From Salegentibacter salarius (GTDB lineage: Bacteria > Bacteroidota > Bacteroidia > Flavobacteriales > Flavobacteriaceae), in NCBI RefSeq assembly GCF_900168265.1, contig NZ_FVZF01000019.1:1-64000 (forward strand): DNA of 64,000 bases, written 5' to 3'. Shown here in pieces: positions 1-64,000 of the stretch (positions are counted from its first letter, which is position 1; every line of letters begins with the position of its first letter). The notes under the pieces were generated by a model that worked only from the letters and a program-made list of their open reading frames with translations, did no database searches and was not told the DNA's origin. Both the position numbers and the translations under genes were made by a program.

Positions 1-75
1 GTCGAAAACTCGAAGTGACAGAGGAATTCAAACAAAAGATCGCCGCGCTCGTTCCTCACTCGTGATGACGGTTGA
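1..75. repeat. Dispersed intergenic repeat, copy 1
   Basis: Two blocks, ACTCGAAGTGAC (8-19) and AAAGATCGCCGCGCTC (35-50), recur in the same order and orientation at 14709-14720 and 14739-14754. The first copy is followed by a stretch ending in GATGACG. No reading frame is conserved between the copies, so this is a non-coding dispersed repeat and not a gene fragment. It differs in sequence from the 28-nt palindromic family found at 7.5-10.1 kb. Confidence 0.6.
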
Positions 76-82
76 AAGGTGG

Positions 83-446
83 GTTTGTTGTTTGGGATTT
101 ATTGTTTCAGATTGCGGGTTTAAAAATTCCCTGATTTCTGCTTCTTATTTCTTTTCTCTCTTCTCTTACCTCTTCCCTATTCACTAAAAAACTACCATTA
201 AACTGAAACGCCACGAATACACGAATATTTAGTTTCATCATTGCGGGGAGGCGAAAGCCGAGGTGGCAATCTGTTCTGGACCAGTTGTGGGACGTGGGTT
301 GTCGGTTTGTTGTTTGGGATTTGTTGTTTCAGGTTGCGGGTTTAAAAATTCCCTGACTACTGACTCTTTATTCTTTTCTCTCTTCTCTTACCTCTTCACT
401 ATTAACTCTTCACTCTTCACTCTTCACTCTTCACTAAAAAACTACC
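83..446. repeat. Pair of imperfect direct repeats next to yaaA
   Basis: Positions 83-196 and 305-446 are imperfect direct copies. Both begin GTTTGTTGTTTGGGATTT, both contain GCGGGTTTAAAAATTCCCTGA, given here as GCGGGTTTAAAAATT then CCCTGA, and both end ACTAAAAAACTACC. The second copy holds a 7-nt tandem array (unit CACTCTT, about 406-435) and runs into the yaaA stop codon at 442-444. The stretch 1-441 contains no convincing gene; it holds only these copies and the dispersed repeat at its left end. Confidence 0.65.
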
Positions 447-1203
447 GAATAAAAACCGGCTCGTTTTCCTTCTCAGTATGTTCTTCACTGAAACGGTAAT
501 CCATATAGTCGAAACCTTTGATATCTTCCAGCGTATTTACGTCTTTGTCTATAATATAACGAACCATAGCGCCACGGGCTTTTTTCGCGTAAAAACTGAT
601 GATCTTTAATTTGCCGTTTTTAAAATCTTTAAAAACCGGAGAGATCACCTCAGCTTTTAGTTTTTTGGTGTCTATAGCTTTAAAATATTCGTTGCTGGCC
701 AGGTTGATAAAAAGTTCACCTTCTTCCATTTCCTCATTCAGGAGTTCGGTGACTTTTGGCTGCCAAACTTCATATAGATTATCCTTGCGTTCTATACCTA
801 CAGAAGTTCCCATTTCTAATCGATAAGGCTGCATAAGATCCAGCGGTTTTAGCACGCCGTAAAGTCCGGAGAGGATTCGCAAACTATTCTGTAGGCGATC
901 CAGTTTTTCGGTGGGAACGGTATAGGCATCCAGGCCGGTGTAAACATCACCGGCAAAAGCATACATCGCGGGGCGGGAATTCTTTTTGTTGTGTTCTTCC
1001 TCAAAATCCTGGTAGCGGGTATAATTAAGATCGGCGAGCTTATCGCTGATGCTCATCAATTCAGAAATCTCATTCTTGGTCATTCTCGCCATCTTGCGAT
1101 TGAGTTTGGCAGTAGTTTCCAAAAAAGCGGGCTGGGTGCCGCGGGTGGTAGGTAATTTAGATTCGTAATCCAGACTTTTGGCCGGAGAAACAACAATTTT
1201 CAT
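442..1203 (-). CDS. yaaA: Peroxide stress protein YaaA (DUF328/UPF0246)
   Basis: A 253-residue protein with the length and opening of the YaaA/UPF0246 family (starts [14 protein letters not shown]; contains [19 protein letters not shown]). In E. coli YaaA limits intracellular free iron and DNA damage during peroxide stress; it binds DNA and has no assigned enzymatic reaction. No signal peptide or membrane segment is seen, so it should be cytoplasmic. The gene stands alone, transcribed away from the NUDIX-helicase cassette, with 229 nt between the divergent starts. The stop codon lies inside the second direct repeat (305-446), suggesting that the repeat's right edge was copied from, or inserted at, this 3' end. 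Identification is firm; the cellular role here is inferred from the family. Confidence 0.93.
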
Positions 1204-1432
1204 AATCGGTGGTTTTTATTCCAAATATAAGTGAAAGCATAGAAAACAGGAAAGCCGTGTTTTATTAGTTTTTTATGGAAGAATAGTTAGGAGTTATTGC
1301 GGTTGATAAAATTTTGTTGCTTTACGGAAAACCCTTTTTGATTTCTGAATTAAATGTTAAATTGAGCCTTATAATTTTCAAGCCTAAAAAATAATCTTCT
1401 TTATTGAATTAATTTCTAGTAAAATCCCTTTC

Positions 1433-1819
1433 ATGATAAAAGTTGCTTGTGCTATTATAGAACATGAAGGTAAAGTATTGTGCGCGCAAAGAAGCAGTAA
1501 AATGCATTTACCAAACAAATGGGAGTTTCCCGGTGGAAAAGTAAAAGAAGAAACTCTTGAAGAGTGTCTCACACGAGAAATTAAAGAAGAACTAGGAGTA
1601 GAAATTATAATTTTGGAACAATTACCCTCTAACGAACATAGCTATCCTGAAACAAAGAAAATTCAATTAATACCTTTTCGATGTTCTTTGCAGACCTTCA
1701 AAATTATGCTTTTAGAACATTCGCAAGCAGAATGGTTTCCTATTGAAAAATTAAAATCTTTAGATTGGGCTGAAGCAGATATTCCAATTGTTAATTATTA
1801 TATCAAAAAGTATAAATGA
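1433..1819 (+). CDS. NUDIX hydrolase, MutT-like (first gene of cassette)
   Basis: A 128-residue single-domain NUDIX protein. The full Nudix box is present at residues 34-56 (G34, E40, then REIKEELGV at 48-56), and the MutT-type opening KVACAIIEHEGKVLCAQR suggests an 8-oxo-dGTP-diphosphatase-like fold. NUDIX enzymes hydrolyse nucleoside diphosphates linked to another moiety, using Mg2+ held by the REUXEE glutamates. The stop codon overlaps the start of the helicase gene (ATGA at 1816-1819), so the two are translationally coupled. That linkage argues that its substrate relates to the helicase/HNH job rather than to general nucleotide-pool cleaning; this is inference. Base composition is clearly AT-richer than the neighbouring yaaA. 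Confidence 0.9.
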   Translation: MIKVACAIIEHEGKVLCAQRSSKMHLPNKWEFPGGKVKEETLEECLTREIKEELGVEIIILEQLPSNEHSYPETKKIQLIPFRCSLQTFKIMLLEHSQAEWFPIEKLKSLDWAEADIPIVNYYIKKYK

Positions 1820-4800
1820 GTTTTGAAACAGGTCTTTACGAGCAGCTAATAACTAAATTAGTTTCCAACAAACTCGAAAATGTAGATTTACAGAAGTTCC
1901 ACGTTAGCGAAACACCTTTAGATAAGGAAGAAGCTTCTCAATATTTGAGTTCTTATTTGAGTGAAACCATCAAATTTGCGTTGGAGGAAATCAAAGATAA
2001 AGACCGTCCGTTAAAACAAATTGAATTATCGAATAAAATTATAAAGCTTTTAGTAGAAGAACTCAAGAGTACAGAATTGTCTGAAAATTTAATTGAAAGC
2101 GAAGGAAAGATTTTGCAAGCCGTTTTTTCAAAACTAGATTTTCCATATTCAAACTTAAAAGCCAGGCTGAAGGAAATTACTCCTTACACTCGATTAAGTC
2201 AAAGCGAACTATTTACCGGAAACAATGTTGGAATTTCCTTGGAGAGTGAAATTAAAAAAGAAATTCTTTCTGCAGATGAAATATGCTGGCTAGTTTCTTT
2301 TATTAAATTTTCTGGAATTCGAATATTTAAAAAGGAACTAGAAGAATTTACCAAAAGCGGTAAAAAATTAAAGATTATTACCACTTCTTATATGGGTGCC
2401 ACAGATGTAAAAGCTGTCGAATACCTCTCATCGCTTCCAAATACTGAAATAAAAGTTTCCTATAATTCAGAACACGAAAGGCTGCACGCAAAAGCTTATC
2501 TATTCTTACGAAATTCAGGTTTTCATACCGGCTATATTGGTTCTTCTAATCTTTCTCGTTCAGCTTTAACTAATGGCCTGGAATGGAACCTTAAAGTTAC
2601 CACCCAAGAAATAGGTCATATTATAGATAAGTTTCAAAAAACTTTTGAAACTTATTGGGAAGATCCTGAATTCGAATTTTATAAAAAAGGTACAGATAGA
2701 GAAAAGCTTAGCACTGCTCTTAAAAGACAGAGTTCATATAATACAAGTCAAATTACCACTTTCTTCGAACTAAAACCATATTCTTACCAAGAAGAAATTT
2801 TATCTAAATTACGGGCAGAAAGAGAAATTCACAATCGTAATAAAAATTTATTAGTTGCAGCTACGGGAACAGGAAAGACCGTTATTTCTGCTTTTGATTT
2901 TAAGAAATTTAAGAACAAGAATCCAAATTCAAAATTTTTATTCGTTGCGCATCGTAAAGAAATTTTGGTACAAGCTCGTGCTACTTTTCAGCACGTTCTA
3001 CGCGATGCTAATTTCGGAGAACTTTGGGTAGATGGGAATGAACCAGAAAAGTATGATGAGCTATTCGCATCTGTTCAAACCCTTTACAGTAGGCTGAAAA
3101 ACTTAGCCTTAGCCGAAGATTTTTTTGACTACATAATTGTCGATGAAGTTCATTACATCAAAGCTGACAGCTATCGTCCAATTTTAAAAAGATTTAATCC
3201 AAAAATTTTATTAGGTCTCACCGCAACTCCAGAAAGAATGGATGGTGGTGACATAGCAGAAGATTTTCACAATAGAATTGCCGCGGAAATAAGACTACCT
3301 GAAGCCTTAAACAGGAAACTTCTTAGTCCTTTCCAGTATTTTGCACTTTCCGATTCTGTTGATCTTTCTAGCGTTCAATGGCGAGGTAAATACGAAGTAA
3401 AGGAGCTTACTAAACTTTATACTGAAAACGATCGGCGTTTAGCGGACATTATAAAGAATTGTGAAGAATATTTAACTGACATTAATGATGTTCAAGCTCT
3501 TGGGTTTTGTGTAAGTCAGGAACACGCCAAATATATGGCTGAGAAATTTGTTCTTTCTGGTTTAAAAGCAGATTATCTAGTTAGCGGAAACAGCGGCTCA
3601 AGAGATTTGGTTAGAAACAAACTCATCAAAAAAGAAATTAATTATCTATTTGTGGTCGATATATTCAACGAAGGTGTTGATATCCCAAATATTGATACAG
3701 TTCTTTTCTTGAGGCCAACTGAGAGTTTGACAATTTTCTTACAACAGCTAGGGCGTGGATTACGCTTAGCTGAAGATAAGGATTGCTTAACGGTACTTGA
3801 TTTTGTAGGAAATGCTAGGCCAGAGTATGATTTCGAACATAAATTTAGAGCGCTTGTTGGTAAAACTCATACTTCAATAATCACGGAGATCGAGGATGAA
3901 TTTCCACATCTACCATTAGGATGTTCAATTGTACTAGAGAAAAAAGCTAAAGAAGTAATTCTGCGAAATATTAGGGAAGCTACAGAATTTAGAAGACCTC
4001 AACTTCTTCAGAAAATACAGAGTTTCAAACATCACTCCACACTTAGCCTGACACTACACAATTTTTTAGAATTTCACCATTTAGATATTCGTCAAGTTTA
4101 TAAGAAAGGAAGTTGGAAAAGGTTATGTGCAGATGCTAAAGTAATTCCAGATTTTAATGAGCCTCAAGAGAAAGAATTAACTGCTTGCCTGCAAAGAAAA
4201 CTTATTCACGCCAATTCTCTCACTTACCTGAAATTCATTAAAAAATTGATTTCTGAAAATATAAATCTTGATTTGTTAAAGAAAGAGGAAGAGGTTATGC
4301 TTCTAATGTTTCATTACGACGTTTGGAAAGAAACTGGAACTAATTTAGGCTTCTCAAATGTTAGAGAAAGTATTCGTTCTCTTCTGAAAAATAAGATTAT
4401 GCTTCAGGAAATGCAGGAGTTCATAGAACATCAAATTGAAAAAATTGAGTTTATAGAAAAAGATATAGATTTGAAATTCGATTTCCCTTTAAAACTTCAT
4501 AGTAGATATAATAGAGAAGAAATTTTAGTAGCATTAGGTTTGAGTAGCTTTAAGAAGAAATCGTCAAACCGTGAAGGAGTAGCTCAAAATAAAGATTTGA
4601 ATATAGAAGCGCTCTTTGTAACACTTAAGAAAACTGAAAAAGAATATTCTCCTACCACAATGTATGAAGATTATGCATTGAATAAGAGATTATTTCACTG
4701 GCAATCCCAAAACAGTACTGCACCAGACTCTCCAAAAGGCGAATCCTATATTAAGCACCGGAATAAAGGAAAAAAAATACTCTTATTTGTTAGAGAACAA

Positions 4801-4959
4801 AACGTGGATGAATATGGATTTACCATGTCTTATACCTTTTTAGGTGAAGCAGATTTCGTGAAATCAAAAGGTGCTAAACCAATGAACGTTGAATGGAAAC
4901 TTCATGAAGAAATGCCTTCTTATATTTTAAAAGAAAGTCAGAAATTGGCAGTAGGATAA
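1816..4959 (+). CDS. PLD-nuclease / SF2 helicase / DUF3427 fusion protein
   Basis: A 1047-residue multidomain protein. Residues 1-130 are helical and of unknown type. A phospholipase-D-like nuclease module follows, with HAK at 224-226 and GSSN about 20 residues later. An SF2 helicase core carries Walker A ATGTGKT (349-355), a DEVH box (443-446), a GLTATPER motif and motif VI QQLGRGLR (643-650). The C-terminal third matches the DUF3427 layout seen in such helicases. PLD modules cut phosphodiesters with paired HxK motifs, and SF2 cores translocate on nucleic acid with ATP. It overlaps the NUDIX stop by 4 nt and is 1 nt from the HNH gene, so the three form one operon. I infer an anti-mobile-element role. 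A single PLD copy implies a dimer for activity. Confidence 0.9.
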   Translation: MSFETGLYEQLITKLVSNKLENVDLQKFHVSETPLDKEEASQYLSSYLSETIKFALEEIKDKDRPLKQIELSNKIIKLLVEELKSTELSENLIESEGKILQAVFSKLDFPYSNLKARLKEITPYTRLSQSELFTGNNVGISLESEIKKEILSADEICWLVSFIKFSGIRIFKKELEEFTKSGKKLKIITTSYMGATDVKAVEYLSSLPNTEIKVSYNSEHERLHAKAYLFLRNSGFHTGYIGSSNLSRSALTNGLEWNLKVTTQEIGHIIDKFQKTFETYWEDPEFEFYKKGTDREKLSTALKRQSSYNTSQITTFFELKPYSYQEEILSKLRAEREIHNRNKNLLVAATGTGKTVISAFDFKKFKNKNPNSKFLFVAHRKEILVQARATFQHVLRDANFGELWVDGNEPEKYDELFASVQTLYSRLKNLALAEDFFDYIIVDEVHYIKADSYRPILKRFNPKILLGLTATPERMDGGDIAEDFHNRIAAEIRLPEALNRKLLSPFQYFALSDSVDLSSVQWRGKYEVKELTKLYTENDRRLADIIKNCEEYLTDINDVQALGFCVSQEHAKYMAEKFVLSGLKADYLVSGNSGSRDLVRNKLIKKEINYLFVVDIFNEGVDIPNIDTVLFLRPTESLTIFLQQLGRGLRLAEDKDCLTVLDFVGNARPEYDFEHKFRALVGKTHTSIITEIEDEFPHLPLGCSIVLEKKAKEVILRNIREATEFRRPQLLQKIQSFKHHSTLSLTLHNFLEFHHLDIRQVYKKGSWKRLCADAKVIPDFNEPQEKELTACLQRKLIHANSLTYLKFIKKLISENINLDLLKKEEEVMLLMFHYDVWKETGTNLGFSNVRESIRSLLKNKIMLQEMQEFIEHQIEKIEFIEKDIDLKFDFPLKLHSRYNREEILVALGLSSFKKKSSNREGVAQNKDLNIEALFVTLKKTEKEYSPTTMYEDYALNKRLFHWQSQNSTAPDSPKGESYIKHRNKGKKILLFVREQNVDEYGFTMSYTFLGEADFVKSKGAKPMNVEWKLHEEMPSYILKESQKLAVG

Positions 4960-4960
4960 T

Positions 4961-5941
4961 ATGTCAGAAGAAATTATTTATAAATATTCGAATTATATTA
5001 AAAAACTCAACCGTGGTTTTAGCAAAAATCTAGGTAGAGCTCCTCATAAACCAATCCTTCTTCTCTCCATAATTCAGTTAATTGCTAAAGGAGTGATTAA
5101 ATCAAATAGAATATTTATTACCTCCGAAATTATTCTAGCTTTTAAGCAAAATTGGGAAGAACTTGTACACACTGGTCATTCACGAAATTTCTCTTTACCA
5201 TTTTTTCATATGAGGTCAGAGCCCTTCTGGTATCTAGTTCCTAAACCGGGAAAAGATATCGTAACCACAAGTTCTAAAAGTATCAAAAGCTTTAATAGTT
5301 TAAATGAAACAATTGCCTTTGCTGAAATAGATAAGGATTTATTTTTCTTACTTCAACTTCCAGAAAACCAATTGTGGTTCGAGCAGCTTTTAATTAAATC
5401 TTTTTTCCCTGATTTCAGAAGTAATTATTCAAGACCAGATAATTATTATGAAGAAGATAAAATTAAAAACGAGATACTAAATGAGCCCAAAGAATACTAT
5501 CAGAGCCATATTGGCCAATTAAAGGAAACTTTGGAAAAGAGCGATTTTGAAGAAGAAATTTTCGTGCGAGGTGGAATGTTTAAAAAAACTATCCCCAAAA
5601 TTTACGATTATACCTGTTGTATTTCGGGTTTAAAGATAAATTCTTCTCAAAATGTTCAAATGGTAGATGCATGCCATATTTATCCTTTCAGTATTTCAAA
5701 TGATGACACAGTAACGAATGGTATTGCATTATCACCAACACTTCATCGGGCCTTCGATCGTGGTCTAGTAACAATTAATTCAGATTTCTTAGTCAGAATT
5801 TCACCAACAATAGAGGAAGAAAACTCTAGCTTTCCTCTCTCAGCTTTTGAAGGAAAACAAATTTTATTACCAGAAAATGAAAATTGGTTTCCATCACTGG
5901 AAGCTTTAAAATGGCATAATATGGAAGTTTTTATGCTGTAA
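4961..5941 (+). CDS. HNH endonuclease with ScoMcrA-SBD-like N-terminal domain
   Basis: A 326-residue two-part protein. The C-terminal half is an HNH nuclease of the restriction type: C219-C220, DACH ending at H239, N253, H262 and D266 in LHRAFDRGL. The N-terminal half (about 10-100) has the pattern APHKPILLLSII, then a spaced W, then LPFFHM and a W. I associate this with the domain that reads phosphorothioated or otherwise modified DNA in ScoMcrA-type type IV restriction enzymes; that link is from memory of the pattern and is tentative. The start is 1 nt after the helicase stop. Family knowledge: HNH motifs make metal-dependent DNA cuts. Inference: it is the cutting effector of the cassette, with helicase and NUDIX as partners. 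Confidence 0.88.
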   Translation: MSEEIIYKYSNYIKKLNRGFSKNLGRAPHKPILLLSIIQLIAKGVIKSNRIFITSEIILAFKQNWEELVHTGHSRNFSLPFFHMRSEPFWYLVPKPGKDIVTTSSKSIKSFNSLNETIAFAEIDKDLFFLLQLPENQLWFEQLLIKSFFPDFRSNYSRPDNYYEEDKIKNEILNEPKEYYQSHIGQLKETLEKSDFEEEIFVRGGMFKKTIPKIYDYTCCISGLKINSSQNVQMVDACHIYPFSISNDDTVTNGIALSPTLHRAFDRGLVTINSDFLVRISPTIEEENSSFPLSAFEGKQILLPENENWFPSLEALKWHNMEVFML

Positions 5942-6147
5942 TTTTAAAACTTTTATAAACCAATTTCCGTAAAAGCGTTCCTAAACCATCTATTGCTTTA
6001 AAATTCCTCGGTTTTTCAACAAAAACAACAAAGTTACAATACGTGAATGCACCTATAATTCACTTAATATCCTCTCTGAAAGTTTTTTAAATTATCTTTT
6101 CTTGTCTTTTATTTATTAGAACATCTATAAAGCATTTCGATTTGGAT

Positions 6148-6570
6148 ATGATGAAGCATATTTTGAAAACTAAATATCTAGAGAGTCCTAGTAGTACTTT
6201 TCTGATCGATTTAATAAAGCACCCTAGCGGCAAAGAATATCTAGAAATAACTCAAACAATTCAGAAACCAAATTTTCAGACACAACATATTAAAATTAAT
6301 CCCGATATACTTCCAGAGTTAATAAATATACTTCAAGAATTAAGTAATAATTCCAGAGTAAAACCTAAAAAAATAAAACGATGGATATGGAAAGAAGAAA
6401 TCCAACAAAAAATTGCAAAATCATACTTAATTGGGGTTTCTTCAAAAGATTTAGCAATGCAATATGGCACGAAGCCCGATACGATTGAAAAAATTTTAAT
6501 TAATAAAAATATAACGCTAGCTTCTAATAAACCGCCTAAAAGATTTTGGCGTCTCAAAGGAAAAAAATAA
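6148..6570 (+). CDS. Small HTH-like protein of unknown function
   Basis: About 140 residues, not matched to a family I can name. The first half is short beta/helix without motifs. The second half (about 85-140) reads like a basic helix-turn-helix: KEEIQQKIAKSYLIGVSSKD, followed by a segment resembling a resolvase/sigma-type recognition helix (LAMQYGTKPDTIEKIL) and a Lys/Arg-rich tail. ATG 6148 or 6151 is the likely start; an in-frame TTG at 6142 is an alternative. It lies 206 nt downstream of the HNH gene, on the same strand and with the same AT-rich composition, so it may be cargo of the same transferred segment or a regulator of it. Function unknown. Confidence 0.6.
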   Translation: MMKHILKTKYLESPSSTFLIDLIKHPSGKEYLEITQTIQKPNFQTQHIKINPDILPELINILQELSNNSRVKPKKIKRWIWKEEIQQKIAKSYLIGVSSKDLAMQYGTKPDTIEKILINKNITLASNKPPKRFWRLKGKK

Positions 6571-6654
6571 TTAATTATAATGATATTACGCAAGCTATAA
6601 CTTCCTACCCTTTAAAAAATTAAGCAATCCGAAATTAGAATAATAACGAACAAA

Positions 6655-6750
6655 CCTTCCTGCGTTAGGGATTGCAGTGGAAATCCTTTTTGCGAGGTAC
6701 GAGCAAAAAGATTGCAACGTAAAGCCCGACCCGTTAGGGGAACGCCCAAA
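6655..6750. ncRNA. Structured intergenic element, possibly Flavo-1-like
   Basis: The stretch can fold as an outer stem GCGTT (6662-6666) with AACGC (6741-6745), an inner hairpin CTTTTTGC/GCAAAAAG (6686-6693 with 6703-6710, 9-nt loop GAGGTACGA) and a small CCC-gtta-GGG hairpin just before the closing strand. The text AAGCCCGACCC...GGGGAACGCCC is one I remember from many Bacteroidota intergenic regions; it may correspond to the Flavo-1 motif, but I cannot verify that. Strand of transcription is uncertain. It separates the AT-rich cassette from the next gene. Confidence 0.45.
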
Positions 6751-6865
6751 TAATTATTATCCCTTTTTCTGCTATTCATTTTTATAAAACCACTTTTTTT
6801 TTACAAAAACCTTCACCAATGTTCAACCCATCAAAAGCTTCTGTTTTCTTAAATTTCGGCTAAAA

Positions 6866-7162
6866 ATGAGCATCGCTGAAAAGTTTGAATTAGATGAGCG
6901 GCAGCAAGACCGCGTAATTGCCATGGCCTGGGAAGACCGCACGCCTTTTGAAGCTATTGAATACCAGTTTGGGCTGGCTGAAAAAGATGTGATAAAATTT
7001 ATGCAGGAGCAAATGCACCCGCGTAACTGGAGAAAATGGCGCGCCAGGGTGCAGGGAAGAAAAACCAAGCACGCAAAACTACGGGATAACGAGATCTCGA
7101 GGTTTAAATCTACTGCGCAACGCCAAATTACCGGCAATAGAATTTCGAAGAAAAAATATTGA
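6866..7162 (+). CDS. DUF2805 / TIGR03643 family protein
   Basis: A 98-residue basic protein with the family layout: acidic helical start (ERQQDRVIAMAWEDRTPFEA), central FMQEQMHPRNWRKWR, then a Lys/Arg-rich tail GRKTKHAKL. The domain is widespread in marine Bacteroidota and Proteobacteria and is often encoded near cryptochrome/photolyase genes. In this window the photolyase pair is far away (51.9-54.8 kb), so that neighbourhood is split here. No biochemical function is established. It is probably cytoplasmic and, from its charge, could bind nucleic acid, which is inference. The 295 nt upstream hold the structured element above. Confidence 0.85.
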   Translation: MSIAEKFELDERQQDRVIAMAWEDRTPFEAIEYQFGLAEKDVIKFMQEQMHPRNWRKWRARVQGRKTKHAKLRDNEISRFKSTAQRQITGNRISKKKY

Positions 7163-7238
7163 AATGCGTTAATTTCAACTGGTTTTTCCTTTTGCAGTTT
7201 CTTTTTCCGTATCTTATTGCTTCCTAAACTTTAAGCAT

Positions 7239-7487
7239 ATGGCAGGTTCTTCTAAATATCCAAAATTGGTAAAAGCCTTTAGCGGTAGTTTTCTATGGAG
7301 AAATTCCGGCGGAATTATCATAGACTATAACGGGCAGTTGCTTAATTCGGCGCATTATCAGTTTAAAAGTTCGGGTGGGAAATTCATTAAAATCAGGTTT
7401 AAACGCAAACTCTCTTCGGCTAAAAAATTACCACAATTTATGTGCTCCTGGAAAATGATGACCCAGGTGAATTGTTCGTTGAATTAA
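7239..7487 (+). CDS. Short hypothetical, possibly frameshifted
   Basis: An 82-residue reading frame starting MAGSSKYPKLVKAF that I do not recognise. The first 60 residues look like real protein (SGGIIIDYNGQLLNSAHYQF). After an A6 run at 7422-7427 the frame becomes Met/Trp/Cys-rich and less protein-like, while another frame from that point reads TTIYVLLENDDPGELFVEL, which is far more protein-like. One extra A in the run would join them. The joined frame would run to TGA at 7568-7570, inside the first 28-nt palindromic repeat. The gene may therefore be a pseudogene, phase-variable, or carry a sequencing error. No neighbour suggests a function. Confidence 0.4.
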   Translation: MAGSSKYPKLVKAFSGSFLWRNSGGIIIDYNGQLLNSAHYQFKSSGGKFIKIRFKRKLSSAKKLPQFMCSWKMMTQVNCSLN

Positions 7488-7560
7488 GTGTCTTTTCTAT
7501 AATCCAATACGTTATTATGAACTTGATTCAAAATCTAACAAAATTCAATTCTAGTCAACT

Positions 7561-7792
7561 TAGACCCTGAAATAAATTCAGGGTGACGGTAGGGACGTAA
7601 TCCTGAACTGGTTTCAGAGACTGCCTCGATTTGAATTCGGTTCACGTAAGCTACGTCATGCTGAACTTGTTTCAGCATCTAACACGATCTAAATTCTTAC
7701 CAACCTATACTCTCGATTTCAAAACAACTTAGACCCCGAAATGAATTCGGGGTGACGACAGGAATGTCATGCTAAACTTGTTTCAGAAGCTA
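7561..7792. repeat. Palindromic 28-nt repeat cluster (left of GIY-YIG copy 1)
   Basis: Oriented palindromes with consensus TAGAYCCTGAA - 5 nt - TTCAGGRTGACG. Plus copies: 7561-7588 and 7730-7757. Minus copies: 7596-7623 (degenerate), 7654-7681 and 7765-7792. The flanks TAGA and TGACG are outside the palindrome arms, so each copy has a direction. Two plus/minus pairs are separated by exactly 7 nt (7589-7595 and 7758-7764). The stretch from 7488 to 7865 holds no gene; this cluster is its content. Confidence 0.85.
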
Positions 7793-7865
7793 ATATGATA
7801 AAACAAATTCCAAATTAGCAACTAAAATGTATTTTTGAACGATTTTGGCTGAACATATTTTTTAG

Positions 7866-8150
7866 CTACAAGTCTTCGTAAAGATCCTTCAAGTCTGGAT
7901 TCATCGATTTTACCAGATTCCATTTCCATTCTTTATGCCAGTTTTTCAATTGTTTCTCCCTGGCGATGGCTTGATGAATTTCTGAAAACTCTTCGAAATA
8001 AATTAAAAATTTAAGATGATATTTTCTGGCAAACAATGACCCCATACCGCTTTTATGTTCAGTGATTCGTTTTTTCAAATCTGAAGTCACACCTATATAA
8101 ATCATTGTTCTGGTAGAATTAGAGAGTATGTAGATGTAGCTATTCTGCAT
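7866..8150 (-). CDS. GIY-YIG nuclease family protein, copy 1
   Basis: A 94-residue single GIY-YIG domain protein of the UPF0213/URI-like group: YIYIL at 5-9 and YIGVT at 18-22 give the GIY and YIG halves, R28 in LKKRITEH is the likely catalytic arginine, and E64 in AREKQLKNW the family glutamate. The family cuts DNA with a metal ion; many stand-alone members have no known role. It is 82/94 identical to the copy at 9333-9617. Plus repeat 8181-8208 lies about 30 nt before the start codon and minus repeat 7765-7792 lies beyond the stop, so the gene sits inside an inverted pair of palindromes. I infer a link between this nuclease and the repeats, as discussed in the findings. Confidence 0.9.
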   Translation of the reverse strand: MQNSYIYILSNSTRTMIYIGVTSDLKKRITEHKSGMGSLFARKYHLKFLIYFEEFSEIHQAIAREKQLKNWHKEWKWNLVKSMNPDLKDLYEDL

Positions 8151-8180
8151 TTATAAATATAAAAAAAGTTTAATTCCTGT

Positions 8181-8208
8181 TAGACCCCGAAACAAGTTCG
8201 GGGTGACG
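8181..8208. repeat. Palindromic 28-nt repeat upstream of GIY-YIG copy 1
   Basis: A plus copy with arms ACCCCGAA/TTCGGGGT and flanks TAG and TGACG. In gene orientation it lies in the 5' leader, about 30 nt before the start codon at 8150. The equivalent position before GIY-YIG copy 2 carries another copy (9648-9674). Confidence 0.85.
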
Positions 8209-8333
8209 GTAAGATCGTGATTGTGCCCCCAGAGAAAACAGCTGACCCGTTAAAATCCTGTTATTTCAAATTTTCTTAACGCCTTAAGCTTTTAATTACT
8301 CCCAACTTGCAATTCAACCAACAAAATAGAACT

Positions 8334-9062
8334 ATGAATTTGAATGATAAAGTAGCCGTGATAACCGGCGCGAGTAGCGGAATTGGAAAATCTATTGCCG
8401 AAGAACTTTCGAAAAAAGGCTGTAAAGTGGCACTTGCCAGCCGAAGTGTAGATAAATTAAAAGAAATTGGAAAAGGACTTAGTCAGAGTTTTGAAGTAGA
8501 ATTAGATGTTACCAGCGACAAAAGTGTTCATGAAGCTTTTGAGAAAATTTACGATCATTTTGGCCGCATAGATATTCTAGTGAATTCGGCCGGAGTAATG
8601 CCTCTCACCTATCTTAAAAATGAAAAGCTTGAAGACTGGCTGCAAACCATAGAGGTAAATGTAAAGGGAACGCTGCGCTGTATTCACGCCGTACTACCTG
8701 AAATGAAAAAACAAAACAGCGGCCATATTATTAATATTGCCTCTGTAGACGGAAAAGAGATCTTTGAAGGTGGTGCTGTTTACGGTGCTTCTAAAGCCGC
8801 AGTGATAGAACTTTCTAAAGCGATGCGTATGGAACTTTCTCCCGACTTTAATATTCGGGTAACTTCTATAGAACCCGGAACAGTAGAAACCAGCCTTAGA
8901 GAAGATATCTCTGACGAAGAATTATTAGAAGATAAAGATTACGGTGGTGATGAGCCTAAATTATCGCCTAAAAATATTGCAGATGCCGTGCTTTACGCTA
9001 CCACACAACCAGATAGTGTGAATGTGAATGAGTTGTTTATAAAACCTTCGGGGAAGAGTTAA
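8334..9062 (+). CDS. SDR family NAD(P)-dependent oxidoreductase
   Basis: A classical short-chain dehydrogenase of 242 residues. The cofactor loop TGASSGIG is near residues 11-18, NSAGVMP follows the central sheet, and the catalytic Tyr-Lys appear in YGASKAA. The layout resembles YdfG-like serine/hydroxy-acid dehydrogenases, but substrate cannot be read from sequence. Start chosen at 8334 (MNLNDKVAVITG) because the family begins directly before the first beta strand; an in-frame ATG at 8307 would add nine Gln/Asn-rich residues with no counterpart. The gene is isolated between the two GIY-YIG/repeat blocks, so operon context gives no clue. Confidence 0.9.
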   Translation: MNLNDKVAVITGASSGIGKSIAEELSKKGCKVALASRSVDKLKEIGKGLSQSFEVELDVTSDKSVHEAFEKIYDHFGRIDILVNSAGVMPLTYLKNEKLEDWLQTIEVNVKGTLRCIHAVLPEMKKQNSGHIINIASVDGKEIFEGGAVYGASKAAVIELSKAMRMELSPDFNIRVTSIEPGTVETSLREDISDEELLEDKDYGGDEPKLSPKNIADAVLYATTQPDSVNVNELFIKPSGKS

Positions 9063-9145
9063 AGACCCCTCCGGCCTGCGGCCACCTCCCCTTGTAAATT
9101 AAGAAAGGAGCTTTGGATAATTTGGATCAGGGTAATGTTTCCAAA

Positions 9146-9317
9146 CGTCTTCCTGACTAGATGCTTGGTGACGTAAACTTCATGACATGATCCCACGTCA
9201 TCCTGAATTTATTTCAGGATCTAAGATGAGCTTAATTACACAGTATGGGAGACTTCTTAGCATGTTATACCCCCGACCAAAAGTCGGGGCAGGCTCTGAA
9301 ACCAGTTCAGGCTGACG
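9146..9317. repeat. Palindromic repeat cluster between SDR and GIY-YIG copy 2
   Basis: It contains a degenerate plus-like copy ending GGTGACG near 9173, a clean minus copy 9196-9223 and a compound plus copy 9266-9317. The compound copy has an extra nested palindrome (CCCCGAC-caaaa-GTCGGGG then CAGGCT) inserted after its TATAC start. The 22 nt between 9173 and 9196 resemble the 22-nt spacer at 10001-10022 (shared TTCATGA and TGA), suggesting both pairs derive from one ancestral doublet. Confidence 0.8.
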
Positions 9318-9332
9318 TAAACATCTAACTCA

Positions 9333-9617
9333 CTACAACTCCTCATAAAGATCTTTCAGGTCTGGATTTATAGATTTTGCCAGGTCCCATTTCCATTCTT
9401 TATGCCAGTTTTTTAGTTGTTTCTCTCTGGCTATGGCTTGATGAATTTCTGAAAACTCCTCAAAATAAATTAAAAATTCAAGGTGATATTTTCTGGTAAA
9501 TGATGAACCTGTTTCGGTTTTATGCTCTGTGATTCGTTTTTTTAAATCAGAAGTTACACCTATATAAATCATTGTTCTGGTAGAATTGGAAAGTAGGTAT
9601 ATATAGCTCTTCTGCAT
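9333..9617 (-). CDS. GIY-YIG nuclease family protein, copy 2
   Basis: A 94-residue GIY-YIG domain protein that differs from copy 1 (7866-8150) at only 12 positions, mostly around residues 34-47 and 78-83; the YIGVTSDLKKRITEH and REKQLKNW motifs are unchanged. Start taken at 9617 (MQKSYIYLL) by comparison with copy 1; a longer frame to 9662 would extend into the upstream palindrome 9648-9674. Both genes carry the same kind of leader: palindrome, about 30 AT-rich nt with TATATTTA or similar, then ATG. The high identity of gene and leader points to recent duplication or independent insertion of a unit containing both. Function unknown beyond probable DNA cleavage. Confidence 0.9.
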   Translation of the reverse strand: MQKSYIYLLSNSTRTMIYIGVTSDLKKRITEHKTETGSSFTRKYHLEFLIYFEEFSEIHQAIAREKQLKNWHKEWKWDLAKSINPDLKDLYEEL

Positions 9618-9647
9618 TCTTAAATATAAAGAAACTTGAGATAAACT

Positions 9648-10127
9648 TATACCCTGAAACAAGTTAGAGTGACGAATTCAACGTCATCCTGAATTCATTT
9701 CAGGATCTAGGATGATTTTGAGTTCTCCACGACTTAGACCCCGAAATAAATTCGGGGTGACGAAAAATATGTCGTCCTGAACCTGCCCGTCCGTTCAGGT
9801 GGATTATTTCAGGATCTAGGATGAGTTTAAATACGTTTGATTATGGAACTTCCTAACATGTTATACCCCCTACCAAAAGTCGGGGCAGGCTCTGAACTAA
9901 GTTCAGGGTGACGAATTCAACGTCATCCTGAATTCATTTCAGGATCTATGGTGATTGAAGTTCTGAACAAGTTAGACCCTGAAACAAGTTCAGGGTGACG
10001 AACACTTCATGAATTGAACCCTCGTCATCCTGAATTTATTTCAGGATCAATCATGATTTTGATTTCTCCATAACTTAGACCCCCGATGATAAATCGGGGC
10101 AGGCTCCGAAATAAATTCGGGGTGACG
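9648..10127. repeat. Large alternating array of palindromic repeats
   Basis: Nine copies that strictly alternate in direction: plus 9648-9674, minus 9682-9709, plus 9735-9762, minus 9770-9818 (with an internal insert), plus 9862-9913 (nested palindrome), minus 9921-9948, plus 9973-10000, minus 10023-10050, plus 10076-10127 (nested palindrome). Plus-to-minus gaps are 7, 7, 7 and 22 nt. Minus-to-plus gaps are 24-25 or 43 nt, and gaps of the same length resemble one another. The 530-nt stretch between GIY-YIG copy 2 and rluD contains only this array. Confidence 0.9.
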
Positions 10128-10149
10128 TTAAAAAAGTAAAGGAGATGGT

Positions 10150-11196
10150 TTACAAAACCTCTTTCTGGTTTTTGGCGTAGTTGCGCCATTTCTCGATACA
10201 AGCCTGAATATCTTCAGGTATTTCGGTATTGAAACTCATTGCCTCGCCGGTTTTTGGATGAATAAACCCAAGGGTTTTAGCGTGTAATGCCTGGCGTGGT
10301 AAAATTTTAAAACAATTATCTACAAATTGTTTGTATTTAGTAAAAGTAGTTCCTTTAAGAATCTTTTCTCCTCCATAGCGTTCGTCGTTAAACAACGTAT
10401 GCCCAATATGTTTCATATGCACCCTAATCTGATGCGTTCTTCCGGTTTCCAATTTACAGGAAACCAGGGTTACATAACCAAAACGTTCTAAAACTTTGAA
10501 ATGGGTAACCGCAGGTTTTCCTTTTTCGGCGTCGTCGTCTTCATAAACCGTGTTTTGTAAACGGTTTTTTGGATGGCGGCCAATATTACCTTCTACTGTG
10601 CCTTCATCTTCTTCTACATTTCCCCAAACCAATGCTACATATTCACGCTCGCTGGTTTTATCAAAAAACTGTTTGGAGAGATGCGCCATAGCTTCTTCGG
10701 TCTTGGCGATCACTAAAAGTCCGCTGGTGTCTTTATCTATTCTGTGCACAAGCCCGGGGCGATCACTGGAGTTATTTGGGAGATTTTCAAAATGATAAAC
10801 CAGCGCATTTATAAGCGTTCCGCTATAATTACCGTGGCCAGGATGCACTACCATTCCTGCAGGTTTATTCACCACCAACAAAGTATCGTCTTCGTAAACT
10901 ATATCTAACGGAATATTCTCTGGTGTAAGTAAAAACTCATAAGGCGGATGCTCAAACATTACCTGCACCACATCGCCGGCCTTTACTTTGTAATTTTGTT
11001 TTACCTGCTCTTCGTTAACGTAGATATTACCGGTTTTCGCGGCTTTCTGGATTTTATTTCGGGTTGCGTTTTCAATAAAATTCATCAAGAATTTATCTAC
11101 CCGCAAAGGTTTTTGACCGGGACCGGCCTCAAATTTATGATGTTCGTATAAAGTCTCGTCCTGTTGCTCTACTTCGTTTTGTTCTTCTTCTTTCAT
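10150..11196 (-). CDS. rluD: RluA-family pseudouridine synthase (RluD type)
   Basis: A 348-residue enzyme that isomerises uridines to pseudouridine in 23S rRNA. An S4 RNA-binding domain occupies about residues 31-80 (LRVDKFLMNF start), followed by the RluA catalytic domain with HRIDKDTSGLL at 151-161, where D154 is the catalytic aspartate. ETGRTHQIRVHMKHIGHT is the second family signature. Its length and S4 domain fit RluD (helix 69 uridines) better than RluA or RluC, but the subtype is inferred. The start codon overlaps the stop of the PASTA gene by one base (TAATG), so the two are co-transcribed. Base composition is ordinary for the window. Confidence 0.92.
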   Translation of the reverse strand: MKEEEQNEVEQQDETLYEHHKFEAGPGQKPLRVDKFLMNFIENATRNKIQKAAKTGNIYVNEEQVKQNYKVKAGDVVQVMFEHPPYEFLLTPENIPLDIVYEDDTLLVVNKPAGMVVHPGHGNYSGTLINALVYHFENLPNNSSDRPGLVHRIDKDTSGLLVIAKTEEAMAHLSKQFFDKTSEREYVALVWGNVEEDEGTVEGNIGRHPKNRLQNTVYEDDDAEKGKPAVTHFKVLERFGYVTLVSCKLETGRTHQIRVHMKHIGHTLFNDERYGGEKILKGTTFTKYKQFVDNCFKILPRQALHAKTLGFIHPKTGEAMSFNTEIPEDIQACIEKWRNYAKNQKEVL

Positions 11197-11810
11197 TAAA
11201 GTTCAATTTCTTCCTCTTCAGGAGTTGTGGTATCCTGCTCTTCTTCATCCATTTGATACCTACCGGAACCGTCTCCCAATACCAAATCTATGGTAGATGT
11301 TTTCATGAGTTCGTCTCCGGGTTCCAGTTTTTTACCTTTGTGTCTTAACTCTAAAACAGCATCTTCAGCAATATCGGGTTTATAACTTACGTCTCCAATT
11401 TCAAAGCCTAAAGACCGTAAAGTAGGTTCGGCCTGTCTTCGGGTTCTTCTAATAAGATCAGGGATCATTACTTTTCTATAACCTGAGGGATTTAAAGTGA
11501 GGTAGATCTTACGGTTCTCTTTTACGAATTGTCCCGGCTCCGGTACCTGTTCAATTACCGAATAACGAGGAAAGTCGGGATTAAAATTTGCTGAATCCAG
11601 AATCTCAAATCTTAAATCTAAGGCTGCAAGTTTATCGTCCACTTCATCCAAAGATTGCTTAGACAGGTCTGGAACAGCGATACGCTGATCTTGATTTGTA
11701 GAGTAATCCAGCCATCTTAATGCTAAGAAAGCAATTACTACCACTAAAATGGCAGCAATGATAAGCTGAATTAAAAATGTTTTACTGAAAATAAATTTAA
11801 AGAATCCCAT
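11196..11810 (-). CDS. Membrane-anchored PASTA-domain protein
   Basis: About 204 residues: a short cytoplasmic start (MGFFKFIFSKTF), one membrane helix around 12-33 (LIQLIIAAILVVVIAFLALR), then two to three PASTA repeats (VPDLSKQSLDEV..., VMIPDLIRRTRRQA...) and an acidic C-terminal tail rich in Glu/Thr. PASTA domains bind peptidoglycan fragments, usually in Ser/Thr kinases or PBPs. Here there is no kinase or transpeptidase, as is typical for Bacteroidota, where this gene commonly accompanies rluD and ddl. Start set at 11810; an in-frame ATG at 11831 would add seven residues. It is probably a periplasm-facing cell-wall protein. Its precise role is not known. Confidence 0.85.
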   Translation of the reverse strand: MGFFKFIFSKTFLIQLIIAAILVVVIAFLALRWLDYSTNQDQRIAVPDLSKQSLDEVDDKLAALDLRFEILDSANFNPDFPRYSVIEQVPEPGQFVKENRKIYLTLNPSGYRKVMIPDLIRRTRRQAEPTLRSLGFEIGDVSYKPDIAEDAVLELRHKGKKLEPGDELMKTSTIDLVLGDGSGRYQMDEEEQDTTTPEEEEIEL

Positions 11811-12125
11811 ACATTTGTTTCTAAGCAGCAAAGATATAAAACCCCTGCTTTTGGTGGCAGATTGTTTGTAGATTTGTTGTGTCGGCTTTGCCGGTTTATT
11901 GTTTATTGTTTAAAGTCTATGGTTTACGCGTTATCCGGAGATAATAAAAAACTCTTTGCAAAACCCGTAAATCTTCATTTTTTCATTGAATGTTGATTTA
12001 TCCCAGGATAATTTAGCATATAGGTTTTAACGCATATTTCTGTTAAAATATTTTTATTAGACAATAAGCTTTATAATTATGTCGATATTATTGAAACAAT
12101 AAACTAAAAACGCCAAACTCCCCAG
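11811..12125. other. Intergenic region between divergent PASTA and ddl genes
   Basis: This 315-nt stretch separates two divergently transcribed cell-wall genes and must hold both promoters. I find no reading frame, RNA gene or palindromic repeat in it. AT content rises strongly from about 12000 to 12110. I could not pick a convincing -7 box. Confidence 0.5.
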
Positions 12126-13106
12126 ATGAAAAAAAAAATTGCCATCGCCATGGGCGGATATTCCAGTGAATATAGAATCTCTATCAACAGTGGAAATATG
12201 GTTTACAAACATTTAAACAGGGATTTATACGAACCTTACCGGGTTCATATTTTACAGAAAGAATGGTTTGTAGTGACTGATGATGATACGCCTTACCCGA
12301 TTAATAAAAATGATTTTACCGTAAAAATAGACGGAAAAACAATTTCTTTCGATTGTGTTTTTAATACTATTCACGGTACGCCGGGAGAAAACGGATTGCT
12401 ACAGGCATACCTGGAATTAGTGGGAATTCCGCAGACTACCTGTGGTTACTACCAGGCGGCATTAACTTTTAATAAGCGAGATCTTATAAGCGTTCTAAAG
12501 CCTTACGGAATAAAAACCGCGGTGAATTATTTTCTGAATAAAGAGGATAAAGTAAATGCTGAAGAAATAGTTGCCAAAGTTGGTTTGCCGTGTTTTGTAA
12601 AGGCTAATCGCGCCGGGAGCAGTTTTGGGATCACCAAAGTCAAGACGGAAGAAGAACTTATTCCTGCCACAAAAACCGCCTTTAAGGAAGACGACGAAGT
12701 GATTATTGAATCTTTTCTTGATGGCACCGAAGTTTCTGTTGGCGTGATCACTTATAAAGGAAAGGTAAAAGCGCTCCCGGTTACCGAGATTATTTCTGAA
12801 AATGAATTCTTTGATTACGAGGCCAAATATTTGGGAAAATCACAGGAGATCACACCGGCGAATATTTCTACGGAAAAAACCAGGCAGGTACAGGAGATCG
12901 CTAAACTGATCTATAAGAAACTAAAAATGCGAGGTTTTACCCGCTCTGAATTTATCTTTCATAACGGCGAACCCCATTTTATTGAAATGAATACCACCCC
13001 GGGATTAAGCCAGGCAAGTATTTTACCTCAACAGGCTGAAGCAGCCGGTATCACTTTAACCGAACTTTATGGCAGCGCGATTGAGACGGCATTGAAAGTC
13101 CCCTAG
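12126..13106 (+). CDS. ddl: D-alanine--D-alanine ligase
   Basis: A 326-residue ATP-grasp ligase that joins two D-alanines for the peptidoglycan stem peptide, in the cytoplasm. Features seen are MKKKIAIAMGGYSSEY at the N-terminus, NTIHGTPGENGLLQ in the first domain, CFVKANRAGSSFGITKV for ATP binding and FIEMNTTPGLSQASILPQQ carrying the Mg2+ ligands and the oxyanion-hole region. The GMTQHS-type sequence of the family appears here as GLSQAS, normal for many Bacteroidota. It is divergent from rluD/PASTA and is followed by a repeat-containing gap and then coaD, an arrangement common in Flavobacteriaceae. Assignment is firm. Confidence 0.95.
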   Translation: MKKKIAIAMGGYSSEYRISINSGNMVYKHLNRDLYEPYRVHILQKEWFVVTDDDTPYPINKNDFTVKIDGKTISFDCVFNTIHGTPGENGLLQAYLELVGIPQTTCGYYQAALTFNKRDLISVLKPYGIKTAVNYFLNKEDKVNAEEIVAKVGLPCFVKANRAGSSFGITKVKTEEELIPATKTAFKEDDEVIIESFLDGTEVSVGVITYKGKVKALPVTEIISENEFFDYEAKYLGKSQEITPANISTEKTRQVQEIAKLIYKKLKMRGFTRSEFIFHNGEPHFIEMNTTPGLSQASILPQQAEAAGITLTELYGSAIETALKVP

Positions 13107-13200
13107 CCCCCGAAGGGGGAATTCGAAAGGTTCTATAATTGAAAATTATAGGAATTTAATTCGGTGATTTTAAGCCATAGGTTTTCTGATTATACGTAAA

Positions 13201-13307
13201 CGTCATCCTGTCCCGAAGCTTCAGGATTATTTCAGAGCCTGCCCCGATTTTTATCGGGGATCTAAGCATCAAAACAAGTTAGAAGCTGAAACAAGTTCAG
13301 CTTGACG
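13201..13307. repeat. Palindromic repeat doublet between ddl and coaD
   Basis: A compound minus copy (13201-13264, with a nested palindrome GCCCCGAT-ttt-ATCGGGG near its right end and a further insert) and a plus copy (13280-13307, arms AGCTGAA/TTCAGCT), 15 nt apart. The doublet lies in a 462-nt gap between ddl and coaD; I see nothing else in that gap apart from AT-rich sequence and the coaD leader. Confidence 0.75.
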
Positions 13308-13568
13308 CAAAACATATTTTCAGTAAACATCATAGAGATTACTTCACTCCATTCATAATGACGTTCCCAGCTGAGACCTTCTTATTGTATCCCTTGACTA
13401 ATAGGCTATTTTGATTTTCACCCACATTTATTATTACTATATTTCTTTCAAATTTTGAAATGACTAAATTTAATTTCCCGCCGGAGTTTATACTGAGGAA
13501 TCGAAGTGCGGGAAAGACAAAAAAGTTTATGGTTTCCCGTCTTAACGGGAAAGACTAAGATATTTATT

Positions 13569-14024
13569 ATGAGAAAAGCAGTATTTCCGGGATCTTTTGA
13601 TCCTATTACTTTAGGCCATACCGATATTATTAAAAGAGCGCTTCCGCTTTTTGACGAAATTATCCTGGCTATTGGCACCAATTCTAATAAAAACTATATG
13701 TTTTCATTGGAGGAACGACTGCGATTTTTAAAGGAAAGTTTTAAAGAGGAGCCTAAAATAACAGTAACCACCTACAAAGGTCTAACGGTAGATTTTTGCA
13801 AAGAACAAAATGCCGGATTTTTATTACGCGGATTGCGAAATGCGCAAGATTTGGAGTTTGAAAAAGCTATTGGCCAGACCAATTATAAAATGAGCGGGAT
13901 AGACACCTTGTTTTTTATCACTTCTTCCGGGAAAAGTCATATTTCTTCTACGGTGGTTCGGGATGTGATTCGAAATAACGGGAATTATGAGTTTATGGTT
14001 CCAGATGTGGTAAGGAAAAATTAA
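13569..14024 (+). CDS. coaD: Pantetheine-phosphate adenylyltransferase
   Basis: A 151-residue nucleotidyltransferase that transfers AMP to 4'-phosphopantetheine, giving dephospho-CoA. The nucleotide-binding TLGH motif is at 14-17 within FPGSFDPITLGHTDI, and the C-terminal ISSTVVRDVI motif is present. The family length (about 155-165) fits. Start chosen at 13569 because the family begins MRKAVFPGSFD; a frame open from 13506 would add 21 residues that match nothing. Upstream sequence 13480-13560 holds two imperfect inverted GGGAAAGAC-type words. The toxin-antitoxin pair follows after 62 nt with its own apparent promoter. Confidence 0.95.
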   Translation: MRKAVFPGSFDPITLGHTDIIKRALPLFDEIILAIGTNSNKNYMFSLEERLRFLKESFKEEPKITVTTYKGLTVDFCKEQNAGFLLRGLRNAQDLEFEKAIGQTNYKMSGIDTLFFITSSGKSHISSTVVRDVIRNNGNYEFMVPDVVRKN

Positions 14025-14059
14025 CGCACTGAGCTTCAATTATCAAACTTTATTTTCAG

Positions 14060-14067
14060 TAAATTTG
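14060..14067 (+). promoter_or_regulatory. Putative -7 box of the toxin-antitoxin operon
   Basis: TAAATTTG matches the Bacteroidota -7 consensus TAnnTTTG and lies 20 nt before the antitoxin start. No clear -33 TTTG was identified. Confidence 0.4.
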
Positions 14068-14086
14068 CTTTTAGACTTATATAAAA

Positions 14087-14305
14087 ATGGATATTCAAAC
14101 CACTAAGCTTAAATTACTTAAGACCATTTTGGAAAATGAAAATTCAGAATTCATCCAAAAAGTTGCCGATTTTGTCCAAAAGGAGAAGCCGGATTTTTGG
14201 GAGGAATTAAACGAAAAGGAACAGGTAGAAATTAAGCAGGGAATTGAAGAGTTAGAAAAAGGAAAAAGAGTTTCCTATGAATCTTTCCTAAAGAAAATTT
14301 CCTGA
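14087..14305 (+). CDS. Putative antitoxin of a RelE/ParE-type module
   Basis: A 72-residue, strongly charged, helical protein (MDIQTTKLKLLKTILENENS start; EKEQVEIKQGIEELEKGKRV near the end). The C-terminal pattern 'I-x-Q-G-I-x-E-L-x-x-G-K-x-x-S/Y' followed by FLKK is one I associate with small antitoxins paired with RelE/ParE toxins in Bacteroidota. It overlaps the downstream toxin frame (TGATG at 14303-14307), the usual coupling of such pairs. Antitoxins of this type bind and block the toxin and often repress their own promoter. The frame is intact even though the toxin is interrupted. Family assignment is moderate. Confidence 0.75.
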   Translation: MDIQTTKLKLLKTILENENSEFIQKVADFVQKEKPDFWEELNEKEQVEIKQGIEELEKGKRVSYESFLKKIS

Positions 14306-14601
14306 TGAAAGTTTATCTTTCTGAGCTTGCTGAATCAAAGTTATTAGGTTTATCTGAATACTTAATAGAGAAATAGAATAGGCGAACCAGGGATAAATTC
14401 TTCGTAAAATTAACTAACAAAATAAATCAAATTTCATCCCAACCTTATAGTTGCCCAAAGTCAGAAAAGTTTAATGGACTATACAAATGCGTAGTCACAA
14501 ATCAAACTACTCTTTATTATCGAATTCAATCAGATGAGATTGAAATCATAACTGTTTTTGACACCAGACAGGATCCAGGGAAATTAAAAAAGGATTTATA
14601 A
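14305..14601 (+). pseudogene. RelE/ParE-type toxin interrupted by a TAG codon
   Basis: Reading from ATG 14305 gives MKVYLSELAESKLLGLSEYL then IEK, a TAG at codon 24 (14374-14376), then a continuous frame to TAA 14599-14601. The downstream part has the family ending: CPKSEKFNGLYKCVV, TTLYYRI, EIEIITVFDTRQDPGKL. The total would be 98 residues, normal for RelE/ParE toxins. At the stop position the family commonly has Trp (helix end ...E-x-W-s), so a single TGG-to-TAG change is the simplest explanation. An internal start would give only a truncated toxin. The toxin is probably inactive while the antitoxin remains. Confidence 0.85.
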
Positions 14602-14638
14602 GGACAAGAGAACTCTCTTCCTTGCTAGAAAATGTTAT

Positions 14639-14775
14639 CCGGCGTATCGAGAACAAATGACAGATGTAACTTTAAAGCACTTCTCGATACATCCCGATAC
14701 ATCGGAACACTCGAAGTGACTACAGCACATTTTTAAGAAAAGATCGCCGCGCTCATTTAGTCAGTTACGACGTCG
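14639..14775. repeat. Dispersed intergenic repeat, copy 2
   Basis: It contains ACTCGAAGTGAC (14709-14720) and AAAGATCGCCGCGCTC (14739-14754), as at 1-75. Before them is a tandem-like stretch TCTCGATACATC / CCGATACATC. It lies downstream of the toxin pseudogene and of the convergent TonB receptor gene, with no gene inside. Confidence 0.6.
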
Positions 14776-14786
14776 AATCTATTCTT

Positions 14787-17075
14787 CTAAAAAATATAAT
14801 TCAGCTGAAGACCTCCATAGTAATTTCTAGGATTTCCGGGGTAATAATAACGTGGCGCAGCGCCTCCAAATCCAACGGCATTGGTTACTATACTTGCGGC
14901 ATAATTTTCATCTAAGGCATTGTTTACTCCGCCGTATAAATTCAAGTTTATATCCTGAAATACATTAAAAGTATAACCTGCTTTAAAATTCAACAAACTG
15001 TATTGATCGGTATAACCCGAGTTAGCATCATCAAGCGGAATTTCCCCCACATTTCTAAAGTTTCCGAAGAATTCAATACCTGACTCGCTTTGGATATCTA
15101 AGCCCAGGTTTACCGTGTATTTAGGAACTCCTGGAAGCTCATTTCCGGAAAAATCTTCATCATTATTTACAAACTCATCAAATTCAAAAAAGTTTAAGGC
15201 GCCGTTTACATAAGGTTTAATTGAAATACCGGGTCCTACTAAAAAACGGTAGTTGGTAAGAAACTCAATGCCGTTATGATTGGTTTTCCCGGCGTTGATT
15301 CCCACATATTGATCTTCTGCCACACGTTGCGCAACCAATAAATTCTCTATTTGAATTGAATACACCGAAATTTCGGTATATAATTTATTCTGCAACCAGT
15401 TTCCTTTAAATCCTGCTTCATAATTAACACCGGTTTCCGGCTCAAGATTGGTGTTTATTTGCCCTTCAGGGGTTAAAGTTTCAGCAACCGTGGGTGTTGA
15501 AAATCCGTGGCTTATGGAAGCAAAAATATTCTTTCCGGCACCAATTTCATAACTCGTTCCAATTCGAGGCGAAAACACCGTATCAAAACTATAATCTCCG
15601 GTCTGGTCTACTTCGTCTTGAGTATAAAGATCGGTTAAACTGTAATTTGTGGTGTTTATATTAAAGCCTGCCTCCAGGTTCCATTTTTCGGTAAAATCAA
15701 GATTAACCTGAGCAAAGAAATTAGCATAATTCCTATCCTGCTCATTATTGCTTAACCGCTCACCCAAGACACTTCCTTCACCCGGAAAATCTTCATATAG
15801 ATTCTGAAAAGTTCCGGTTTCATACCATTCGTTATAGTATTCGGCTCCAAAACTAATTTCAGAAGGCAATTCGAAGATCTGAGTGTTTAAGTTAAACTTT
15901 GTACGAACTCCGGCAGAAACTCGTTCTTCCTTTAAAATATCAAAAGGTCTCGGCTCGTAAGCATCTCTAAAACTTAAAAAGATACTCGTGACGTTGCTGA
16001 AATTCTCAAAAAGAGAATGCGTGTAAGAACCACCTAACATACCTTTATCATAAGATTCATAACTCTGGGCTTGCCCCCAGGTAAATGCTGCCTTTTCAGG
16101 ATTATTTCTAAGGTCCTCTTCATTTAAAGAACTTGGAATAAAGGCTTTTAATCGCGTGAAGTTGGCTAAATAAGACAAACTACCATTTTCGCTGGTTTTA
16201 AGACTCCCGTTTACCAAAGCCGATTTTCTGTCATAATTTCCGTTGTCACGGTAACCATCGCTAGTTAGGTTTGTAAAGGTGGCAAAAAGCGAAGAATTCT
16301 TAGTGGTATTAGAAGCTTGATAAATCTGTTTTTTAGTATTAAAACTTCCGAACTGAGTTTTTGCAGATAGTCGGGCTTCTTCCCTTTCGGGTTGTTTAGA
16401 ATATAAATTGATAGAACCGCCTAAACCGGCTCCGTAGACACTGGAAGTGGGACCTTTTATTACTTCAATTCTATCCAGGCTTTCCTGATCAAAATCGTCT
16501 AAAGTTAATTCCCCTTCGGCGGTAGTTAATGGAATTCCGTCAAAATAAGCCTGAATTCTATTGGTGCTGTATTGTGAACGCGCACCGATACCGCGAATAT
16601 TGATCTTATTGGTGTTTAAAGCGCCCTGGTTTACATACATCCCCGGAACATTATTAAAAGTTTCCAGCACATTCGTAGCATCGGTTCTTTTAAAATCGGT
16701 TTCTGTAACCAGGTTTACCGAAGCCGGCACTTTTCTAAGTGTCTTGGGAATTACGGTACTGCGCACCACTACTTCTGAAAGATTTTCTGAAGTTGGACTT
16801 AAATAAATCTCCTGGAGTGACTCAGAAGCACGCAGATTAACTTCCAAAGTTTCGTAACCTAATGCCGAAATTTGAAAGCTACCCGGCAAGTCTTCGGCCT
16901 CTAAACTAAAAATGCCATTTTCATTTGAAACCGCAACTATGTCTGAAGCCCCGGAGATGCTTGCACCTGCAACTTCTTCAGTAGAATTTACTTTTAATAT
17001 TTTAAATTGATTTTCCTGTGAAAACAGGTTTCCTGCAAGGAATAAGCACAAAAGTGCCAGTATTTTTTTTTCCAA
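14787..17075 (-). CDS. TonB-dependent receptor, PqqU/YncD-like
   Basis: A 762-residue outer-membrane receptor. A signal peptide (MEKKILALLCLFLAGNLFSQ) is followed by a carboxypeptidase-like beta-sandwich (about 25-100), the plug domain (SVNLVTETDF, NIRGIGARSQYS, DGIPLTTAEG, IEVIKGPTSSVYGAGLGGS) and a 22-strand barrel ending NYYGGLQLNYIF. The plug (IRG-G-RS-Y..., Y-DGIP, GP-S-YG--GG) and the C-terminal RYYYPGNPRNYYGG resemble, from memory, E. coli YncD/PqqU, which imports pyrroloquinoline quinone. The start is 12 nt after the PQQ-dehydrogenase stop, so the two form an operon. The PQQ-uptake role is inference from the resemblance plus this neighbour; a siderophore or other ligand is possible. 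Confidence 0.88.
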   Translation of the reverse strand: MEKKILALLCLFLAGNLFSQENQFKILKVNSTEEVAGASISGASDIVAVSNENGIFSLEAEDLPGSFQISALGYETLEVNLRASESLQEIYLSPTSENLSEVVVRSTVIPKTLRKVPASVNLVTETDFKRTDATNVLETFNNVPGMYVNQGALNTNKINIRGIGARSQYSTNRIQAYFDGIPLTTAEGELTLDDFDQESLDRIEVIKGPTSSVYGAGLGGSINLYSKQPEREEARLSAKTQFGSFNTKKQIYQASNTTKNSSLFATFTNLTSDGYRDNGNYDRKSALVNGSLKTSENGSLSYLANFTRLKAFIPSSLNEEDLRNNPEKAAFTWGQAQSYESYDKGMLGGSYTHSLFENFSNVTSIFLSFRDAYEPRPFDILKEERVSAGVRTKFNLNTQIFELPSEISFGAEYYNEWYETGTFQNLYEDFPGEGSVLGERLSNNEQDRNYANFFAQVNLDFTEKWNLEAGFNINTTNYSLTDLYTQDEVDQTGDYSFDTVFSPRIGTSYEIGAGKNIFASISHGFSTPTVAETLTPEGQINTNLEPETGVNYEAGFKGNWLQNKLYTEISVYSIQIENLLVAQRVAEDQYVGINAGKTNHNGIEFLTNYRFLVGPGISIKPYVNGALNFFEFDEFVNNDEDFSGNELPGVPKYTVNLGLDIQSESGIEFFGNFRNVGEIPLDDANSGYTDQYSLLNFKAGYTFNVFQDINLNLYGGVNNALDENYAASIVTNAVGFGGAAPRYYYPGNPRNYYGGLQLNYIF

Positions 17076-17087
17076 TATTTTATAATT

Positions 17088-18374
17088 TTATTCGGCTGAA
17101 ACTTTCCAAATTATATTCGCATCGTCATCATTTACCAGTAATGCTCCATCTGGCGTTACGCTTACCCCTACCGGTCTACCATGTACTTTACTTTCGGCTT
17201 CATCGGCAATAAAATCGGTAAGAAAATCTTCGGGTTGTCCCGGTTTTCCGTTTTCATCAAAAGGCACAAAAAGAATTTTATACCCAGAAAAGTTCGCTCT
17301 ATTCCAGGAACCGTGCTGCCCTACAAAAGCGCCATTTTTATACTTTTCGGGAAATTTATTTTTAGTGTAAAATGCCAGTCCTAAAGAAGCGGTATGCGGG
17401 CCCACCGGCACATCTGGCACAATAGCTTTTTCTACCAATTCTGTATGCGGATCTTCGGCCCAACGAGGATCCTGAATTTGACCATAATAAGAATATGGCC
17501 AGCCATACCAACCGCCTTCCTGTACGCTGGTAATATAATCTGGCACTAAATTATTTCCAATTTTATCACGTTCGTTTACGGCTGTCCATAACTCGCCCGT
17601 GATGGGATTCCAGTCCATTCCCACTGGATTTCTTAACCCGGCAGCGTATAATTTCTCTCCGCTTCCATCAGGATTAATTTCCAGGATTGCAGCTCGTCTT
17701 TCTTCTTTCTCCATTCCATATTCTCCAACATTACTGGCAGAACCTACAGAAACATAAATTTTACTTCCATCTTTATTTGCGAGTAAATTACGGGTCCAGT
17801 GATTATTATATCCACCGGCAGGTAAACTAAGAATTTTCTCTCCTTCAGCTTCTATTTTTGTACCACCTTCCTTATACGGATATCGGTAAAGTCCGTCAGT
17901 ATTGGCAACATAAAAATAATTATCTAACACTAACATTCCGTAAGGTTGATTTAAATCTTCCATAAATACCTCTTGATAATCTGGCGTACCGTCTCCATCC
18001 TTATCCCGAATTAAAGTAATTCTATCTGCACTATTTTTTGTATTAGATTCTACCACAAAAATATCATCGTTAGGCGCAATATAAGTGCGTCGCGGATGCT
18101 GTAAATTTTCTGCGAACTTGGTCACCTTAAAACCGGCAGGAGCATTCGGCTTCTTATCTCCCCAGCCAATAACCTCACTTTCTTTAGTAACAGATTCAGA
18201 GGAAAAAGGCGGCACCAGTTTAAGTTTACCAATCTCAGTCTCTACAATGTCTGCAGGACGTTTAGAGAGTTCATCTTTTTTTTCTTCGCTTAAATTTGTA
18301 TTTACTTGAGCTTCCGCTTCAACAGCCAGTGTTAAACAAAAACCGAGACTCAGAATAGTGGTTAGCTTTTTCAT
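17088..18374 (-). CDS. PQQ-dependent sugar/sorbosone dehydrogenase
   Basis: A 428-residue secreted six-bladed beta-propeller enzyme. A signal peptide is present (MKKLTTILSLGFCLTLAVEA). Family text includes PAGFKVTKFAENLQHPRRTY, VVESNTKNSADRITLIRD, a Ca2+-loop-like DKDGDGTPDYQE, LLANKDGSKIYVSVGSASN, GLRNPVGMDWNP, VGPHTASLGLAFY and GQHGSWNRANFSGYKI. Members oxidise sugars or aldehydes in the periplasm with PQQ as cofactor. The substrate is not readable from sequence. It is the first gene of a two-gene operon with the TonB receptor. No PQQ biosynthesis gene lies in this window, so the cofactor may come from outside the cell, which is inference. Confidence 0.9.
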   Translation of the reverse strand: MKKLTTILSLGFCLTLAVEAEAQVNTNLSEEKKDELSKRPADIVETEIGKLKLVPPFSSESVTKESEVIGWGDKKPNAPAGFKVTKFAENLQHPRRTYIAPNDDIFVVESNTKNSADRITLIRDKDGDGTPDYQEVFMEDLNQPYGMLVLDNYFYVANTDGLYRYPYKEGGTKIEAEGEKILSLPAGGYNNHWTRNLLANKDGSKIYVSVGSASNVGEYGMEKEERRAAILEINPDGSGEKLYAAGLRNPVGMDWNPITGELWTAVNERDKIGNNLVPDYITSVQEGGWYGWPYSYYGQIQDPRWAEDPHTELVEKAIVPDVPVGPHTASLGLAFYTKNKFPEKYKNGAFVGQHGSWNRANFSGYKILFVPFDENGKPGQPEDFLTDFIADEAESKVHGRPVGVSVTPDGALLVNDDDANIIWKVSAE

Positions 18375-18528
18375 AATCTATATTTTAGCCTAAAATTACT
18401 TTTAAATATTTCGGCTAAAAAGTTTTTAAAGCGGATTAGGTTTACTTTAACAAGCGCTATTTAAGTCAGGTTGTTTGGTGGCTAGGCGGGTTTTGGTTAA
18501 GTTTATACTTTCAATTGCTTAGGATACT

Positions 18529-20280
18529 ATGAAAAAATATCTCGTACTGAGTTTGGGGCTACTTTCGCTGATTTCCTGCGATTTAGAGAAATATCAACTG
18601 GTCACCGAATATGATTTGGAGACCCGTTTTGAGAAAAGTGGTGGTAAAGAAACCGGCACTTATGAAGAAGTTATAGACTTTTATACCCAATTAGCCGAAA
18701 GTTCCAGTAAAGTAAGCCTGGAAGAATTTGGAAAAACCGATAGTGGCAAACCTCTTCATCTTGCCATTTACAGTCCTTCAGAAGAATTTAATTTTGAAGA
18801 TTTAAGACAGAAAAATAGTATTATTCTCATCAATAATGGTATTCATCCCGGGGAAAGTGATGGCATAGATGCCACCATGATGCTTTTTAGAGACCTGGCC
18901 GGCGATTCTATTACAGCGCCAAAAAATACAGTTTTAGCCACCATTCCTGTTTATAACGTTGGTGGTGCTTTAAACCGAAATTCCACCAGCCGAACTAATC
19001 AAAACGGTCCAGCCGAATACGGGTTTAGAGGAAATGCGAGGAACTATGATCTTAATCGGGATTTTATAAAAGCAGATACGCGAAACACCAGAAGCTTTTA
19101 CGAAATTTTTCATCATGTGAAACCAGATATATTTATAGATAATCATGTAAGTAATGGCGCTGATTATCAATATACGCTCACCCATCTGTTTACCCAGCAC
19201 AATAAATTGGGCGGCGAGCTCGGTAATTATTTAGATGAGCAAATTATGCCGGCGCTGGAAGATTCGCTCGCTAAAAAAGATTGGGACATCACGCCTTATG
19301 TGAATGTTTTTAATGAAGTGCCCGAAGAGGGGTTTTCCCAATTTAACGACTTGCCCAGGTATTCTACCGGGTACACCACGCTATGGAACACCATAGGAAT
19401 GATGGTTGAAACCCATATGCTAAAACCTTACCCGAAGCGTGTAAAAGGCACCTATGAGTTGATGCGCAGTATGATTGGTATTGCTGAAAAAGACAGGGAA
19501 CGAATGAAAGATATTCGCAACAGGGCTTCAAGAAAATACCTGACAGATCGCTGGTACCCTATTAATTACAAACCCGATATGGAAAACCCAAGTCAGCGAA
19601 ATTTTAAAGGTTACGAAGGTGAAATGATTGCCAGTGAGGTTACCGGGGGCGAACGCTTAAAATATGATAGCAGCAAACCATTTAATAAAGAAATAGACTA
19701 CTATAATAATTTTGTAGCCGAAGATACTATTGAAATTCCACGTGCGTACATTGTACCCCAGGGCTGGTGGCAGGTCACAAATCTTTTAAAGCTAAACAAG
19801 ATAAAATTAGAACCCTTAGCCCGCGATACAACATTATATGTTGAAACTTACAGAATAGAAGATTTTAATACCGGCGAGCAGGCTTACGAAGGTCATTACA
19901 AGCACAGCGAAACCAGGGTTTCCAAAACAATGGATTCAGTTGAGTTTAGAAAAGGAGATTTTGTAGTAAAAACTTTTCAGGAAGGTGCGCGCTATTTAAT
20001 TGAAACTTTAGAACCTGAAGCACCAGATTCTTTCTTCAACTGGAATTTCTTTGACACTGTTCTTCAGCAGAAAGAAGGCTTTTCCCCTTATGTTTTCGAA
20101 GATATCGCTAAAAAAATGCTTGATGAAAATCCCGAGCTAAAAGAGCGCTTTGAAGAAAAGAAAAATAGTGATACTGAATTTTCTAATAACTGGTATGCTC
20201 AATTAGACTGGCTGCACAAGCAATCTAAACATTACGAAGCGGCACATTTACGCTACCCTATCTTTAGAATGCCCCGCTAA
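18529..20280 (+). CDS. M14 zinc carboxypeptidase-like lipoprotein
   Basis: A 583-residue protein with a lipoprotein signal peptide (MKKYLVLSLGLLSLISC, lipobox LISC), so anchored outside the cytoplasmic membrane. The M14 zinc site appears as H106-P-G-E109 in NGIHPGESDG and H206 in FIDNHVSNG; a candidate catalytic Glu lies in MMVETHMLK. The C-terminal 200 residues form an extra domain typical of long Bacteroidota M14 proteins. M14 enzymes remove C-terminal residues from peptides, or act on peptidoglycan peptides. The gene is divergent from the PQQ dehydrogenase and overlaps the convergent NUDIX gene by 33 nt. The exact substrate is unknown. Confidence 0.9.
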   Translation: MKKYLVLSLGLLSLISCDLEKYQLVTEYDLETRFEKSGGKETGTYEEVIDFYTQLAESSSKVSLEEFGKTDSGKPLHLAIYSPSEEFNFEDLRQKNSIILINNGIHPGESDGIDATMMLFRDLAGDSITAPKNTVLATIPVYNVGGALNRNSTSRTNQNGPAEYGFRGNARNYDLNRDFIKADTRNTRSFYEIFHHVKPDIFIDNHVSNGADYQYTLTHLFTQHNKLGGELGNYLDEQIMPALEDSLAKKDWDITPYVNVFNEVPEEGFSQFNDLPRYSTGYTTLWNTIGMMVETHMLKPYPKRVKGTYELMRSMIGIAEKDRERMKDIRNRASRKYLTDRWYPINYKPDMENPSQRNFKGYEGEMIASEVTGGERLKYDSSKPFNKEIDYYNNFVAEDTIEIPRAYIVPQGWWQVTNLLKLNKIKLEPLARDTTLYVETYRIEDFNTGEQAYEGHYKHSETRVSKTMDSVEFRKGDFVVKTFQEGARYLIETLEPEAPDSFFNWNFFDTVLQQKEGFSPYVFEDIAKKMLDENPELKERFEEKKNSDTEFSNNWYAQLDWLHKQSKHYEAAHLRYPIFRMPR

Positions 20281-20871
20281 ATATTTTTCTGAAAAAAGAA
20301 GTTTAATATTCGCATAAGATTTTTGAAGCGCCTTCTGGCTTTTCTTTAAATCTTTCCATTTGGCTTTTTCAATACCCTCTTTGGTTTCCGGGCGCAATTC
20401 ACCTTCATAGGAAGTACGCATCTCGTACCAATGAGTTACCTTAAGTCGGTAACGCCCTTTTCGTTTAAAAATATGATAAGTTTTTTGTAAGAATTTAGTC
20501 ACTTTTAAACCTTCAACCCCTGTTTCTTCTTCTACTTCTCTTATTGCAGAAGCTTCAATAGTTTCGTTCTTTTCGGTTTTACCTTTGGGAAGATCCCAGC
20601 GCTTTTTTCGGTAAATAAAAAGAATTTCATCTTTATCATTTAAAACCATTCCGCCCGCTGCAGTTACTACCCGCAACTTCTTAAAAAGATGTTTCAGCAG
20701 CTTTTCTTCTTTTTCGTGATAAAGATTCACATAGAGCAGTTCACCTTTACTAATTTTTTTAATTATTCGCTTAATTCTAACTTTTTTAATAGGTAGCGAT
20801 ACATAATTTTCACCTAAATCTTTCTTAGTAGAGAGAATTAAGGGAACATCATTTACAAAAACTTTATACAT
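20248..20871 (-). CDS. NUDIX hydrolase with N-terminal extension
   Basis: A 207-residue protein. Residues 1-66 form a basic, non-NUDIX extension (IKKVRIKRIIKKIS), followed by the NUDIX fold with the complete box from G97 through V119 (E103, REVEEETGV at 111-119). RWDLPKGK just before the box is typical of diadenosine/polyphosphate-type NUDIX enzymes. The C-terminus contains HWYEMRTSYEGELRPETKEG. The substrate cannot be told. The start codon at 20871 lies only 7 nt from the divergent pyrE start, and its 3' end overlaps the convergent M14 gene, so it is tightly packed on both sides. This arrangement beside pyrE is common in Flavobacteriaceae. Confidence 0.9.
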   Translation of the reverse strand: MYKVFVNDVPLILSTKKDLGENYVSLPIKKVRIKRIIKKISKGELLYVNLYHEKEEKLLKHLFKKLRVVTAAGGMVLNDKDEILFIYRKKRWDLPKGKTEKNETIEASAIREVEEETGVEGLKVTKFLQKTYHIFKRKGRYRLKVTHWYEMRTSYEGELRPETKEGIEKAKWKDLKKSQKALQKSYANIKLLFSEKYLAGHSKDRVA

Positions 20872-20874
20872 TTG
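20867..20874 (+). promoter_or_regulatory. Putative -7 box of pyrE
   Basis: TACATTTG matches TAnnTTTG and ends 4 nt before the pyrE ATG at 20879. If it is used, transcription starts at or just inside the start codon and the pyrE mRNA would be leaderless. The box lies across the start codon of the divergent NUDIX gene. Confidence 0.4.
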
Positions 20875-20878
20875 CAGT

Positions 20879-21520
20879 ATGATTTTAAATAAAGAAACAG
20901 CCAGAACAACCGCTGAACTGCTATTGCAAATTAAAGCAATAAAATTAGATGCACAAGAACCTTTTACCTGGGCCAGTGGTTGGAAATCGCCAATCTATTG
21001 CGATAACCGAATAGTTCTCTCCTATCCTCCAATTAGGAACCATATACGAGAACAGTTTGCAAGACAAGTTGAAGAACTTTATGGAAAACCCGATGTTATT
21101 GCAGCGGTAGCCACCGGTGCCATTGGAATTGGGATGCTGGTAGCCGAAATTTTGAGCCTTCCGTTTATCTATGTGAGACCGGAAGCCAAGAGCCACGGAC
21201 GAAAAAATCAAATAGAAGGAAATTTATCTGAAGGGCAAACCGTAGTGGTAATTGAAGATTTAATTAGCACCGGAAATAGCAGCCTAAATGCGGTAAAAGC
21301 ATTAAAGGAAGCCAAAGCCAATGTAAAAGGAATGCTGGCCATCTTTACGTATGGGTTTAAAACTGCCGATGAAAATTTTGCAAAAGCAGGAATAGAACTT
21401 CACACCCTTAGCGATTACGATTTCCTTTTGGAAACCGCCCAAAAAACAAATTATATAAATGCTACTGAAGCCGGAATACTTAGAGAATGGCGTCAGGATC
21501 CAGCAAACTGGAAAAAATAA
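20879..21520 (+). CDS. pyrE: Orotate phosphoribosyltransferase
   Basis: A 213-residue phosphoribosyltransferase that makes OMP from orotate and PRPP in pyrimidine synthesis. Family features are EPFTWASGWKSPIYCDNR near the N-terminus, the flexible loop RPEAKSHGRKNQIEG and the PRPP-binding motif VVVIEDLISTGNSS. Start at 20879 gives MILNKETARTTAELLLQIKA, which agrees with the family opening. It is divergent from the NUDIX gene; the SRPBCC gene follows 94 nt downstream on the same strand, a typical Flavobacteriaceae order. Assignment is firm. Confidence 0.96.
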   Translation: MILNKETARTTAELLLQIKAIKLDAQEPFTWASGWKSPIYCDNRIVLSYPPIRNHIREQFARQVEELYGKPDVIAAVATGAIGIGMLVAEILSLPFIYVRPEAKSHGRKNQIEGNLSEGQTVVVIEDLISTGNSSLNAVKALKEAKANVKGMLAIFTYGFKTADENFAKAGIELHTLSDYDFLLETAQKTNYINATEAGILREWRQDPANWKK

Positions 21521-21614
21521 AGCAGCCTCATGCTGCGCTAAAATTAATAACAGACAGGCAAAAAATTATTAGCCTGTGAGAAATTCCCGGGTCAGGGATA
21601 TATTTATAAAAAAG

Positions 21615-22007
21615 ATGCATATAGAAAGCCAAAAAGTAACTGCTGATAAAAGTCAGCAGGAAATGTTCGATTTTTTAACGAATGCAGAAAATTACGAACA
21701 ATTAATGCCCGAGAGCAAAGAGAAGTTTGAAGTTAGAGACGAAAAAACCTTTGTTTTTGGCCTTAAAGGAATGCCGGTTATAAAATTACAAATTCGGGAA
21801 ACCATAGAACCAGAACTGGTTGTTTTAGGTTCTACTTCAGATAAACTTGACTTTACGCTAAAAGCCCATATTTCAGCTTTAAATGAAAATCAAAGTGAAG
21901 TACAAATGGAATTCAATGGTGAATTTAACGCGATGATGGCGATGATGGTAAAAAAACCACTAAGCAAATTTATAAATACGCTAGCCGAAAATATTGGTAA
22001 GTTATAA
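21615..22007 (+). CDS. SRPBCC-fold protein
   Basis: A 130-residue protein starting MHIESQKVTADKSQQEMFDF, with the family pattern of a short helix (FLTNAENYEQLMPES), a beta-grip (FEVRDEKTFVFGLKGM) and a long C-terminal helix (AMMVKKPLSKFINTLAENI). SRPBCC (START-like) domains bind hydrophobic ligands; this small orphan class sits next to pyrE in many Flavobacteriaceae and has no established function. Start chosen at 21615; a frame open from 21576 would add 13 unlike residues. A rho-independent terminator follows at 22036-22062, so pyrE and this gene may share a transcript. Confidence 0.85.
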   Translation: MHIESQKVTADKSQQEMFDFLTNAENYEQLMPESKEKFEVRDEKTFVFGLKGMPVIKLQIRETIEPELVVLGSTSDKLDFTLKAHISALNENQSEVQMEFNGEFNAMMAMMVKKPLSKFINTLAENIGKL

Positions 22008-22035
22008 GAAAGAATAGCTTATAAAATTACTCCTT

Positions 22036-22062
22036 AAACCTGAACTTGTTTCAGGTTTTTTT
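22036..22062 (+). terminator. Rho-independent terminator after the SRPBCC gene
   Basis: AACCTGAA-cttgt-TTCAGGTT followed by a run of T. The core palindrome is the same sequence as the core of the dispersed 28-nt repeats (CCTGAA-cttgt-TTCAGG), but without the TAGA and TGACG flanks. Confidence 0.85.
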
Positions 22063-22106
22063 ATTGATTATTTGCGCCAGGCTGCTAATTGGCTTAATCA
22101 CGGTTT

Positions 22107-22838
22107 TTAATACATCAATTTGATCTCTTTTAGATCGAAAGTTTTAAAGATTGAATCTTCGATCTCTATATTCAATCTTCCAGAGGTAGTAACTCCACGT
22201 ATAATCCCGGTAAGAAAGGTGGCATCTGGCAGCTGAAAAGTAGAAACCTGATCTTTTCTAAACAGATTTTTTGCATATTCTTCTAAAATTGAAGTTTCAG
22301 CTTCTGCCATAATTTCGGTTAGCTTTTCTTCAAATTCATCGGTAATTCTTTTAAGCAATTCATCCAGGTTAAAATCCCTGCCGGTAGCCAGTTTAAGCGA
22401 AGACGCCTGGGGAAGCCCCGGAAAATTAGTTTGATTTACATTAAGCCCCACTCCGATGACCGAAGCGGCAATTTCATTGTTTTTTAGAATATTTTCGATA
22501 AGAATTCCGCTTATTTTATAGCGTGCTGACATTATGTCGTTAGGCCATTTTACTTTTAAACCGGGAACATTAAATTTCTTCAGGATTTTAATGATTGCCA
22601 GGGAAACCGTGGCGCTCATCAAAAACTGATGGTTCACATTCACCCTTATTTTAGGATATAGTACGCTAAAAGTTAGGTTTTCACCTGCTTTAGATTCCCA
22701 GCCTGCCCCTCTTTGGCCCCGACCTTTTGTTTGCTCACGAGCTACTACACACACCGGTTCAAATGAAGTATTTCCGCGATAGAGTTCCCGGGCAAACTCG
22801 TTAGTAGAATTGGTGGCATTAACTTTGATTATACGCAT
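22107..22838 (-). CDS. birA: Biotin--[acetyl-CoA-carboxylase] ligase
   Basis: A 243-residue mono-functional biotin protein ligase, which joins biotin to the carboxyl-carrier protein via biotinyl-AMP. Signatures are NSTNEFARELYRG, GRGQRGAGWESKAGENLTFS (adenylate loop), LKVKWPNDIM (catalytic lysine) and GVGLNVNQTNFP. There is no N-terminal winged helix, so unlike E. coli BirA it should not act as a repressor. It is divergent from rsfS; an imperfect inverted repeat AGGCGTT/AACGCCT (22859-22888) lies between the two starts. Confidence 0.93.
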   Translation of the reverse strand: MRIIKVNATNSTNEFARELYRGNTSFEPVCVVAREQTKGRGQRGAGWESKAGENLTFSVLYPKIRVNVNHQFLMSATVSLAIIKILKKFNVPGLKVKWPNDIMSARYKISGILIENILKNNEIAASVIGVGLNVNQTNFPGLPQASSLKLATGRDFNLDELLKRITDEFEEKLTEIMAEAETSILEEYAKNLFRKDQVSTFQLPDATFLTGIIRGVTTSGRLNIEIEDSIFKTFDLKEIKLMY

Positions 22839-22907
22839 AATAGTAGTTAGAAATAAAACAGGCGTTAAATGTTATGTAAACAACGCCTATTAACAGCTAA
22901 AAAGTAA

Positions 22908-22915
22908 TAACTTTG
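22908..22915 (+). promoter_or_regulatory. Putative -7 box of the rsfS-ftsH operon
   Basis: TAACTTTG fits TAnnTTTG and ends 18 nt before the rsfS start codon, a usual leader length. No clear -33 TTTG was found at the expected distance. Confidence 0.45.
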
Positions 22916-22933
22916 CGAAAATAATTAATTTTA

Positions 22934-23305
22934 ATGGCAAAAAAAGCACCGAACAACGATCAACTTATTGCACATATAATTAAAGGAATTGAAGAAGTAA
23001 AAGGTAACGATATTGATATTCTTGACCTTAGGCAAATAGAAAACACCGTTTGTGATTATTTTATTATTTGCAACGGTACTTCCAATACACAGGTAAACGC
23101 CATAGTGAATTCCATCCAAAAAACTGTAAGTAAAGCCCTTAAAGACAAACCCTGGCACGTAGAAGGTGGAGAAAACGCCGAATGGGTGCTTTTAGATTAT
23201 GTAAACGTGGTTGTACACGTTTTCCAAAAGCATATCAGAGAGTTTTACGATATTGAAAGTCTTTGGGGTGATGCCAAAATCACCTCCATAGAAACCAATT
23301 ATTAA
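22934..23305 (+). CDS. rsfS: Ribosome silencing factor RsfS
   Basis: A 123-residue RsfS/Iojap protein that binds uL14 on the 50S subunit and blocks joining with 30S under starvation. Family text: IKGIEEVKGNDIDILDLRQI, CDYFIICNGTSNTQVNAIV, WHVEGGENAEWVLLDYVNVVVHVF and REFYDIESLWGDA. It is the first gene of an operon with ftsH (24-nt gap). In Bacteroidota the birA / rsfS-ftsH-LUD-cdsA-psd order is well conserved, and it is intact here. Confidence 0.95.
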   Translation: MAKKAPNNDQLIAHIIKGIEEVKGNDIDILDLRQIENTVCDYFIICNGTSNTQVNAIVNSIQKTVSKALKDKPWHVEGGENAEWVLLDYVNVVVHVFQKHIREFYDIESLWGDAKITSIETNY

Positions 23306-23329
23306 TTATCTAATTTAGAATTACCAAGA

Positions 23330-25396
23330 ATGGCGAAACAGCAACCCAAAAAAAACGCAGATCCCAAGAAGCCTAAGTTTAGTGCTTATTGGATCTATGC
23401 CGCTATAATTATCTTCTTTTTAGGACTTAACTTTTTTAGCGGAGGCGGTTTTAGCGAACCAGCTAAAACCAATCCGGCAGAATTCCTTAATTTTCTTAGG
23501 GATGGCGACGTAAAAAAAGTTGAAATTGTAAACCGCAAACAAGCGAAAGTTTACCTTACCGATGAAGCCGCTCAAAAAGAGATTCATAAAAATGCCAACG
23601 ATCCAGAATTATTCAATACTGGAGGTGAAACTCCTGCCTATAGTTTTGAGTTTGGTGACTTGCAGAACCTTGAAGACGACATTAAGGAGATCAAGAATGA
23701 AAATAATCTTGACACCACCGTTGTTTACGATACACAAAGCAATGTTTGGGGTGAAGTATTCTGGGCATTATTACCTTTTATCCTAATTATTGGAGTTTGG
23801 ATTTTTATAATGAAAAAAATGAGCTCTGGTGCCGGTGGCGGTGCAGGAGGTCAGATTTTCAACATAGGAAAATCTAAAGCCAAATTATTTGACCAGAATA
23901 CTGATGTTAAGACTTCTTTTAAAGATGTTGCCGGATTAGAAGGCGCAAAGGAAGAGGTACAGGAGATAGTAGATTTCCTTAAACATCCAGATAAATATAC
24001 TTCCCTTGGTGGTAAAATTCCAAAAGGAGCTCTTCTTGTAGGACCTCCCGGAACCGGAAAAACCTTATTGGCTAAAGCTGTAGCAGGAGAAGCTAAAGTA
24101 CCTTTCTTCTCACTTTCAGGATCAGATTTCGTAGAGATGTTCGTGGGAGTTGGTGCATCAAGGGTACGTGACCTATTTAAACAAGCTAAAGAGAAATCAC
24201 CTTCAATAATTTTTATTGATGAGATTGATGCTATTGGACGTGCCCGTGGGAAAAGCAATTTTTCAGGTTCAAACGATGAACGTGAAAACACTTTAAACCA
24301 GTTATTAACCGAAATGGATGGTTTTGGCACTAATACTAATGTAATTGTAGTAGCCGCAACTAACCGTGCCGATGTACTGGATAAAGCATTGATGCGTGCC
24401 GGAAGATTTGACCGACAAATCTATGTTGACCTGCCAGATCTTAACGAAAGAAAAGAAATTTTTGAAGTTCACCTTAAACCTCTTAAAAAAGTAGCAGATG
24501 AACTTGATACTGAATTTTTAGCAAAACAAACTCCTGGATTCTCTGGAGCTGACATTGCGAATGTTTGTAACGAAGCTGCCCTAATCGCCGCCCGTAAAGG
24601 GAATAAAGCTGTTGGGAAACAAGATTTCCTTGACGCGGTAGACCGTATTGTAGGTGGCCTTGAGAAAAAGAATAAGATCATTACACCAGACGAAAAGAAA
24701 GCAATTGCTTATCACGAAGCCGGTCACGCGACTGTAAGCTGGATGTTAGAGCACGCTGCGCCGCTGGTAAAGGTAACAATTGTTCCTCGTGGGCAATCAC
24801 TGGGAGCTGCCTGGTATTTGCCAGAAGAACGTCTTATTGTACGACCAGAACAAATGCTTGACGAAATGTGTGCTGCCCTTGGTGGTCGTGCCGCAGAGAA
24901 GGTGGTATTTAATAAAATCTCAACCGGGGCATTAAGCGATCTTGAGAAGGTTACTAAACAGGCAAAAGCCATGGTGACTATCTACGGATTGAATGATAAA
25001 ATTGGGAATCTTACCTATTACGATTCTTCAGGCCAGGGTGAATATAATTTCACCAAACCTTATAGTGAAAGTACTTCAGAACTTATTGATAAAGAAATTT
25101 CCAATTTAATTGAAAATCAATATCAAAGAGCTTTAGACTTACTTAACGAGCATAAGGATAAATTAGGCCAATTAGCTGATATTCTTCTGGACAAAGAGGT
25201 GATCTTCAAGGATGACCTTGAACGCATCTTCGGAAAAAGACCTTATGATAAAGAAAAGGACAAAACCGAAGTTCTTGGAAAGAAAGAAACTCCTAAAGTA
25301 GAAGAAAAAGCTTCTGAAACCGAAAAGCAGAATCCTGCACCGGGAGATGATAGCGACAAGAATACATTAACTGAAAACAATTCAGTTAATAAATAG
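23330..25396 (+). CDS. ftsH: ATP-dependent zinc metalloprotease FtsH
   Basis: A 688-residue membrane AAA+ protease that degrades misfolded membrane and short-lived regulatory proteins. Two membrane helices are present (about 20-38, [17 protein letters not shown]; about 144-162, [17 protein letters not shown]) with a periplasmic domain between. The AAA module has Walker A GPPGTGKT (238-245), IDEIDAIGR and the second-region RAGRFDR. The zinc site is HEAGH (462-466). The C-terminal tail (650-688) is acidic and low in complexity. It follows rsfS by 24 nt and ends at a strong terminator. Assignment is firm. Confidence 0.97.
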
Positions 25397-25412
25397 TTCA
25401 CAACCATAGTTT

Positions 25413-25453
25413 AAAAAATCTTAATTTACCTAAGTGTTAAATTAAGATTTTTT
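25413..25453 (+). terminator. Rho-independent terminator after ftsH
   Basis: A perfect 15-bp inverted repeat: AAAAAATCTTAATTT (25413-25427) with AAATTAAGATTTTTT (25439-25453), ending in a T-run. It separates ftsH from the LUD-cdsA-psd-ACBP genes. Confidence 0.85.
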
Positions 25454-25460
25454 ACCTTTG
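25453..25460 (+). promoter_or_regulatory. Putative -7 box of the LUD-cdsA-psd operon
   Basis: TACCTTTG is an exact TAnnTTTG match located directly after the ftsH terminator and 35 nt before the LUD gene start. Confidence 0.5.
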
Positions 25461-25495
25461 GTTAAAATGACGTTGAGAACCACACCCAATACTCT

Positions 25496-26107
25496 ATGAG
25501 TCTATTTAGAAGATTTCTTAACCCTAAATCTAAATCAGACAAGAAGCAGGAATCTCCTGGAAAAGCTGAGCGGGGTAAATATATGCCTGAGGTAAAACTA
25601 CCCACTGATGAGCGCTTTATGCTCAATTTTAAAAATAATGGTGGTAAATTTCTTTATTGTGAAGACGACAAGGAACTTCAGGAAGCTTTTGATAACATCT
25701 TACTGGAAAACGATTGGTATGAAAAAGAATGTTTCTGTTTAGATACTAATCTTCAGGATAAATTTAAAGGTTTTAATCTAAACTTCACAAGATCTGGATC
25801 GGCTCCATTCTTTCTATCCACTTGTGAATATTTGGTAGCAAATGATGGTTCTATTCTAATATCATCTAACCAGATTAAAGAATGCAAACTCAATGATTTA
25901 CCGGATAATTTCGTCATTATTTCTTCAACCAGCCAATTAATAGATACCATTGGCGAAGGCCTTCGCGGCATTAAATTCAGGAACAAACAGCGAATTCCTT
26001 CTAATATTACTACCATCAAAAATTTTGAAACTCAAAAAGAAGGAGATTTTATGAGCTATGGAAGTAGCGCAAAAAACCTATATTTGCTCCTGCTGGAAGA
26101 TTTATAA
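25496..26107 (+). CDS. LUD-domain protein (LutC/YkgG-like)
   Basis: A 203-residue protein with a basic, low-complexity N-terminus (about 1-30) followed by a LUD-type alpha/beta domain (SGSAPFFLSTCEYLVANDGS, FVIISSTSQLIDTI). LUD domains occur in lactate-utilisation proteins and in stand-alone proteins of unknown role. This stand-alone form is embedded in the Bacteroidota ftsH-cdsA locus. It is the first gene after its own promoter and is 3 nt from cdsA, implying co-expression with phospholipid synthesis. No iron-sulphur cysteines are seen. Function unknown; the family call is moderate to good. Confidence 0.8.
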   Translation: MSLFRRFLNPKSKSDKKQESPGKAERGKYMPEVKLPTDERFMLNFKNNGGKFLYCEDDKELQEAFDNILLENDWYEKECFCLDTNLQDKFKGFNLNFTRSGSAPFFLSTCEYLVANDGSILISSNQIKECKLNDLPDNFVIISSTSQLIDTIGEGLRGIKFRNKQRIPSNITTIKNFETQKEGDFMSYGSSAKNLYLLLLEDL

Positions 26108-26110
26108 AAT

Positions 26111-26914
26111 ATGAGGGAAGCCATTATTAGAACTATTTCAGGATTGTTGTATGTATCCATATTGGTTGCTTCCATACTTTCTTCAGAGTTTATTTTTATT
26201 AGCTTATTTTACCTACTGGGACTTGTTTGTCTTATAGAAATGCAAAAGTTGCTACACCTAAAAAGTTACGCGCTTTACGGGGTCCAGGCTTTATTATTTT
26301 ATCTTTTCAGTTATCTTAAATTCAATCAGGACGCTACAATACTCCTGCTTTTCATAACAATTTTCGTCAATTTATTCCTCGTAAAAGATTTACTCGTTGT
26401 TAGAAAAATACCTATTTTTGAAAAGAAGAAATATATCATTATTATTTTCTACCTCATCTCTTCGGTCATTTTTCTTACCCTAATCCCCACAATAGAAGGC
26501 GTTTTTATTCCGAAGCTGGTAGTAGGTATCTTTATCCTGATTTGGACTAACGATACATTTGCTTATATTGTAGGGAAGAATTTTGGAAGCAAAAAGCTCT
26601 TTGAAAGAATTTCTCCCAACAAAACTATAGAAGGTTTTCTGGGTGGAGTGGTTTTTAGTGGAATAGCCAGTTTTTTTATTTTTTACTACACCCAATTTCT
26701 CACTTTTCCCATCTGGCTTGGGTTAGCTATAATACTTAGTATTTTTGGAACCCTGGGTGATCTTATTCAGTCAAAATTTAAACGTCAGGCCGGTGTAAAA
26801 GACAGCGGTACATTAATGCCGGGTCACGGTGGATTGTTTGATAGATTGGATAGTATTATTTTTTCGAGTCCATTTGTCTATGCTTATCTATATATTCTAG
26901 ATTATGTTTCATAA
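26111..26914 (+). CDS. cdsA: Phosphatidate cytidylyltransferase
   Basis: A 267-residue membrane enzyme that makes CDP-diacylglycerol from CTP and phosphatidate. About seven to eight hydrophobic segments are visible. The CDP-alcohol signature appears at the C-terminal end as KFKRQAGVKDSGTLMPGHGG followed by LFDRLDS, with SPNKTIEGFLGG upstream. It is 3 nt after the LUD gene and overlaps psd by 11 nt, so the three are translated from one message. Its product feeds phosphatidylserine and then phosphatidylethanolamine via psd. Confidence 0.95.
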   Translation: MREAIIRTISGLLYVSILVASILSSEFIFISLFYLLGLVCLIEMQKLLHLKSYALYGVQALLFYLFSYLKFNQDATILLLFITIFVNLFLVKDLLVVRKIPIFEKKKYIIIIFYLISSVIFLTLIPTIEGVFIPKLVVGIFILIWTNDTFAYIVGKNFGSKKLFERISPNKTIEGFLGGVVFSGIASFFIFYYTQFLTFPIWLGLAIILSIFGTLGDLIQSKFKRQAGVKDSGTLMPGHGGLFDRLDSIIFSSPFVYAYLYILDYVS

Positions 26915-27560
26915 AGAAGGTTACAAAATAATGGCGATAGCGGCTGTGCTGCTTATCGCAATAAATGCAGTATCATATTCGTTTATAAATACCTACTGGA
27001 TAAAATTTGCCATCCTGGTAGTGACCATCATATTATTTTTGCTCATTGTACAGTTCTTTAGAAATCCTAAAAGGAAAACTGTTTTAAATGATGCTAATGT
27101 GGTAGCGCCGGTTGACGGAAAAGTTGTAGCCATTGAAGAGGTTGAAGAAAAAGAATATTTTAAAGATAAACGTATTCAAATCTCTATTTTCATGTCTCCA
27201 ATAAATGTGCACGTAACAAGGCATCCTATTGGCGGAAAGGTAAAATACAGTAAATACCATCCCGGTAAATTTCTGGTGGCCTGGCATCCAAAATCCAGTG
27301 AGGAAAACGAAAGAACTACCGTTGTGGTAGAAAACAAAGTAGCCGGTGAAGTTTTATACCGTCAAATTGCAGGAGCAATGGCAAAAAGAATTGTAAACTA
27401 TGCTGAAGTTGACGACGAAGTTATTCAGGGTAGTGATAGCGGATTTATAAAATTCGGATCTCGGGTAGATGTTTTTCTACCTTTAAATACGCCGGTTTTG
27501 GTGAAGTTAGATCAAAAAGTAAAAGGTGGGCTAAGTGTTATAGCCAATATTGAAGAATAG
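26904..27560 (+). CDS. psd: Phosphatidylserine decarboxylase (short form)
   Basis: A 218-residue inner-membrane-associated enzyme that decarboxylates phosphatidylserine to phosphatidylethanolamine. Two N-terminal hydrophobic helices (about 9-50) precede APVDGKVVAIEEV, FMSPINVHVTRHP and the self-cleavage site in IKFGSRVDVF, where Gly-Ser breaks to give the pyruvoyl group. This is the short archaeal/Bacteroidota type, not the long E. coli type. It overlaps cdsA by 11 nt and is 6 nt from the acyl-CoA-binding protein gene. Confidence 0.95.
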   Translation: MFHKEGYKIMAIAAVLLIAINAVSYSFINTYWIKFAILVVTIILFLLIVQFFRNPKRKTVLNDANVVAPVDGKVVAIEEVEEKEYFKDKRIQISIFMSPINVHVTRHPIGGKVKYSKYHPGKFLVAWHPKSSEENERTTVVVENKVAGEVLYRQIAGAMAKRIVNYAEVDDEVIQGSDSGFIKFGSRVDVFLPLNTPVLVKLDQKVKGGLSVIANIEE

Positions 27561-27566
27561 TACGTT

Positions 27567-27839
27567 ATGCCTGATACAACAGAGGAAAAATTCTTAAGAG
27601 CTTATGACATGGCCAGCAAAACAGATCAAAAATTTGCGCCAGATGTTATGCTTCATTTCTACGCTTACTACAAGAAAGCCACGCAGGTAAACGGTTTTTA
27701 TGCTCCGCCAACTAACGAAGGAGATATTAGAAACGCCTTTAAAATAAATGCTTTATTACAGGTAAAGAACCTTAGCAAGCAGGAAGCTCGCGAAAAATAT
27801 GTAGAACTTGTAGAAGAACATATTGGCGAAGTAACCTAA
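27567..27839 (+). CDS. Acyl-CoA-binding protein
   Basis: A 90-residue ACBP: four-helix protein with FLRAYDMASKT, MLHFYAYYKKATQVNGFYAP and a helix-4 region KYVELVEEHIG. ACBPs hold long-chain acyl-CoA in the cytoplasm and are common in eukaryotes but less so in bacteria; many Bacteroidota carry one at the end of the psd operon, as here (6-nt gap). The role in supplying or buffering acyl-CoA for phospholipid synthesis is inferred from that position. It converges on valS with 35 nt between the stops. Confidence 0.9.
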   Translation: MPDTTEEKFLRAYDMASKTDQKFAPDVMLHFYAYYKKATQVNGFYAPPTNEGDIRNAFKINALLQVKNLSKQEAREKYVELVEEHIGEVT

Positions 27840-27874
27840 TAATTACCTCGCCAAAATCTCTCCCTCTTAATTAT

Positions 27875-30505
27875 TTATTTCAAACTTTTTAAACTGGCTT
27901 TAATAGCTTCAATTTTAGCCTCTGCATCAGCTTTTTTAGCTTTTTCTATTGCCACTACTTTTTCCGGAGCATTATTCACAAAACGCTCGTTAGAAAGTTT
28001 CTTCTCTACAGATTTCAGGAAACCTTCATTATACTTTAATTCCTCTTCTAGTTTTTCAATTTCAGCTTCCACATCTATGGAACCGGCAATTGGAATAAAA
28101 TATTCGTTAGATTTTACACGAAAAGAAAGCGCTCCTTCAACCTGTTTTTCTACATATCCGAAATCATTAATATTTCCCATTTTTAAAATAACAGGATCAA
28201 ATAATTCCGAAGCTTTTTCATTATTCATCACCATAAGGTCGATGGTGTTTTTAAACGAAATATTCTTCTCTTTCCTTATTTTCCTAATTCCAGCAATAAC
28301 TTCTGAAGCCAAACCAAATTCACTTATTATTTCCTCATTGAATTCTTTAAGCTCAGGCCATTTAGCCACGATTAATGCTTCCGAAGGTGTTCTTTCGGTA
28401 ATCTCTTGCCAGATCTCTTCGGTTACAAAAGGCATAAATGGATGAAGAATCTTTAGATTATCCTCTAAGATTTCAATTACAGCCTTGTAGGTTTTGGCAT
28501 CCATAGGCTGCCCGTAAGCGGGTTTCACCATTTCGAGAAACCAGGAACAGTAATCGTCCCAAACCAGCTTATAAGTACTCATTAAAGCATCACTCATTCG
28601 GTATTTAGAGTAATGATCTTCAATTTCAGCAAGAGTTTTTCTAAATCTCGCCGTATACCAGTCTATAGCGATTTTAGAAGTTTCGTCTTGTTCTTTTTCT
28701 TCGGAAACTTCCCAACCTTTAACTAGTCTGAAAGCGTTCCAAATTTTATTTGAAAAAGCACTCCCCTGCTTACAGAGGTCTTCCTCGAACATTAAATCGT
28801 TTCCAGCGGGAGAACTTAATAACATTCCTACCCTAACGCCATCGGCGCCATACTGCTCAATTAACCCAAGAGGATCTGGTGAGTTCCCCAGGGATTTAGA
28901 CATTTTCCTACGCTGCTTATCACGAACAATACCGGTGAGATATACATTTTTAAAAGGTCTTTCACCTCGATATTCATACCCGGCCATAATCATACGTGCT
29001 ACCCAGAAAAATAAAATTTCGGGGGCGGTAACAAGATCGTTGGTAGGATAATAATATTTAATTTCTTCATTTTCCGGCTCCAGGATACCGTTGAAAACAC
29101 TCATTGGCCATAACCACGACGAAAACCAGGTGTCCAGCGCATCTTTATCCTGAATTAATTCTTCAGCCTTAAGACTTTCATTACCGGATTTCTTACGGGC
29201 TTTTTCCAATGCTTCTTCTGCAGTTTCAGCAACTACAAAATCCTCTTTTCCGCTTCCGAAGAAATAAGCAGGAATCTGCTGTCCCCAAAGTAGCTGACGC
29301 GAAATATTCCAGTCGCGCACATTTTCCATCCAGTGCTTATAGGTATTCAGAAATTTATCTGGCACCAGGTTTATTTCGTCACCAACCACCGCATCAATTG
29401 CCGGTTTAGCCAGCTCTTTCATCTTTAAAAACCATTGATCGCTAAGTTTTGGTTCTATAACCGCACCTGTGCGCTCACTGGTTCCTACCTTATTAATGTG
29501 CTCTTCAGTTTTGGTAAGCACACCCATTTCTTTTAATTCTTCTACAATTTCTTTCCTGGCCTGAAACCTGTCTTTACCTTCATAGTGCATTCCATGGGCA
29601 TTAAGGCTGGCATCATCATTAAGGATATCAATTACCTCCAGGTTATGCTTATCTCCAAGCATTTTATCGTTCTCATCATGAGCCGGGGTTACTTTTAAAC
29701 AACCGGTACCAAACTCCACATCTACATATTCGTCTTCGATAATTGGAATCACGCGATTGCAAATAGGCACAATTGCATTCTTACCTTTTAAATGCGTAAA
29801 ACGCTCATCATTGGGATTAATACAAATTGCCGTATCTCCCAGAATAGTTTCGGGACGTGTAGTTGCGATGGTTAAAACCTCATCACTACCTTCTATCTTA
29901 TAATTCAGGTAATAAAGATTTCCTTGTTTTTCCAGGTGAATCACTTCTTCGTCTGAAAGGGTTGTTTTAGCTACCGGATCCCAGTTTACCATTCGGTAAC
30001 CACGATAGATAAGACCTTTTTCATAAAGATCCACAAAAACCTTAATTACTGAAGCTGACATGTTTTCATCCATGGTAAACTTAGTACGTTCCCAATCGCA
30101 GGAAGCTCCAAGCTTTTTCAATTGTTCCAGGATAATACCACCGTGCTTATGTGTCCAATCCCAGGCGTGCTGTAGAAATTCCTCACGGCTAAGATCGTTT
30201 TTATCGATCCCTTCAGCCTTTAATTTTGCTACTACTTTTGCTTCAGTTGCAATAGAAGCGTGATCGGTTCCCGGCACCCAACAAGCATTATAACCTTTTA
30301 ACCTGGCTCTTCTCACCAGGACATCCTGGATAGTATTATTCAACATATGCCCCATATGCAAAACGCCGGTAACATTCGGCGGCGGGATTACAATGGTGTA
30401 AGGCTCTCTCTCGTCTACTTCTGAATGAAAATACTTGTTTTCCATCCAGTAGTTATACCATTTATCTTCTACTTTTTTTGAATCGTATTGGGAAGCAATC
30501 GCCAT
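27875..30505 (-). CDS. valS: Valyl-tRNA synthetase
   Basis: An 876-residue class I synthetase charging tRNA-Val. The HIGH motif appears as HMGH in [12 protein letters not shown], the editing domain has [10 protein letters not shown] and TPAHDEND, and the KMSKS loop is in [14 protein letters not shown]. The C-terminal coiled coil (about 810-876) is the ValRS tRNA-binding arm. The length is standard. It is monocistronic, divergent from the DUF1573 gene, and faces the ACBP gene tail to tail. Confidence 0.97.
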
Positions 30506-30640
30506 ATTGGTCTGGTTTTTGAAAATAATGGCAAAAGTAAATATAACTTAAGGATTAAAAAAGAAGTTGATTTGAATATAATTTTGAGTACACATCATTT
30601 CAGCTTATCTTTACCTTTCGTTTATTAAAAACCAGAAATT

Positions 30641-31033
30641 ATGAAAAAGTTAATTGCTATTGCCATTTTTGTTGTTGCCGGTATAGGCACTGCAATGGCA
30701 CAGGAAACAGCCAAAATAGAATTCAAATCTGAAACTATTGATTATGGCGAAATAAAAAAGGGAAGTGACGGCCTACGTATTTTTGAATTTACCAATACGG
30801 GCAACGTACCATTGGTTATTGCCAATGTAACATCAAGCTGTGGTTGTACTATTCCTAAAAAGCCGGAAGATCCAATTCAACCGGGTGAAACTGGTGAAAT
30901 TCAGGTAAAATACAACACTAAGCTTGTAGGACCAATTAGAAAGACGGTAACCGTATATTCTAACGCCGATGAATCTACAAAATCACTAAAAATTAAAGGT
31001 AGAGTTATTGAAGAAGATAACAGCAGCCGTTAA
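30641..31033 (+). CDS. Secreted DUF1573 protein
   Basis: A 130-residue exported protein: signal peptide MKKLIAIAIFVVAGIGTAMA, then one Ig-like DUF1573 domain with GEIKKGSDGLRIFEFTNTGN, SSCGCTIPKKPED and a PGETGEI strand. The CGC pair is the family hallmark. DUF1573 domains are very abundant in Bacteroidota and have no proven function; a role as periplasmic or surface binding module is guesswork. It is followed by an unusual terminator whose loop contains a palindromic repeat doublet. Confidence 0.9.
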   Translation: MKKLIAIAIFVVAGIGTAMAQETAKIEFKSETIDYGEIKKGSDGLRIFEFTNTGNVPLVIANVTSSCGCTIPKKPEDPIQPGETGEIQVKYNTKLVGPIRKTVTVYSNADESTKSLKIKGRVIEEDNSSR

Positions 31034-31053
31034 TTCTTAGGATTTAGAATTAG

Positions 31054-31170
31054 AAAGCCGTTTGAAAAGCTTATTACCGTCAAGCTGAACTTGTTTCAGT
31101 TTCTAACATCATTAGATCCTGAAATAAATTCAGGAGGACGTAGATAAAAACATTTCAAACGGCTTTTTTT
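31054..31170 (+). terminator. Terminator with an 85-nt loop holding a repeat doublet
   Basis: AAAGCCGTTTGAAA (31054-31067) pairs perfectly with TTTCAAACGGCTTT (31153-31166), followed by a T-run to 31170. The loop is 85 nt instead of the usual 4-8 nt and consists almost entirely of the two inverted palindromes at 31078-31140. The stem would be normal for a DUF1573 terminator if the loop content were removed. Confidence 0.8.
31078..31140. repeat. Palindromic repeat doublet inside a terminator loop
   Basis: A minus copy (31078-31105, arms AGCTGAA/TTCAGTT, imperfect) and a plus copy (31113-31140, ATCCTGAA/TTCAGGAG) separated by 7 nt (acatcat). The order is minus then plus, unlike the plus-7-minus pairs at 7.5-10 kb, so CGTC and GACG are at the outer ends here. 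Confidence 0.85.
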
Positions 31171-31292
31171 ATGCCTGAAAATTGAAAAATTAACTTTAAA
31201 AGTTCATCTTTAATTTAGTTGAATAATAACACTATTTAGCCTTAAAATCTTACAGGAATTTTGCATTTTTGCAATGTATTAAAATCAATCTC

Positions 31293-32483
31293 ATGCCAAA
31301 TATTTCGAATAAAGGGCGCAATATGCCCGAATCTCCAATAAGAAAACTAGTTCCTTTTGCTGAAGCAGCAGTAAAAAAAGGAAAAAAAATCTACCAATTA
31401 AATATTGGGCAACCAGATATTGAAACCCCAAAAGCGGCTTTAGACGCTGTTAAGAATAACAACATAGAAGTACTTTCTTACAGCCACTCTGCAGGTTTTG
31501 AATCGTATAGAACCAAATTAGCCCAATATTATCGCAAAAATGATATCCCGGTAGATGCCGAAGATATTATTATTACTACCGGAGGTTCTGAAGCTTTGAT
31601 GTTTGCCATGGGAAGCATTACCGATCCCGGCGATGAAGTGATTATCCCCGAACCTTTTTATGCAAATTACAATGGTTTTGCAACGGCTTCTGGAGTGGAA
31701 ATCGTTCCAATTAAAGGATCTATTGAAGATAATTTTTCGCTTCCGCCAATTTCAGAATTTGAAAAATTAATTACCGATAAAACCAGGGCTATTTTACTTT
31801 GCAACCCTGGAAATCCAACCGGCTATCTTTATACGCGTGAAGAAATTCAGCAGCTTGCCGACTTAGCGCTAAAACACGATCTATTTATCGTGGCAGATGA
31901 AGTTTATCGTGAATTTGCATACGATGGTGTAAAACATCATTCTATCATGAGCATTCCGGGACTGGAACAAAACGCCATTATGGTAGATTCTGTTTCTAAG
32001 CGTTATAGTATGTGTGGCGCGAGAATTGGCTGTCTGGTTTCAAAAAACCTGGAAGTAATGACTGCTGCAATGAAATTTGCTCAGGCAAGATTGAGTCCGC
32101 CTACATTTGCTCAAATAGCTGCAGAAGCTGCATTAGATACACCAGATGAGTACTTTGATGAAGTAAATAAAGAATATACCGAAAGAAGAAACCTTTTAAT
32201 TGAAGGTTTAGATAAAATTCCTGGTGTTAAAGTAGCAAAACCTAAAGGAGCTTTCTATTGTATCGCTGAACTACCGGTAGAAAATGCCGATAAATTTGCA
32301 CAGTGGTTACTGGAAAGTTTCGAATTCAATAAAGAAACTGTGATGGTAGCTCCGGCAGCCGGCTTCTACTCTATCCCTAACACCGGGATGAATCAGGTGC
32401 GAATTGCATATGTTTTGAAGAAAGAAAACCTGGAGAGAGCTATTGAAATTCTTAAGATAGCTCTGGAAGAATACAACAAATAG
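31293..32483 (+). CDS. PLP-dependent class I/II aminotransferase
   Basis: A 396-residue fold-type I aminotransferase. Family features are QLNIGQPDIETP at the N-terminus, TTGGSEALMFAMG, LLCNPGNPTGYLYTREE, VADEVYREF and the PLP lysine in VDSVSKRYSMCGARIG. Such enzymes act on aspartate, alanine or aromatic amino acids; the substrate is not certain. Start chosen at 31293 (MPNISNKGRNMPESPIRKLV) as in relatives, although the frame opens at 31269. murB follows after 7 nt, so the two genes are co-transcribed. Confidence 0.92.
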   Translation: MPNISNKGRNMPESPIRKLVPFAEAAVKKGKKIYQLNIGQPDIETPKAALDAVKNNNIEVLSYSHSAGFESYRTKLAQYYRKNDIPVDAEDIIITTGGSEALMFAMGSITDPGDEVIIPEPFYANYNGFATASGVEIVPIKGSIEDNFSLPPISEFEKLITDKTRAILLCNPGNPTGYLYTREEIQQLADLALKHDLFIVADEVYREFAYDGVKHHSIMSIPGLEQNAIMVDSVSKRYSMCGARIGCLVSKNLEVMTAAMKFAQARLSPPTFAQIAAEAALDTPDEYFDEVNKEYTERRNLLIEGLDKIPGVKVAKPKGAFYCIAELPVENADKFAQWLLESFEFNKETVMVAPAAGFYSIPNTGMNQVRIAYVLKKENLERAIEILKIALEEYNK

Positions 32484-32490
32484 CCTATTT

Positions 32491-33504
32491 ATGCAGGTTG
32501 CTGAAAATTTTTCACTGAAACAATACAATACTTTTGGAGTAGATGTAATGGCCCGTAAATTCATCTCTGTGCACAGCACTGTTGAATTGCGTGATGTTTT
32601 ACAGCAAGCCTATGCTTCAGAAATATTTGTACTTGGGGGCGGCAGCAATATGTTACTCACCAAAGATATAGACAAAACGGTTATTCATATTGGCTTAAAA
32701 GGAATTGAACTTATTTCTGAAAGCCGTGATGATGTAGTTTTAAAAGTTGGTGCCGGCGAAAACTGGCACCAATTTGTTTTATATTGTATTGAAAAGGGCT
32801 TCGGCGGGCTTGAAAACCTTTCCTTAATCCCCGGCAATGTTGGCACAGCACCGGTTCAAAATATAGGTGCCTATGGCGTTGAACTAAAAGACAGTTTTGA
32901 ATCTTGCGAAGCTATGCGCATTCAAACGCTGGAAGTGGACACCTTTAGCGCCGAACAATGCGAATTTGATTACAGAAATTCTGTTTTTAAGAATAAACTG
33001 AAAGGAGAATATATTATTACCTCTGTAAATTTTAGGCTCTGTAAAAAAGATCACCAGTTAAGCACTTCCTATGGTGCGATCCAGGAAGAACTGGATAAAC
33101 ATAATATTGAAAAGCCAACGATTAAAAATGTTTCTGATGCGGTTATAAGTATCCGTCAACAGAAATTACCAGATCCAAGGGAACTGGGAAACAGCGGTAG
33201 TTTTTTTAAAAATCCGGTTATTAAGGAAACTGAATTCAAAAAACTACAAAAACAATTTCCTGAAATGCCTTTTTACGCTTTGCACGCCAATCAGATTAAA
33301 ATCCCGGCGGGCTGGCTTATAGACCAGGCCGGTTTAAAAGGTTACCGACAAGGAGACGCGGGAGTGCATAAAAATCAGGCATTGGTTCTCGTGAATTATG
33401 GAAATGCAACCGGGCAAGAGATTTTAGCGCTTTCCAAAGAAATTCAGGATAAGATCTATAAGAAATACGGTATTCAACTCGAGCCAGAGGTAAATGTTAT
33501 TTAA
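32491..33504 (+). CDS. murB: UDP-N-acetylenolpyruvoylglucosamine reductase
   Basis: A 337-residue FAD enzyme that reduces UDP-GlcNAc-enolpyruvate to UDP-MurNAc. Signatures are LKQYNTFGVDVMARKF, LGGGSNMLLT, NLSLIPGNVGTAPVQNIGAY (FAD), YRNSVFK (Tyr of type I MurB) and the catalytic Ser region SGSFFKNP. C-terminal AGWLIDQAGLKGY and HKNQALVLVN are present. It is downstream of the aminotransferase with a 7-nt gap. Assignment is firm. Confidence 0.96.
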   Translation: MQVAENFSLKQYNTFGVDVMARKFISVHSTVELRDVLQQAYASEIFVLGGGSNMLLTKDIDKTVIHIGLKGIELISESRDDVVLKVGAGENWHQFVLYCIEKGFGGLENLSLIPGNVGTAPVQNIGAYGVELKDSFESCEAMRIQTLEVDTFSAEQCEFDYRNSVFKNKLKGEYIITSVNFRLCKKDHQLSTSYGAIQEELDKHNIEKPTIKNVSDAVISIRQQKLPDPRELGNSGSFFKNPVIKETEFKKLQKQFPEMPFYALHANQIKIPAGWLIDQAGLKGYRQGDAGVHKNQALVLVNYGNATGQEILALSKEIQDKIYKKYGIQLEPEVNVI

Positions 33505-33602
33505 TTCCTATAAGAAATTATTTAACTTTTAAACTTAAAAAAATATTATAATTGGCTTAATATTAGCATTATAACCCATAAAATATTCTTATATTTATAA
33601 AA

Positions 33603-33677
33603 TCAATATCGGGGTGCTTAGGCTGAGAAATACCCGCAAAAACCTGATCTGGATAATCCCAGCGTAGGAAATATTGA
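33603..33677 (+). promoter_or_regulatory. TPP riboswitch (THI element), orphan
   Basis: All main THI-element parts are in order: a perfect 7-bp closing stem TCAATAT (33603-33609) with ATATTGA (33671-33677), GGGGTGC, GGCTGAGA, TACCCG, AACCTGATCTGG and CCAGCGTAGG. TPP binding normally controls thiamine synthesis or transport genes. Here the plus strand carries no gene before the convergent fasciclin gene. Two hairpins follow (33683-33702 and the terminator 33710-33745), as in an expression platform. Confidence 0.9.
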
Positions 33678-33709
33678 ATCTTAAAGACTTCATTGTCTTT
33701 TTAAGAGAG

Positions 33710-33745
33710 AGCTTCATTTTCTTTAGAGAGAATGAAGCTTTTTTT
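33710..33745 (+). terminator. Terminator downstream of the TPP riboswitch
   Basis: AGCTTCATT (33710-33718) pairs with AATGAAGCT (33731-33739), followed by a T7 run. A smaller hairpin AAAGAC-ttcatt-GTCTTT ending in T5 lies just before it (33683-33702). Either may be the riboswitch-controlled attenuator. Confidence 0.8.
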
Positions 33746-33760
33746 GTTTGAATTTTGGCA

Positions 33761-33793
33761 TAAAAAAACCCGTCAGTTCTCTGACGGGTTTCT
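33761..33793 (-). terminator. Terminator of the fasciclin gene
   Basis: AAACCCGTCAG-ttct-CTGACGGGTTT; read on the minus strand the stem is followed by a T7 run. It sits 23 nt beyond the fasciclin stop codon. Confidence 0.88.
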
Positions 33794-33815
33794 TATAATT
33801 TATAATAATGTTGTT

Positions 33816-34433
33816 TTATGAAGCTTTCTTCATCACTACACCATCAATAAGGTGTACCATACCATTAGAAGCTTCAATATCTGTAGCGATAATGGTCGCT
33901 GTATTACCATTTCCGTCTTTAAGAACAATGTTCTCACCGTCCATCATAGCGGTAAGCTCTGCACCTTCCATAGTAGCGAAAGTTACTTCACCATCTCCGT
34001 CTTCTATCATTTGACTTAGATCTGAAGCGGTAATTTCTTTATCTACTACGTGATATTTCAATACCCCGGCCAATCGATCTTTATTTTCACTCTTCATCAA
34101 TTCGTCTAATGTAGCTTTATCAACTTTTTCAAATGCGCTGTTTGTAGGTGCAAAAACAGTAAAAGGACCTTCATCTTCAGTAAAAGTAGTGGCTAATTCT
34201 GCATTTTTTAGTGCGCTAACCAAAGTACTTAAAGAATCGGTCGCCATTGCTTTAGCTGCAATACTGTTAGATTCCATTTCCATACGCTCTTTCTCAGCTT
34301 CCATTTCAGCCTGACGCTCTGCTTCTTCCTGCTCCATTTGAGCTTTTTCTTCTTCTTTCTTCTTATTATCCTCACAAGAAGTAAAACTGAATGCAAAAGC
34401 TGCCAGTAGTATTAATAAAAATTTAGATTTCAT
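33816..34433 (-). CDS. Fasciclin-domain lipoprotein
   Basis: A 205-residue lipoprotein: signal peptide MKSKFLLILLAAFAFSFTSC with lipobox Cys, a Glu/Lys/Met-rich coiled stretch (about 24-58, KKKEEEKAQMEQEEAERQ), then one fasciclin (FAS1) domain with TVFAPTNSAFEKV and the C-terminal NGMVHLIDGVVM. FAS1 domains mediate adhesion or ligand binding at the surface. The TPP riboswitch lies beyond its 3' end on the opposite strand and is therefore not its leader. Monocistronic, with its own terminator. Confidence 0.92.
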   Translation of the reverse strand: MKSKFLLILLAAFAFSFTSCEDNKKKEEEKAQMEQEEAERQAEMEAEKERMEMESNSIAAKAMATDSLSTLVSALKNAELATTFTEDEGPFTVFAPTNSAFEKVDKATLDELMKSENKDRLAGVLKYHVVDKEITASDLSQMIEDGDGEVTFATMEGAELTAMMDGENIVLKDGNGNTATIIATDIEASNGMVHLIDGVVMKKAS

Positions 34434-34574
34434 AAATTTAGTTTTTAGTGGTTTAAGCTAACTAATTTATTACCTAAACTTGACAAATACAGTGCTTTGC
34501 GATTAAATTTAAGTTAAAGTGTGTAAAGCTTATGCTAATATGCATTTGGATTTTCCCAAACGTCAATTTATTGT

Positions 34575-34582
34575 TATTTTTG
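34575..34582 (+). promoter_or_regulatory. Putative -7 box before the 34643 operon
   Basis: TATTTTTG fits TAnnTTTG, 60 nt upstream of the first gene of a run of three same-strand genes (34643-36521). Confidence 0.4.
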
Positions 34583-34642
34583 CAGTACTATTTCTGGAAT
34601 GCGTTTCAGGAATATTTTTAAAACTTTAGAAAAAGCAAAGCT

Positions 34643-34849
34643 ATGCAATTATTATTAATAACAATTCTACTTTTAGGACTGGCCTTTGCCGGAATCGCCA
34701 TTAAAATATGGGGAAAGAAAGACGGTAAATTTGCAGGAACCTGCGCCAGCCAAAGTCCGTTTTTAAATAAAGAAGGTGAAGCCTGCAGTTTCTGCGGAAA
34801 AATGCCCGATGAAATGTCTGATTGCTCTGGAGAAAAGAAGGCTAATTAG
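34643..34849 (+). CDS. Small membrane-anchored CxxC protein
   Basis: A 68-residue protein with one N-terminal hydrophobic helix (about 2-22, QLLLITILLLGLAFAGIAIK) and a short soluble part carrying four cysteines, including CSFCGKMP. Related short proteins, annotated only as membrane or secreted, are found in many Flavobacteriaceae just before a glycosyltransferase, as here (5-nt gap). The CxxC pair could bind metal or be redox-active; neither is shown. Function unknown. Confidence 0.8.
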   Translation: MQLLLITILLLGLAFAGIAIKIWGKKDGKFAGTCASQSPFLNKEGEACSFCGKMPDEMSDCSGEKKAN

Positions 34850-34854
34850 ATTCA

Positions 34855-35958
34855 ATGGTAACAATTCTACTGGGATTCTTTTTTCTCTTTTCAATAATTA
34901 TCCTGGGCTTTTACCTGGCTTTCTTCGCGTTTACAAGAGATAAAAGCATAAATCCCGGTGAAGCAAATTTGCCTGTTTCGGTTATTGTTTGCGCTAAAAA
35001 CGAAGCCGAAAATCTTAAAAATTTCCTCCCTCCTATCTTAGATCAGGATTATCCCAATTTTGAAGTAATCATTATTAATGATGCTTCCCTAGATAATACT
35101 TTGGAAGTTATTGAAGAATTTCAAGCCCTAGATGGCAGGGTAAAATTAGTAGATGTTCAGAATAATGAAGCATTCTGGGCCAATAAAAAGTATGCACTTA
35201 CTCTTGGGATTAAAAAAGCCCAAAATCCTTATTTAATTTTTACTGACGCCGATTGTGCACCGCAAAGCCGAAACTGGATAAGGCACATGGCTACCGGCTT
35301 TCAGCAAGAGAAAAGTATAGTTTTAGGTTATGGTGGGTATTTTAAAAATAGCAAGTCATTACTTAATAAGCTTATTCGCTTTGAGACCTTACTTACTGCT
35401 ATTCAGTATTTTTCTTACGCGAAATTAGGAAATCCCTATATGGGCGTAGGAAGAAATCTTGCTTACACTTCCAAACAATTCTATGATCAAAGGGGATTTG
35501 CAAATCATTTACACCTGCGTTCTGGTGATGACGACCTTTTTGTAAATGAGGGCGCGAACTTCGAAAACACCTTTATTTGCCATCATCCCGAAGCCAGCAC
35601 ACGAAGTGTTCCTAAAGCAGATTTGAAATCCTGGTTGCATCAAAAGCGAAGGCACGCATCTGTGGCAGGCTTTTATAAAACAAAAGACAAAGTATTACTG
35701 GGCTTATTTTATGCCTCTCGCTTCTTTTTCTGGATTTTGCTGGCAATTTTATTAATTCTTCAGGTTCAATGGCAACTGGTTTTAGGCTGCGCAGGCCTTG
35801 TTTTACTGTTACAGGCCATCGTTTATGCAAAGTCGGCACAAAAACTTCAGGAGACCGATGTGGTTTGGTTATTTCCGTTTTTAGAGGTATTTTTAATCTT
35901 CACCCAATTTGGCATATTTATAGCGAACAGCATTTCAAAACCCAGGCATTGGAAATAA
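34855..35958 (+). CDS. Family 2 glycosyltransferase, membrane-bound
   Basis: A 367-residue GT-A enzyme. One N-terminal membrane helix (about 3-25), then the GT2 domain with SVIVCAKNEAENLK, IINDASLDNTLEVI, a DxD-type FTDADCAP, and HQKRRHASVAGFYK in place of the processive QxxRW. Two C-terminal membrane helices follow (about 280-345). The substrate sugar is unknown; GT2 enzymes with this topology add sugars to lipid or surface glycans. It lies 5 nt after the small CxxC protein, and its 3' end overlaps the sigma factor gene. Confidence 0.88.
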   Translation: MVTILLGFFFLFSIIILGFYLAFFAFTRDKSINPGEANLPVSVIVCAKNEAENLKNFLPPILDQDYPNFEVIIINDASLDNTLEVIEEFQALDGRVKLVDVQNNEAFWANKKYALTLGIKKAQNPYLIFTDADCAPQSRNWIRHMATGFQQEKSIVLGYGGYFKNSKSLLNKLIRFETLLTAIQYFSYAKLGNPYMGVGRNLAYTSKQFYDQRGFANHLHLRSGDDDLFVNEGANFENTFICHHPEASTRSVPKADLKSWLHQKRRHASVAGFYKTKDKVLLGLFYASRFFFWILLAILLILQVQWQLVLGCAGLVLLLQAIVYAKSAQKLQETDVVWLFPFLEVFLIFTQFGIFIANSISKPRHWK

Positions 35959-36521
35959 ATCAGGAATTGCTTCTTACCAAAATTAAAGCTGCCAAGAACG
36001 GGAGTCAGTCGGCATTTAATTATCTGCTTGACACTTTTTGGGACAGCGTATATGGTTTTCAGCTTAAAAAAACCGGCAACGCTTACGAATCTGAAGATAT
36101 TACCATTCAAACTTTTTCTAAAGCATTTAAAAGAATTGAAACTTTTGATGAAGATTATTCTTTTAGCACCTGGCTTATCGCTATTTCCAAGAATATTCAC
36201 GTAGATATGATTAGGAAGCAAAAGTCTTCTATCAGGTCTCAAACTACTTCAGATCAAAATGAAAAAGTACATCGTATTGCCGATGAAACCCCTACTATTG
36301 AAGACAAATTGATTAGCGAGCAGCATTTAGCCCAATTGCTAACCGATATCAAACAACTAAAGCCACATTACCAGGAAGTAATTAATCTCAGGTATTTTCA
36401 GGAGAAATCTTATAAAGAAATTGCAGAAAATCTGGATGAACCCATGAATAATGTAAAAGTGAAACTCCTGAGAGCCAAAAAATTACTCGCTCAAATTATT
36501 GAAGACCGGAAATCGGTGTAA
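35949..36521 (+). CDS. ECF-type RNA polymerase sigma factor, TTG start
   Basis: About 190 residues. Region 2 is seen as NYLLDTFWDSVYGFQL, DITIQTFSKAF and FSTWLIAISKN; region 4 as QLKPHYQEVINLRYFQEKSY then KEIAENLDEPMNNVKVKLLRAKKLL. It directs polymerase to specific promoters. The frame is open far upstream inside the glycosyltransferase gene, but the protein family begins MEINQELL, matching a TTG codon at 35949, 10 nt inside the 3' end of that gene; an ATG start would be at 35769, deep in the upstream gene and without family support. No adjacent anti-sigma factor is seen, so control is unknown. Confidence 0.85.
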   Translation: MEINQELLLTKIKAAKNGSQSAFNYLLDTFWDSVYGFQLKKTGNAYESEDITIQTFSKAFKRIETFDEDYSFSTWLIAISKNIHVDMIRKQKSSIRSQTTSDQNEKVHRIADETPTIEDKLISEQHLAQLLTDIKQLKPHYQEVINLRYFQEKSYKEIAENLDEPMNNVKVKLLRAKKLLAQIIEDRKSV

Positions 36522-36569
36522 GTTTTCACCGACTTAACAGTCTAATTTATGCAGTTAATTAGATTATTG

Positions 36570-36577
36570 TATCTTTG
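36570..36577 (+). promoter_or_regulatory. Putative -7 box of the lipA-gap operon
   Basis: TATCTTTG fits TAnnTTTG and ends 17 nt before the lipA start codon. Confidence 0.5.
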
Positions 36578-36594
36578 AAACCTAGAATTTTGCT

Positions 36595-37473
36595 ATGAGT
36601 ACAGACACTATAAGCCCAGTTAAAGAAAAGCCGAAAGCCAAACCAAAATGGTTAAGGGTAAAACTTCCAACCGGTAAAAAATACACCGAACTTCGCAGCC
36701 TGGTAGACAAATATGATTTGCATACCATTTGTACTTCGGGTAGTTGCCCAAATATGGGTGAATGTTGGAGTGAAGGTACTGCTACCTTTATGATCTTGGG
36801 GAATGTTTGTACCCGTTCCTGCGGATTTTGCGGTGTAAAAACCGGCCGTCCGGAAACGGTAGATTGGGACGAGCCTGAAAAAGTAGCGCGTTCTATTAAA
36901 ATTATGGGCATTAAGCACGCCGTGGTAACCAGTGTAGACCGCGACGACCTTAAAGATATGGGATCTATTATTTGGGCTGAAACCGTAAAGGCAATTCGCC
37001 GAATGAATCCTGAAACCACTTTAGAAACTCTTGTTCCCGATTTCCAGGGAAATGAGCGTAACATAGACCGTATTGTAGAAGTAATGCCAGAAGTTGTTTC
37101 TCATAATATGGAAACTGTAAGAAGGCTAACCCGCGAGGTTAGAATTCAGGCGAAATACGATCGTAGTCTTGAAGTGCTTCGCTACCTGAAGCAACAAGGC
37201 GTAAATAGAACCAAATCTGGAATTATGCTTGGCCTTGGTGAGCAGGAAGATGAAGTGATCCAAACTCTTCACGATCTTAGAAGTGTAGATGTAGATGTGG
37301 TGACTATTGGTCAATACTTACAGCCTAGTAAAAAACACCTGCCGGTTAAGCAATTTATTACCCCAGATCAGTTTAAGAAATATGAAGCTATTGGCCTGGA
37401 TCTAGGCTTTCGCCACGTAGAAAGTAGCGCCCTGGTTCGTTCTTCATATAAAGCTCACAAACATATCGACTAA
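36595..37473 (+). CDS. lipA: Lipoyl synthase
   Basis: A 292-residue radical-SAM enzyme that inserts two sulphurs into octanoyl groups on lipoyl domains. Both 4Fe-4S clusters are visible: the auxiliary cluster in [13 protein letters not shown] and the radical-SAM CxxxCxxC in CTRSCGFC. Other family text includes [22 protein letters not shown] and [11 protein letters not shown]. The gap gene follows after 17 nt. Substrates are the E2 subunits of pyruvate and 2-oxoglutarate dehydrogenases, encoded elsewhere. Confidence 0.97.
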
Positions 37474-37490
37474 GTTTTTCCCTGAATTAA

Positions 37491-38498
37491 ATGAGTAAAA
37501 GCATCAATATTGCCATAAACGGTTTTGGCCGTATTGGGCGTAGCCTTTTCAGGCTTTTAATCGAAAATAAAAGCATCAACGTAGTTGCAATTAACGACCT
37601 CGCCGATGCTAAAACCCTCGCGCATTTATTAAAATACGATAGTATTCACGGGGTTTCCCCGGCTAAAATTTCTTCAGAAGCAAATACTATTATAGTCAAC
37701 GGAAAATCAATTCCGTTATTAAATGCTTCCCTTCCCAGCGAAATTCATTGGAATAACTATAAGGTTGATACCGTAGTAGAATCTACCGGGAAATTTAAAA
37801 CTTCAAAAGAACTTCAACACCATATTATCAATGGCGCAAAAAAGGTGATTTTATCTGTTCCGCCGGAAGATGAGGAAATAAAAATGGTGGTTTTAGGGGT
37901 GAATGAGCATATTCTGGACGGCAGTGAAAAGATAATTTCAAATGCCAGCTGCACCACCAACAATGCAGCGCCTATGCTTAAGTTAATTCACGAGAATTTT
38001 AAAGTAGAACAGGCCTATATCACCACGATACATTCATATTCTTCAGATCAAAGTTTACACGATAAACCTCATCGCGACCTTAGGAGAAGCCGGGCGGCTG
38101 CACAATCTATAATCCCTACTACAACTGGGGCAGCAAAAGCCTTAACCGGCATTTTCCCCGATATTAGTAATGTTATTGGTGGTTGCGGAATTAGAGTTCC
38201 CGTCCCAAATGGTTCTCTAACCGATATGACCCTAAATGTAGGTAAAGAAACAAGCATTGAGGCTATAAATGCGCTTTTTAAGCAAGCTGCAAATACTTCT
38301 TTAAAGGGGATTCTTAGTTACACCGAAGATCCTATTGTTTCTATAGACATAAATAACAATCCACATTCCTGCATTTTTGATGCGCAAATGACTTCGGTAA
38401 TCAGTGGGAAATTAGTTAAAATTATTGGCTGGTATGATAATGAAATCGGTTATTCCAGTCGACTTATCGATTTAATTTCAATGGTTAATGATAAATAA
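37491..38498 (+). CDS. gap: Glyceraldehyde-3-phosphate dehydrogenase
   Basis: A 335-residue GAPDH with INGFGRIGRSLFRLL for NAD binding, the NASCTTN motif with catalytic C154, HSYSSDQSLHDKPHRDLRRS, and NVIGGCGIRVPVPNGS. The residue after VVAIND is Leu-Ala-Asp, consistent with NAD-dependent glycolytic use. It follows lipA by 17 nt and precedes the hybrid kinase by 39 nt, so the three may be co-transcribed. Flavobacteria often carry two gap genes; whether this is the glycolytic or gluconeogenic one cannot be told here. Confidence 0.95.
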   Translation: MSKSINIAINGFGRIGRSLFRLLIENKSINVVAINDLADAKTLAHLLKYDSIHGVSPAKISSEANTIIVNGKSIPLLNASLPSEIHWNNYKVDTVVESTGKFKTSKELQHHIINGAKKVILSVPPEDEEIKMVVLGVNEHILDGSEKIISNASCTTNNAAPMLKLIHENFKVEQAYITTIHSYSSDQSLHDKPHRDLRRSRAAAQSIIPTTTGAAKALTGIFPDISNVIGGCGIRVPVPNGSLTDMTLNVGKETSIEAINALFKQAANTSLKGILSYTEDPIVSIDINNNPHSCIFDAQMTSVISGKLVKIIGWYDNEIGYSSRLIDLISMVNDK

Positions 38499-38537
38499 CT
38501 ATATTTATCTCAATTAAGCGTTTGCTGAATTTCCGGA

Positions 38538-40763
38538 ATGAAGAACTTTACCTTTATAATCATTGTCGCATTTTGGTGCAATCTTTCCTTTGCAATTCAG
38601 CAAGATGATGCCGAAGACCTTCAAATAGCCAATGAGAAAATTCAACAATTACTAAACGACGCTGAAGTTTCAGTAAATACGCTCGATTTTGACAATGCCA
38701 TAGAGCAATTAAACTCTTCCCTAGAACTTTCAAAATCTATTGATGATAAACGCTTCATCGCTTTATCAAGCAGTATCCTGGCAAAACTTTATTATATAAG
38801 ACACGAATTTAATAAAGCTATCACTGAATTAAACAGGGCAATCTCTATCCAACGGGAAATTGGGGATGAAAAAGGACTTGCCTATAGCTATGTAAATTTT
38901 GCTAAAATTTTTATGGCTCAGAATAATAAAATAAGGGCCGATCGCTATCTCAATCTTGCTGAAGAATTATATTTAAAACTGGATGACCAGGAATATCTTG
39001 GTATAGTTTCGTTAAACCGCGCCATCGTGATTTCAAGAACGCAGGGAGATATGACTGAAGCGCTGAGTTTATTACAAAAGGCAAAAAACCAACTCGCCGA
39101 CTCTAAAAACATGTACGAAATTTCAAGGCTTTATTATTATACTGCCCGAGTACATATTTCTCTCGAAAATTACGAGCTGGCTAAGGAAAACTGTAACAAA
39201 GTATTGGAGATTGCTCAGGCTCAAAATTTTGGTGGGATGATTATGAGCACCTATAGGCAACTCAGCAAAATTTATGAAGCTACAGGTGATTATGAGACTT
39301 CTTTAGAATATCTTCAAAAAAGCTATGCCCGTAATGACTCTATAATTGCAATGAACAAAGAAGTTCTTGCAGAGCAAGCGAATGCTAAATATGGAGTAGA
39401 TGCGCTGCAGAGTAGTTTAAATGAACTTAGTATTCAAAACGCCGAGCAGGAAAGCAAGCTAAAAGTTAATAAACTTACCACTATACTTAGTGTGGCACTT
39501 ATTACTATTCTTTCGCTACTCACCCTTTCTTTATATAAGAACAATAATTTAAGAGCCAGGGCCAACGAATTGCTTCAAAAGAAAAACACTGAGCTTACCA
39601 AAGCTAAAGAGAATGCCGAAAAAGCTTCGCTGGCTAAAGCACAATTTCTATCCACAATTACTCATGAGTTAAGAACACCATTATATGCGGTAACCGGTCT
39701 CACGCATTTATTATTAGAAGAAAGCCCTACCGAAAATCAAAAAGAGCATCTTAATTCACTTAAATTTTCGGGGGAATATCTGCTCTCTCTTATTAATAAT
39801 ATCCTGGATCTCAATAAGCTTGAAGCCAACAAGGTGGAAATTATGGAAGCTTCTTTTGATCTTAAAAAGCGCATTTCAGATGTATTGGTTGCTCTTAAAA
39901 ATTCTGCCGACGAAAAGAATACCAAGATTCATTTTAATTATGATGATTCGATCCCGGAGGAATTAAAAGGAGATCCGCTAAAAATTTCCCAGATACTCAT
40001 AAATCTAATCGGTAACTCCATAAAATTCACCGAAGACGGTGATATATGGATCAATGTCTCTAAAAACAGCCGGGAAGGAAACAATGTTTTACTGGATTTT
40101 GAGATCAAAGATAATGGAGAGGGAATTTCGAAGGAAAAGCAAAAAGCAATTTTCGAGAATTTCACCCAGGGCTCTACACAAATTAACCGCAAATTTGGAG
40201 GTACCGGGCTCGGACTTTCTATCGTGAAAAATCTACTCAGTTTACTGGGCAGTGAAATTAATTTAGAAAGTGACTTAGGAAAAGGATCAACCTTTACTTT
40301 TCAGCTTAAATTTGAAGCAAAAGAGGTTGACAATAGCATTAATAATACACCTCCCAAAGCAGCAGAACCTGTTGAAGATAAATTAGAAGGAAAAAATATA
40401 CTTATTGTTGAAGACAATAAGATCAACCAAATGATTACGCGTAAAATCCTGGAAAAACACGGGGTTAAATGCGAAGTGGCCGATAACGGAACCATCGCCG
40501 TAGAAAAAACGCAAGAAAAGGAGTATGATCTTATTCTTATGGATATTCACATGCCAGGAATAAGCGGTATAGAAGCTACAAAAGAGATTCGAAAATTCAA
40601 TTCTGAAATTCCTATAATTGCCCTTACAGCGGTTACTTTAGATGATAATCTGGATGAATTCTATTTGAATGGTTTCAGCGATATTATTCCAAAGCCTTAT
40701 AAAACCGAGGAATTCTTCCTGAAAATTAACAGGCAATTAGCTTTTAAAGAAAGTACGGTTTAA
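38538..40763 (+). CDS. TPR-containing hybrid histidine kinase / response regulator
   Basis: A 741-residue sensor. Signal peptide (about 1-20), a periplasmic TPR array (about 25-290, with SYVNFAKIFMAQNNK and YETSLEYLQKSYARND), one membrane helix (TILSVALITILSLLTLSLY), a coiled linker, HisKA with H376 in THELRTPLYA, HATPase with N-box NLIGNSIKFTEDGD and GTGLGLSIVKNLL, then a receiver domain with D669 in LILMDIHMP. It should autophosphorylate and pass phosphate to its own receiver; no separate output domain is present, so a partner phosphotransfer protein elsewhere is expected. The ligand is unknown. It is the last gene after lipA-gap. Confidence 0.92.
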   Translation: MKNFTFIIIVAFWCNLSFAIQQDDAEDLQIANEKIQQLLNDAEVSVNTLDFDNAIEQLNSSLELSKSIDDKRFIALSSSILAKLYYIRHEFNKAITELNRAISIQREIGDEKGLAYSYVNFAKIFMAQNNKIRADRYLNLAEELYLKLDDQEYLGIVSLNRAIVISRTQGDMTEALSLLQKAKNQLADSKNMYEISRLYYYTARVHISLENYELAKENCNKVLEIAQAQNFGGMIMSTYRQLSKIYEATGDYETSLEYLQKSYARNDSIIAMNKEVLAEQANAKYGVDALQSSLNELSIQNAEQESKLKVNKLTTILSVALITILSLLTLSLYKNNNLRARANELLQKKNTELTKAKENAEKASLAKAQFLSTITHELRTPLYAVTGLTHLLLEESPTENQKEHLNSLKFSGEYLLSLINNILDLNKLEANKVEIMEASFDLKKRISDVLVALKNSADEKNTKIHFNYDDSIPEELKGDPLKISQILINLIGNSIKFTEDGDIWINVSKNSREGNNVLLDFEIKDNGEGISKEKQKAIFENFTQGSTQINRKFGGTGLGLSIVKNLLSLLGSEINLESDLGKGSTFTFQLKFEAKEVDNSINNTPPKAAEPVEDKLEGKNILIVEDNKINQMITRKILEKHGVKCEVADNGTIAVEKTQEKEYDLILMDIHMPGISGIEATKEIRKFNSEIPIIALTAVTLDDNLDEFYLNGFSDIIPKPYKTEEFFLKINRQLAFKESTV

Positions 40764-40846
40764 TCCTTTGGCACACACTTTGTAAATCTCAGGTTAATTG
40801 AATTATATATCAAAAAACACATATATAGTTTGAATTAGCCAAAAGA

Positions 40847-40875
40847 AAAATGAGGTGTAAATCACCTCATTTTTT
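40847..40875. terminator. Bidirectional terminator between hybrid kinase and lpxK
   Basis: AAAATGAGGTG (40847-40857) with CACCTCATTTT (40863-40873), A-run on the left and T-run on the right. The lpxK stop codon (40867-40869) lies inside the right arm. Confidence 0.88.
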
Positions 40876-41871
40876 ATGCACAAATTTTAATATTTCTTTT
40901 ATAAATTCTTCCTCTTTATTTAAAAATGCCGTCTTTACTGGTAAATAAAACAATTGTCCTTTTTTAAAATTTTTATGTAGTCTAACGTAATCCTTTTCGG
41001 TTGTTAGAATTAGCGGCTCTTTATTTAATTGTGCTATTTCTGCTTCGGTGAAATTGTGGTGATCTTTAAAAAGCCTGTGATTAAAATCAAATCCTTTTTG
41101 ATTTAAATAATTTACAAGCGGTTTGGGGTTAGCAATTCCCGTAACTAACGTAAATTTTTTATCCTTTAGACTACTTAATTTCGCCTTTGTTTCTTCAGAA
41201 ATTATTTCTTCGTCATAATCGATAAAGCTAAAATAAAGTTGCTGGTAGTTCTGCAATCTAAGTTTAACTCTAATCGTTTCCATTTCCTGCTCCGTAAGTT
41301 TTGGTGGGCATTTGGTAACGACAACTATTTTAGCCCGCTCTGCTCCCACCGTGGGTTCACGCAAATACCCTGTGGGCAACATAAAATCGTTCACGTATAG
41401 ATCATTATAAGCCGTAAGTAAGATGTTTAGTCCTGCTTTAACCTTTCTATGCTGAAAGGCATCATCTAGCAGGATAATTTCAGGATTTTCCTGCAGAAGT
41501 TTTGAAATTCCATTTTGCCTATCGGCATCTACAGCAACCATTGCCTTATCAAACTTTCTTTTAAACTGTAGCGGCTCATCCCCTACCTCAGCAGCGGTTT
41601 CATCTCCGCTTAATAGTTTATAGCCTTTAGTGCTTCGCTTATAACCCCTACTTAAAGTTGCCACCTTATATTGCGGTAGCAGGAATTTCAGCAAGTATTC
41701 TATCATTGGAGATTTCCCGGTTCCTCCAGCATTAAGGTTTCCCACGCAGATAACAGGAAGATCATAGGATTTAGATTTCAGAATTCCGGCATTATAAAAC
41801 AAATTTCTACTCCAGGTTACAAAACCATACAATAACGCGAAAGGAATCAGCATTTTTCGTAAAATCTTCAT
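40867..41871 (-). CDS. lpxK: Tetraacyldisaccharide 4'-kinase
   Basis: A 334-residue inner-membrane kinase that phosphorylates the lipid A precursor at the 4' position. Signatures are ICVGNLNAGGTGKSPMIEYL (Walker A GGTGKS), LSRGYKRSTKGY, VGDEPLQFKRK, LLDDAFQHR and LTTEKDYVRL. An N-terminal hydrophobic stretch (about 6-20) fits membrane association. Start chosen at 41871 (MKILRKMLIPFALLYG); the frame is open upstream to 42147, but that part is antisense to the NIF3 gene and unlike the family. Divergent from NIF3. Confidence 0.93.
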   Translation of the reverse strand: MKILRKMLIPFALLYGFVTWSRNLFYNAGILKSKSYDLPVICVGNLNAGGTGKSPMIEYLLKFLLPQYKVATLSRGYKRSTKGYKLLSGDETAAEVGDEPLQFKRKFDKAMVAVDADRQNGISKLLQENPEIILLDDAFQHRKVKAGLNILLTAYNDLYVNDFMLPTGYLREPTVGAERAKIVVVTKCPPKLTEQEMETIRVKLRLQNYQQLYFSFIDYDEEIISEETKAKLSSLKDKKFTLVTGIANPKPLVNYLNQKGFDFNHRLFKDHHNFTEAEIAQLNKEPLILTTEKDYVRLHKNFKKGQLFYLPVKTAFLNKEEEFIKEILKFVHKK

Positions 41872-41971
41872 ACAGGGCGGGCTATAATAATTATATTTGA
41901 AGTTAGCTGAATTAACATTTACTACGAAATTAATAAAAAGCAACCTGCTACGTTTATAAAACTCAAAACAA

Positions 41972-43066
41972 ATGCTTGTAAAAGAAGTTATAGATATAAT
42001 TGAAGAATTTGCTCCGCCCGCATACGCTGAAGATTTCGATAATGTGGGGCTTTTGGTAGGTGATAAAAACACCACGGTAACTGGCGCACTTATCACTTTA
42101 GACACTTTAGAAGGCGTGGTAGACGAAGCAATAGATAAAAATTGCAACCTTATTATTAGCTTTCACCCTATTATCTTTTCTGGCCTTAAAAAACTCACCG
42201 GGAAAGATTACGTGGAAAAAACAGTAATAAAAGCGATTAAAAACGATATTGCTATTTATGCCATTCACACCGCGCTGGACAATCAATACAAAGGAGTAAA
42301 TGATATGATAAGCGAAAAGATAGGTCTTAAAAACAGACAGATCTTAATTCCGCGTAAAGACAGCATAAAAAAACTTACCACTTTCGTCCCAAGCGAACAG
42401 GCTGCAGAAGTTAGAAAAGCCCTTTTTAATGTAGGTGGTGGCAGTATTGGAAATTACGATAATTGCAGTTTTAATTTAAAAGGAGAAGGTAGTTTCAAAC
42501 CCAATGAGGAAGCAAATCCGGTAATTGGAACACGAGGCGAAGTTCATTTAGAAGAGGAAACCCAGCTGGGACTTATTTATCCTTCTCATTTAGAAAGAAA
42601 GTTGCTTCAGGCACTTTTCAACTATCATCCTTATGAAGAGGTAGCTTATGAAGTAAGTGCTCTGGAAAACGAAAACCAGCATTTAGGGATGGGAATGATT
42701 GGCGAATTAGAAACTCCGGAAGATGAAAAAAGCTTTTTAAAACGAATTAAAAATCAATTTAATTGCGGCTGTATAAGACATTCTGAATTCCGGGGAAAAC
42801 CTATTGAAAAAGTGGCGGTTTTAGGCGGTAGCGGTAGTTTTGCCATTAATCCGGCAAAGGCAGCCGGTGCAGATATTTACCTTACTGCCGATCTAAAATA
42901 CCACGACTTTTATAAGGGCGATAAAAACTTCATTTTAGCCGATATAGGTCATTATGAAAGTGAGCAATTCACAAAAGATTTATTACATTCTTATCTTACA
43001 AAAAAAATTAGTAATTTTGCACTTATTTTAGCAGAGACAAACACCAATCCAATCAAGTATATATAA
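41972..43066 (+). CDS. NIF3-like dinuclear metal hydrolase family protein
   Basis: A 364-residue protein of the long Bacteroidota form: N-terminal half (NVGLLVGDKNTTVTGALITLD, ISFHPIIFSGLKKLTG), an inserted CutA-like domain (about 120-230) and the C-terminal half (VAVLGGSGSFAINPAKAAGA, DIYLTADLKYHDF, DIGHYESE). His, Asp and Glu in these motifs form the two-metal site. Sometimes annotated as GTP cyclohydrolase type 2, but physiological activity is unsettled. It is 2 nt upstream of the zinc-ribbon-family gene and clearly co-transcribed with it, a conserved pairing. Confidence 0.92.
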   Translation: MLVKEVIDIIEEFAPPAYAEDFDNVGLLVGDKNTTVTGALITLDTLEGVVDEAIDKNCNLIISFHPIIFSGLKKLTGKDYVEKTVIKAIKNDIAIYAIHTALDNQYKGVNDMISEKIGLKNRQILIPRKDSIKKLTTFVPSEQAAEVRKALFNVGGGSIGNYDNCSFNLKGEGSFKPNEEANPVIGTRGEVHLEEETQLGLIYPSHLERKLLQALFNYHPYEEVAYEVSALENENQHLGMGMIGELETPEDEKSFLKRIKNQFNCGCIRHSEFRGKPIEKVAVLGGSGSFAINPAKAAGADIYLTADLKYHDFYKGDKNFILADIGHYESEQFTKDLLHSYLTKKISNFALILAETNTNPIKYI

Positions 43067-43068
43067 CT

Positions 43069-43848
43069 ATGGCAAAAAAGAACGATGTTACTGTAGAAGA
43101 CAAGTTAAGAGCGTTGTACGACCTTCAACTGGTTGATTCCAGAATTGACGAAATAAGGAACGTACGCGGTGAGCTTCCACTGGAAGTGGAAGATTTGGAG
43201 GATGAAGTAGCCGGATTGAGCAAGCGTTTGGAGAAAATGGATGCCGATATTGAGGTAATCGAGAACGACATAAAGAGTAAGAAGAACCTTATTGATGAGT
43301 CTAAATCGACCATGAAAAAATATGCTGAGCAGCAAAAAAACGTGCGTAATAACCGCGAATTTAATGCGCTTAGCAAAGAAGTTGAATTCCAGGAACTGGA
43401 AATAGAACTTGCCGAGAAACACATCAAGGAATACCGAGCTCAAATTGAGCAGAAAAAAGAGGTGATCGAACAAACTAAAGAACGTCTTGAAGAAAGGAAA
43501 AAACACCTGGAACACAAAAAAGGCGAACTAAACGAAATCCTTGCCGAAACCGAAAAAGAAGAACAGGCACTTATTAAGAAATCTGCTGAATTCGAAAAGA
43601 ATATCGAGGAGCGTTTAGTAAATGCTTACAAGAGAATTAGAACCAACGTTAAAAACGGACTGGCTATTGTACCCGTAGAACGAGGTGCTTCCGGAGGTTC
43701 GTATTTCACTATTCCGCCACAGGTAATTATGGAAATTGCCGGTAGAAAAAAGATCATTACCGATGAGCATAGTGGACGAATTCTTGTAGATGAAGAACTT
43801 GCTAAAGAAGAGCAGGAGAAAATGCAAAATCTTTTCGCTAAGGTTTAA
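43069..43848 (+). CDS. Coiled-coil CT398-like protein with degenerate zinc ribbon
   Basis: A 259-residue protein: long coiled coil (about 10-185, rich in Glu/Lys, heptads such as LEDEVAGLSKRLEKMDADIE) and a C-terminal domain corresponding to the C4 zinc ribbon of the family (VPVERGASGGSYFTIPPQV, then KIITDEHSGRILVDEEL). Relatives have CxxC in both knuckles; here those positions are S208, S211, D232 and S235, so zinc binding is unlikely. The rest of the fold, such as the FTIPPQ turn, is kept. Always next to NIF3 in Bacteroidota; function unproven, possibly nucleic-acid or ribosome related. Confidence 0.88.
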   Translation: MAKKNDVTVEDKLRALYDLQLVDSRIDEIRNVRGELPLEVEDLEDEVAGLSKRLEKMDADIEVIENDIKSKKNLIDESKSTMKKYAEQQKNVRNNREFNALSKEVEFQELEIELAEKHIKEYRAQIEQKKEVIEQTKERLEERKKHLEHKKGELNEILAETEKEEQALIKKSAEFEKNIEERLVNAYKRIRTNVKNGLAIVPVERGASGGSYFTIPPQVIMEIAGRKKIITDEHSGRILVDEELAKEEQEKMQNLFAKV

Positions 43849-43871
43849 AACCTAGATTAGAGAATCATATA

Positions 43872-43907
43872 AAAACCGTCTAAAAATTACTTTTTAGGCG
43901 GTTTTTT
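43872..43907 (+). terminator. Terminator of the NIF3 operon
   Basis: AAAACCGTCTAAAAA with TTTTTAGGCGGTTTT (one G-U pair), 4-nt loop, T6 run. Confidence 0.88.
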
Positions 43908-43929
43908 CTTTTTGTATGGTTTCAGAAAA

Positions 43930-43962
43930 TAAAAAAAGAGACTACCACTTGCGACAGTCTCT
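43930..43962 (-). terminator. Terminator of the 43995 lipoprotein gene
   Basis: AGAGACT (43937-43943) and AGTCTCT (43956-43962); on the minus strand the stem is followed by a T7 run (43931-43937). Confidence 0.8.
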
Positions 43963-43994
43963 TCCTCTATTTTATAAAATTTATTGGTCAAAAA

Positions 43995-44636
43995 TTAGTC
44001 GTGGCATTCTATTGCGCAGGCTTCAATGGAAGTAAACCATCCTTTTCCATTTGTTAATGCAACGGTAGGGACTCCATTTGTATTAGAACAAGCTTCAGAT
44101 GCAGCTCTACATTGTTGTACGGCAGCTTGCTGAGAAAGTTCAATCATAGCTCCAATTACAGGAGAAGGCTCTTCTAACATAGGATCTCCGTGCCATTTGT
44201 TTGATGATGCATTAGCCTTGCCCGGCTTATATAATACTGAAGAAAGCGTTTGGCCAGTACTTAACTTTACATCGAACTCCACGAATCCACTTTTCAGTTC
44301 TTCAAAGCCTGAAAACACCATAAATTCTCCTGTTTCAGGATTAGTTATGGTTAGACCTTCTATGGTGTGTTTGTTGTCTTCCGGAAGCTCGTATGAAAAT
44401 TCATTTAGGAAGATAAAATTAAAATCCCTGTGGTTATCCAGAAATTTAGCCGTTTCACCGGTCGTTTTGAAAATGTAGGTGGCCGATGCAATTTTAAGAA
44501 CACCATCGTTTTCTAATGCCAGCTCCTGTTCAAGTTCTGAAGCGGCTACAGAAGTTTCTCCAGAATCTGAACTGCAGGATTGAAGGATGATGCTTAATAG
44601 GAATATACTTGTAAGTAATTGTATTGATCTTTTCAT
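43995..44636 (-). CDS. Lipoprotein with Cys-containing C-terminus, unknown
   Basis: A 213-residue protein not recognised. The signal peptide MKRSIQLLTSIFLLSIILQS is followed by the lipobox Cys (QSC-S). The middle part is beta-rich (EYELPEDN-like strands, GLTITNPETGEFMVF). The last 50 residues carry four cysteines (QQCRAASEACSN and ACAIECHD), which could form disulphides in the periplasm. Monocistronic with its own terminator; a 466-nt gap separates it from the next, divergent lipoprotein gene. No function can be assigned. Confidence 0.78.
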   Translation of the reverse strand: MKRSIQLLTSIFLLSIILQSCSSDSGETSVAASELEQELALENDGVLKIASATYIFKTTGETAKFLDNHRDFNFIFLNEFSYELPEDNKHTIEGLTITNPETGEFMVFSGFEELKSGFVEFDVKLSTGQTLSSVLYKPGKANASSNKWHGDPMLEEPSPVIGAMIELSQQAAVQQCRAASEACSNTNGVPTVALTNGKGWFTSIEACAIECHD

Positions 44637-45102
44637 TTCGATTTGGTTGATTTGTTATATAAATTTCGATTTTTAAACAAGCAGGTTTGCTTTCGGTTAC
44701 TATCTTATTTTATGTCGATTTTCACTTTCACATCTTCGACTTTGGAGGGTGAGCCCATTTATCACCAATAAAAGTTATTAATATGAAGTTCTACAATTTG
44801 ATTTCATTAACTATTTGGACCTAAACTAATTAAATCTTATGTAAATCTAATAAAATTTGTTAATTCTTATAAAAATCATCCAATAAATTAAAAACTTATT
44901 TTAAAACCAATTTTAAATCTGCTGGCTAAATCCTAAGCATTTCTTCCACAACTAATATTTGTTTGAACAATCAGTATTATTACAGCCTGGATTTTACTCA
45001 ATTTTACTTCTAATTTCAACAGGCAGTATTGATTAACAAGCTTTTCACAGTTTTAATTTAATTTAGGCCTACCTTTATTCCTACTAACCAAGCCTTATAA
45101 TT
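44637..45102. other. 466-nt intergenic region between divergent lipoprotein genes
   Basis: Very AT-rich, with no open frame longer than about 15 codons and none of the palindromic repeats. TACCTTTA at about 45069-45076 is close to the TAnnTTTG box and could serve the gene at 45103. Otherwise I see nothing here. Confidence 0.5.
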
Positions 45103-45705
45103 ATGAAATTTTATGCAAGCCTGTTTTGCCTATTTTTAATTTTGGTTTCCTGTAAGAACGAAGAAAGCAATCAAAATGAAGAACTTAATTCCAAAACAGA
45201 AAAAAGTGTAAACAACAACATTCCTGAAGTTGAACCTAAAAGATCTAATGCTGAAGGCATTTCTAGCACAAGTGATGAGAATGGCAGTGAGTCAACTGAT
45301 GGTAATTCAGAAAATAATACTGAAGTTTCAGAAGCGAATATTTCAGGCAATACTTATATAAAAATTGATGAAAGTGATGCTAATTGCAATTGCTACTGTT
45401 TAGAACTTGATATGAACAAAAGCACCGAGCTCTGCCTTTCAGAAAATGAAATATACATTAACGCAAGATATGCTCAAGCTGGAGATGATGTAAATATGTA
45501 TTACGCGAGTCCATCAAATAAAAACACCAATGAAGATCTTCCCTGGAAAGAGTTTGACACCAATACGCCTATTGCAGTTTTAAGCGCAGGCAAAAACGGG
45601 AATATGGTATTAGACTGGAAAGGTTTTTCAATAGATGGAGAGCTCGCAGTAGATTATGCCATTTATGGCAAAAAAACATTAGAAGGAACTTATAAAAAAC
45701 AATAA
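45103..45705 (+). CDS. Lipoprotein of unknown function
   Basis: A 200-residue protein with signal peptide MKFYASLFCLFLILVSC (lipobox ending at Cys17), then a low-complexity, Asn/Ser/Glu-rich linker to about residue 85 and a compact beta-rich domain (about 85-200) with a Cys cluster NCNCYCLEL and a later ELCLS. The cysteine spacing suggests disulphides or metal. It is 4 nt from msrA and thus in one operon; both proteins are exported, so a shared role in envelope oxidation stress is possible but is inference only. Confidence 0.75.
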   Translation: MKFYASLFCLFLILVSCKNEESNQNEELNSKTEKSVNNNIPEVEPKRSNAEGISSTSDENGSESTDGNSENNTEVSEANISGNTYIKIDESDANCNCYCLELDMNKSTELCLSENEIYINARYAQAGDDVNMYYASPSNKNTNEDLPWKEFDTNTPIAVLSAGKNGNMVLDWKGFSIDGELAVDYAIYGKKTLEGTYKKQ

Positions 45706-45709
45706 TTAA

Positions 45710-46372
45710 ATGAAACGATTTTTCTTACCTACGTTTATATTCTTATTAATTTCCTGCGGAAATAATGCCCAGGAAAAAACCGTAACCAAACCAGAAATTG
45801 CGAATGCAGAGCCGGTTGAAGTTCCCGCCGAGAACGGCTATGAAAGAGCTTATTTTGCCAGTGGATGCTTTTGGTGTGTAGAAGCTGTTTATGAAAGCAT
45901 AGAAGGCGTAAAAGATGCTGTTTCAGGCTATGCCGGTGGTCATACTAAAAACCCAACTTACGAATCCAGTAATACCGGAAGAACCGGCCACGCTGAAGCC
46001 GTAGAAGTTATTTACGATCCAGAAGTAGTAAGTTTTAAAACTTTGGTAGAAGTTTACTTTGGCTCACAAAATCCTACGCAAGTAAACGGCCAGGGGCCTG
46101 ATATTGGTTCTCAATATAGATCTCTTATATTCTTTCAAAATAAAGAGCAAAAAGAGGTTATAAACGAAGTTAAAGCAGAAGTAGCCAGGGATTACGAAGA
46201 ACCCATTGCTGCTGAAATCTTACCCTTCCAAAAATTTTGGGTAGCTGAAGATTATCATCAGAATTACGAAAAGAACAATCCAAATAACCCTTATATCCAA
46301 AAGGTTTCTATTCCAAGATTAAATCGCTTCAAGGAAAAGTTTCCTGAAATTCTTAAAGAAGATTCGCACTAA
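45710..46372 (+). CDS. msrA: Peptide-methionine (S)-S-oxide reductase, exported
   Basis: A 220-residue MsrA with a lipoprotein-type signal (MKRFFLPTFIFLLISC). The catalytic motif GCFWCVE places the nucleophilic Cys at 53 and a second Cys at 56. Family text GYAGGHTKNPTYESSNTGRT, GHAEAVEV and FFQNKEQ is present. It repairs oxidised methionine in proteins; the signal peptide places it in the periplasm or on the outer membrane rather than the cytoplasm. No MsrB domain is fused. Downstream partner of the 45103 lipoprotein. Confidence 0.93.
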   Translation: MKRFFLPTFIFLLISCGNNAQEKTVTKPEIANAEPVEVPAENGYERAYFASGCFWCVEAVYESIEGVKDAVSGYAGGHTKNPTYESSNTGRTGHAEAVEVIYDPEVVSFKTLVEVYFGSQNPTQVNGQGPDIGSQYRSLIFFQNKEQKEVINEVKAEVARDYEEPIAAEILPFQKFWVAEDYHQNYEKNNPNNPYIQKVSIPRLNRFKEKFPEILKEDSH

Positions 46373-46529
46373 AAGTCAGCGGATTTTATTCTCAAAAATT
46401 ATTTATTATTAGCAATGTTCGGCTTTATTTAATAAGGCCGAATATGTATTTTTACGGCTAAAATCAGGTTAAGATTCTTACAGAAATCCAGCCTGAAAAA
46501 TTTCGCTACAAGTATTATACAATTAAAAA

Positions 46530-46544
46530 ACTCGCTTTGCGAGT
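46530..46544 (+). promoter_or_regulatory. Small hairpin in the antiporter leader
   Basis: ACTCGC-ttt-GCGAGT, 15 nt before the start codon at 46560. It could shape translation initiation, or be chance. Confidence 0.3.
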
Positions 46545-46559
46545 ACAACAAAACTTACA

Positions 46560-48047
46560 ATGAGCATTACTATAGAAAACATTCTCTTAATTGGCTCTCT
46601 TTTGTTGTTTATAAGCATTCTGGCAGGGAAAACTTCCTATCGTTTTGGGGTACCAACTTTGGTGCTTTTCCTCGCGGTAGGTATACTTTCAGGCTCAGAG
46701 GGTATTGGTGGTATTTACTTTAACGATCCGCAACTTGCTCAATTTATAGGAATTGTTTCTCTTAATTTCATCTTATTCTCCGGTGGACTCGATACCAGTT
46801 GGAAAACAATAAAACCGGTAATGTGGCAGGGGATTTCTCTTTCCATTCTTGGGGTTTTATTTACAGCGGTAAGTGTAGGTACTTTTGTATGGTTTATTAC
46901 CGATTTTACAATTTATGAAGGCTTACTGCTAGGAGCCATTGTCTCTTCTACAGATGCTGCGGCGGTATTTTCAATTTTAAGGTCAAAGAACCTCGCATTA
47001 AAATCTAATTTGAGGCCTACCCTGGAGTTGGAGAGTGGTAGTAACGACCCGATGGCCTATTTTCTTACCATTGCATTTTTAGGCCTGGTAGTGAATCAGG
47101 ATCAAAGTATCTACAGTATTATTCCATTGTTTTTGCAGCAAATTCTCATTGGCGCAGCACTCGGGTTTATCTTCGGTAAATTAAGCCGAATTGTAATTAA
47201 TAAGATAAAACTCGATTTTGAAGGTTTATATCCGGTATTGGCCATTGCCTTAATGTTCATTGTGTTTTCTGCAACCGATAATCTTGGCGGGAATGGATTT
47301 TTAGCGGTTTACTTAAGCGGAGTTTACCTGGGTAACCATAACATTATCCACAAAAAGACCATTATGCGAATGTTTGATGGACTTGCCTGGCTAATGCAAA
47401 TTGTACTTTTCCTTACTTTAGGATTATTGGTTTACCCATCGCATATTGTTCCGGTGATTGGTGTGGGAATTTTCATCTCGGTTTTCCTTATTTTCGTTGC
47501 ACGACCTCTGGGTGTATTCCTGAGCTTGATTTTCTTTAAAATGAAGATGCGCCGGCGTTGGTATATTTCGTGGGTTGGATTGCGCGGTGCAGTTCCTATT
47601 GTATTTGCAACCTATCCTCTGCTTGCAGGAATTGAAAAAGCAGATATGATCTTCAATATTGTGTTTTTTGTATCGCTAACTTCAGTATTAATTCAGGGCA
47701 CTACTTTATCTGTTGTGGCGAGATGGTTGCACGTAGCTTTACCCATGAAGGCAAAACAGAAATCCCCGGTAGATGCTTTTATGGCCGATGATGCTAAATC
47801 ATTTTTAAGAGAAATAAACATTCCCGAACACAATCACTCTGTAGGAAAAAGAATAGTAGATCTAAAGTTCCCTAAAAGAGCTATTATCGCAATGATCTCA
47901 AGGGACGATCAATTTATTACACCTAACGGAAATACGGTAGTGGAAGCCAACGATATGCTGGTAGTGTTAACCGAAGACCAGCAAACAATGGTAAGTGTTT
48001 ATGACTCCCTGAATATTCAAGCTGAAGTTCAGGAAAATTTAGACTGA
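46560..48047 (+). CDS. Potassium/proton antiporter, NhaP2/CPA1 type
   Basis: A 495-residue inner-membrane protein with about 12-13 hydrophobic helices over residues 1-390, including LVLFLAVGILSGSEGIGG, ILFSGGLDTSWKTIKP, SSTDAAAVFSILR (the Asp of the CPA1 transport site) and LESGSNDPMAYFL. A C-terminal TrkA-C-like cytoplasmic domain (about 405-490) ends with EANDMLVVLTED. This matches NhaP2/CvrA-type K+/H+ antiporters with nucleotide or ligand gating. It exports K+ or Na+ for pH/osmotic control; ion choice is inferred. It overlaps the convergent kynurenine monooxygenase gene by 9 nt. Confidence 0.88.
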   Translation: MSITIENILLIGSLLLFISILAGKTSYRFGVPTLVLFLAVGILSGSEGIGGIYFNDPQLAQFIGIVSLNFILFSGGLDTSWKTIKPVMWQGISLSILGVLFTAVSVGTFVWFITDFTIYEGLLLGAIVSSTDAAAVFSILRSKNLALKSNLRPTLELESGSNDPMAYFLTIAFLGLVVNQDQSIYSIIPLFLQQILIGAALGFIFGKLSRIVINKIKLDFEGLYPVLAIALMFIVFSATDNLGGNGFLAVYLSGVYLGNHNIIHKKTIMRMFDGLAWLMQIVLFLTLGLLVYPSHIVPVIGVGIFISVFLIFVARPLGVFLSLIFFKMKMRRRWYISWVGLRGAVPIVFATYPLLAGIEKADMIFNIVFFVSLTSVLIQGTTLSVVARWLHVALPMKAKQKSPVDAFMADDAKSFLREINIPEHNHSVGKRIVDLKFPKRAIIAMISRDDQFITPNGNTVVEANDMLVVLTEDQQTMVSVYDSLNIQAEVQENLD

Positions 48048-49400
48048 AAAAGCCGGTTTATTATTCAGTAATTTAAGGATCTTATTTTCAACTTCAGAAG
48101 AGTCCCATTTCTTTTCAATTCCAGGAATTTCCATTATGTGATCCATAATTTTTCGCTGATAATCTCCAATGGCCAAAGCTTCGGCATAAGGTTTATCAGA
48201 AAAAGTTACTCTAGAGTACAGAGGCACCCAGGTATTAGGATGTTTGTTAGAGAACCAGTTTTCAATTTTCTTCCGCAGTAAAAAATCGGGATCTGCAGTT
48301 TTGCTGCTCATTTCTACGAAATTTCGATAGCTTAGTTCGGCGATAGCATCGGTATTGGGTTTTCTGGATTTTTGATATTCTTCAAAAATACGTTCCCAGT
48401 CATCTCCGTGTTCTTTCATCTTCTGATTTAAAACCAAAATATCTTCAAAACCGGCGTTCATTCCCTGCCCGTAAAATGGTACAATAGCGTGCGCTGAATC
48501 TCCAACCAAAGTCACTTTTTCCCAATAAGACCACGGAAAACATTTAATGGTCACCATACTACTGGTAGGATTTTTAAAGAAATCACGCTTCAGGTTTTCA
48601 ATCTCGTGGCTTATATCCGGAAAGTGTTTTTCGAAAAATAAATCGGCGTCTTTCTCGGTTTTTATACTTTCAAAAGAGTTTTCACCTTCAAAAGGCATAA
48701 ACAAAGTACAGGTAAAACTGCCATCTAAATTAGGCATGGCAATAAGCATGAATTCCCCGCGAGGCCAAATGTGAAAAGAGGCATTATCCATTTTATGGCT
48801 ACCATCTTCATTGGGTGCGATGTTTAGTTCTTTATAGCCTACGTTTATAAAATGCTGCGAGTAATTAAACCTGCTCTGTCTTTGCATTTTATGCCTAACC
48901 CTGGAGAAGGCACCATCGGCTCCAAAAATCAAGTCAAACTGATATTCTTTCCACTTCCCTTTTTCGCTTTCTCCGGAATACAATTTAGCTTCAGCCATAT
49001 CTATATCCCAAACCTTCTCTTCAAACCTAAACTTAGCACCGGCTTCTTCAGCCAGGGTGATCATTTTTCGGTTTAAAACACCACGGGAAATTGAGAAAAT
49101 TGCTTCCTCTTCTTTTCCGTATTTCTGATAATAAAGCGGTTTATCGTTTACGTGCATCGCCCTCTTATCTAAAGGAAGTGCCAGTTTTTTTATTTCATCT
49201 TCAATGCCCACAGCCCTTAATGACTTCCAGCCGCGATTAGACATAGCAAGATTTATTGAACGCCCGGAAAACTCAACTTTTCTAACGTCCTTTCTTCGAT
49301 CAAAAACCTCAACCTCGTGCCCGGCTTTTCTAAGGTAAATAGCGAGTAAAGACCCAACCAATCCTGAGCCAACAATGGCGATTTTTTTTGGTGTTTGCAT
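48039..49400 (-). CDS. kmo: Kynurenine 3-monooxygenase
   Basis: A 453-residue FAD-dependent aromatic hydroxylase: IAIVGSGLVGSLLAIYLRKA (FAD Rossmann), SINLAMSNRGW, a GADGAFSRVR DG-motif, LVGDSAHAIVPFYGQGMNAG (second FAD site) and C-terminal helices. It converts L-kynurenine to 3-hydroxykynurenine in the tryptophan-to-NAD route. Start chosen at 49400 (MQTPKKIAIVGSG); an ATG six codons upstream is possible. With kynureninase at 57782-59065 it indicates the de novo NAD pathway through tryptophan; tryptophan dioxygenase and 3-HAA dioxygenase are not in the window. Confidence 0.93.
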   Translation of the reverse strand: MQTPKKIAIVGSGLVGSLLAIYLRKAGHEVEVFDRRKDVRKVEFSGRSINLAMSNRGWKSLRAVGIEDEIKKLALPLDKRAMHVNDKPLYYQKYGKEEEAIFSISRGVLNRKMITLAEEAGAKFRFEEKVWDIDMAEAKLYSGESEKGKWKEYQFDLIFGADGAFSRVRHKMQRQSRFNYSQHFINVGYKELNIAPNEDGSHKMDNASFHIWPRGEFMLIAMPNLDGSFTCTLFMPFEGENSFESIKTEKDADLFFEKHFPDISHEIENLKRDFFKNPTSSMVTIKCFPWSYWEKVTLVGDSAHAIVPFYGQGMNAGFEDILVLNQKMKEHGDDWERIFEEYQKSRKPNTDAIAELSYRNFVEMSSKTADPDFLLRKKIENWFSNKHPNTWVPLYSRVTFSDKPYAEALAIGDYQRKIMDHIMEIPGIEKKWDSSEVENKILKLLNNKPAFSV

Positions 49401-49588
49401 AAAGTGCCTACTGTGCATTTTCCTGAAATAAGTATAATAGCTTTCAGAAAATACGATTTAGGCTACGAAAATACTTATTTCTACTGACTTTAGGCAGCCG
49501 GGAGAGGCTTAAGCAAATTCTATTTACCATTTAATTAACAGCACTTACGCTATGCTTGTCTTAAATTTAATTTTAAAACAAAGAAATT

Positions 49589-50701
49589 ATGGATCAAGAT
49601 CAAGCTTTACTAAAATCGATTAGCATTGGCGACCTGGAATTAAAAAACCGGGTAATTATGGCGCCTATGACGCGTAATCGTGCCGATAATAAAGAAAAGG
49701 AACCTACTGATCTACACACGGAATATTATACGCAACGAGCAAGCGCCGGATTAATAATTACCGAAGGTTCACAAATTTCTAAAGCCGCCGAAGGATATAT
49801 AAACACGCCGGGGATTTACACCGAGGCCCAGGTAAAAGGATGGAAAAAGGTTACCCAGTCGGTTCACGAAAATGACGGCAAAATATTCTTGCAGCTTTGG
49901 CACTGCGGTAGAATTTCCCATCCTAAGTTTCACGATGGCGAAAAACCTTTAGCGCCAAGCGCGGTAAACCCAAATACCCAGGCCTACACGCCAGATGGTT
50001 TTGAAGATACCGTAGAACCCCAGGCTATGAGTATTGCCGATATTAAACAAACAGTTCTGGATTTTAAGCACGCTGCCGAAAATGCTAAAAATGCAGATTT
50101 TGACGGTGTTGAAATACATTCATCTAACGGATATCTTATACACCAGTTTTTTAATGAAAATGCAAATATTAGGACCGATGATTACGGCGGAAATATTCAA
50201 AACCGGGCACGTTTCTTTTTTGAGGTTCTTGAAGCTTTAAGTGAAGTATGGCCCGAAAACAGGATTGGAGTAAGGATGAACCCTTCATTAAATGGTGCTT
50301 TTGGCATTACCGCTACCGAAGAAACAATTCCCACCTTTGATTATATAATTGAAAAATTGAACGCCTACGATCTTGCCTATTTGCACTTATCTGAACCTTT
50401 TACCGATGTAAGCAACATAGATTACCTGGAACCAAATATTGCCAAACACTACCGCCCTATTTATAAGGGGAAACTAATAATTAATGCCGGGTTTGATCAG
50501 GAATCCGGAAATAAGATTATTAATGAGGGGAATGCCGATATGGTTTCTTTTGCAAAACTCTTTATTTCTAATCCAGATCTGCCGGAGCGTTTTGCGAAAA
50601 ATGCGCCAATAGCCCAGTGGGATGAAAATACGTTTTACACGCCTGGCCCTAAAGGCTATACAGATTATCCAAAATATAACGCTGAAAAATCTGAAGCCTA
50701 A
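49589..50701 (+). CDS. Old yellow enzyme, alkene reductase
   Basis: A 370-residue FMN TIM-barrel enzyme reducing activated C=C bonds with NAD(P)H. Features: NRVIMAPMTRNRA near the N-terminus, QLWHCGRISHP, and the substrate-binding pair in EIHSSNGYLIHQF (H..N), plus YGGNIQNRARFFFEVL and GFDQESGN. Such enzymes are close to NemA/xenobiotic reductases. Monocistronic, divergent from kmo. The physiological substrate is unknown. Confidence 0.93.
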   Translation: MDQDQALLKSISIGDLELKNRVIMAPMTRNRADNKEKEPTDLHTEYYTQRASAGLIITEGSQISKAAEGYINTPGIYTEAQVKGWKKVTQSVHENDGKIFLQLWHCGRISHPKFHDGEKPLAPSAVNPNTQAYTPDGFEDTVEPQAMSIADIKQTVLDFKHAAENAKNADFDGVEIHSSNGYLIHQFFNENANIRTDDYGGNIQNRARFFFEVLEALSEVWPENRIGVRMNPSLNGAFGITATEETIPTFDYIIEKLNAYDLAYLHLSEPFTDVSNIDYLEPNIAKHYRPIYKGKLIINAGFDQESGNKIINEGNADMVSFAKLFISNPDLPERFAKNAPIAQWDENTFYTPGPKGYTDYPKYNAEKSEA

Positions 50702-50803
50702 AATTCATAATTTTAGATTAAAAGTCCTTAAAAGCAGGTTAATTGCGGGAAACGTCTAACCAGAAAAAAGTAAATTTAATATTCAACCTATAAAACTTAA
50801 GAT

Positions 50804-51049
50804 ATGGATGAGTCGAAAATTGAACAGATGAGGTCTACTTTAAATAAACTGGAAGACATTAAAAACAGCCAGGAAAGTATTATTGATAAAATTAATCATG
50901 TAATCACCGATCTGTTCCAACACCCCGACAAAGAATTAGAAAAAGCAATGAATGCTGCCCACCAAAAATCTTCAGATAATGTAGATGCAGTTCGTGAAGC
51001 AATGGAAGAATACGAAATGAGAATCAATAAACTGGAAAACCAGGGCTAA
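50804..51049 (+). CDS. Small coiled-coil protein of unknown function
   Basis: An 81-residue charged helical protein (MDESKIEQMRSTLNKLEDIK start; heptads through AMEEYEMRINKLENQG). No known family recognised, no signal peptide and no membrane segment. A purine-rich sequence (AAACTTAAGAT) precedes the start and codon use looks coding. A strong inverted repeat/terminator follows at 51085-51163. Function unknown. Confidence 0.6.
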   Translation: MDESKIEQMRSTLNKLEDIKNSQESIIDKINHVITDLFQHPDKELEKAMNAAHQKSSDNVDAVREAMEEYEMRINKLENQG

Positions 51050-51084
51050 TCAATTTATAAAGAAAAGCTAATCATTAAAACCTT

Positions 51085-51163
51085 AAGGTGACTAAAACTT
51101 AAATTTGTTGGTAGAAAATAATTTTCGCCAAGACATTTTTAAGTTTTAGTCACCTTTTTTATT
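51085..51163. terminator. 19-bp perfect inverted repeat with 34-nt loop
   Basis: AAGGTGACTAAAACTTAAA (51085-51103) is the exact reverse complement of 51138-51156, followed on the plus strand by a T6 run. It can act as a terminator for the small coiled-coil gene; the long perfect stem and loop are unusual for a plain terminator. Confidence 0.7.
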
Positions 51164-51171
51164 TTAAGTAT

Positions 51172-51822
51172 ATGGAACACATTACTTCAGAAGAAATTAC
51201 CGGAATGGAAAAATTATTTCGTTTAAACCTTATTAATAGCGTTACCGGTTATAAATCTGCCAATTTAATCGCAACAAAATCTAAGGAAAACGGAGTGAAT
51301 GTTGCCGTATTCAGTTCGGTTACCCATCTTGGGAGCAACCCGGCTTTGCTTGGTTTTATTACCCGCCCAACCAAAGAAGTACCCAGAAACACCTATAAAA
51401 ATATTAAGGAAAATCAATATTTTACGGTAAATCATATTCAAAAAGATATGATTGAAAGTGCGCACCAAACCGCTGCAAAGTATGATGAAGAAATTTCTGA
51501 GTTTCAAAAAACCGGCCTGGAAGAAGAATACCTCGACAATTTTTTTGCGCCTTACGTTAAGCAATCTAACGTAAAACTAGGTTGCAAATTCGTAAATGAA
51601 TATTACATCAAAGAAAATGATACAGTTATGGTAATTGGTGCCATAGAACACATTTATTTTGATGAAAGCATACAAGCACCAGATGGTTGGTTACGACTGG
51701 ATGATGCAGAAACTGTAGCTATAAACGGATTAGATGGTTATGCGCTCCCTAATCTTTTAGATCGCTTTCATTATGCCAGGCCGGGCCAGGAAATTAAATC
51801 TTTTTTTAAGAAAGATGATTAA
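51172..51822 (+). CDS. Flavin reductase family protein
   Basis: A 216-residue FMN-binding split-barrel protein: LINSVTGYKSANLIATKS, FSSVTHLGSNPALLGFITRP, RNTYKNIKENQYFTVNHI and SAHQTAAKY are typical of the flavin-reductase-like domain with bound FMN. The activity (FMN reduction or another flavin reaction) is not determined. It stands 3 nt before the DUF2256 gene and begins the run towards the cryptochrome and photolyase genes, so a role in supplying reduced flavin is an attractive but unproven idea. Confidence 0.88.
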   Translation: MEHITSEEITGMEKLFRLNLINSVTGYKSANLIATKSKENGVNVAVFSSVTHLGSNPALLGFITRPTKEVPRNTYKNIKENQYFTVNHIQKDMIESAHQTAAKYDEEISEFQKTGLEEEYLDNFFAPYVKQSNVKLGCKFVNEYYIKENDTVMVIGAIEHIYFDESIQAPDGWLRLDDAETVAINGLDGYALPNLLDRFHYARPGQEIKSFFKKDD

Positions 51823-51825
51823 TTG

Positions 51826-51963
51826 ATGAAAACGGTAAAGAAATCTGATTTGCCAGAGAAAATATGTCCTGTCTGCCAAAAGCCCTTTAAGTGGCGAAAG
51901 AAATGGGAGAAAAATTGGGAAGAAGTAGTTTATTGTAGTGAAAAATGCAGAAGAAATAAGTAA
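51826..51963 (+). CDS. DUF2256 zinc-ribbon-like small protein
   Basis: A 45-residue protein (starts [17 protein letters not shown]). It has CPVCQKPF and YCSEKCRR, a four-cysteine metal-binding layout, with a central basic [12 protein letters not shown]2256 proteins are regularly encoded next to cryptochrome/photolyase genes, as here: the stop overlaps the DASH start (TAATG at 51961-51965). Function unproven. Its shortness makes it easily missed. Confidence 0.88.
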
Positions 51964-53258
51964 TGAGCACAGGATTAATTTGGTTTCAGAATAATTTGCG
52001 CATCAAAGATAATTCAGCTTTAGCCGAAGCCTGCAAAGAAAATGATCAGGTTATGGCCATTTACTTTTTTGATCCCAAACAATTTGAGTTCACTGAATTC
52101 GGATTTAAAAAGACAGGAAAATTTCGGGCTAAATTCTTAATAGAAACGATTACCGAACTAAAAGAAAATCTTGTCTCCTTAAATATTCCATTATTCATTT
52201 ATCAGGAAAAAACTGAACATTACCTCCCCCAATTTCTTCAGGAATATAATATTTCCAATGTTTATCTTCAAAAAGAATGGACCAGCGAAGAGCAAAAAAT
52301 AATCACTAAAGTAAAAGAAGAAGTTTCGGAAGCTATTCAGTTTAAAGCTTTTTACGATCAATTCTTATTTCACCCTGAAGATATTCCTTACTCTAATTTT
52401 AATGAAGTTCCGAAAGTATTTACAGAATTCAGAAAAAAGTGTGAAGCAAAGGTTTCTGTCAGAAAATGCTCTTTAACACCTCAGCCGCTAAACACCGAAA
52501 ATTTTGATCTAAAAAACAATACTGAAATTCCTAACCTAAAAGATTTAGGATTTGAAGAATTTGCGCAGGATTCAAGAACCGCTTTTCCCTTTAAAGGCGG
52601 AGAAAATCAGGCGAAGAAGAGAATTCAACAATACTTCTGGGAAACAAAAAACCTTGCAAAATACAAGCAAACCCGAAACGGGTTAATTGGTGAAGCTTAC
52701 AGCTCTAAACTTTCGGCGTGGCTTGCTAATGGCAGTATTTCGGCTAAACAGGTTTATTGGGAAGTTAAAAAATTTGAAAAAGAGATCACCAAAAATCAGG
52801 ATACCTATTGGCTAATTTTCGAACTAATTTGGCGAGATTATTTTAAATTCATCTCTCTTAAACACGGCAATAAAATCTTTAAAATTGGCGGAATTCTCGA
52901 AAAAGACCTGGAATGGAATAAAGATGAAAAGGCCAGGGAAAATTGGATAACTGGAGAAACTAAAGAGCCTTTTGTAAACGCAAATATGAAAGAAATAGCC
53001 GCCACAGGATTTATGAGCAATCGCGGCAGGCAAAATGTTGCCAGTTACTGGGCCAAAGAATTAAAACAGGATTGGCGTATTGGCGCAGCTTATTTTGAAA
53101 GTTTGCTTATAGATTATGATATACACAGTAATTGGGGAAACTGGATGTATAACAGCGGCGTTGGTAATGACCCTCGCGATAGGAAGTTTAATATAAAACG
53201 CCAGGCCGAACGTTATGATCCAGATCAAAAATTTCAGGAATTATGGCTGAAAGATTAA
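51963..53258 (+). CDS. DASH-type cryptochrome
   Basis: A 431-residue photolyase-family flavoprotein with GLIWFQNNLRIKDNSALAEA (Rossmann-like antenna domain), the FAD domain with GEAYSSKLSAWLANGSIS, ELIWRDYFKF, NANMKEIAATGFMSNRGRQN (phosphate and FAD contact) and DYDIHSNWGNWMYNSGVGNDPR. The C-terminal FNIKRQAERYDPDQKF fits DASH members. These proteins repair CPDs in single-stranded DNA and/or sense blue light. It overlaps the next photolyase gene by 16 nt, so the two are co-translated. Confidence 0.93.
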   Translation: MSTGLIWFQNNLRIKDNSALAEACKENDQVMAIYFFDPKQFEFTEFGFKKTGKFRAKFLIETITELKENLVSLNIPLFIYQEKTEHYLPQFLQEYNISNVYLQKEWTSEEQKIITKVKEEVSEAIQFKAFYDQFLFHPEDIPYSNFNEVPKVFTEFRKKCEAKVSVRKCSLTPQPLNTENFDLKNNTEIPNLKDLGFEEFAQDSRTAFPFKGGENQAKKRIQQYFWETKNLAKYKQTRNGLIGEAYSSKLSAWLANGSISAKQVYWEVKKFEKEITKNQDTYWLIFELIWRDYFKFISLKHGNKIFKIGGILEKDLEWNKDEKARENWITGETKEPFVNANMKEIAATGFMSNRGRQNVASYWAKELKQDWRIGAAYFESLLIDYDIHSNWGNWMYNSGVGNDPRDRKFNIKRQAERYDPDQKFQELWLKD

Positions 53259-54790
53259 AAACGCTAAGGTTGCTCCTGGGCGACCAGCTTAATCATCAAC
53301 ACAGTTGGTTTAAGGAAGAACAGGAAAACCTGCATTACGTTTTTATGGAAATGCGGCAGGAAACCGACTATGTAAAGCACCATATTCAAAAGGTAATTGG
53401 ATTCTTTAGTGCAATGCGAGAGTTTGCTGAATATTTAAAGGAACGGGAGCACGAAGTTATTTACCTTAAGATCAACGATAAAAAGAACAAACAAACTTTA
53501 CCCGAAAACCTAAAGCAGGTAATTTCAGAATATAGAATTGAAAAATTTGAATATCAGTTGCCCGATGAATACCGGCTTGATGTTCAATTAAAAGATTTCT
53601 GTAGTGAATTAACTATTGAAACCGAAGCATACGACACCGAGCATTTTCTTACCTCCAGGGAAGATCTTACCAATTTTTACAAAGGGAAAAAGGAAATGAC
53701 CATGGAATATTTTTACCGCGATATGCGTAAAAAATATGATGTTTTAATGGTAAACTCTAAAGATCCGGAAGGTGGGAAATGGAATTTTGATAAATCTAAC
53801 CGCAAAAAATGGAACGGCAAGCCCGAAATTCCACACGAACGTGGATTTAGAAAAGATGTTTCCGCATTGCTCCAGGAAGTAGGGAAAGCAGGCATTAAAA
53901 CTTTTGGAAGCCTTGATGCCGAAAAATTCAACTGGCCAACCAGCCGGGAAGATTCGCTTTCGGTTTTAAATTATTTTTCTAAAAACCTGTTGGTTCATTT
54001 TGGAGATTTCCAGGATGCTTTACATACTAAACAGGCCTACCTATTTCATTCCCGACTCTCGTTCGCTTTAAACAGCAAGATGCTACATCCTAAAGAAGTC
54101 ATAGATTCGGTAATTGGTTATTGGCGGGAAAATAAAGATGAAATAGACATTTCCCAGGTAGAAGGTTTTGTACGTCAAATTTTGGGTTGGCGAGAATATA
54201 TGCGTGGAATATACTGGAAAGAAATGCCGGGTTATGGAAAAAGCAATAAGTTGGATAATCAGAATAAATTACCGGAATTTTACTGGACTGCTAATACAAA
54301 AATGAATTGCCTCAAGCATAGTATTCAGCAAAGCCTGGACAATGCCTACGCACATCACATTCAGCGTTTAATGATAACCGGTAATTACGCGCTACTCACC
54401 CAAACCCATCCAAATGAAGTTGACGCCTGGTATCTTGGAATTTATATAGATGCGATTGAATGGGTTGAAATAACCAATACGCGCGGAATGAGCCAGTTTG
54501 CCGATGGCGGTATTGTTGCCACCAAACCTTATGTTTCCAGCGGTTCCTATATTAATAAAATGAGCAATTATTGTAAAGGATGCGAGTACGATGTAAAGAA
54601 AAAAACCGGTGAGAACTCCTGCCCTTTCAATAGTTTATACTGGAATTTTTTAGATGATAAACGCGAATTTTTTAAAGACAATCGCAGAATGGCCATGATG
54701 CTCAATATGCTGGATAAAAAGTCTGAGGATGAATTATTTAGAATAAAAGAACGAGCAAATGCAATAATTCAGAATCCTGAAAATTTTTAA
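53243..54790 (+). CDS. phrB: Iron-sulphur (6-4) photolyase, PhrB/FeS-BCP type
   Basis: A 515-residue protein of the bacterial (6-4) photolyase class. Four cysteines, C356, C444, C447 and C460, have the same spacing as the 4Fe-4S ligands of Agrobacterium PhrB (as I recall them, C350, C438, C441, C454). Family text includes LRLLLGDQLNHQHSWF at the start, VEGFVRQILGWREYMRG, NYALLTQTHPNEVDAWYLG and KPYVSSGSYINKMS. It repairs (6-4) photoproducts in DNA with light. It overlaps the DASH gene by 16 nt, indicating joint expression. Confidence in the class is high. Confidence 0.93.
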   Translation: MAERLKTLRLLLGDQLNHQHSWFKEEQENLHYVFMEMRQETDYVKHHIQKVIGFFSAMREFAEYLKEREHEVIYLKINDKKNKQTLPENLKQVISEYRIEKFEYQLPDEYRLDVQLKDFCSELTIETEAYDTEHFLTSREDLTNFYKGKKEMTMEYFYRDMRKKYDVLMVNSKDPEGGKWNFDKSNRKKWNGKPEIPHERGFRKDVSALLQEVGKAGIKTFGSLDAEKFNWPTSREDSLSVLNYFSKNLLVHFGDFQDALHTKQAYLFHSRLSFALNSKMLHPKEVIDSVIGYWRENKDEIDISQVEGFVRQILGWREYMRGIYWKEMPGYGKSNKLDNQNKLPEFYWTANTKMNCLKHSIQQSLDNAYAHHIQRLMITGNYALLTQTHPNEVDAWYLGIYIDAIEWVEITNTRGMSQFADGGIVATKPYVSSGSYINKMSNYCKGCEYDVKKKTGENSCPFNSLYWNFLDDKREFFKDNRRMAMMLNMLDKKSEDELFRIKERANAIIQNPENF

Positions 54791-54998
54791 CATTCGAGTT
54801 AAACACTAGTTAAAAGCTATTACTCCAACTCAGTTATTCTATAAATTCGTTTAGAACTAAGAATCAAATTTACTTAGCAAATAGTAGAAGTCTAAAAATC
54901 AAATTATTATGCTTCTCACTTCTTTAAAAATGAGAATTTATTTATTAACTTGTATAAACAATTAACCAAAGTAGCTTAGCTACACAAAACCAACCAAT

Positions 54999-55154
54999 AT
55001 GAGAGATTTAATTTGGCTTATCGTAGTATTACTAGTAATAGGATGGCTTGTTGGCTATTTTGCATTTCCAGATCTGGGAAGCATTATCCACATTCTAATT
55101 GTAGTAGCCGTAATCCTAATTTTGTATAAATTATTAACCGGACGCCGTCTGTAA
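54999..55154 (+). CDS. Lmo0937-family small membrane protein
   Basis: A 51-residue protein with two hydrophobic helices (IWLIVVLLVIGWLVGYFAF and IIHILIVVAVILILYKLL) around a short polar turn, and a basic end TGRRL. It matches the lmo0937 family layout (MRDLIWLIVVLLVIGWL). These proteins are stress-induced in some bacteria; function unknown. The 208 nt upstream contain no gene. A terminator follows at 55177-55206. Confidence 0.8.
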   Translation: MRDLIWLIVVLLVIGWLVGYFAFPDLGSIIHILIVVAVILILYKLLTGRRL

Positions 55155-55176
55155 TTATTAATTTAATCGAATCATT

Positions 55177-55206
55177 AAACCCTTTGAAATTCTCAAAGGG
55201 TTTTTT
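55177..55206 (+). terminator. Terminator after the lmo0937-like gene
   Basis: AAACCCTTTGA (55177-55187) with TCAAAGGGTTT (55193-55203), 5-nt loop, T6 run. Confidence 0.9.
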
Positions 55207-55244
55207 ATTTGCAAAATCTTATCTTCGATCTTAAACAAAAAATT

Positions 55245-56003
55245 ATGTGGAATCTTAACAATAAATATGCGTTAGTAACCGGCGGTACCAAAGGAATTGG
55301 AAAAGCCGCGGTACTAGAATTTCTGGAGCTGGGAGCCGAAGTTTTGTTTACTTCCAGAACTCAAAAGGATATAGATCTTTTGCTAGAGGACTTGCAAAAA
55401 GAGGGCAAAAAGGTACATGGCCTGGTCGCCGATGTAACTATCGCTGAAGACAGGCAAAAGGTTTTTGATTATATTGAAAAGCACTGGAGCAAACTGGATA
55501 TCCTGGTGAATAACGCAGGAATCAATATTCGCAAAAAGGCCAACGATTATAGCGATGAAGAATTTAGAAAAGTAATGGAAATAAATCTTAATGCTCCTTT
55601 TCAATTAAGCCGAAAACTTCATTCACTACTTCAAAAAAGCGGCAATGCAAAGATCGTGAATGTGGCGTCTTCTGCAGCGCTACAAGATGTTGGTACGGGC
55701 ACACCTTATGCAATGTCTAAGGCCGGATTACTTCAACAAACCAGAAGTCTTGCCGTAGAGTGGGCTAAAGATGGTATTCGGGTGAACGCGGTTTCGCCCT
55801 GGTTTACCGTTACACCGCTAACTAAGGGACTTTTAAGTGAAAATGAAAGGATGGATCCCATTATTAAAAGAACGCCATTAAATCGCGTGGCCGAAGCCAG
55901 TGAAATGGCATCCATAATCGCTTTCCTGGCTATGGATAAATCCTCTTATATCACCGGACAAAATATTGTAGCCGATGGTGGAATGAGCGTGAATGCTCTT
56001 TAA
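55245..56003 (+). CDS. SDR family oxidoreductase (tropinone-reductase-like)
   Basis: A 252-residue classical SDR: cofactor loop TGGTKGIG (residues 14-21), NNAGINIRK, catalytic Tyr-Lys in YAMSKAG and the C-terminal FLAMDKSSYITGQNIVADGG typical of NADP-dependent 3-oxoacyl/tropinone-type enzymes. Substrate unknown. Start set at 55245 (MWNLNNKYALVTGG); the frame open from 55209 adds twelve unlike residues that fall close to the terminator. It is downstream of the photolyase cluster, where SDR genes are frequent, and 36 nt upstream of a lipoprotein gene. Confidence 0.9.
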   Translation: MWNLNNKYALVTGGTKGIGKAAVLEFLELGAEVLFTSRTQKDIDLLLEDLQKEGKKVHGLVADVTIAEDRQKVFDYIEKHWSKLDILVNNAGINIRKKANDYSDEEFRKVMEINLNAPFQLSRKLHSLLQKSGNAKIVNVASSAALQDVGTGTPYAMSKAGLLQQTRSLAVEWAKDGIRVNAVSPWFTVTPLTKGLLSENERMDPIIKRTPLNRVAEASEMASIIAFLAMDKSSYITGQNIVADGGMSVNAL

Positions 56004-56039
56004 AAGCAGTTTTTGTATCTTTATAGGAAATCAATCACT

Positions 56040-56714
56040 ATGAAAAAACTAATACTTTTTACTTTTCTTTTTGCCGCTATGTTTAGCTGTAAAAATAAGG
56101 AAACTAAAATTGGTCAGGAAACTGCCGCTGAACCCGAAAAAAGCATTCAGCAGCAAATTGCCGTGGCTCACGGATTAAATAATTTTGACGATGTTCAAGA
56201 AATTCAATTTACCTTTAATGTTAAGGTTCAGGATTCTTTAAGAACCAGCCGAGCCTGGACCTGGAAACCACAAACCGATGAAATTAGGCTTACCGAAGGT
56301 GATATTAGTCAAACCTATACTAAAACCGATAGCATTTCTGAAGAAGATAAGGAAATAGACCAAAAATTTATTAATGATTCTTATTGGCTTTTATTCCCTT
56401 TCCAAATGGTTTGGAGTGATGCAAACATTTCGGAAGAAAAAACCGGAATTGCTCCAATTAGCAAGGAAGAAATGAACTACTTAGAAGTTTCCTATAAAGG
56501 TGAAGGCGGTTATACTCCCGGTGACACCTATGTGGTTTATTATAAAGATGATCTTCTTTTGGAAGAATGGATTTATAAATCTGCTGATGGAAAAAGAGAA
56601 ATGCCTACTACCTGGCAAGATTTTGAAGATATCCAGGGTTTAAAAATCTCTAAAACCCATAAATCTCCTGACGGAAGTTTTGAATTGTTCTTTACTGACA
56701 TAAAGGTGAAATAA
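56040..56714 (+). CDS. Lipoprotein of unknown function
   Basis: A 224-residue protein: signal peptide MKKLILFTFLFAAMFSC with lipobox, short Lys/Glu linker, then a beta-rich domain (IQFTFNVKVQDSLRTSRAWT, DEIRLTEGDISQTY, GEGGYTPGDTYVVYYKDDL). Proteins of this shape are common, uncharacterised Flavobacteriaceae lipoproteins. Start set at 56040, since nine upstream residues would disrupt the signal peptide. TATCTTTA just before the start (about 56015) could be a -7 box. A terminator lies at 56739-56777. No function is assigned. Confidence 0.78.
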   Translation: MKKLILFTFLFAAMFSCKNKETKIGQETAAEPEKSIQQQIAVAHGLNNFDDVQEIQFTFNVKVQDSLRTSRAWTWKPQTDEIRLTEGDISQTYTKTDSISEEDKEIDQKFINDSYWLLFPFQMVWSDANISEEKTGIAPISKEEMNYLEVSYKGEGGYTPGDTYVVYYKDDLLLEEWIYKSADGKREMPTTWQDFEDIQGLKISKTHKSPDGSFELFFTDIKVK

Positions 56715-56738
56715 TTTTAAAGTTTCTAAAAAATCAAG

Positions 56739-56777
56739 AAGCCACGAATTCAATCTTTGACGAATTCGTGGCTTTTT
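56739..56777 (+). terminator. Terminator after the 56040 lipoprotein gene
   Basis: AAGCCACGAATTC (56739-56751) with GAATTCGTGGCTT (56762-56774), T5 run. The stem also carries an A-rich run on its left, so it may work for the convergent beta-lactamase-like gene as well. Confidence 0.88.
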
Positions 56778-56826
56778 GATTCTCGATAAGATCTATAAGC
56801 AATCGCTTAAACATCTTCTGAAGTTA

Positions 56827-57753
56827 CTAATATTTTAAACCGGTGAGAATTTCTTTAGCTCCTTCGGCAGGTTTCCAATCAGAATTTGGTTCAAAGTAAT
56901 TCCAAAGCAAGGCTGAAATTTTTCTTTGCAACTCCCAGGCTTCATTGCCATCTTCCCAGGATTCATCTTCATTGTTCTTTGTAGCTAAATAACATACATA
57001 ATCACCGGAAGGTGCATTTACCATAAAAAGCTCAGACCTGGATTTATTTACCATTCCCTGTTTAGCAGCAGCCTGCACATAAGGCGGTATTTGTGATAAA
57101 GCATAATCCTGATAAAACGAGTTCCCTAGCAACCTGTACATTTCATCACTGGCTGCAGGACTAATTAAATCACGATTTCGTATTTCAACTAAAATTGAAG
57201 CCATTTCACGTGGAGTGGTTTGTCCCCAACCGTATTTCTCCCAATCCTTTTCCCGGCCATCAGTTCTGGAATTTACGCGGGTGTATTCCAGGCCAAGTTC
57301 AGCCATTAATTCATTAATAGCTTCTCCGCCTCCGGCCAGTTCCTGGTTCCATAAAGAAGTAACATTATCACTATAACTAATCATAAGGGCAACCAGCGTT
57401 CTCAAATCGGTTTTGGTGCTGTCTTGGTAAAACTGCATCAGCCCGGAACCACCGTAAATACGATCTGTAGAATAAACCAACGTATCATTGTAGTTTAAAT
57501 CTCCCTTATCAATATTGTCAAAAATCTTTACCAGAATAGGCACTTTCACGATACTTGCCGTTGGGAAGATGGTATCGGCATTTATAGCTACTACCTTGTC
57601 GGTTTCCAGGTTTTTCACATAAATACCTACATCACCTTTAAAATCATCAATTAGCGCTTCCAATTTCTGTTGAAGTTCAAGATTCCTTTCAGTATTTTGG
57701 GCAAAACCTGTTACTGAAACCATCCACAAGCAAAGAGCAATTATCTTTTTCAT
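56827..57753 (-). CDS. Class A beta-lactamase-like serine hydrolase
   Basis: A 308-residue exported protein (signal peptide MKKIIALCLWMVSVTGFAQ). The penicillin-binding fold motifs are S67-x-x-K70 (TASIVKVP), S128-D-N130 and K231-Q-G where class A enzymes have KTG. The omega-loop Glu (E166xxLN) is not evident; the aligned stretch reads NSRTDGREKDWEKYGWGQTT. The family member therefore may not deacylate penicillins efficiently and could be a DD-peptidase-like or other hydrolase. It is 28 nt after kynU on the same strand. Fold call is good; lactamase activity is doubtful. Confidence 0.85.
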   Translation of the reverse strand: MKKIIALCLWMVSVTGFAQNTERNLELQQKLEALIDDFKGDVGIYVKNLETDKVVAINADTIFPTASIVKVPILVKIFDNIDKGDLNYNDTLVYSTDRIYGGSGLMQFYQDSTKTDLRTLVALMISYSDNVTSLWNQELAGGGEAINELMAELGLEYTRVNSRTDGREKDWEKYGWGQTTPREMASILVEIRNRDLISPAASDEMYRLLGNSFYQDYALSQIPPYVQAAAKQGMVNKSRSELFMVNAPSGDYVCYLATKNNEDESWEDGNEAWELQRKISALLWNYFEPNSDWKPAEGAKEILTGLKY

Positions 57754-57781
57754 TGATCTTAAATTAAGTAAGCATTTATTT

Positions 57782-59065
57782 TTATTTCGATTTTTCTAAA
57801 ATTCCCTTCTTAAGAATTTGTCCGAACTGGAACATATCTTCAAATGAACAATAAAAAGGAACCGGAGCCAGTCTAATTACATTGGGTTCCCGCCAATCGG
57901 TGATCACTCCATTTTTCATTAAATAATTGAATAACTCTCTGCCTTCGCCGTGCAAAAACACCGAAAGTTGCGTACCACGTTCCTCCTGCTTTGCAGGAGT
58001 AATAATTTCAAAAGTACTGTCAACTTCCTTATCAATTTCGTGTAAAACGAATTCGAGGTAAGCCACAATTTTATTTCGTTTTTCTATTAAAGCGGGCATC
58101 CCAACTTCCTCAAACATTTCCAGGGAAGCTAAATAAGGCGCAAGAGCCAGAACGGGAGCATTAGAAATTTGCCAGGCGTCGGCACCGTTTTCCGGCTGGA
58201 ATTCGGGTTCCATTAAAAACCTTCGTTCTTTGCTATGGCCCCACCAGCCTTCAAAGCGAGGAATATCTTTTTGGTTATGATATTTTTCATTTATAAAACA
58301 TCCGGAGGCATTCCCGGGACCGCTATTCATATATTTATAGCTACACCAGGCAGCAAAATCTACGTTCCATTCACTTAGATTTAATTCAATATTTCCCGCG
58401 GCGTGCGCAAGGTCCCAGCCTACAAAAGCGCCTATTTCATGTCCTGCTTTGGTAATTGTTTCCATCTCCAGCACCTGCCCGGTATAATAATTCACACCCC
58501 CAATGAGCACCAAAGCGCACTCCTCGCCTACTTCTTTTATTTTCGCAAGAATATCTTCAGTTCTAAAATTATTTTCTCCTTCGTGTCTTTTAATTTCCAC
58601 GATCGCGCCCTCCGGATCGTAACCGTGAAAACGAACCTGACTGGAAATCATATACTGGTCGCTGGGAAAAGCTTTTTCTTCACAAATAATCTTATAGCGC
58701 TTCCCTTTTGGTCTATAAAAGGACACCATCAATAAATGCAAATTTACCGTGAGTGTATTCATTACGGTAACCTCGGCAGGTTTGGCGCCTACTACTTTTG
58801 CCAGTTTTGCTGAAAAACGCTCGTGGTAATCCCACCAGGGTTTTTCGGCATAGAAATGACCTTCTACAGCGAGATTCGCCCAGTCGGTCATAATCTCGTC
58901 TACATATTTTTTAGCTGATTTTGGTTGAAGTCCAAGTGAATTTCCGGTGAAGTAAATTACATTCTCACCCTCGTGCTGTGGAAAAATAAATTGATCTCGG
59001 TAAGATGATAATTTGTCTTCTGCATCGAGTTCTTTGGCAAAATCTAGGGTATTTTTAAACTGCAT
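57782..59065 (-). CDS. kynU: Kynureninase
   Basis: A 427-residue PLP enzyme cleaving 3-hydroxykynurenine or kynurenine to (3-hydroxy)anthranilate and alanine. Family text: YFTGNSLGLQPKSAKKYVDE, AVEGHFYAEKPWWDYHE, VMNTLTVNLHLLMVSFY, FVGWDLAHAAGNIEL and the PLP lysine in WCSYKYMNSGPG. Start chosen at 59065 (MQFKNTLDFAKEL) rather than 59098. Pathway partner kmo lies 8.4 kb away on the same strand. The following gene, beta-lactamase-like, is 28 nt downstream, probably co-transcribed but functionally unrelated. Confidence 0.93.
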   Translation of the reverse strand: MQFKNTLDFAKELDAEDKLSSYRDQFIFPQHEGENVIYFTGNSLGLQPKSAKKYVDEIMTDWANLAVEGHFYAEKPWWDYHERFSAKLAKVVGAKPAEVTVMNTLTVNLHLLMVSFYRPKGKRYKIICEEKAFPSDQYMISSQVRFHGYDPEGAIVEIKRHEGENNFRTEDILAKIKEVGEECALVLIGGVNYYTGQVLEMETITKAGHEIGAFVGWDLAHAAGNIELNLSEWNVDFAAWCSYKYMNSGPGNASGCFINEKYHNQKDIPRFEGWWGHSKERRFLMEPEFQPENGADAWQISNAPVLALAPYLASLEMFEEVGMPALIEKRNKIVAYLEFVLHEIDKEVDSTFEIITPAKQEERGTQLSVFLHGEGRELFNYLMKNGVITDWREPNVIRLAPVPFYCSFEDMFQFGQILKKGILEKSK

Positions 59066-59212
59066 GTGTGGTTGTATTTTTAATCCTGAAGATTTCAAAT
59101 CTAAGTTATCGAGTAAAAATACAATTTAAAAAATAGTTTCAACCTATTCTAAAAGTCGGGTTTTACAGGAAAAGAGGAATCATAATACAAGTTTCAGAAT
59201 TAATAATTTCTC

Positions 59213-59220
59213 TAAATTTG
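59213..59220 (+). promoter_or_regulatory. Putative -7 box of the O-methyltransferase gene
   Basis: TAAATTTG is an exact TAnnTTTG match ending 16 nt before the start codon at 59237. Confidence 0.45.
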
Positions 59221-59236
59221 AACAAAAATAGAACCA

Positions 59237-59878
59237 ATGCATTTTTTACCTGAAGCGATAGATGACTATATTTTAGAACATTCAGCTAAAGAACCAGAGT
59301 TTTTAGCGAAACTTAACCGGGAAACCAACCAGAAAGTATTACAGCCAAGAATGTTGAGCGGCAACTACCAGGGCAGGATTTTGAGCTTAATTTCAAAAAT
59401 AATAGCTCCAAAAAGTATTCTAGAAATTGGCACTTACACCGGCTACTCGGCATTATGCCTGGCTGAGGGTTTAGCTAAAGATGGGATGTTGCACACCATA
59501 GACATCAATGAAGAATTATACGATTTTCAGCAGAAATATTTTCAGGCTTCAGCATTTAAAAATAACATCAAGCAATACATTGGGGACGCCAGGGAGATAA
59601 TTCCGGAGATAAACGCAAAGTTTGACCTGGTGTTTATTGATGCCGATAAACCAAATTATCCTGCGTATTTCGAATTGATTATTGAAAAAATGAATGCCGG
59701 TGGTGTTATATTATCAGATAATGTACTGTGGAGTGGGAAAGTTGTGAAGCCGGTAAAAGCCGATGATGAGTCTACCCAGGCACTTTTAAAATACAATAAG
59801 ATGCTCGCTGAAGACGAACGTGTAGAAACCGTTATTTTACCAATTCGCGACGGGTTAACCTTAAGCAGACTTAAATAA
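59237..59878 (+). CDS. SAM-dependent O-methyltransferase (COMT-like)
   Basis: A 213-residue class I methyltransferase of the small caffeoyl-CoA/catechol family. Motif I is EIGTYTGYSALCLAEGL, the metal/SAM motif is DLVFIDADKPNY, and GGVILSDNVLWSGKV follows. It methylates hydroxyl groups of small aromatics with Mg2+; the native substrate is unknown. Monocistronic; its end overlaps the convergent PAP2 gene by 8 nt with no terminator visible between them. Confidence 0.92.
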   Translation: MHFLPEAIDDYILEHSAKEPEFLAKLNRETNQKVLQPRMLSGNYQGRILSLISKIIAPKSILEIGTYTGYSALCLAEGLAKDGMLHTIDINEELYDFQQKYFQASAFKNNIKQYIGDAREIIPEINAKFDLVFIDADKPNYPAYFELIIEKMNAGGVILSDNVLWSGKVVKPVKADDESTQALLKYNKMLAEDERVETVILPIRDGLTLSRLK

Positions 59879-60428
59879 AACGTTTGCCTGACCGTTGGTA
59901 AAGTATAAAGAAAGTAATTGCAAAGATAATTCCTACTGCTGCACCTACCAGTACATCTCCGGGATAATGAACTCCCACATAGATTCGGCTTAACATAAAC
60001 ATTAATGGCCAAATAAGTACCACCCAAATCCAGGGATACTTATCTTTTAAAGAGAGAATAAAGAATAAAGCTGCGGCGGTAGATACTGCTGAATGTCCAG
60101 AGAAGAAACTATAATTATCTGGTGTTTGCAGAATTCTAATTATATCGGCAATTTCAGGTTGATTGTTGGGCCTAAGCCGCAAAAAGAAATTTTTAACTAC
60201 ATTGGTAAACCCGTAAGTAGAAAGGGCAGTTGCAAGTATAAATAAGCTGGTAAAAAGCGCTTTTTTCCAGTGAAAGGCTACAAAATAAAGAATAAAAAAA
60301 GTAACATATAGTGGAATCCAGTTTTGAATGGTAGTTACGGTAATCCAAAAATTATCGTAAGATTCAATTCCTAATCCGTTAAGGTAAATAAACAGCTCGC
60401 GATCCCATTGTTTTAGCTGCTCTAACAT
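59871..60428 (-). CDS. PAP2-family phosphatase
   Basis: A 185-residue inner-membrane protein with five to six hydrophobic helices and all three PAP2 motifs: KNFFLRLRPNNQ (KxxxxxxRP), FFSGHSAVS (the PSGH motif with Phe for Pro) and SRIYVGVHYPGD (SRxxxxxHxxxD). It likely hydrolyses a lipid phosphate such as undecaprenyl pyrophosphate or phosphatidate on the periplasmic side. 9 nt separate it from the upstream tatA gene, so the two are co-transcribed. Confidence 0.93.
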   Translation of the reverse strand: MLEQLKQWDRELFIYLNGLGIESYDNFWITVTTIQNWIPLYVTFFILYFVAFHWKKALFTSLFILATALSTYGFTNVVKNFFLRLRPNNQPEIADIIRILQTPDNYSFFSGHSAVSTAAALFFILSLKDKYPWIWVVLIWPLMFMLSRIYVGVHYPGDVLVGAAVGIIFAITFFILYQRSGKRFI

Positions 60429-60437
60429 ACAAAGTAA

Positions 60438-60719
60438 TTAAAATCTACGCTTTACTGAACCGGTAATCTCATCAATATCCTCTTTCACTTTATCGATCTC
60501 ACCTTTAACATCTTTAGAAATATCGGTATCTATACCTTGCTTATCGGCACTTTTCTGAATTTCTGTTTTGATATCGTTAGAGGCATTTTTAAGCATTTTC
60601 ATTCCTTTTCCCATTCCGCGGGCGATATCAGGAATCTTATCGGCACCAAAAACCATTACCAGAATAAAAAGGATAAAGGCAATCTCTGCACCACTAATAA
60701 AAAGGGGTATGATGTTCAT
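60438..60719 (-). CDS. tatA: Twin-arginine translocase TatA/TatE family protein
   Basis: A 93-residue protein with one N-terminal membrane helix (GAEIAFILFILVMVFGADKI), the conserved hinge FGADKIPDIARGMGKG and a long amphipathic acidic/basic tail. TatA forms the pore part of the Tat export system for folded proteins; TatC is not in this window. It is followed 9 nt later by PAP2. A terminator of the upstream M1 gene separates it from that gene. Confidence 0.92.
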   Translation of the reverse strand: MNIIPLFISGAEIAFILFILVMVFGADKIPDIARGMGKGMKMLKNASNDIKTEIQKSADKQGIDTDISKDVKGEIDKVKEDIDEITGSVKRRF

Positions 60720-60751
60720 AGCAAAACAAATATAGCCACAAATTTAAGCAT

Positions 60752-60780
60752 AAAAAAAGCCGACTCGTTAAAGTCGGCTT
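60752..60780 (-). terminator. Terminator of the M1 peptidase gene
   Basis: AAGCCGACT (60757-60765) with AGTCGGCTT (60772-60780), and a T7 run when read on the minus strand (60752-60758). Confidence 0.9.
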
Positions 60781-60789
60781 AAAAATATT

Positions 60790-63102
60790 TTAGTTTCCAA
60801 GATTCTCCTTGAATTCCTCAAACTTATTGGTAGTCTCCTCTTTAGGCCAGGTGTTGTTGCTTACATCAACATCTGCTGTCTCAAGATCTGGGTCTACCAC
60901 AATTTTGGTGATCTCTTTAGTAGTAGCAATAGCTTTTGTCGCCACCTCATCGTTCATTCTCCATAATTGCACCGGATACCTCTTCATTTCGGTAGAACCA
61001 TCTGCATAAGTGAATTCAACAATTAATGGCATTGGAATTCCTCCCGGTTTTTCAAAAGTAACCTGGTAGAAATATTTAGGATCTTTTAGCTTGGCTCTTT
61101 CTTCTTCAGAAAAATTATCCATCACATACTCTTTAATTGTAGGTGAATTTTCTAAAACAGATTTTCCTTTTAAACTTTCGTCAAAGTCTTCACTATCTTC
61201 TTTCACTACATATACTGCATCTATCTCTTCAGGATCTGCACCGTAACGCTCTAAAAATTCTTTTCCTTCTTTGGTAGCATTATCGGTTATATAAAGTTTT
61301 TGTACTTCTTTAATTCCCATATCTACGTTTTGCGTAGTATAGAACCATCCTCTCCAGAACCAGTCTAAATCTACTGCTGAAGCATCTTCCATTGTTCTAA
61401 AGAAATCTTCTGGAGTTGGGTGCTTAAACATCCAACGGTGAGCAAAAGTTTTGTAGGCATGGTCAAAAAGCTCGTGGCCCATTACGGTCTCTCTCAAAAT
61501 ATTTAGAGCCGTTGCTGGTTTTCCATAAGCATTATTCCCTAACTGGTATACATTCTCCGGGTTAGACATAATTGGAGCAATATACTTTTGGTTTCCTCTC
61601 ATATAAGGAACAATTTTAGAAGGAATACCTCTTCGAGATGGATATTGCTCTAAAGACCCGATAGCTTCCGGATATTTTTCTCCAAATTCCTGCTCTGCAA
61701 GATACTGGCTAAAGGTATTTAAACCTTCATCCATCCAGCCCCACTGGCGTTCGTCGCTGTTTACGATCATTGGGAAGAAGTTATGTCCAATTTCGTGAAT
61801 AATTACACTAATCATCCCAAACTTCGTTCTATCAGAATATGTTCCGTCTTCATCTGGACGTCCATAATTCCAACAGATCATAGGATATTCCATCCCCTGG
61901 TTTCTTGCATGAACCGAAACCGCCTTATGATATGGATATTGAAAAGTTTGTTTAGAGTAAGATTTTAAAGTACTGGCTACGGCCTTTGTAGACCACTCTT
62001 CCCAAAGTGGATTTCCTTCTTTTGGATAAAGAGAAACCGCCATAACATCTTTCCCCATAACATCTGTTGCCATCATATCAAGAATGAATTTTCTTGAAGT
62101 AGAAAATCCAAAATCCCTAACCATATCGGCTTTATATTTCCAGGTTTTAGTTTTGTTAGAAAAAGACTTTTCTGCTTCTTCAGCTTCTGCCTGGGTTCTA
62201 ACAATTACAGGTTCGTCGTAAGACTTTTTGGCCTGCTCATAGCGGCGCATCATTTCTTTAGTGTAAACTTCATCACGGTTTTGAAGTTCTCCTGTAGCTT
62301 CCATAATATGATCTGCAGGAACGGTGATATCTACTTCGTAGTTACCAAAAGGAAGGGCAAACTCACCACTTCCCCAAAACTGCATATTTTGCCATCCTTC
62401 AACATCATTGTAAACTGCCATTCTTGGAAAGAATTGAGCAATTACGTAAGCATTATTTCCGTCCTTAGGAAAATGCTCATATCCGCTTCTTGCTCTATCG
62501 GTAATATGATTGTTGATATTGTACCACCATTTCATTTCAAACTCAAAAGATTCGCCAGGCTCTAAAGGCTCTTCCAAATCTATTCTTAGCATCGTTTGAT
62601 TGATGATGTAATTTAATTTATCTCCATTATGAGTTAATCCAACAATATTAAAACCACCATCAAAAGGTTCTTCCATATGCTCATCAACAAAACGCTGTGG
62701 CGTAGCAACCGGTCTCATTCCACTAGGGTTACGATCTGCAGTTGGTGCATCTTTCTTACGCACATTTTGGTCTAACTGCACCCATAAATATTCCAATTCA
62801 TCGGGAGAATTATTATGATAAGTTACTTCGGCTTCGCCGTCTAAACGAGTATTTTTATCGTCTAAAACAATATCCATTTTATAGTCTGCCTGGTTTTGAT
62901 AGTAGGCTTCCCCTGGCGCACCGGCACCGGTTCTATATTGATTTGGAGTTGCAAAGGTTTTATAAAGTTGTTTAAACTTATTGTTATTCTCGTGACCTTC
63001 CTGTTTTGGTTTTTGCTCTTCGGCTTCAGATTCCTGGGCCTGCATACCGCTTACAAAAAGCATCACTAAAGCGAAACTTAATAATCTTAATTTGTTCATC
63101 AA
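60790..63102 (-). CDS. M1 family metallopeptidase, exported
   Basis: A 770-residue zinc aminopeptidase-like protein with a signal peptide (MMNKLRLLSFALVMLFVSGM). The zinc site is H436-E-I-G-H440 and the third ligand E459, spaced exactly as HExxH-x18-E. The usual GAMEN exopeptidase motif is absent in clear form, as in many Bacteroidota M1 proteins of this subfamily; YPMICWNYG lies in that region. N-terminal beta domain (about 70-300), catalytic domain (about 330-600) and helical/beta C-terminus. It digests peptides outside the cytoplasm. The DUF6702 gene is 59 nt upstream, a common pairing. Confidence 0.92.
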   Translation of the reverse strand: MMNKLRLLSFALVMLFVSGMQAQESEAEEQKPKQEGHENNNKFKQLYKTFATPNQYRTGAGAPGEAYYQNQADYKMDIVLDDKNTRLDGEAEVTYHNNSPDELEYLWVQLDQNVRKKDAPTADRNPSGMRPVATPQRFVDEHMEEPFDGGFNIVGLTHNGDKLNYIINQTMLRIDLEEPLEPGESFEFEMKWWYNINNHITDRARSGYEHFPKDGNNAYVIAQFFPRMAVYNDVEGWQNMQFWGSGEFALPFGNYEVDITVPADHIMEATGELQNRDEVYTKEMMRRYEQAKKSYDEPVIVRTQAEAEEAEKSFSNKTKTWKYKADMVRDFGFSTSRKFILDMMATDVMGKDVMAVSLYPKEGNPLWEEWSTKAVASTLKSYSKQTFQYPYHKAVSVHARNQGMEYPMICWNYGRPDEDGTYSDRTKFGMISVIIHEIGHNFFPMIVNSDERQWGWMDEGLNTFSQYLAEQEFGEKYPEAIGSLEQYPSRRGIPSKIVPYMRGNQKYIAPIMSNPENVYQLGNNAYGKPATALNILRETVMGHELFDHAYKTFAHRWMFKHPTPEDFFRTMEDASAVDLDWFWRGWFYTTQNVDMGIKEVQKLYITDNATKEGKEFLERYGADPEEIDAVYVVKEDSEDFDESLKGKSVLENSPTIKEYVMDNFSEEERAKLKDPKYFYQVTFEKPGGIPMPLIVEFTYADGSTEMKRYPVQLWRMNDEVATKAIATTKEITKIVVDPDLETADVDVSNNTWPKEETTNKFEEFKENLGN

Positions 63103-63161
63103 TTGTGTTTTAATTTAAAGATTGCTAAAAATAAATATTTTTCCGGGCCTTTCCTTAAAAT

Positions 63162-63665
63162 TTAAGGAAAAGTGAGTTTTTCTGTTTCCTGCTGCCGCAT
63201 AAGAAGTAAACTTTTAGTTTTGTCATTTACTTTTACGTGTACTACATTTTTTTGATCGTCAAAAAGATCGGTCAGGATCTCGTTGGTGACTTCAATTTTA
63301 TTAAAGGGAGCCAGGTTTTCAACTTCAATATATAGTACCAATTGATCGGCATCATATTCTTTTCCTAAATAATTTAGCTGAAGTTCTTCCCCATTAACCT
63401 GAAGCCTTAATTTTTGCTTGAGATATTTTGAAATATTTTCGGTAACCGCTCCTTCTTCTGCTTCCTCTGAAAGTTGAAGCTCTGCGCCATAACGTTCGTT
63501 TAAAACATCTTCAAAATCGTCTATAAAAACGCGGGTAATAATTTGAAGACTCTGCTTTTCATTATTGTATTCAATCTCGGTAACGCTTAAATAAAATTCG
63601 TGAGCCCCCGATTTAAATCCCGAAAGCAAAAAAAAGCTGGCAAGAATTAGGCTTATTTTTCTCAT
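63162..63665 (-). CDS. DUF6702 family exported protein
   Basis: A 167-residue protein with signal peptide MRKISLILASFFLLSGFKSG, then AHEFYLSVTEIEYNNEKQSL and RVFIDDFEDVL, which are hallmarks of DUF6702, a family almost always placed directly before the M1 gene in Flavobacteriaceae. The mature part is beta-rich, with no cysteine and no catalytic motif. Function unknown; probably a partner or accessory of the neighbouring M1 peptidase, which is inferred from location only. Confidence 0.85.
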   Translation of the reverse strand: MRKISLILASFFLLSGFKSGAHEFYLSVTEIEYNNEKQSLQIITRVFIDDFEDVLNERYGAELQLSEEAEEGAVTENISKYLKQKLRLQVNGEELQLNYLGKEYDADQLVLYIEVENLAPFNKIEVTNEILTDLFDDQKNVVHVKVNDKTKSLLLMRQQETEKLTFP

Positions 63666-63691
63666 TAATTTTTTCTAGTATGGAGCAAATA

Positions 63692-64000
63692 TCAATCCAA
63701 AGTCTTTAAGTCCTTAAATTCTGCCGCTTTAGATTGAAAAAACTCATATAATTTTAAAGGATTTTCTAGCAGAATTTCCAAATCATAATTTTCAGCACAA
63801 TAATACGCAAAATTCATTATCTCGCTTTCCGGGATATTAAAGTCTGTAGTGAAGGTTTCTTCCGTAATTAGATAAATCGCTTTTTCCACCTGAAATTTTA
63901 AATCGGCATTTCCCTGCCTTTTTTCCAACTCATCTAAAGTCCCGTTTAGTTTATTCATAATTGGCGCCAGAGGAATATTGCCTGTTAAAACGCCAATTAC
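63692..64000 (-). CDS. 3' part of a larger gene, cut by the window edge
   Basis: The frame stays open from the window edge at 64000 down to the stop at 63692 (103 codons). The visible C-terminal part (NKLNGTLDELEKRQGNADLK, ENPLKLYEFFQSKAAEF) is helical and charged, with no motif. In related genomes the gene before DUF6702-M1 often encodes a carboxypeptidase-regulatory-domain protein with a helical C-terminus, so this may be its end. An internal ATG at 63958 is probably not the real start. The assignment cannot be made from this fragment. Confidence 0.6.
   Translation of the reverse strand, partial: VIGVLTGNIPLAPIMNKLNGTLDELEKRQGNADLKFQVEKAIYLITEETFTTDFNIPESEIMNFAYYCAENYDLEILLENPLKLYEFFQSKAAEFKDLKTLD

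Follow-up and report, generated by a model that had tools for sequence, protein, structure and literature searches.

A small GIY-YIG nuclease family paired with CGTC-tagged REP palindromes in Bacteroidota and other phyla

In the 64-kb stretch of Salegentibacter salarius DNA analysed here (the window), two genes for small GIY-YIG nucleases lie among many copies of a short tagged palindrome. Is the nuclease the enzyme of this palindrome family, and is the pairing confined to Bacteroidota? A sequence-only reading of the window had suggested such a role for a palindrome family of Bacteroidota and had known of no described system of this kind.

Two nuclease genes and their palindromes

As listed in Table 1, the two genes lie on the same strand. 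Both ORFs match Pfam PF01541 over the cut-off (E=1.8e-16 and 3.1e-16), and 82 of 94 residues are identical between the two proteins, as the sequence-only reading had it; a 300-nt block of copy 2 is 86% identical to copy 1. Y7, Y18, R28, H32, E65, and N84 are among the residues invariant in 27 GIY-YIG sequences. Some of these are presumed catalytic positions, and the 94-aa protein looks catalytically intact. The AlphaFold2 model of the copy 1 protein has a mean pLDDT of 92.5, and structure comparison of this model gives UPF0213, the branched-DNA nuclease Slx1, and the N-terminal domain of UvrC as the predicted nearest folds. According to structure entry titles, Slx1-Slx4 processes branched DNA. 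A phage origin was rejected after one protein query gave no match in 50,697 phage records.

Table 1. Nuclease genes and palindromes of the window, in order of position
Feature	Position	Strand	Members or basis
Tagged palindrome, ACCCTGAA stem	7564-7587	-	
Inverted palindrome pair, outward tags	7654-7757		ATGCTGAA 7655-7678 +, ACCCCGAA 7733-7756 -
Inverted partner on the 3' side of copy 1, degenerate, outward tag	about 7766-7793	+	read from sequence
GIY-YIG nuclease gene copy 1, 94 aa	7866-8150	-	ORF, Pfam, AlphaFold2
Intact outward-tagged palindrome before copy 1 (33 nt from its start codon), GTC and 8-bp stem ACCCCGAA	8184-8207	-	
Outward-tagged palindrome on the 3' side of copy 2, ATCCTGAA stem	9197-9220	+	
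GIY-YIG nuclease gene copy 2, 94 aa from ATG	9333-9617	-	ORF, Pfam
Degenerate palindrome upstream of copy 2	about 9650-9674	-	
REPIN-like outward-tag pair	9682-9762		ATCCTGAA 9683-9706 +, ACCCCGAA 9738-9761 -
REPIN-like outward-tag pair	9921-10000		ATCCTGAA 9922-9945 +, ACCCTGAA 9976-9999 -
Outward-tag pair	10024-10127		ATCCTGAA 10024-10047 +, CCGAA palindrome near 10106-10127 -
REPIN-like pair, 63 nt, CGTC to GACG	31078-31140		right member imperfect

Between positions 7500 and 10150, 10 tagged palindromes fit the strict form; palindrome cores number 14 there, against a shuffle mean of 0.055, and 6 in the remainder of the window. The 2.6 kb around both genes holds, besides the 10 strict ones, about 7 tagged palindromes that are degenerate. 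The earlier count of at least 17 further copies was too high, the total being about 17 (14 cores and three degenerate ones). It had also been read that a palindrome precedes each start codon and that an inverted pair surrounds copy 1. A palindrome does lie about 33 nt off each ATG in the same orientation, but it is intact at copy 1 only; the one upstream of copy 2 is degenerate, and likewise its orthologue in a related genome (G211). Copy 1 has a downstream partner with its tag outward, but the bracket is imperfect because this partner is degenerate. On the downstream side of copy 2, an inward-facing core at 9296 lies between the tagged palindrome and the gene.

The inverted pairs without a gene that were read are 62-102 nt in length. 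The unit of about 80 nt at 9921-10000 recurs throughout the genomes of the genus, the pair at 10024-10127 holds a nested GC-rich insertion, and the pair at 31078-31140 sits in the loop of a terminator-like hairpin and is missing at the orthologous place in G205. The genome of the window has 62 exact copies of one palindrome form (32 plus, 30 minus; reversed pattern 0) and 210 copies of a broader form (control 0). It was also found that a second GIY-YIG subfamily, on contig C11 of the same genome, is bracketed by a different palindrome pair, and that a near-identical copy of that pair exists without the gene.

The window palindromes are CGTC-tagged REPs. Di Nocera, De Gregorio and Rocco (2013; PMC3733652) describe CGTC REPs as intergenic repeats of several phyla including Bacteroidetes, with a C/TGTC tag, an 8-9 bp stem mostly starting with AT, a short loop, a CCA/CTA-like tail, and outward-tag (HH) pairs; G. 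forsetii is named there as CGTC-positive. The repeats analysed here are alike in tag, stem, loop, and tail, are intergenic, and include HH pairs. In that paper, the CGTC REPs are apparently without a dedicated transposase, what mobilises them is left open, and GIY-YIG has 0 mentions, whereas here a nuclease gene is the partner.

Association across phyla

I analysed two sets of GIY-YIG loci. The cross-phyla set holds the best 80 of at least 563 relatives by protein similarity, from many phyla (the best-80 set); seven of the ten members of its query alignment were already known to have repeats nearby, and therefore these 80 are relatives of repeat-flanked nucleases. The 60 family loci were taken in E-value order and not by repeat content, with some entries skipped (extra copies per genome, contig-edge copies). 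The sets overlap, in that L085 and L098 are the same place. A hairpin scan for stems of at least 9 bp without a tag missed the mostly 8-bp palindromes and gave no clear signal; tag-anchored scans took over, which imposed GTC and the first stem A and left the base before GTC free.

At 68 of the 80 cross-phyla loci (best 80 of at least 563), a palindrome with the GTCA tag lies no more than 500 nt from the GIY-YIG gene. With the scans used, no palindrome was found within this distance at 12 of the 80 and at 25 of the 60 family loci, so one outcome that the sequence-only reading had set against its proposal, GIY-YIG genes without nearby palindromes, occurs at part of the loci. In the best-80 set, 190 such palindromes lie near the genes in 78 kb, and the remaining 945 kb holds only 78; the median count for the 256 possible four-base tags was 2. 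When only intergenic DNA is counted, the palindrome density is higher near the gene, 9.7-fold (best 80 of at least 563 loci) and 9.6-fold. At Rhizobium L226, one of five plasmid-collection loci, no palindrome was seen.

Position and orientation are also preferred. Outward-tag palindromes within 40 nt on both sides bracket 23 of the 80 GIY genes but none of 877 other ORFs in the best-80 set, and 12 of the 60 GIY genes but none of 836 other ORFs in the family set; two other ORFs per set have palindromes on both sides, but in another orientation. Among loci with a palindrome within 300 nt, its distance ahead of the start codon is 30 nt or smaller at 41 of 57 cross-phyla (best-80) and 17 of 33 family loci, and its distance past the stop codon is 13 nt or smaller at 36 of 56 and 17 of 35, respectively. 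The nearest upstream palindrome in the best-80 set is outward in 41 cases and inward in 16, the nearest downstream one outward in 43 and inward in 13, and outward brackets make up 31 of the 46 loci with palindromes on both sides. The outward orientation is a majority, not a law. The bracketed genes lie between two whole palindromes, none of which is split.

The anatomy was recorded in both sets. In the best-80 set (186 palindromes), the tag is TGTC in 158 and CGTC in 23, the outer perfect stem is 8 or 9 bp in 161, the stem starts with AT in 177 (the A being imposed by the scan), and the tail is CCA in 102 and CTA in 32. In the family set (129 palindromes), TGTC (67) and CGTC (57) are closer in number, AC stem starts occur in 32, as in 5 of 10 in the window, and the commonest tail is CTC (42). 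Pair orientations near the genes are mixed, with HH 32, TT 20, and HT 10 in the best-80 set and HH 21, TT 22, and HT 12 in the family set; among the matches listed for G199, nearly all dispersed copies look by eye like HH pairs. Where another tag also reached a high count, it seems by eye to be a shifted form or the tail of this same palindrome. CTC- and GTCG-type palindromes, outside the scan's count, were seen by eye at S. meliloti L228 and Novosphingobium L229.

Covariation and distribution among genomes

Palindromes covary with nuclease subfamilies. The Mantel r between protein and palindrome distances was 0.53, 0.49, and 0.36, and in none of the three did any of 1000 permutations give so high a value. 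Among the 199 family genomes, type A repeats go with type 1 nucleases (enrichment p=1.1e-6) and type B repeats with type 2 nucleases (p=1.4e-8), while the cross-pairs are weaker (p=0.012 and 0.13), the two nuclease sets having been divided by hand at an E-value cut. The covariation could stem from co-inheritance of linked parts instead of recognition.

Repeat number also correlates with the nuclease at the genome level, as covered in one family and one genus. At least 10 repeats (types A and B) occur in 40 of 142 family genomes with the nuclease and in 0 of 57 without it, where a negative genome is one with no match to the window protein; a type-2 query gives weak matches in six of the 57 (G001, G011, G024, G080, G084, G145), and three others drop out. 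In the genus, five genomes with the close subfamily have 102-232 repeats compared with 1-138 in nine others (p=0.002), and an intact fraction of 0.68-0.78 compared with 0.52-0.71 in six others (p=0.004), although these Mann-Whitney values overstate independence because the genomes are related. On the other hand, G199 (135 repeats) and G209 (69 repeats) have no GIY-YIG match in the genome. The expectation that genomes without the nuclease lack the repeats is thus supported by the 57 family genomes and contradicted by these two, which rule out a strict one-to-one dependence. Since both fit genomes that lost the enzyme and whose repeats decay slowly, they weaken strict dependence more than the pairing itself. 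G207 has 85 repeats and weak GIY-YIG matches only. Of the family genomes, G075 carries 30 repeats (A and B) although all its matches are marginal (E 1e-4 to 5e-4), and G061 carries 7 repeats and no GIY-YIG match.

The GIY-YIG genes are present or absent at two sites among genus genomes. In G202 (both sites), G205 (site 1), and G211 (site 2), two palindromes lie downstream of the gene, the inner one tagged towards the gene (in G205 with one mismatch) and the outer one tagged away from it; in the genus, the palindrome adjoining the stop codon is mostly inward-facing and the next one outward. The site 2 junctions in G211 are not clean, the ancestral sequence having been replaced. A 64-nt palindrome pair in G000, missing in G205, ends at CGTC/GACG, and the adjoining bases have diverged. 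Only one pair with its ends at the tags was seen: over 86 kb of contig C41 compared with G205, one pair ends at its tags and two further repeat-bearing gaps are not clean. In Azospirillum lipoferum, a pair-gene-pair block lies between sufB and sufC and is absent from the 5 congeners compared.

Candidate role of the nuclease

That the GIY-YIG protein is the enzyme half of this palindrome family, well beyond Bacteroidota, is well supported. The association, the bracket, and the covariation carry the earlier proposal and widen it past that phylum; as for the moving of repeats, I infer that the nuclease binds and cuts the palindromes and that cutting drives their spread. Since the same gene-repeat pairing is found in very distant bacteria, the GIY-YIG enzyme is the best candidate to act on the palindromes, and perhaps to spread them.

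REP/RAYT systems (REPtron, REPIN) likewise have an enzyme gene flanked by tagged palindromes and dispersed inverted pairs without the gene, and the substrate is probably single-stranded in both. Their hallmarks, a GTAG tag and a Y1 HUH transposase, are not those of the window unit, which has a C/TGTC tag and a gene of the GIY-YIG fold.

Another comparable system is Ssn. A study of about 2025 in Nature Communications reportedly described GIY-YIG site-specific single-strand nucleases of Neisseria with a repeated target, NTS, and many homologues are said to have each their own sequences. The window protein has 38% identity over 88 residues to a gonococcal homologue (L230; E=9e-23), which lies within a dense array of GTCATTCCC palindromes; I take this homologue to be the published Ssn and its repeats to be dRS3/NTS. 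Like Ssn, the window has a small GIY-YIG nuclease with a cognate repeated sequence, and it is most likely a further case of that kind. A possible difference is that the repeats of the Bacteroidota member are CTGAA-type CGTC REPs arranged as outward-tag pairs, with presence and absence among relatives. The statement that no such system had been described fails because CGTC REPs are described and Ssn nucleases with cognate repeats are reportedly published. No link between GIY-YIG nucleases and CGTC REPs or REPINs, which would join these two literatures, was found in titles and abstracts among the matches listed (preprints and most subscription papers lay outside). In a Moraxella paper (PMC9465073), GIY-YIG and REP-related terms occur only as separate genes of one clade.

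I think it rather probable that a compact repeat-nuclease unit is present twice at this locus, each time as a 94-aa GIY-YIG gene flanked by CGTC-family REPs with the outer tags away from the gene. Each nuclease would recognise its own unit's palindrome, most likely in the form of a single strand or an extruded hairpin, and nick it at or beside the tag. The gene-bearing form would be autonomous, and the inverted pair without a gene would be the dispersed non-autonomous form. Host replication or repair would then copy nicked or excised pairs to new sites, since a GIY-YIG enzyme cannot join strands by itself and none is known to form a covalent DNA intermediate.

A less likely, though serious, alternative is an Ssn-like control pair, in which the nuclease cuts the single-stranded repeat to modulate recombination, DNA uptake, or foreign DNA. 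The repeats would be retained as cutting sites for this purpose and would spread by recombination or other means, not through the nuclease. This agrees with what is reported of Ssn/NTS and with the gonococcal homologue in its array, and no target-site duplication was noticed by eye at site 2. However, gene-bearing and gene-free units share palindromes and tags, both are polymorphic in insertion, and the strict bracket surrounds none of the other ORFs counted. It is improbable that a homing-type selfish GIY-YIG gene used older, independent REPs as landing pads. GIY-YIG homing endonucleases exist, and G199 and G209 have repeats without a nuclease match, but the bracketed gene lies between whole palindromes instead of splitting one, no nuclease-negative family genome reaches 10 repeats, and palindrome type tracks nuclease subfamily. 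Much less probable still is a Y1 (RAYT-type) transposase that moves the repeats with the GIY-YIG gene as a passenger. Of the 15 genus genomes, 14 do have Y1 matches, but repeat counts do not follow Y1 counts in these 15, and RAYT was rejected as the partner: G199 has no Y1 match for its 135 repeats, G208 has 5 Y1 matches and 1 repeat, and G000 has one low-scoring Y1 match, yet over the Pfam cut-off. Di Nocera et al. (PMC3733652) report no tyrosine transposase gene flanked by CGTC repeats. Mere gathering of gene and repeats in loosely constrained intergenic DNA, where both do lie, is scarcely credible given the 9.7-fold intergenic-only enrichment, the preferred orientation and spacing, and the 0 of 877 other ORFs bracketed (best 80 of at least 563 loci).

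The data tie CGTC REPs to one small nuclease family in many phyla with matching subfamilies, and therefore what mobilises them becomes directly testable. If the nuclease does drive the spread, REP/REPIN systems arose twice independently, from two unrelated enzyme folds. More tentatively, and with somewhat less confidence than in the unit itself, the CGTC REPs might form a transposon superfamily of their own in many phyla, with an approximately 290-nt gene for a single-domain GIY-YIG nuclease between outward palindromes as the autonomous element, the pairs as non-autonomous offspring, and host repair doing the joining; the GIY-YIG enzyme would then do in these phyla what the Y1 enzyme does in RAYT/REPIN systems. 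In typical cases from other genomes, the bracketed gene-bearing unit is about 343-370 nt tag to tag, which to my knowledge is among the smallest protein-coding mobile units.

Palindromes and nuclease genes of the window

As listed in the table, two GIY-YIG genes lie in the window with an SDR gene between them. The ORFs bear out the sequence-only reading that their proteins are identical at 82 of 94 residues. Palindrome cores of the form CYGAA-N4..6-TTCRG number 14 in 7500-10150, against a shuffle mean of 0.055, and the rest of the 64-kb window has six more. That reading had counted at least 17 further palindromes, but the total in 7500-10150 is about 17, of which 10 are strictly GTCA-tagged and three are degenerate. 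It had also placed a palindrome before both genes and an inverted pair around copy 1; the palindrome upstream of copy 1 is intact, while the one downstream of copy 1 and the one upstream of copy 2 are present in degenerate form. Across the genome (G000; 3.33 Mb, 48 contigs), 62 exact copies of GTCATCCTGAA..TTCAGGATC and 210 copies of a broader form were found, and reversed patterns, used as a control, gave zero matches. The window lies on contig C8 of this genome, at 1-64000. One 326-aa ORF of the window has a C-terminal stretch that looks, by eye, HNH-endonuclease-like.

Positions of the nuclease genes, palindrome pairs and a further ORF
Feature	Location	Strand	Remarks
326-aa ORF	window 4961-5941
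GIY-YIG ORF, copy 1	window 7866-8150	minus	94 aa
GIY-YIG ORF, copy 2	window 9333-9617	minus	94 aa
63-nt pair	window 31078-31140		in loop of terminator-like hairpin; absent from G205 (genus relative)
Second nuclease unit and gene-free pair	G000 C11, L222 4327-4770 and 6780-6853

The window repeat matches the CGTC-tagged repetitive extragenic palindromes (REPs) described by Di Nocera et al. in 2013 (PMC3733652), a paper that names G. forsetii as CGTC-positive and concludes that these REPs apparently have no transposase of their own. Common features are a C/TGTC tag, a stem of 8-9 bp, a mostly AT outer pair, and a CCA/CTA-like tail. Many repeats of G000 are arranged as pairs with outward tags; 12 pairs, chosen as plus-then-minus within 130 nt, span 62-102 nt, and all 12 have two unlike stems. 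The stems bracketing a nuclease gene are unlike each other at 14 of 15 family loci but at only 10 of 27 cross-phyla loci; thus, unlike ends characterize this family rather than such units in general. The base preceding GTC near the cross-phyla nuclease genes (L096-L175) is mostly T (T 158, C 23, of 186), unlike the dispersed genus copies, of which those listed read CGTC (the pattern sought CGTC with up to two mismatches).

Association across loci and subfamilies

The pairing of nuclease and palindrome is general and the association is very strong. In 60 family loci chosen by protein similarity, 92 of 152 GTCAT-tagged palindromes lie within 500 nt of the gene, at 35 loci. A further 80 loci, the best of at least 563 relatives, were found by protein in a species-genome collection; their titles include Bacteroidota, Alpha-, Beta- and Deltaproteobacteria, Campylobacteraceae, Chloroflexi, Omnitrophota, Nitrospirae, Ignavibacteriales, Cloacimonadota, and several candidate phyla. 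Here, 190 palindromes lie within 500 nt of the gene (78 kb), at 68 of the 80 loci, against 78 in the other 945 kb. The median near-gene count over all 256 four-base tags is 2, and the remaining high-count tags resemble shifts or tails of the same GTCA palindrome. Counting intergenic DNA only, the density is 8.4 per kb near and 0.87 far in the cross-phyla set (9.7-fold; 181 near and 78 far, with 9 more falling within the gene bounds used) and 7.5 and 0.78 in the family set (9.6-fold; 124 near, 79 far, 4 inside). The repeats are likely a target on which the nuclease acts; the most interesting reading is that it may also spread them.

The palindromes also have a preferred geometry. Within 300 nt, the nearest upstream palindrome of the cross-phyla genes is plus in 41 cases and minus in 16, and the nearest downstream one is minus in 43 and plus in 13; the family set has 27 plus and 6 minus upstream, and 25 minus and 10 plus downstream. 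Outward brackets, with tags pointing away from the gene, occur at 31 of 46 cross-phyla and 18 of 30 family loci with palindromes on both sides. From tag to tag they measure at least 351 nt in the cross-phyla set (median 370) and at least 343 nt in the family set (median 364). The palindrome ends at most 30 nt before the start codon at 41/57 cross-phyla and 17/33 family loci, and starts at most 13 nt past the stop at 36/56 and 17/35. Brackets with both palindromes within 40 nt were found for 23/80 cross-phyla and 12/60 family GIY genes, against 0/877 and 0/836 other ORFs of at least 100 aa from the same loci. In the genus (G202, G205, G211), the palindrome beside the stop codon is mostly inward-facing and the next one outward.

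Nuclease and stem vary together. Protein and stem distances correlate with a Mantel r of 0.53 overall, 0.49 in the family and 0.36 across phyla (0/1000 permutations each; 102 of 140 loci, those where a palindrome lies no more than 150 nt from the gene). Some of this covariation could arise because linked parts are inherited together. Five genomes have two such loci each: in G176, G059, G197, and G099, the two nucleases belong to unlike subfamilies and have no stem in common, although in G197 one stem out of the four at L079 is still of the CTGAA kind; in G107 the nucleases are alike and have one stem in common. Among 199 family genomes, type A repeats (CTGAA stems) go with nuclease type 1 (p=1.1e-6) and type B repeats (stems mainly TTCCTGC and TTCCGCA) with type 2 (p=1.4e-8), the cross-pairs being weaker (p=0.012 and 0.13). 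In G000, a second nuclease on contig C11 is bracketed by its own palindrome pair, unlike that of the window, and a near-identical gene-free pair lies about 2.5 kb away.

A GIY-YIG subfamily marked by 'NKNHTVLYVGR' occurs in several family genomes, and no GTCAT palindrome was found within 1500 nt of its genes at L078, L082, L083, L090, and L093; it is possibly a repeat-free branch. G147 has 21 GIY-YIG matches, and three copies on its contig C31 (L232) adjoin, by eye, long-loop GTCATCCC..GGGATC repeats, which escape the count of the tag-palindrome scan.

Repeat numbers and insertion polymorphism among relatives

At least 10 repeats (A and B together) were found in 40 of 142 family genomes matching the window protein and in 0 of 57 without a match; at least five in 51 and 1 (G061), and at least three in 65 and 3. 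G075 has 30 repeats and only marginal nuclease matches. Within the genus (15 genomes; G210, 61% complete, omitted), five genomes with the close nuclease subfamily carry 102-232 repeats. The other nine include G199 (135), G203 (138), G204 (101), G207 (85), G209 (69), G028 (37), and three with at most 8. No GIY-YIG match was found in G199, G209, or G208 (1 repeat). The expectation that genomes lacking the nuclease lack the repeats fails in G199 and G209, so repeats can persist once the nuclease is gone. For exact against near matches, the ratio is 0.68-0.78 in the five close-subfamily genomes; among the six others that reach 50 near-matches it is 0.52-0.71, as would be expected if repeats decay after nuclease loss. 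These genomes are relatives of one another, though, and the exact and near-match patterns are slightly different.

Among sites that could be read, the gene between orf98 and SDR is present in G000, G205, and G202 and absent from G211, G207, G203, G206, G199, and G208; that between SDR and rluD is present in G000, G202, G211, and G206 and absent from G205, G207, G199, and G208. At the latter site, G205, G207, and G199 have a common sequence of which G211 retains only the right part, beside the inserted unit. By eye, this argues for insertion with local DNA loss rather than simple gene loss. A 64-nt pair on contig C41 of G000, running from CGTC to GACG, is absent from G205 (63 nt net). The terminator-like hairpin hosting the 63-nt window pair is plain in G205; hairpins may be preferred as targets. 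Azospirillum lipoferum 4B carries a pair-gene-pair block between its sufB and sufC genes, and this block is absent from the five congeners compared. No target-site duplication was noticed. At L225 18950-19030 there is a CTGAA-type pair, and the orthologous L231 (G205) has, by eye, another GTC-tagged pair, GTCATTACGAA.. and GTCATTGCGAGG..; two repeat families are thus seen at one site.

Known systems and the enzyme fold

The sequence-only reading knew of no described system of this kind. However, GIY-YIG 'Ssn' nucleases reportedly cut single-stranded repeats (NTS) in Neisseria, and the publication, of about 2025, is said to report thousands of homologues. A gonococcal homologue (38% identity, E=9e-23) sits within an array of GTCATTCCC palindromes, which fits that system. 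The window pair is therefore most likely another example of an already published kind of pairing. Links between a GIY-YIG nuclease and the CGTC REP superfamily, bracketed nuclease units with gene-free pairs, and insertion polymorphism of nuclease/repeat units were not found in the literature searched. One protein query for a phage origin gave zero matches in 50,697 phage records.

The structure model of copy 1 has a mean pLDDT of 92.5, and its nearest solved folds are UPF0213 BH0048, Slx1, and UvrC-N, of which only UPF0213 BH0048 has E below 0.001. Slx1 is active on branched DNA; by analogy with this fold neighbor, a hairpin or cruciform may be the substrate of the window nuclease. In the sequence search, two UPF0213 structures match the nuclease.
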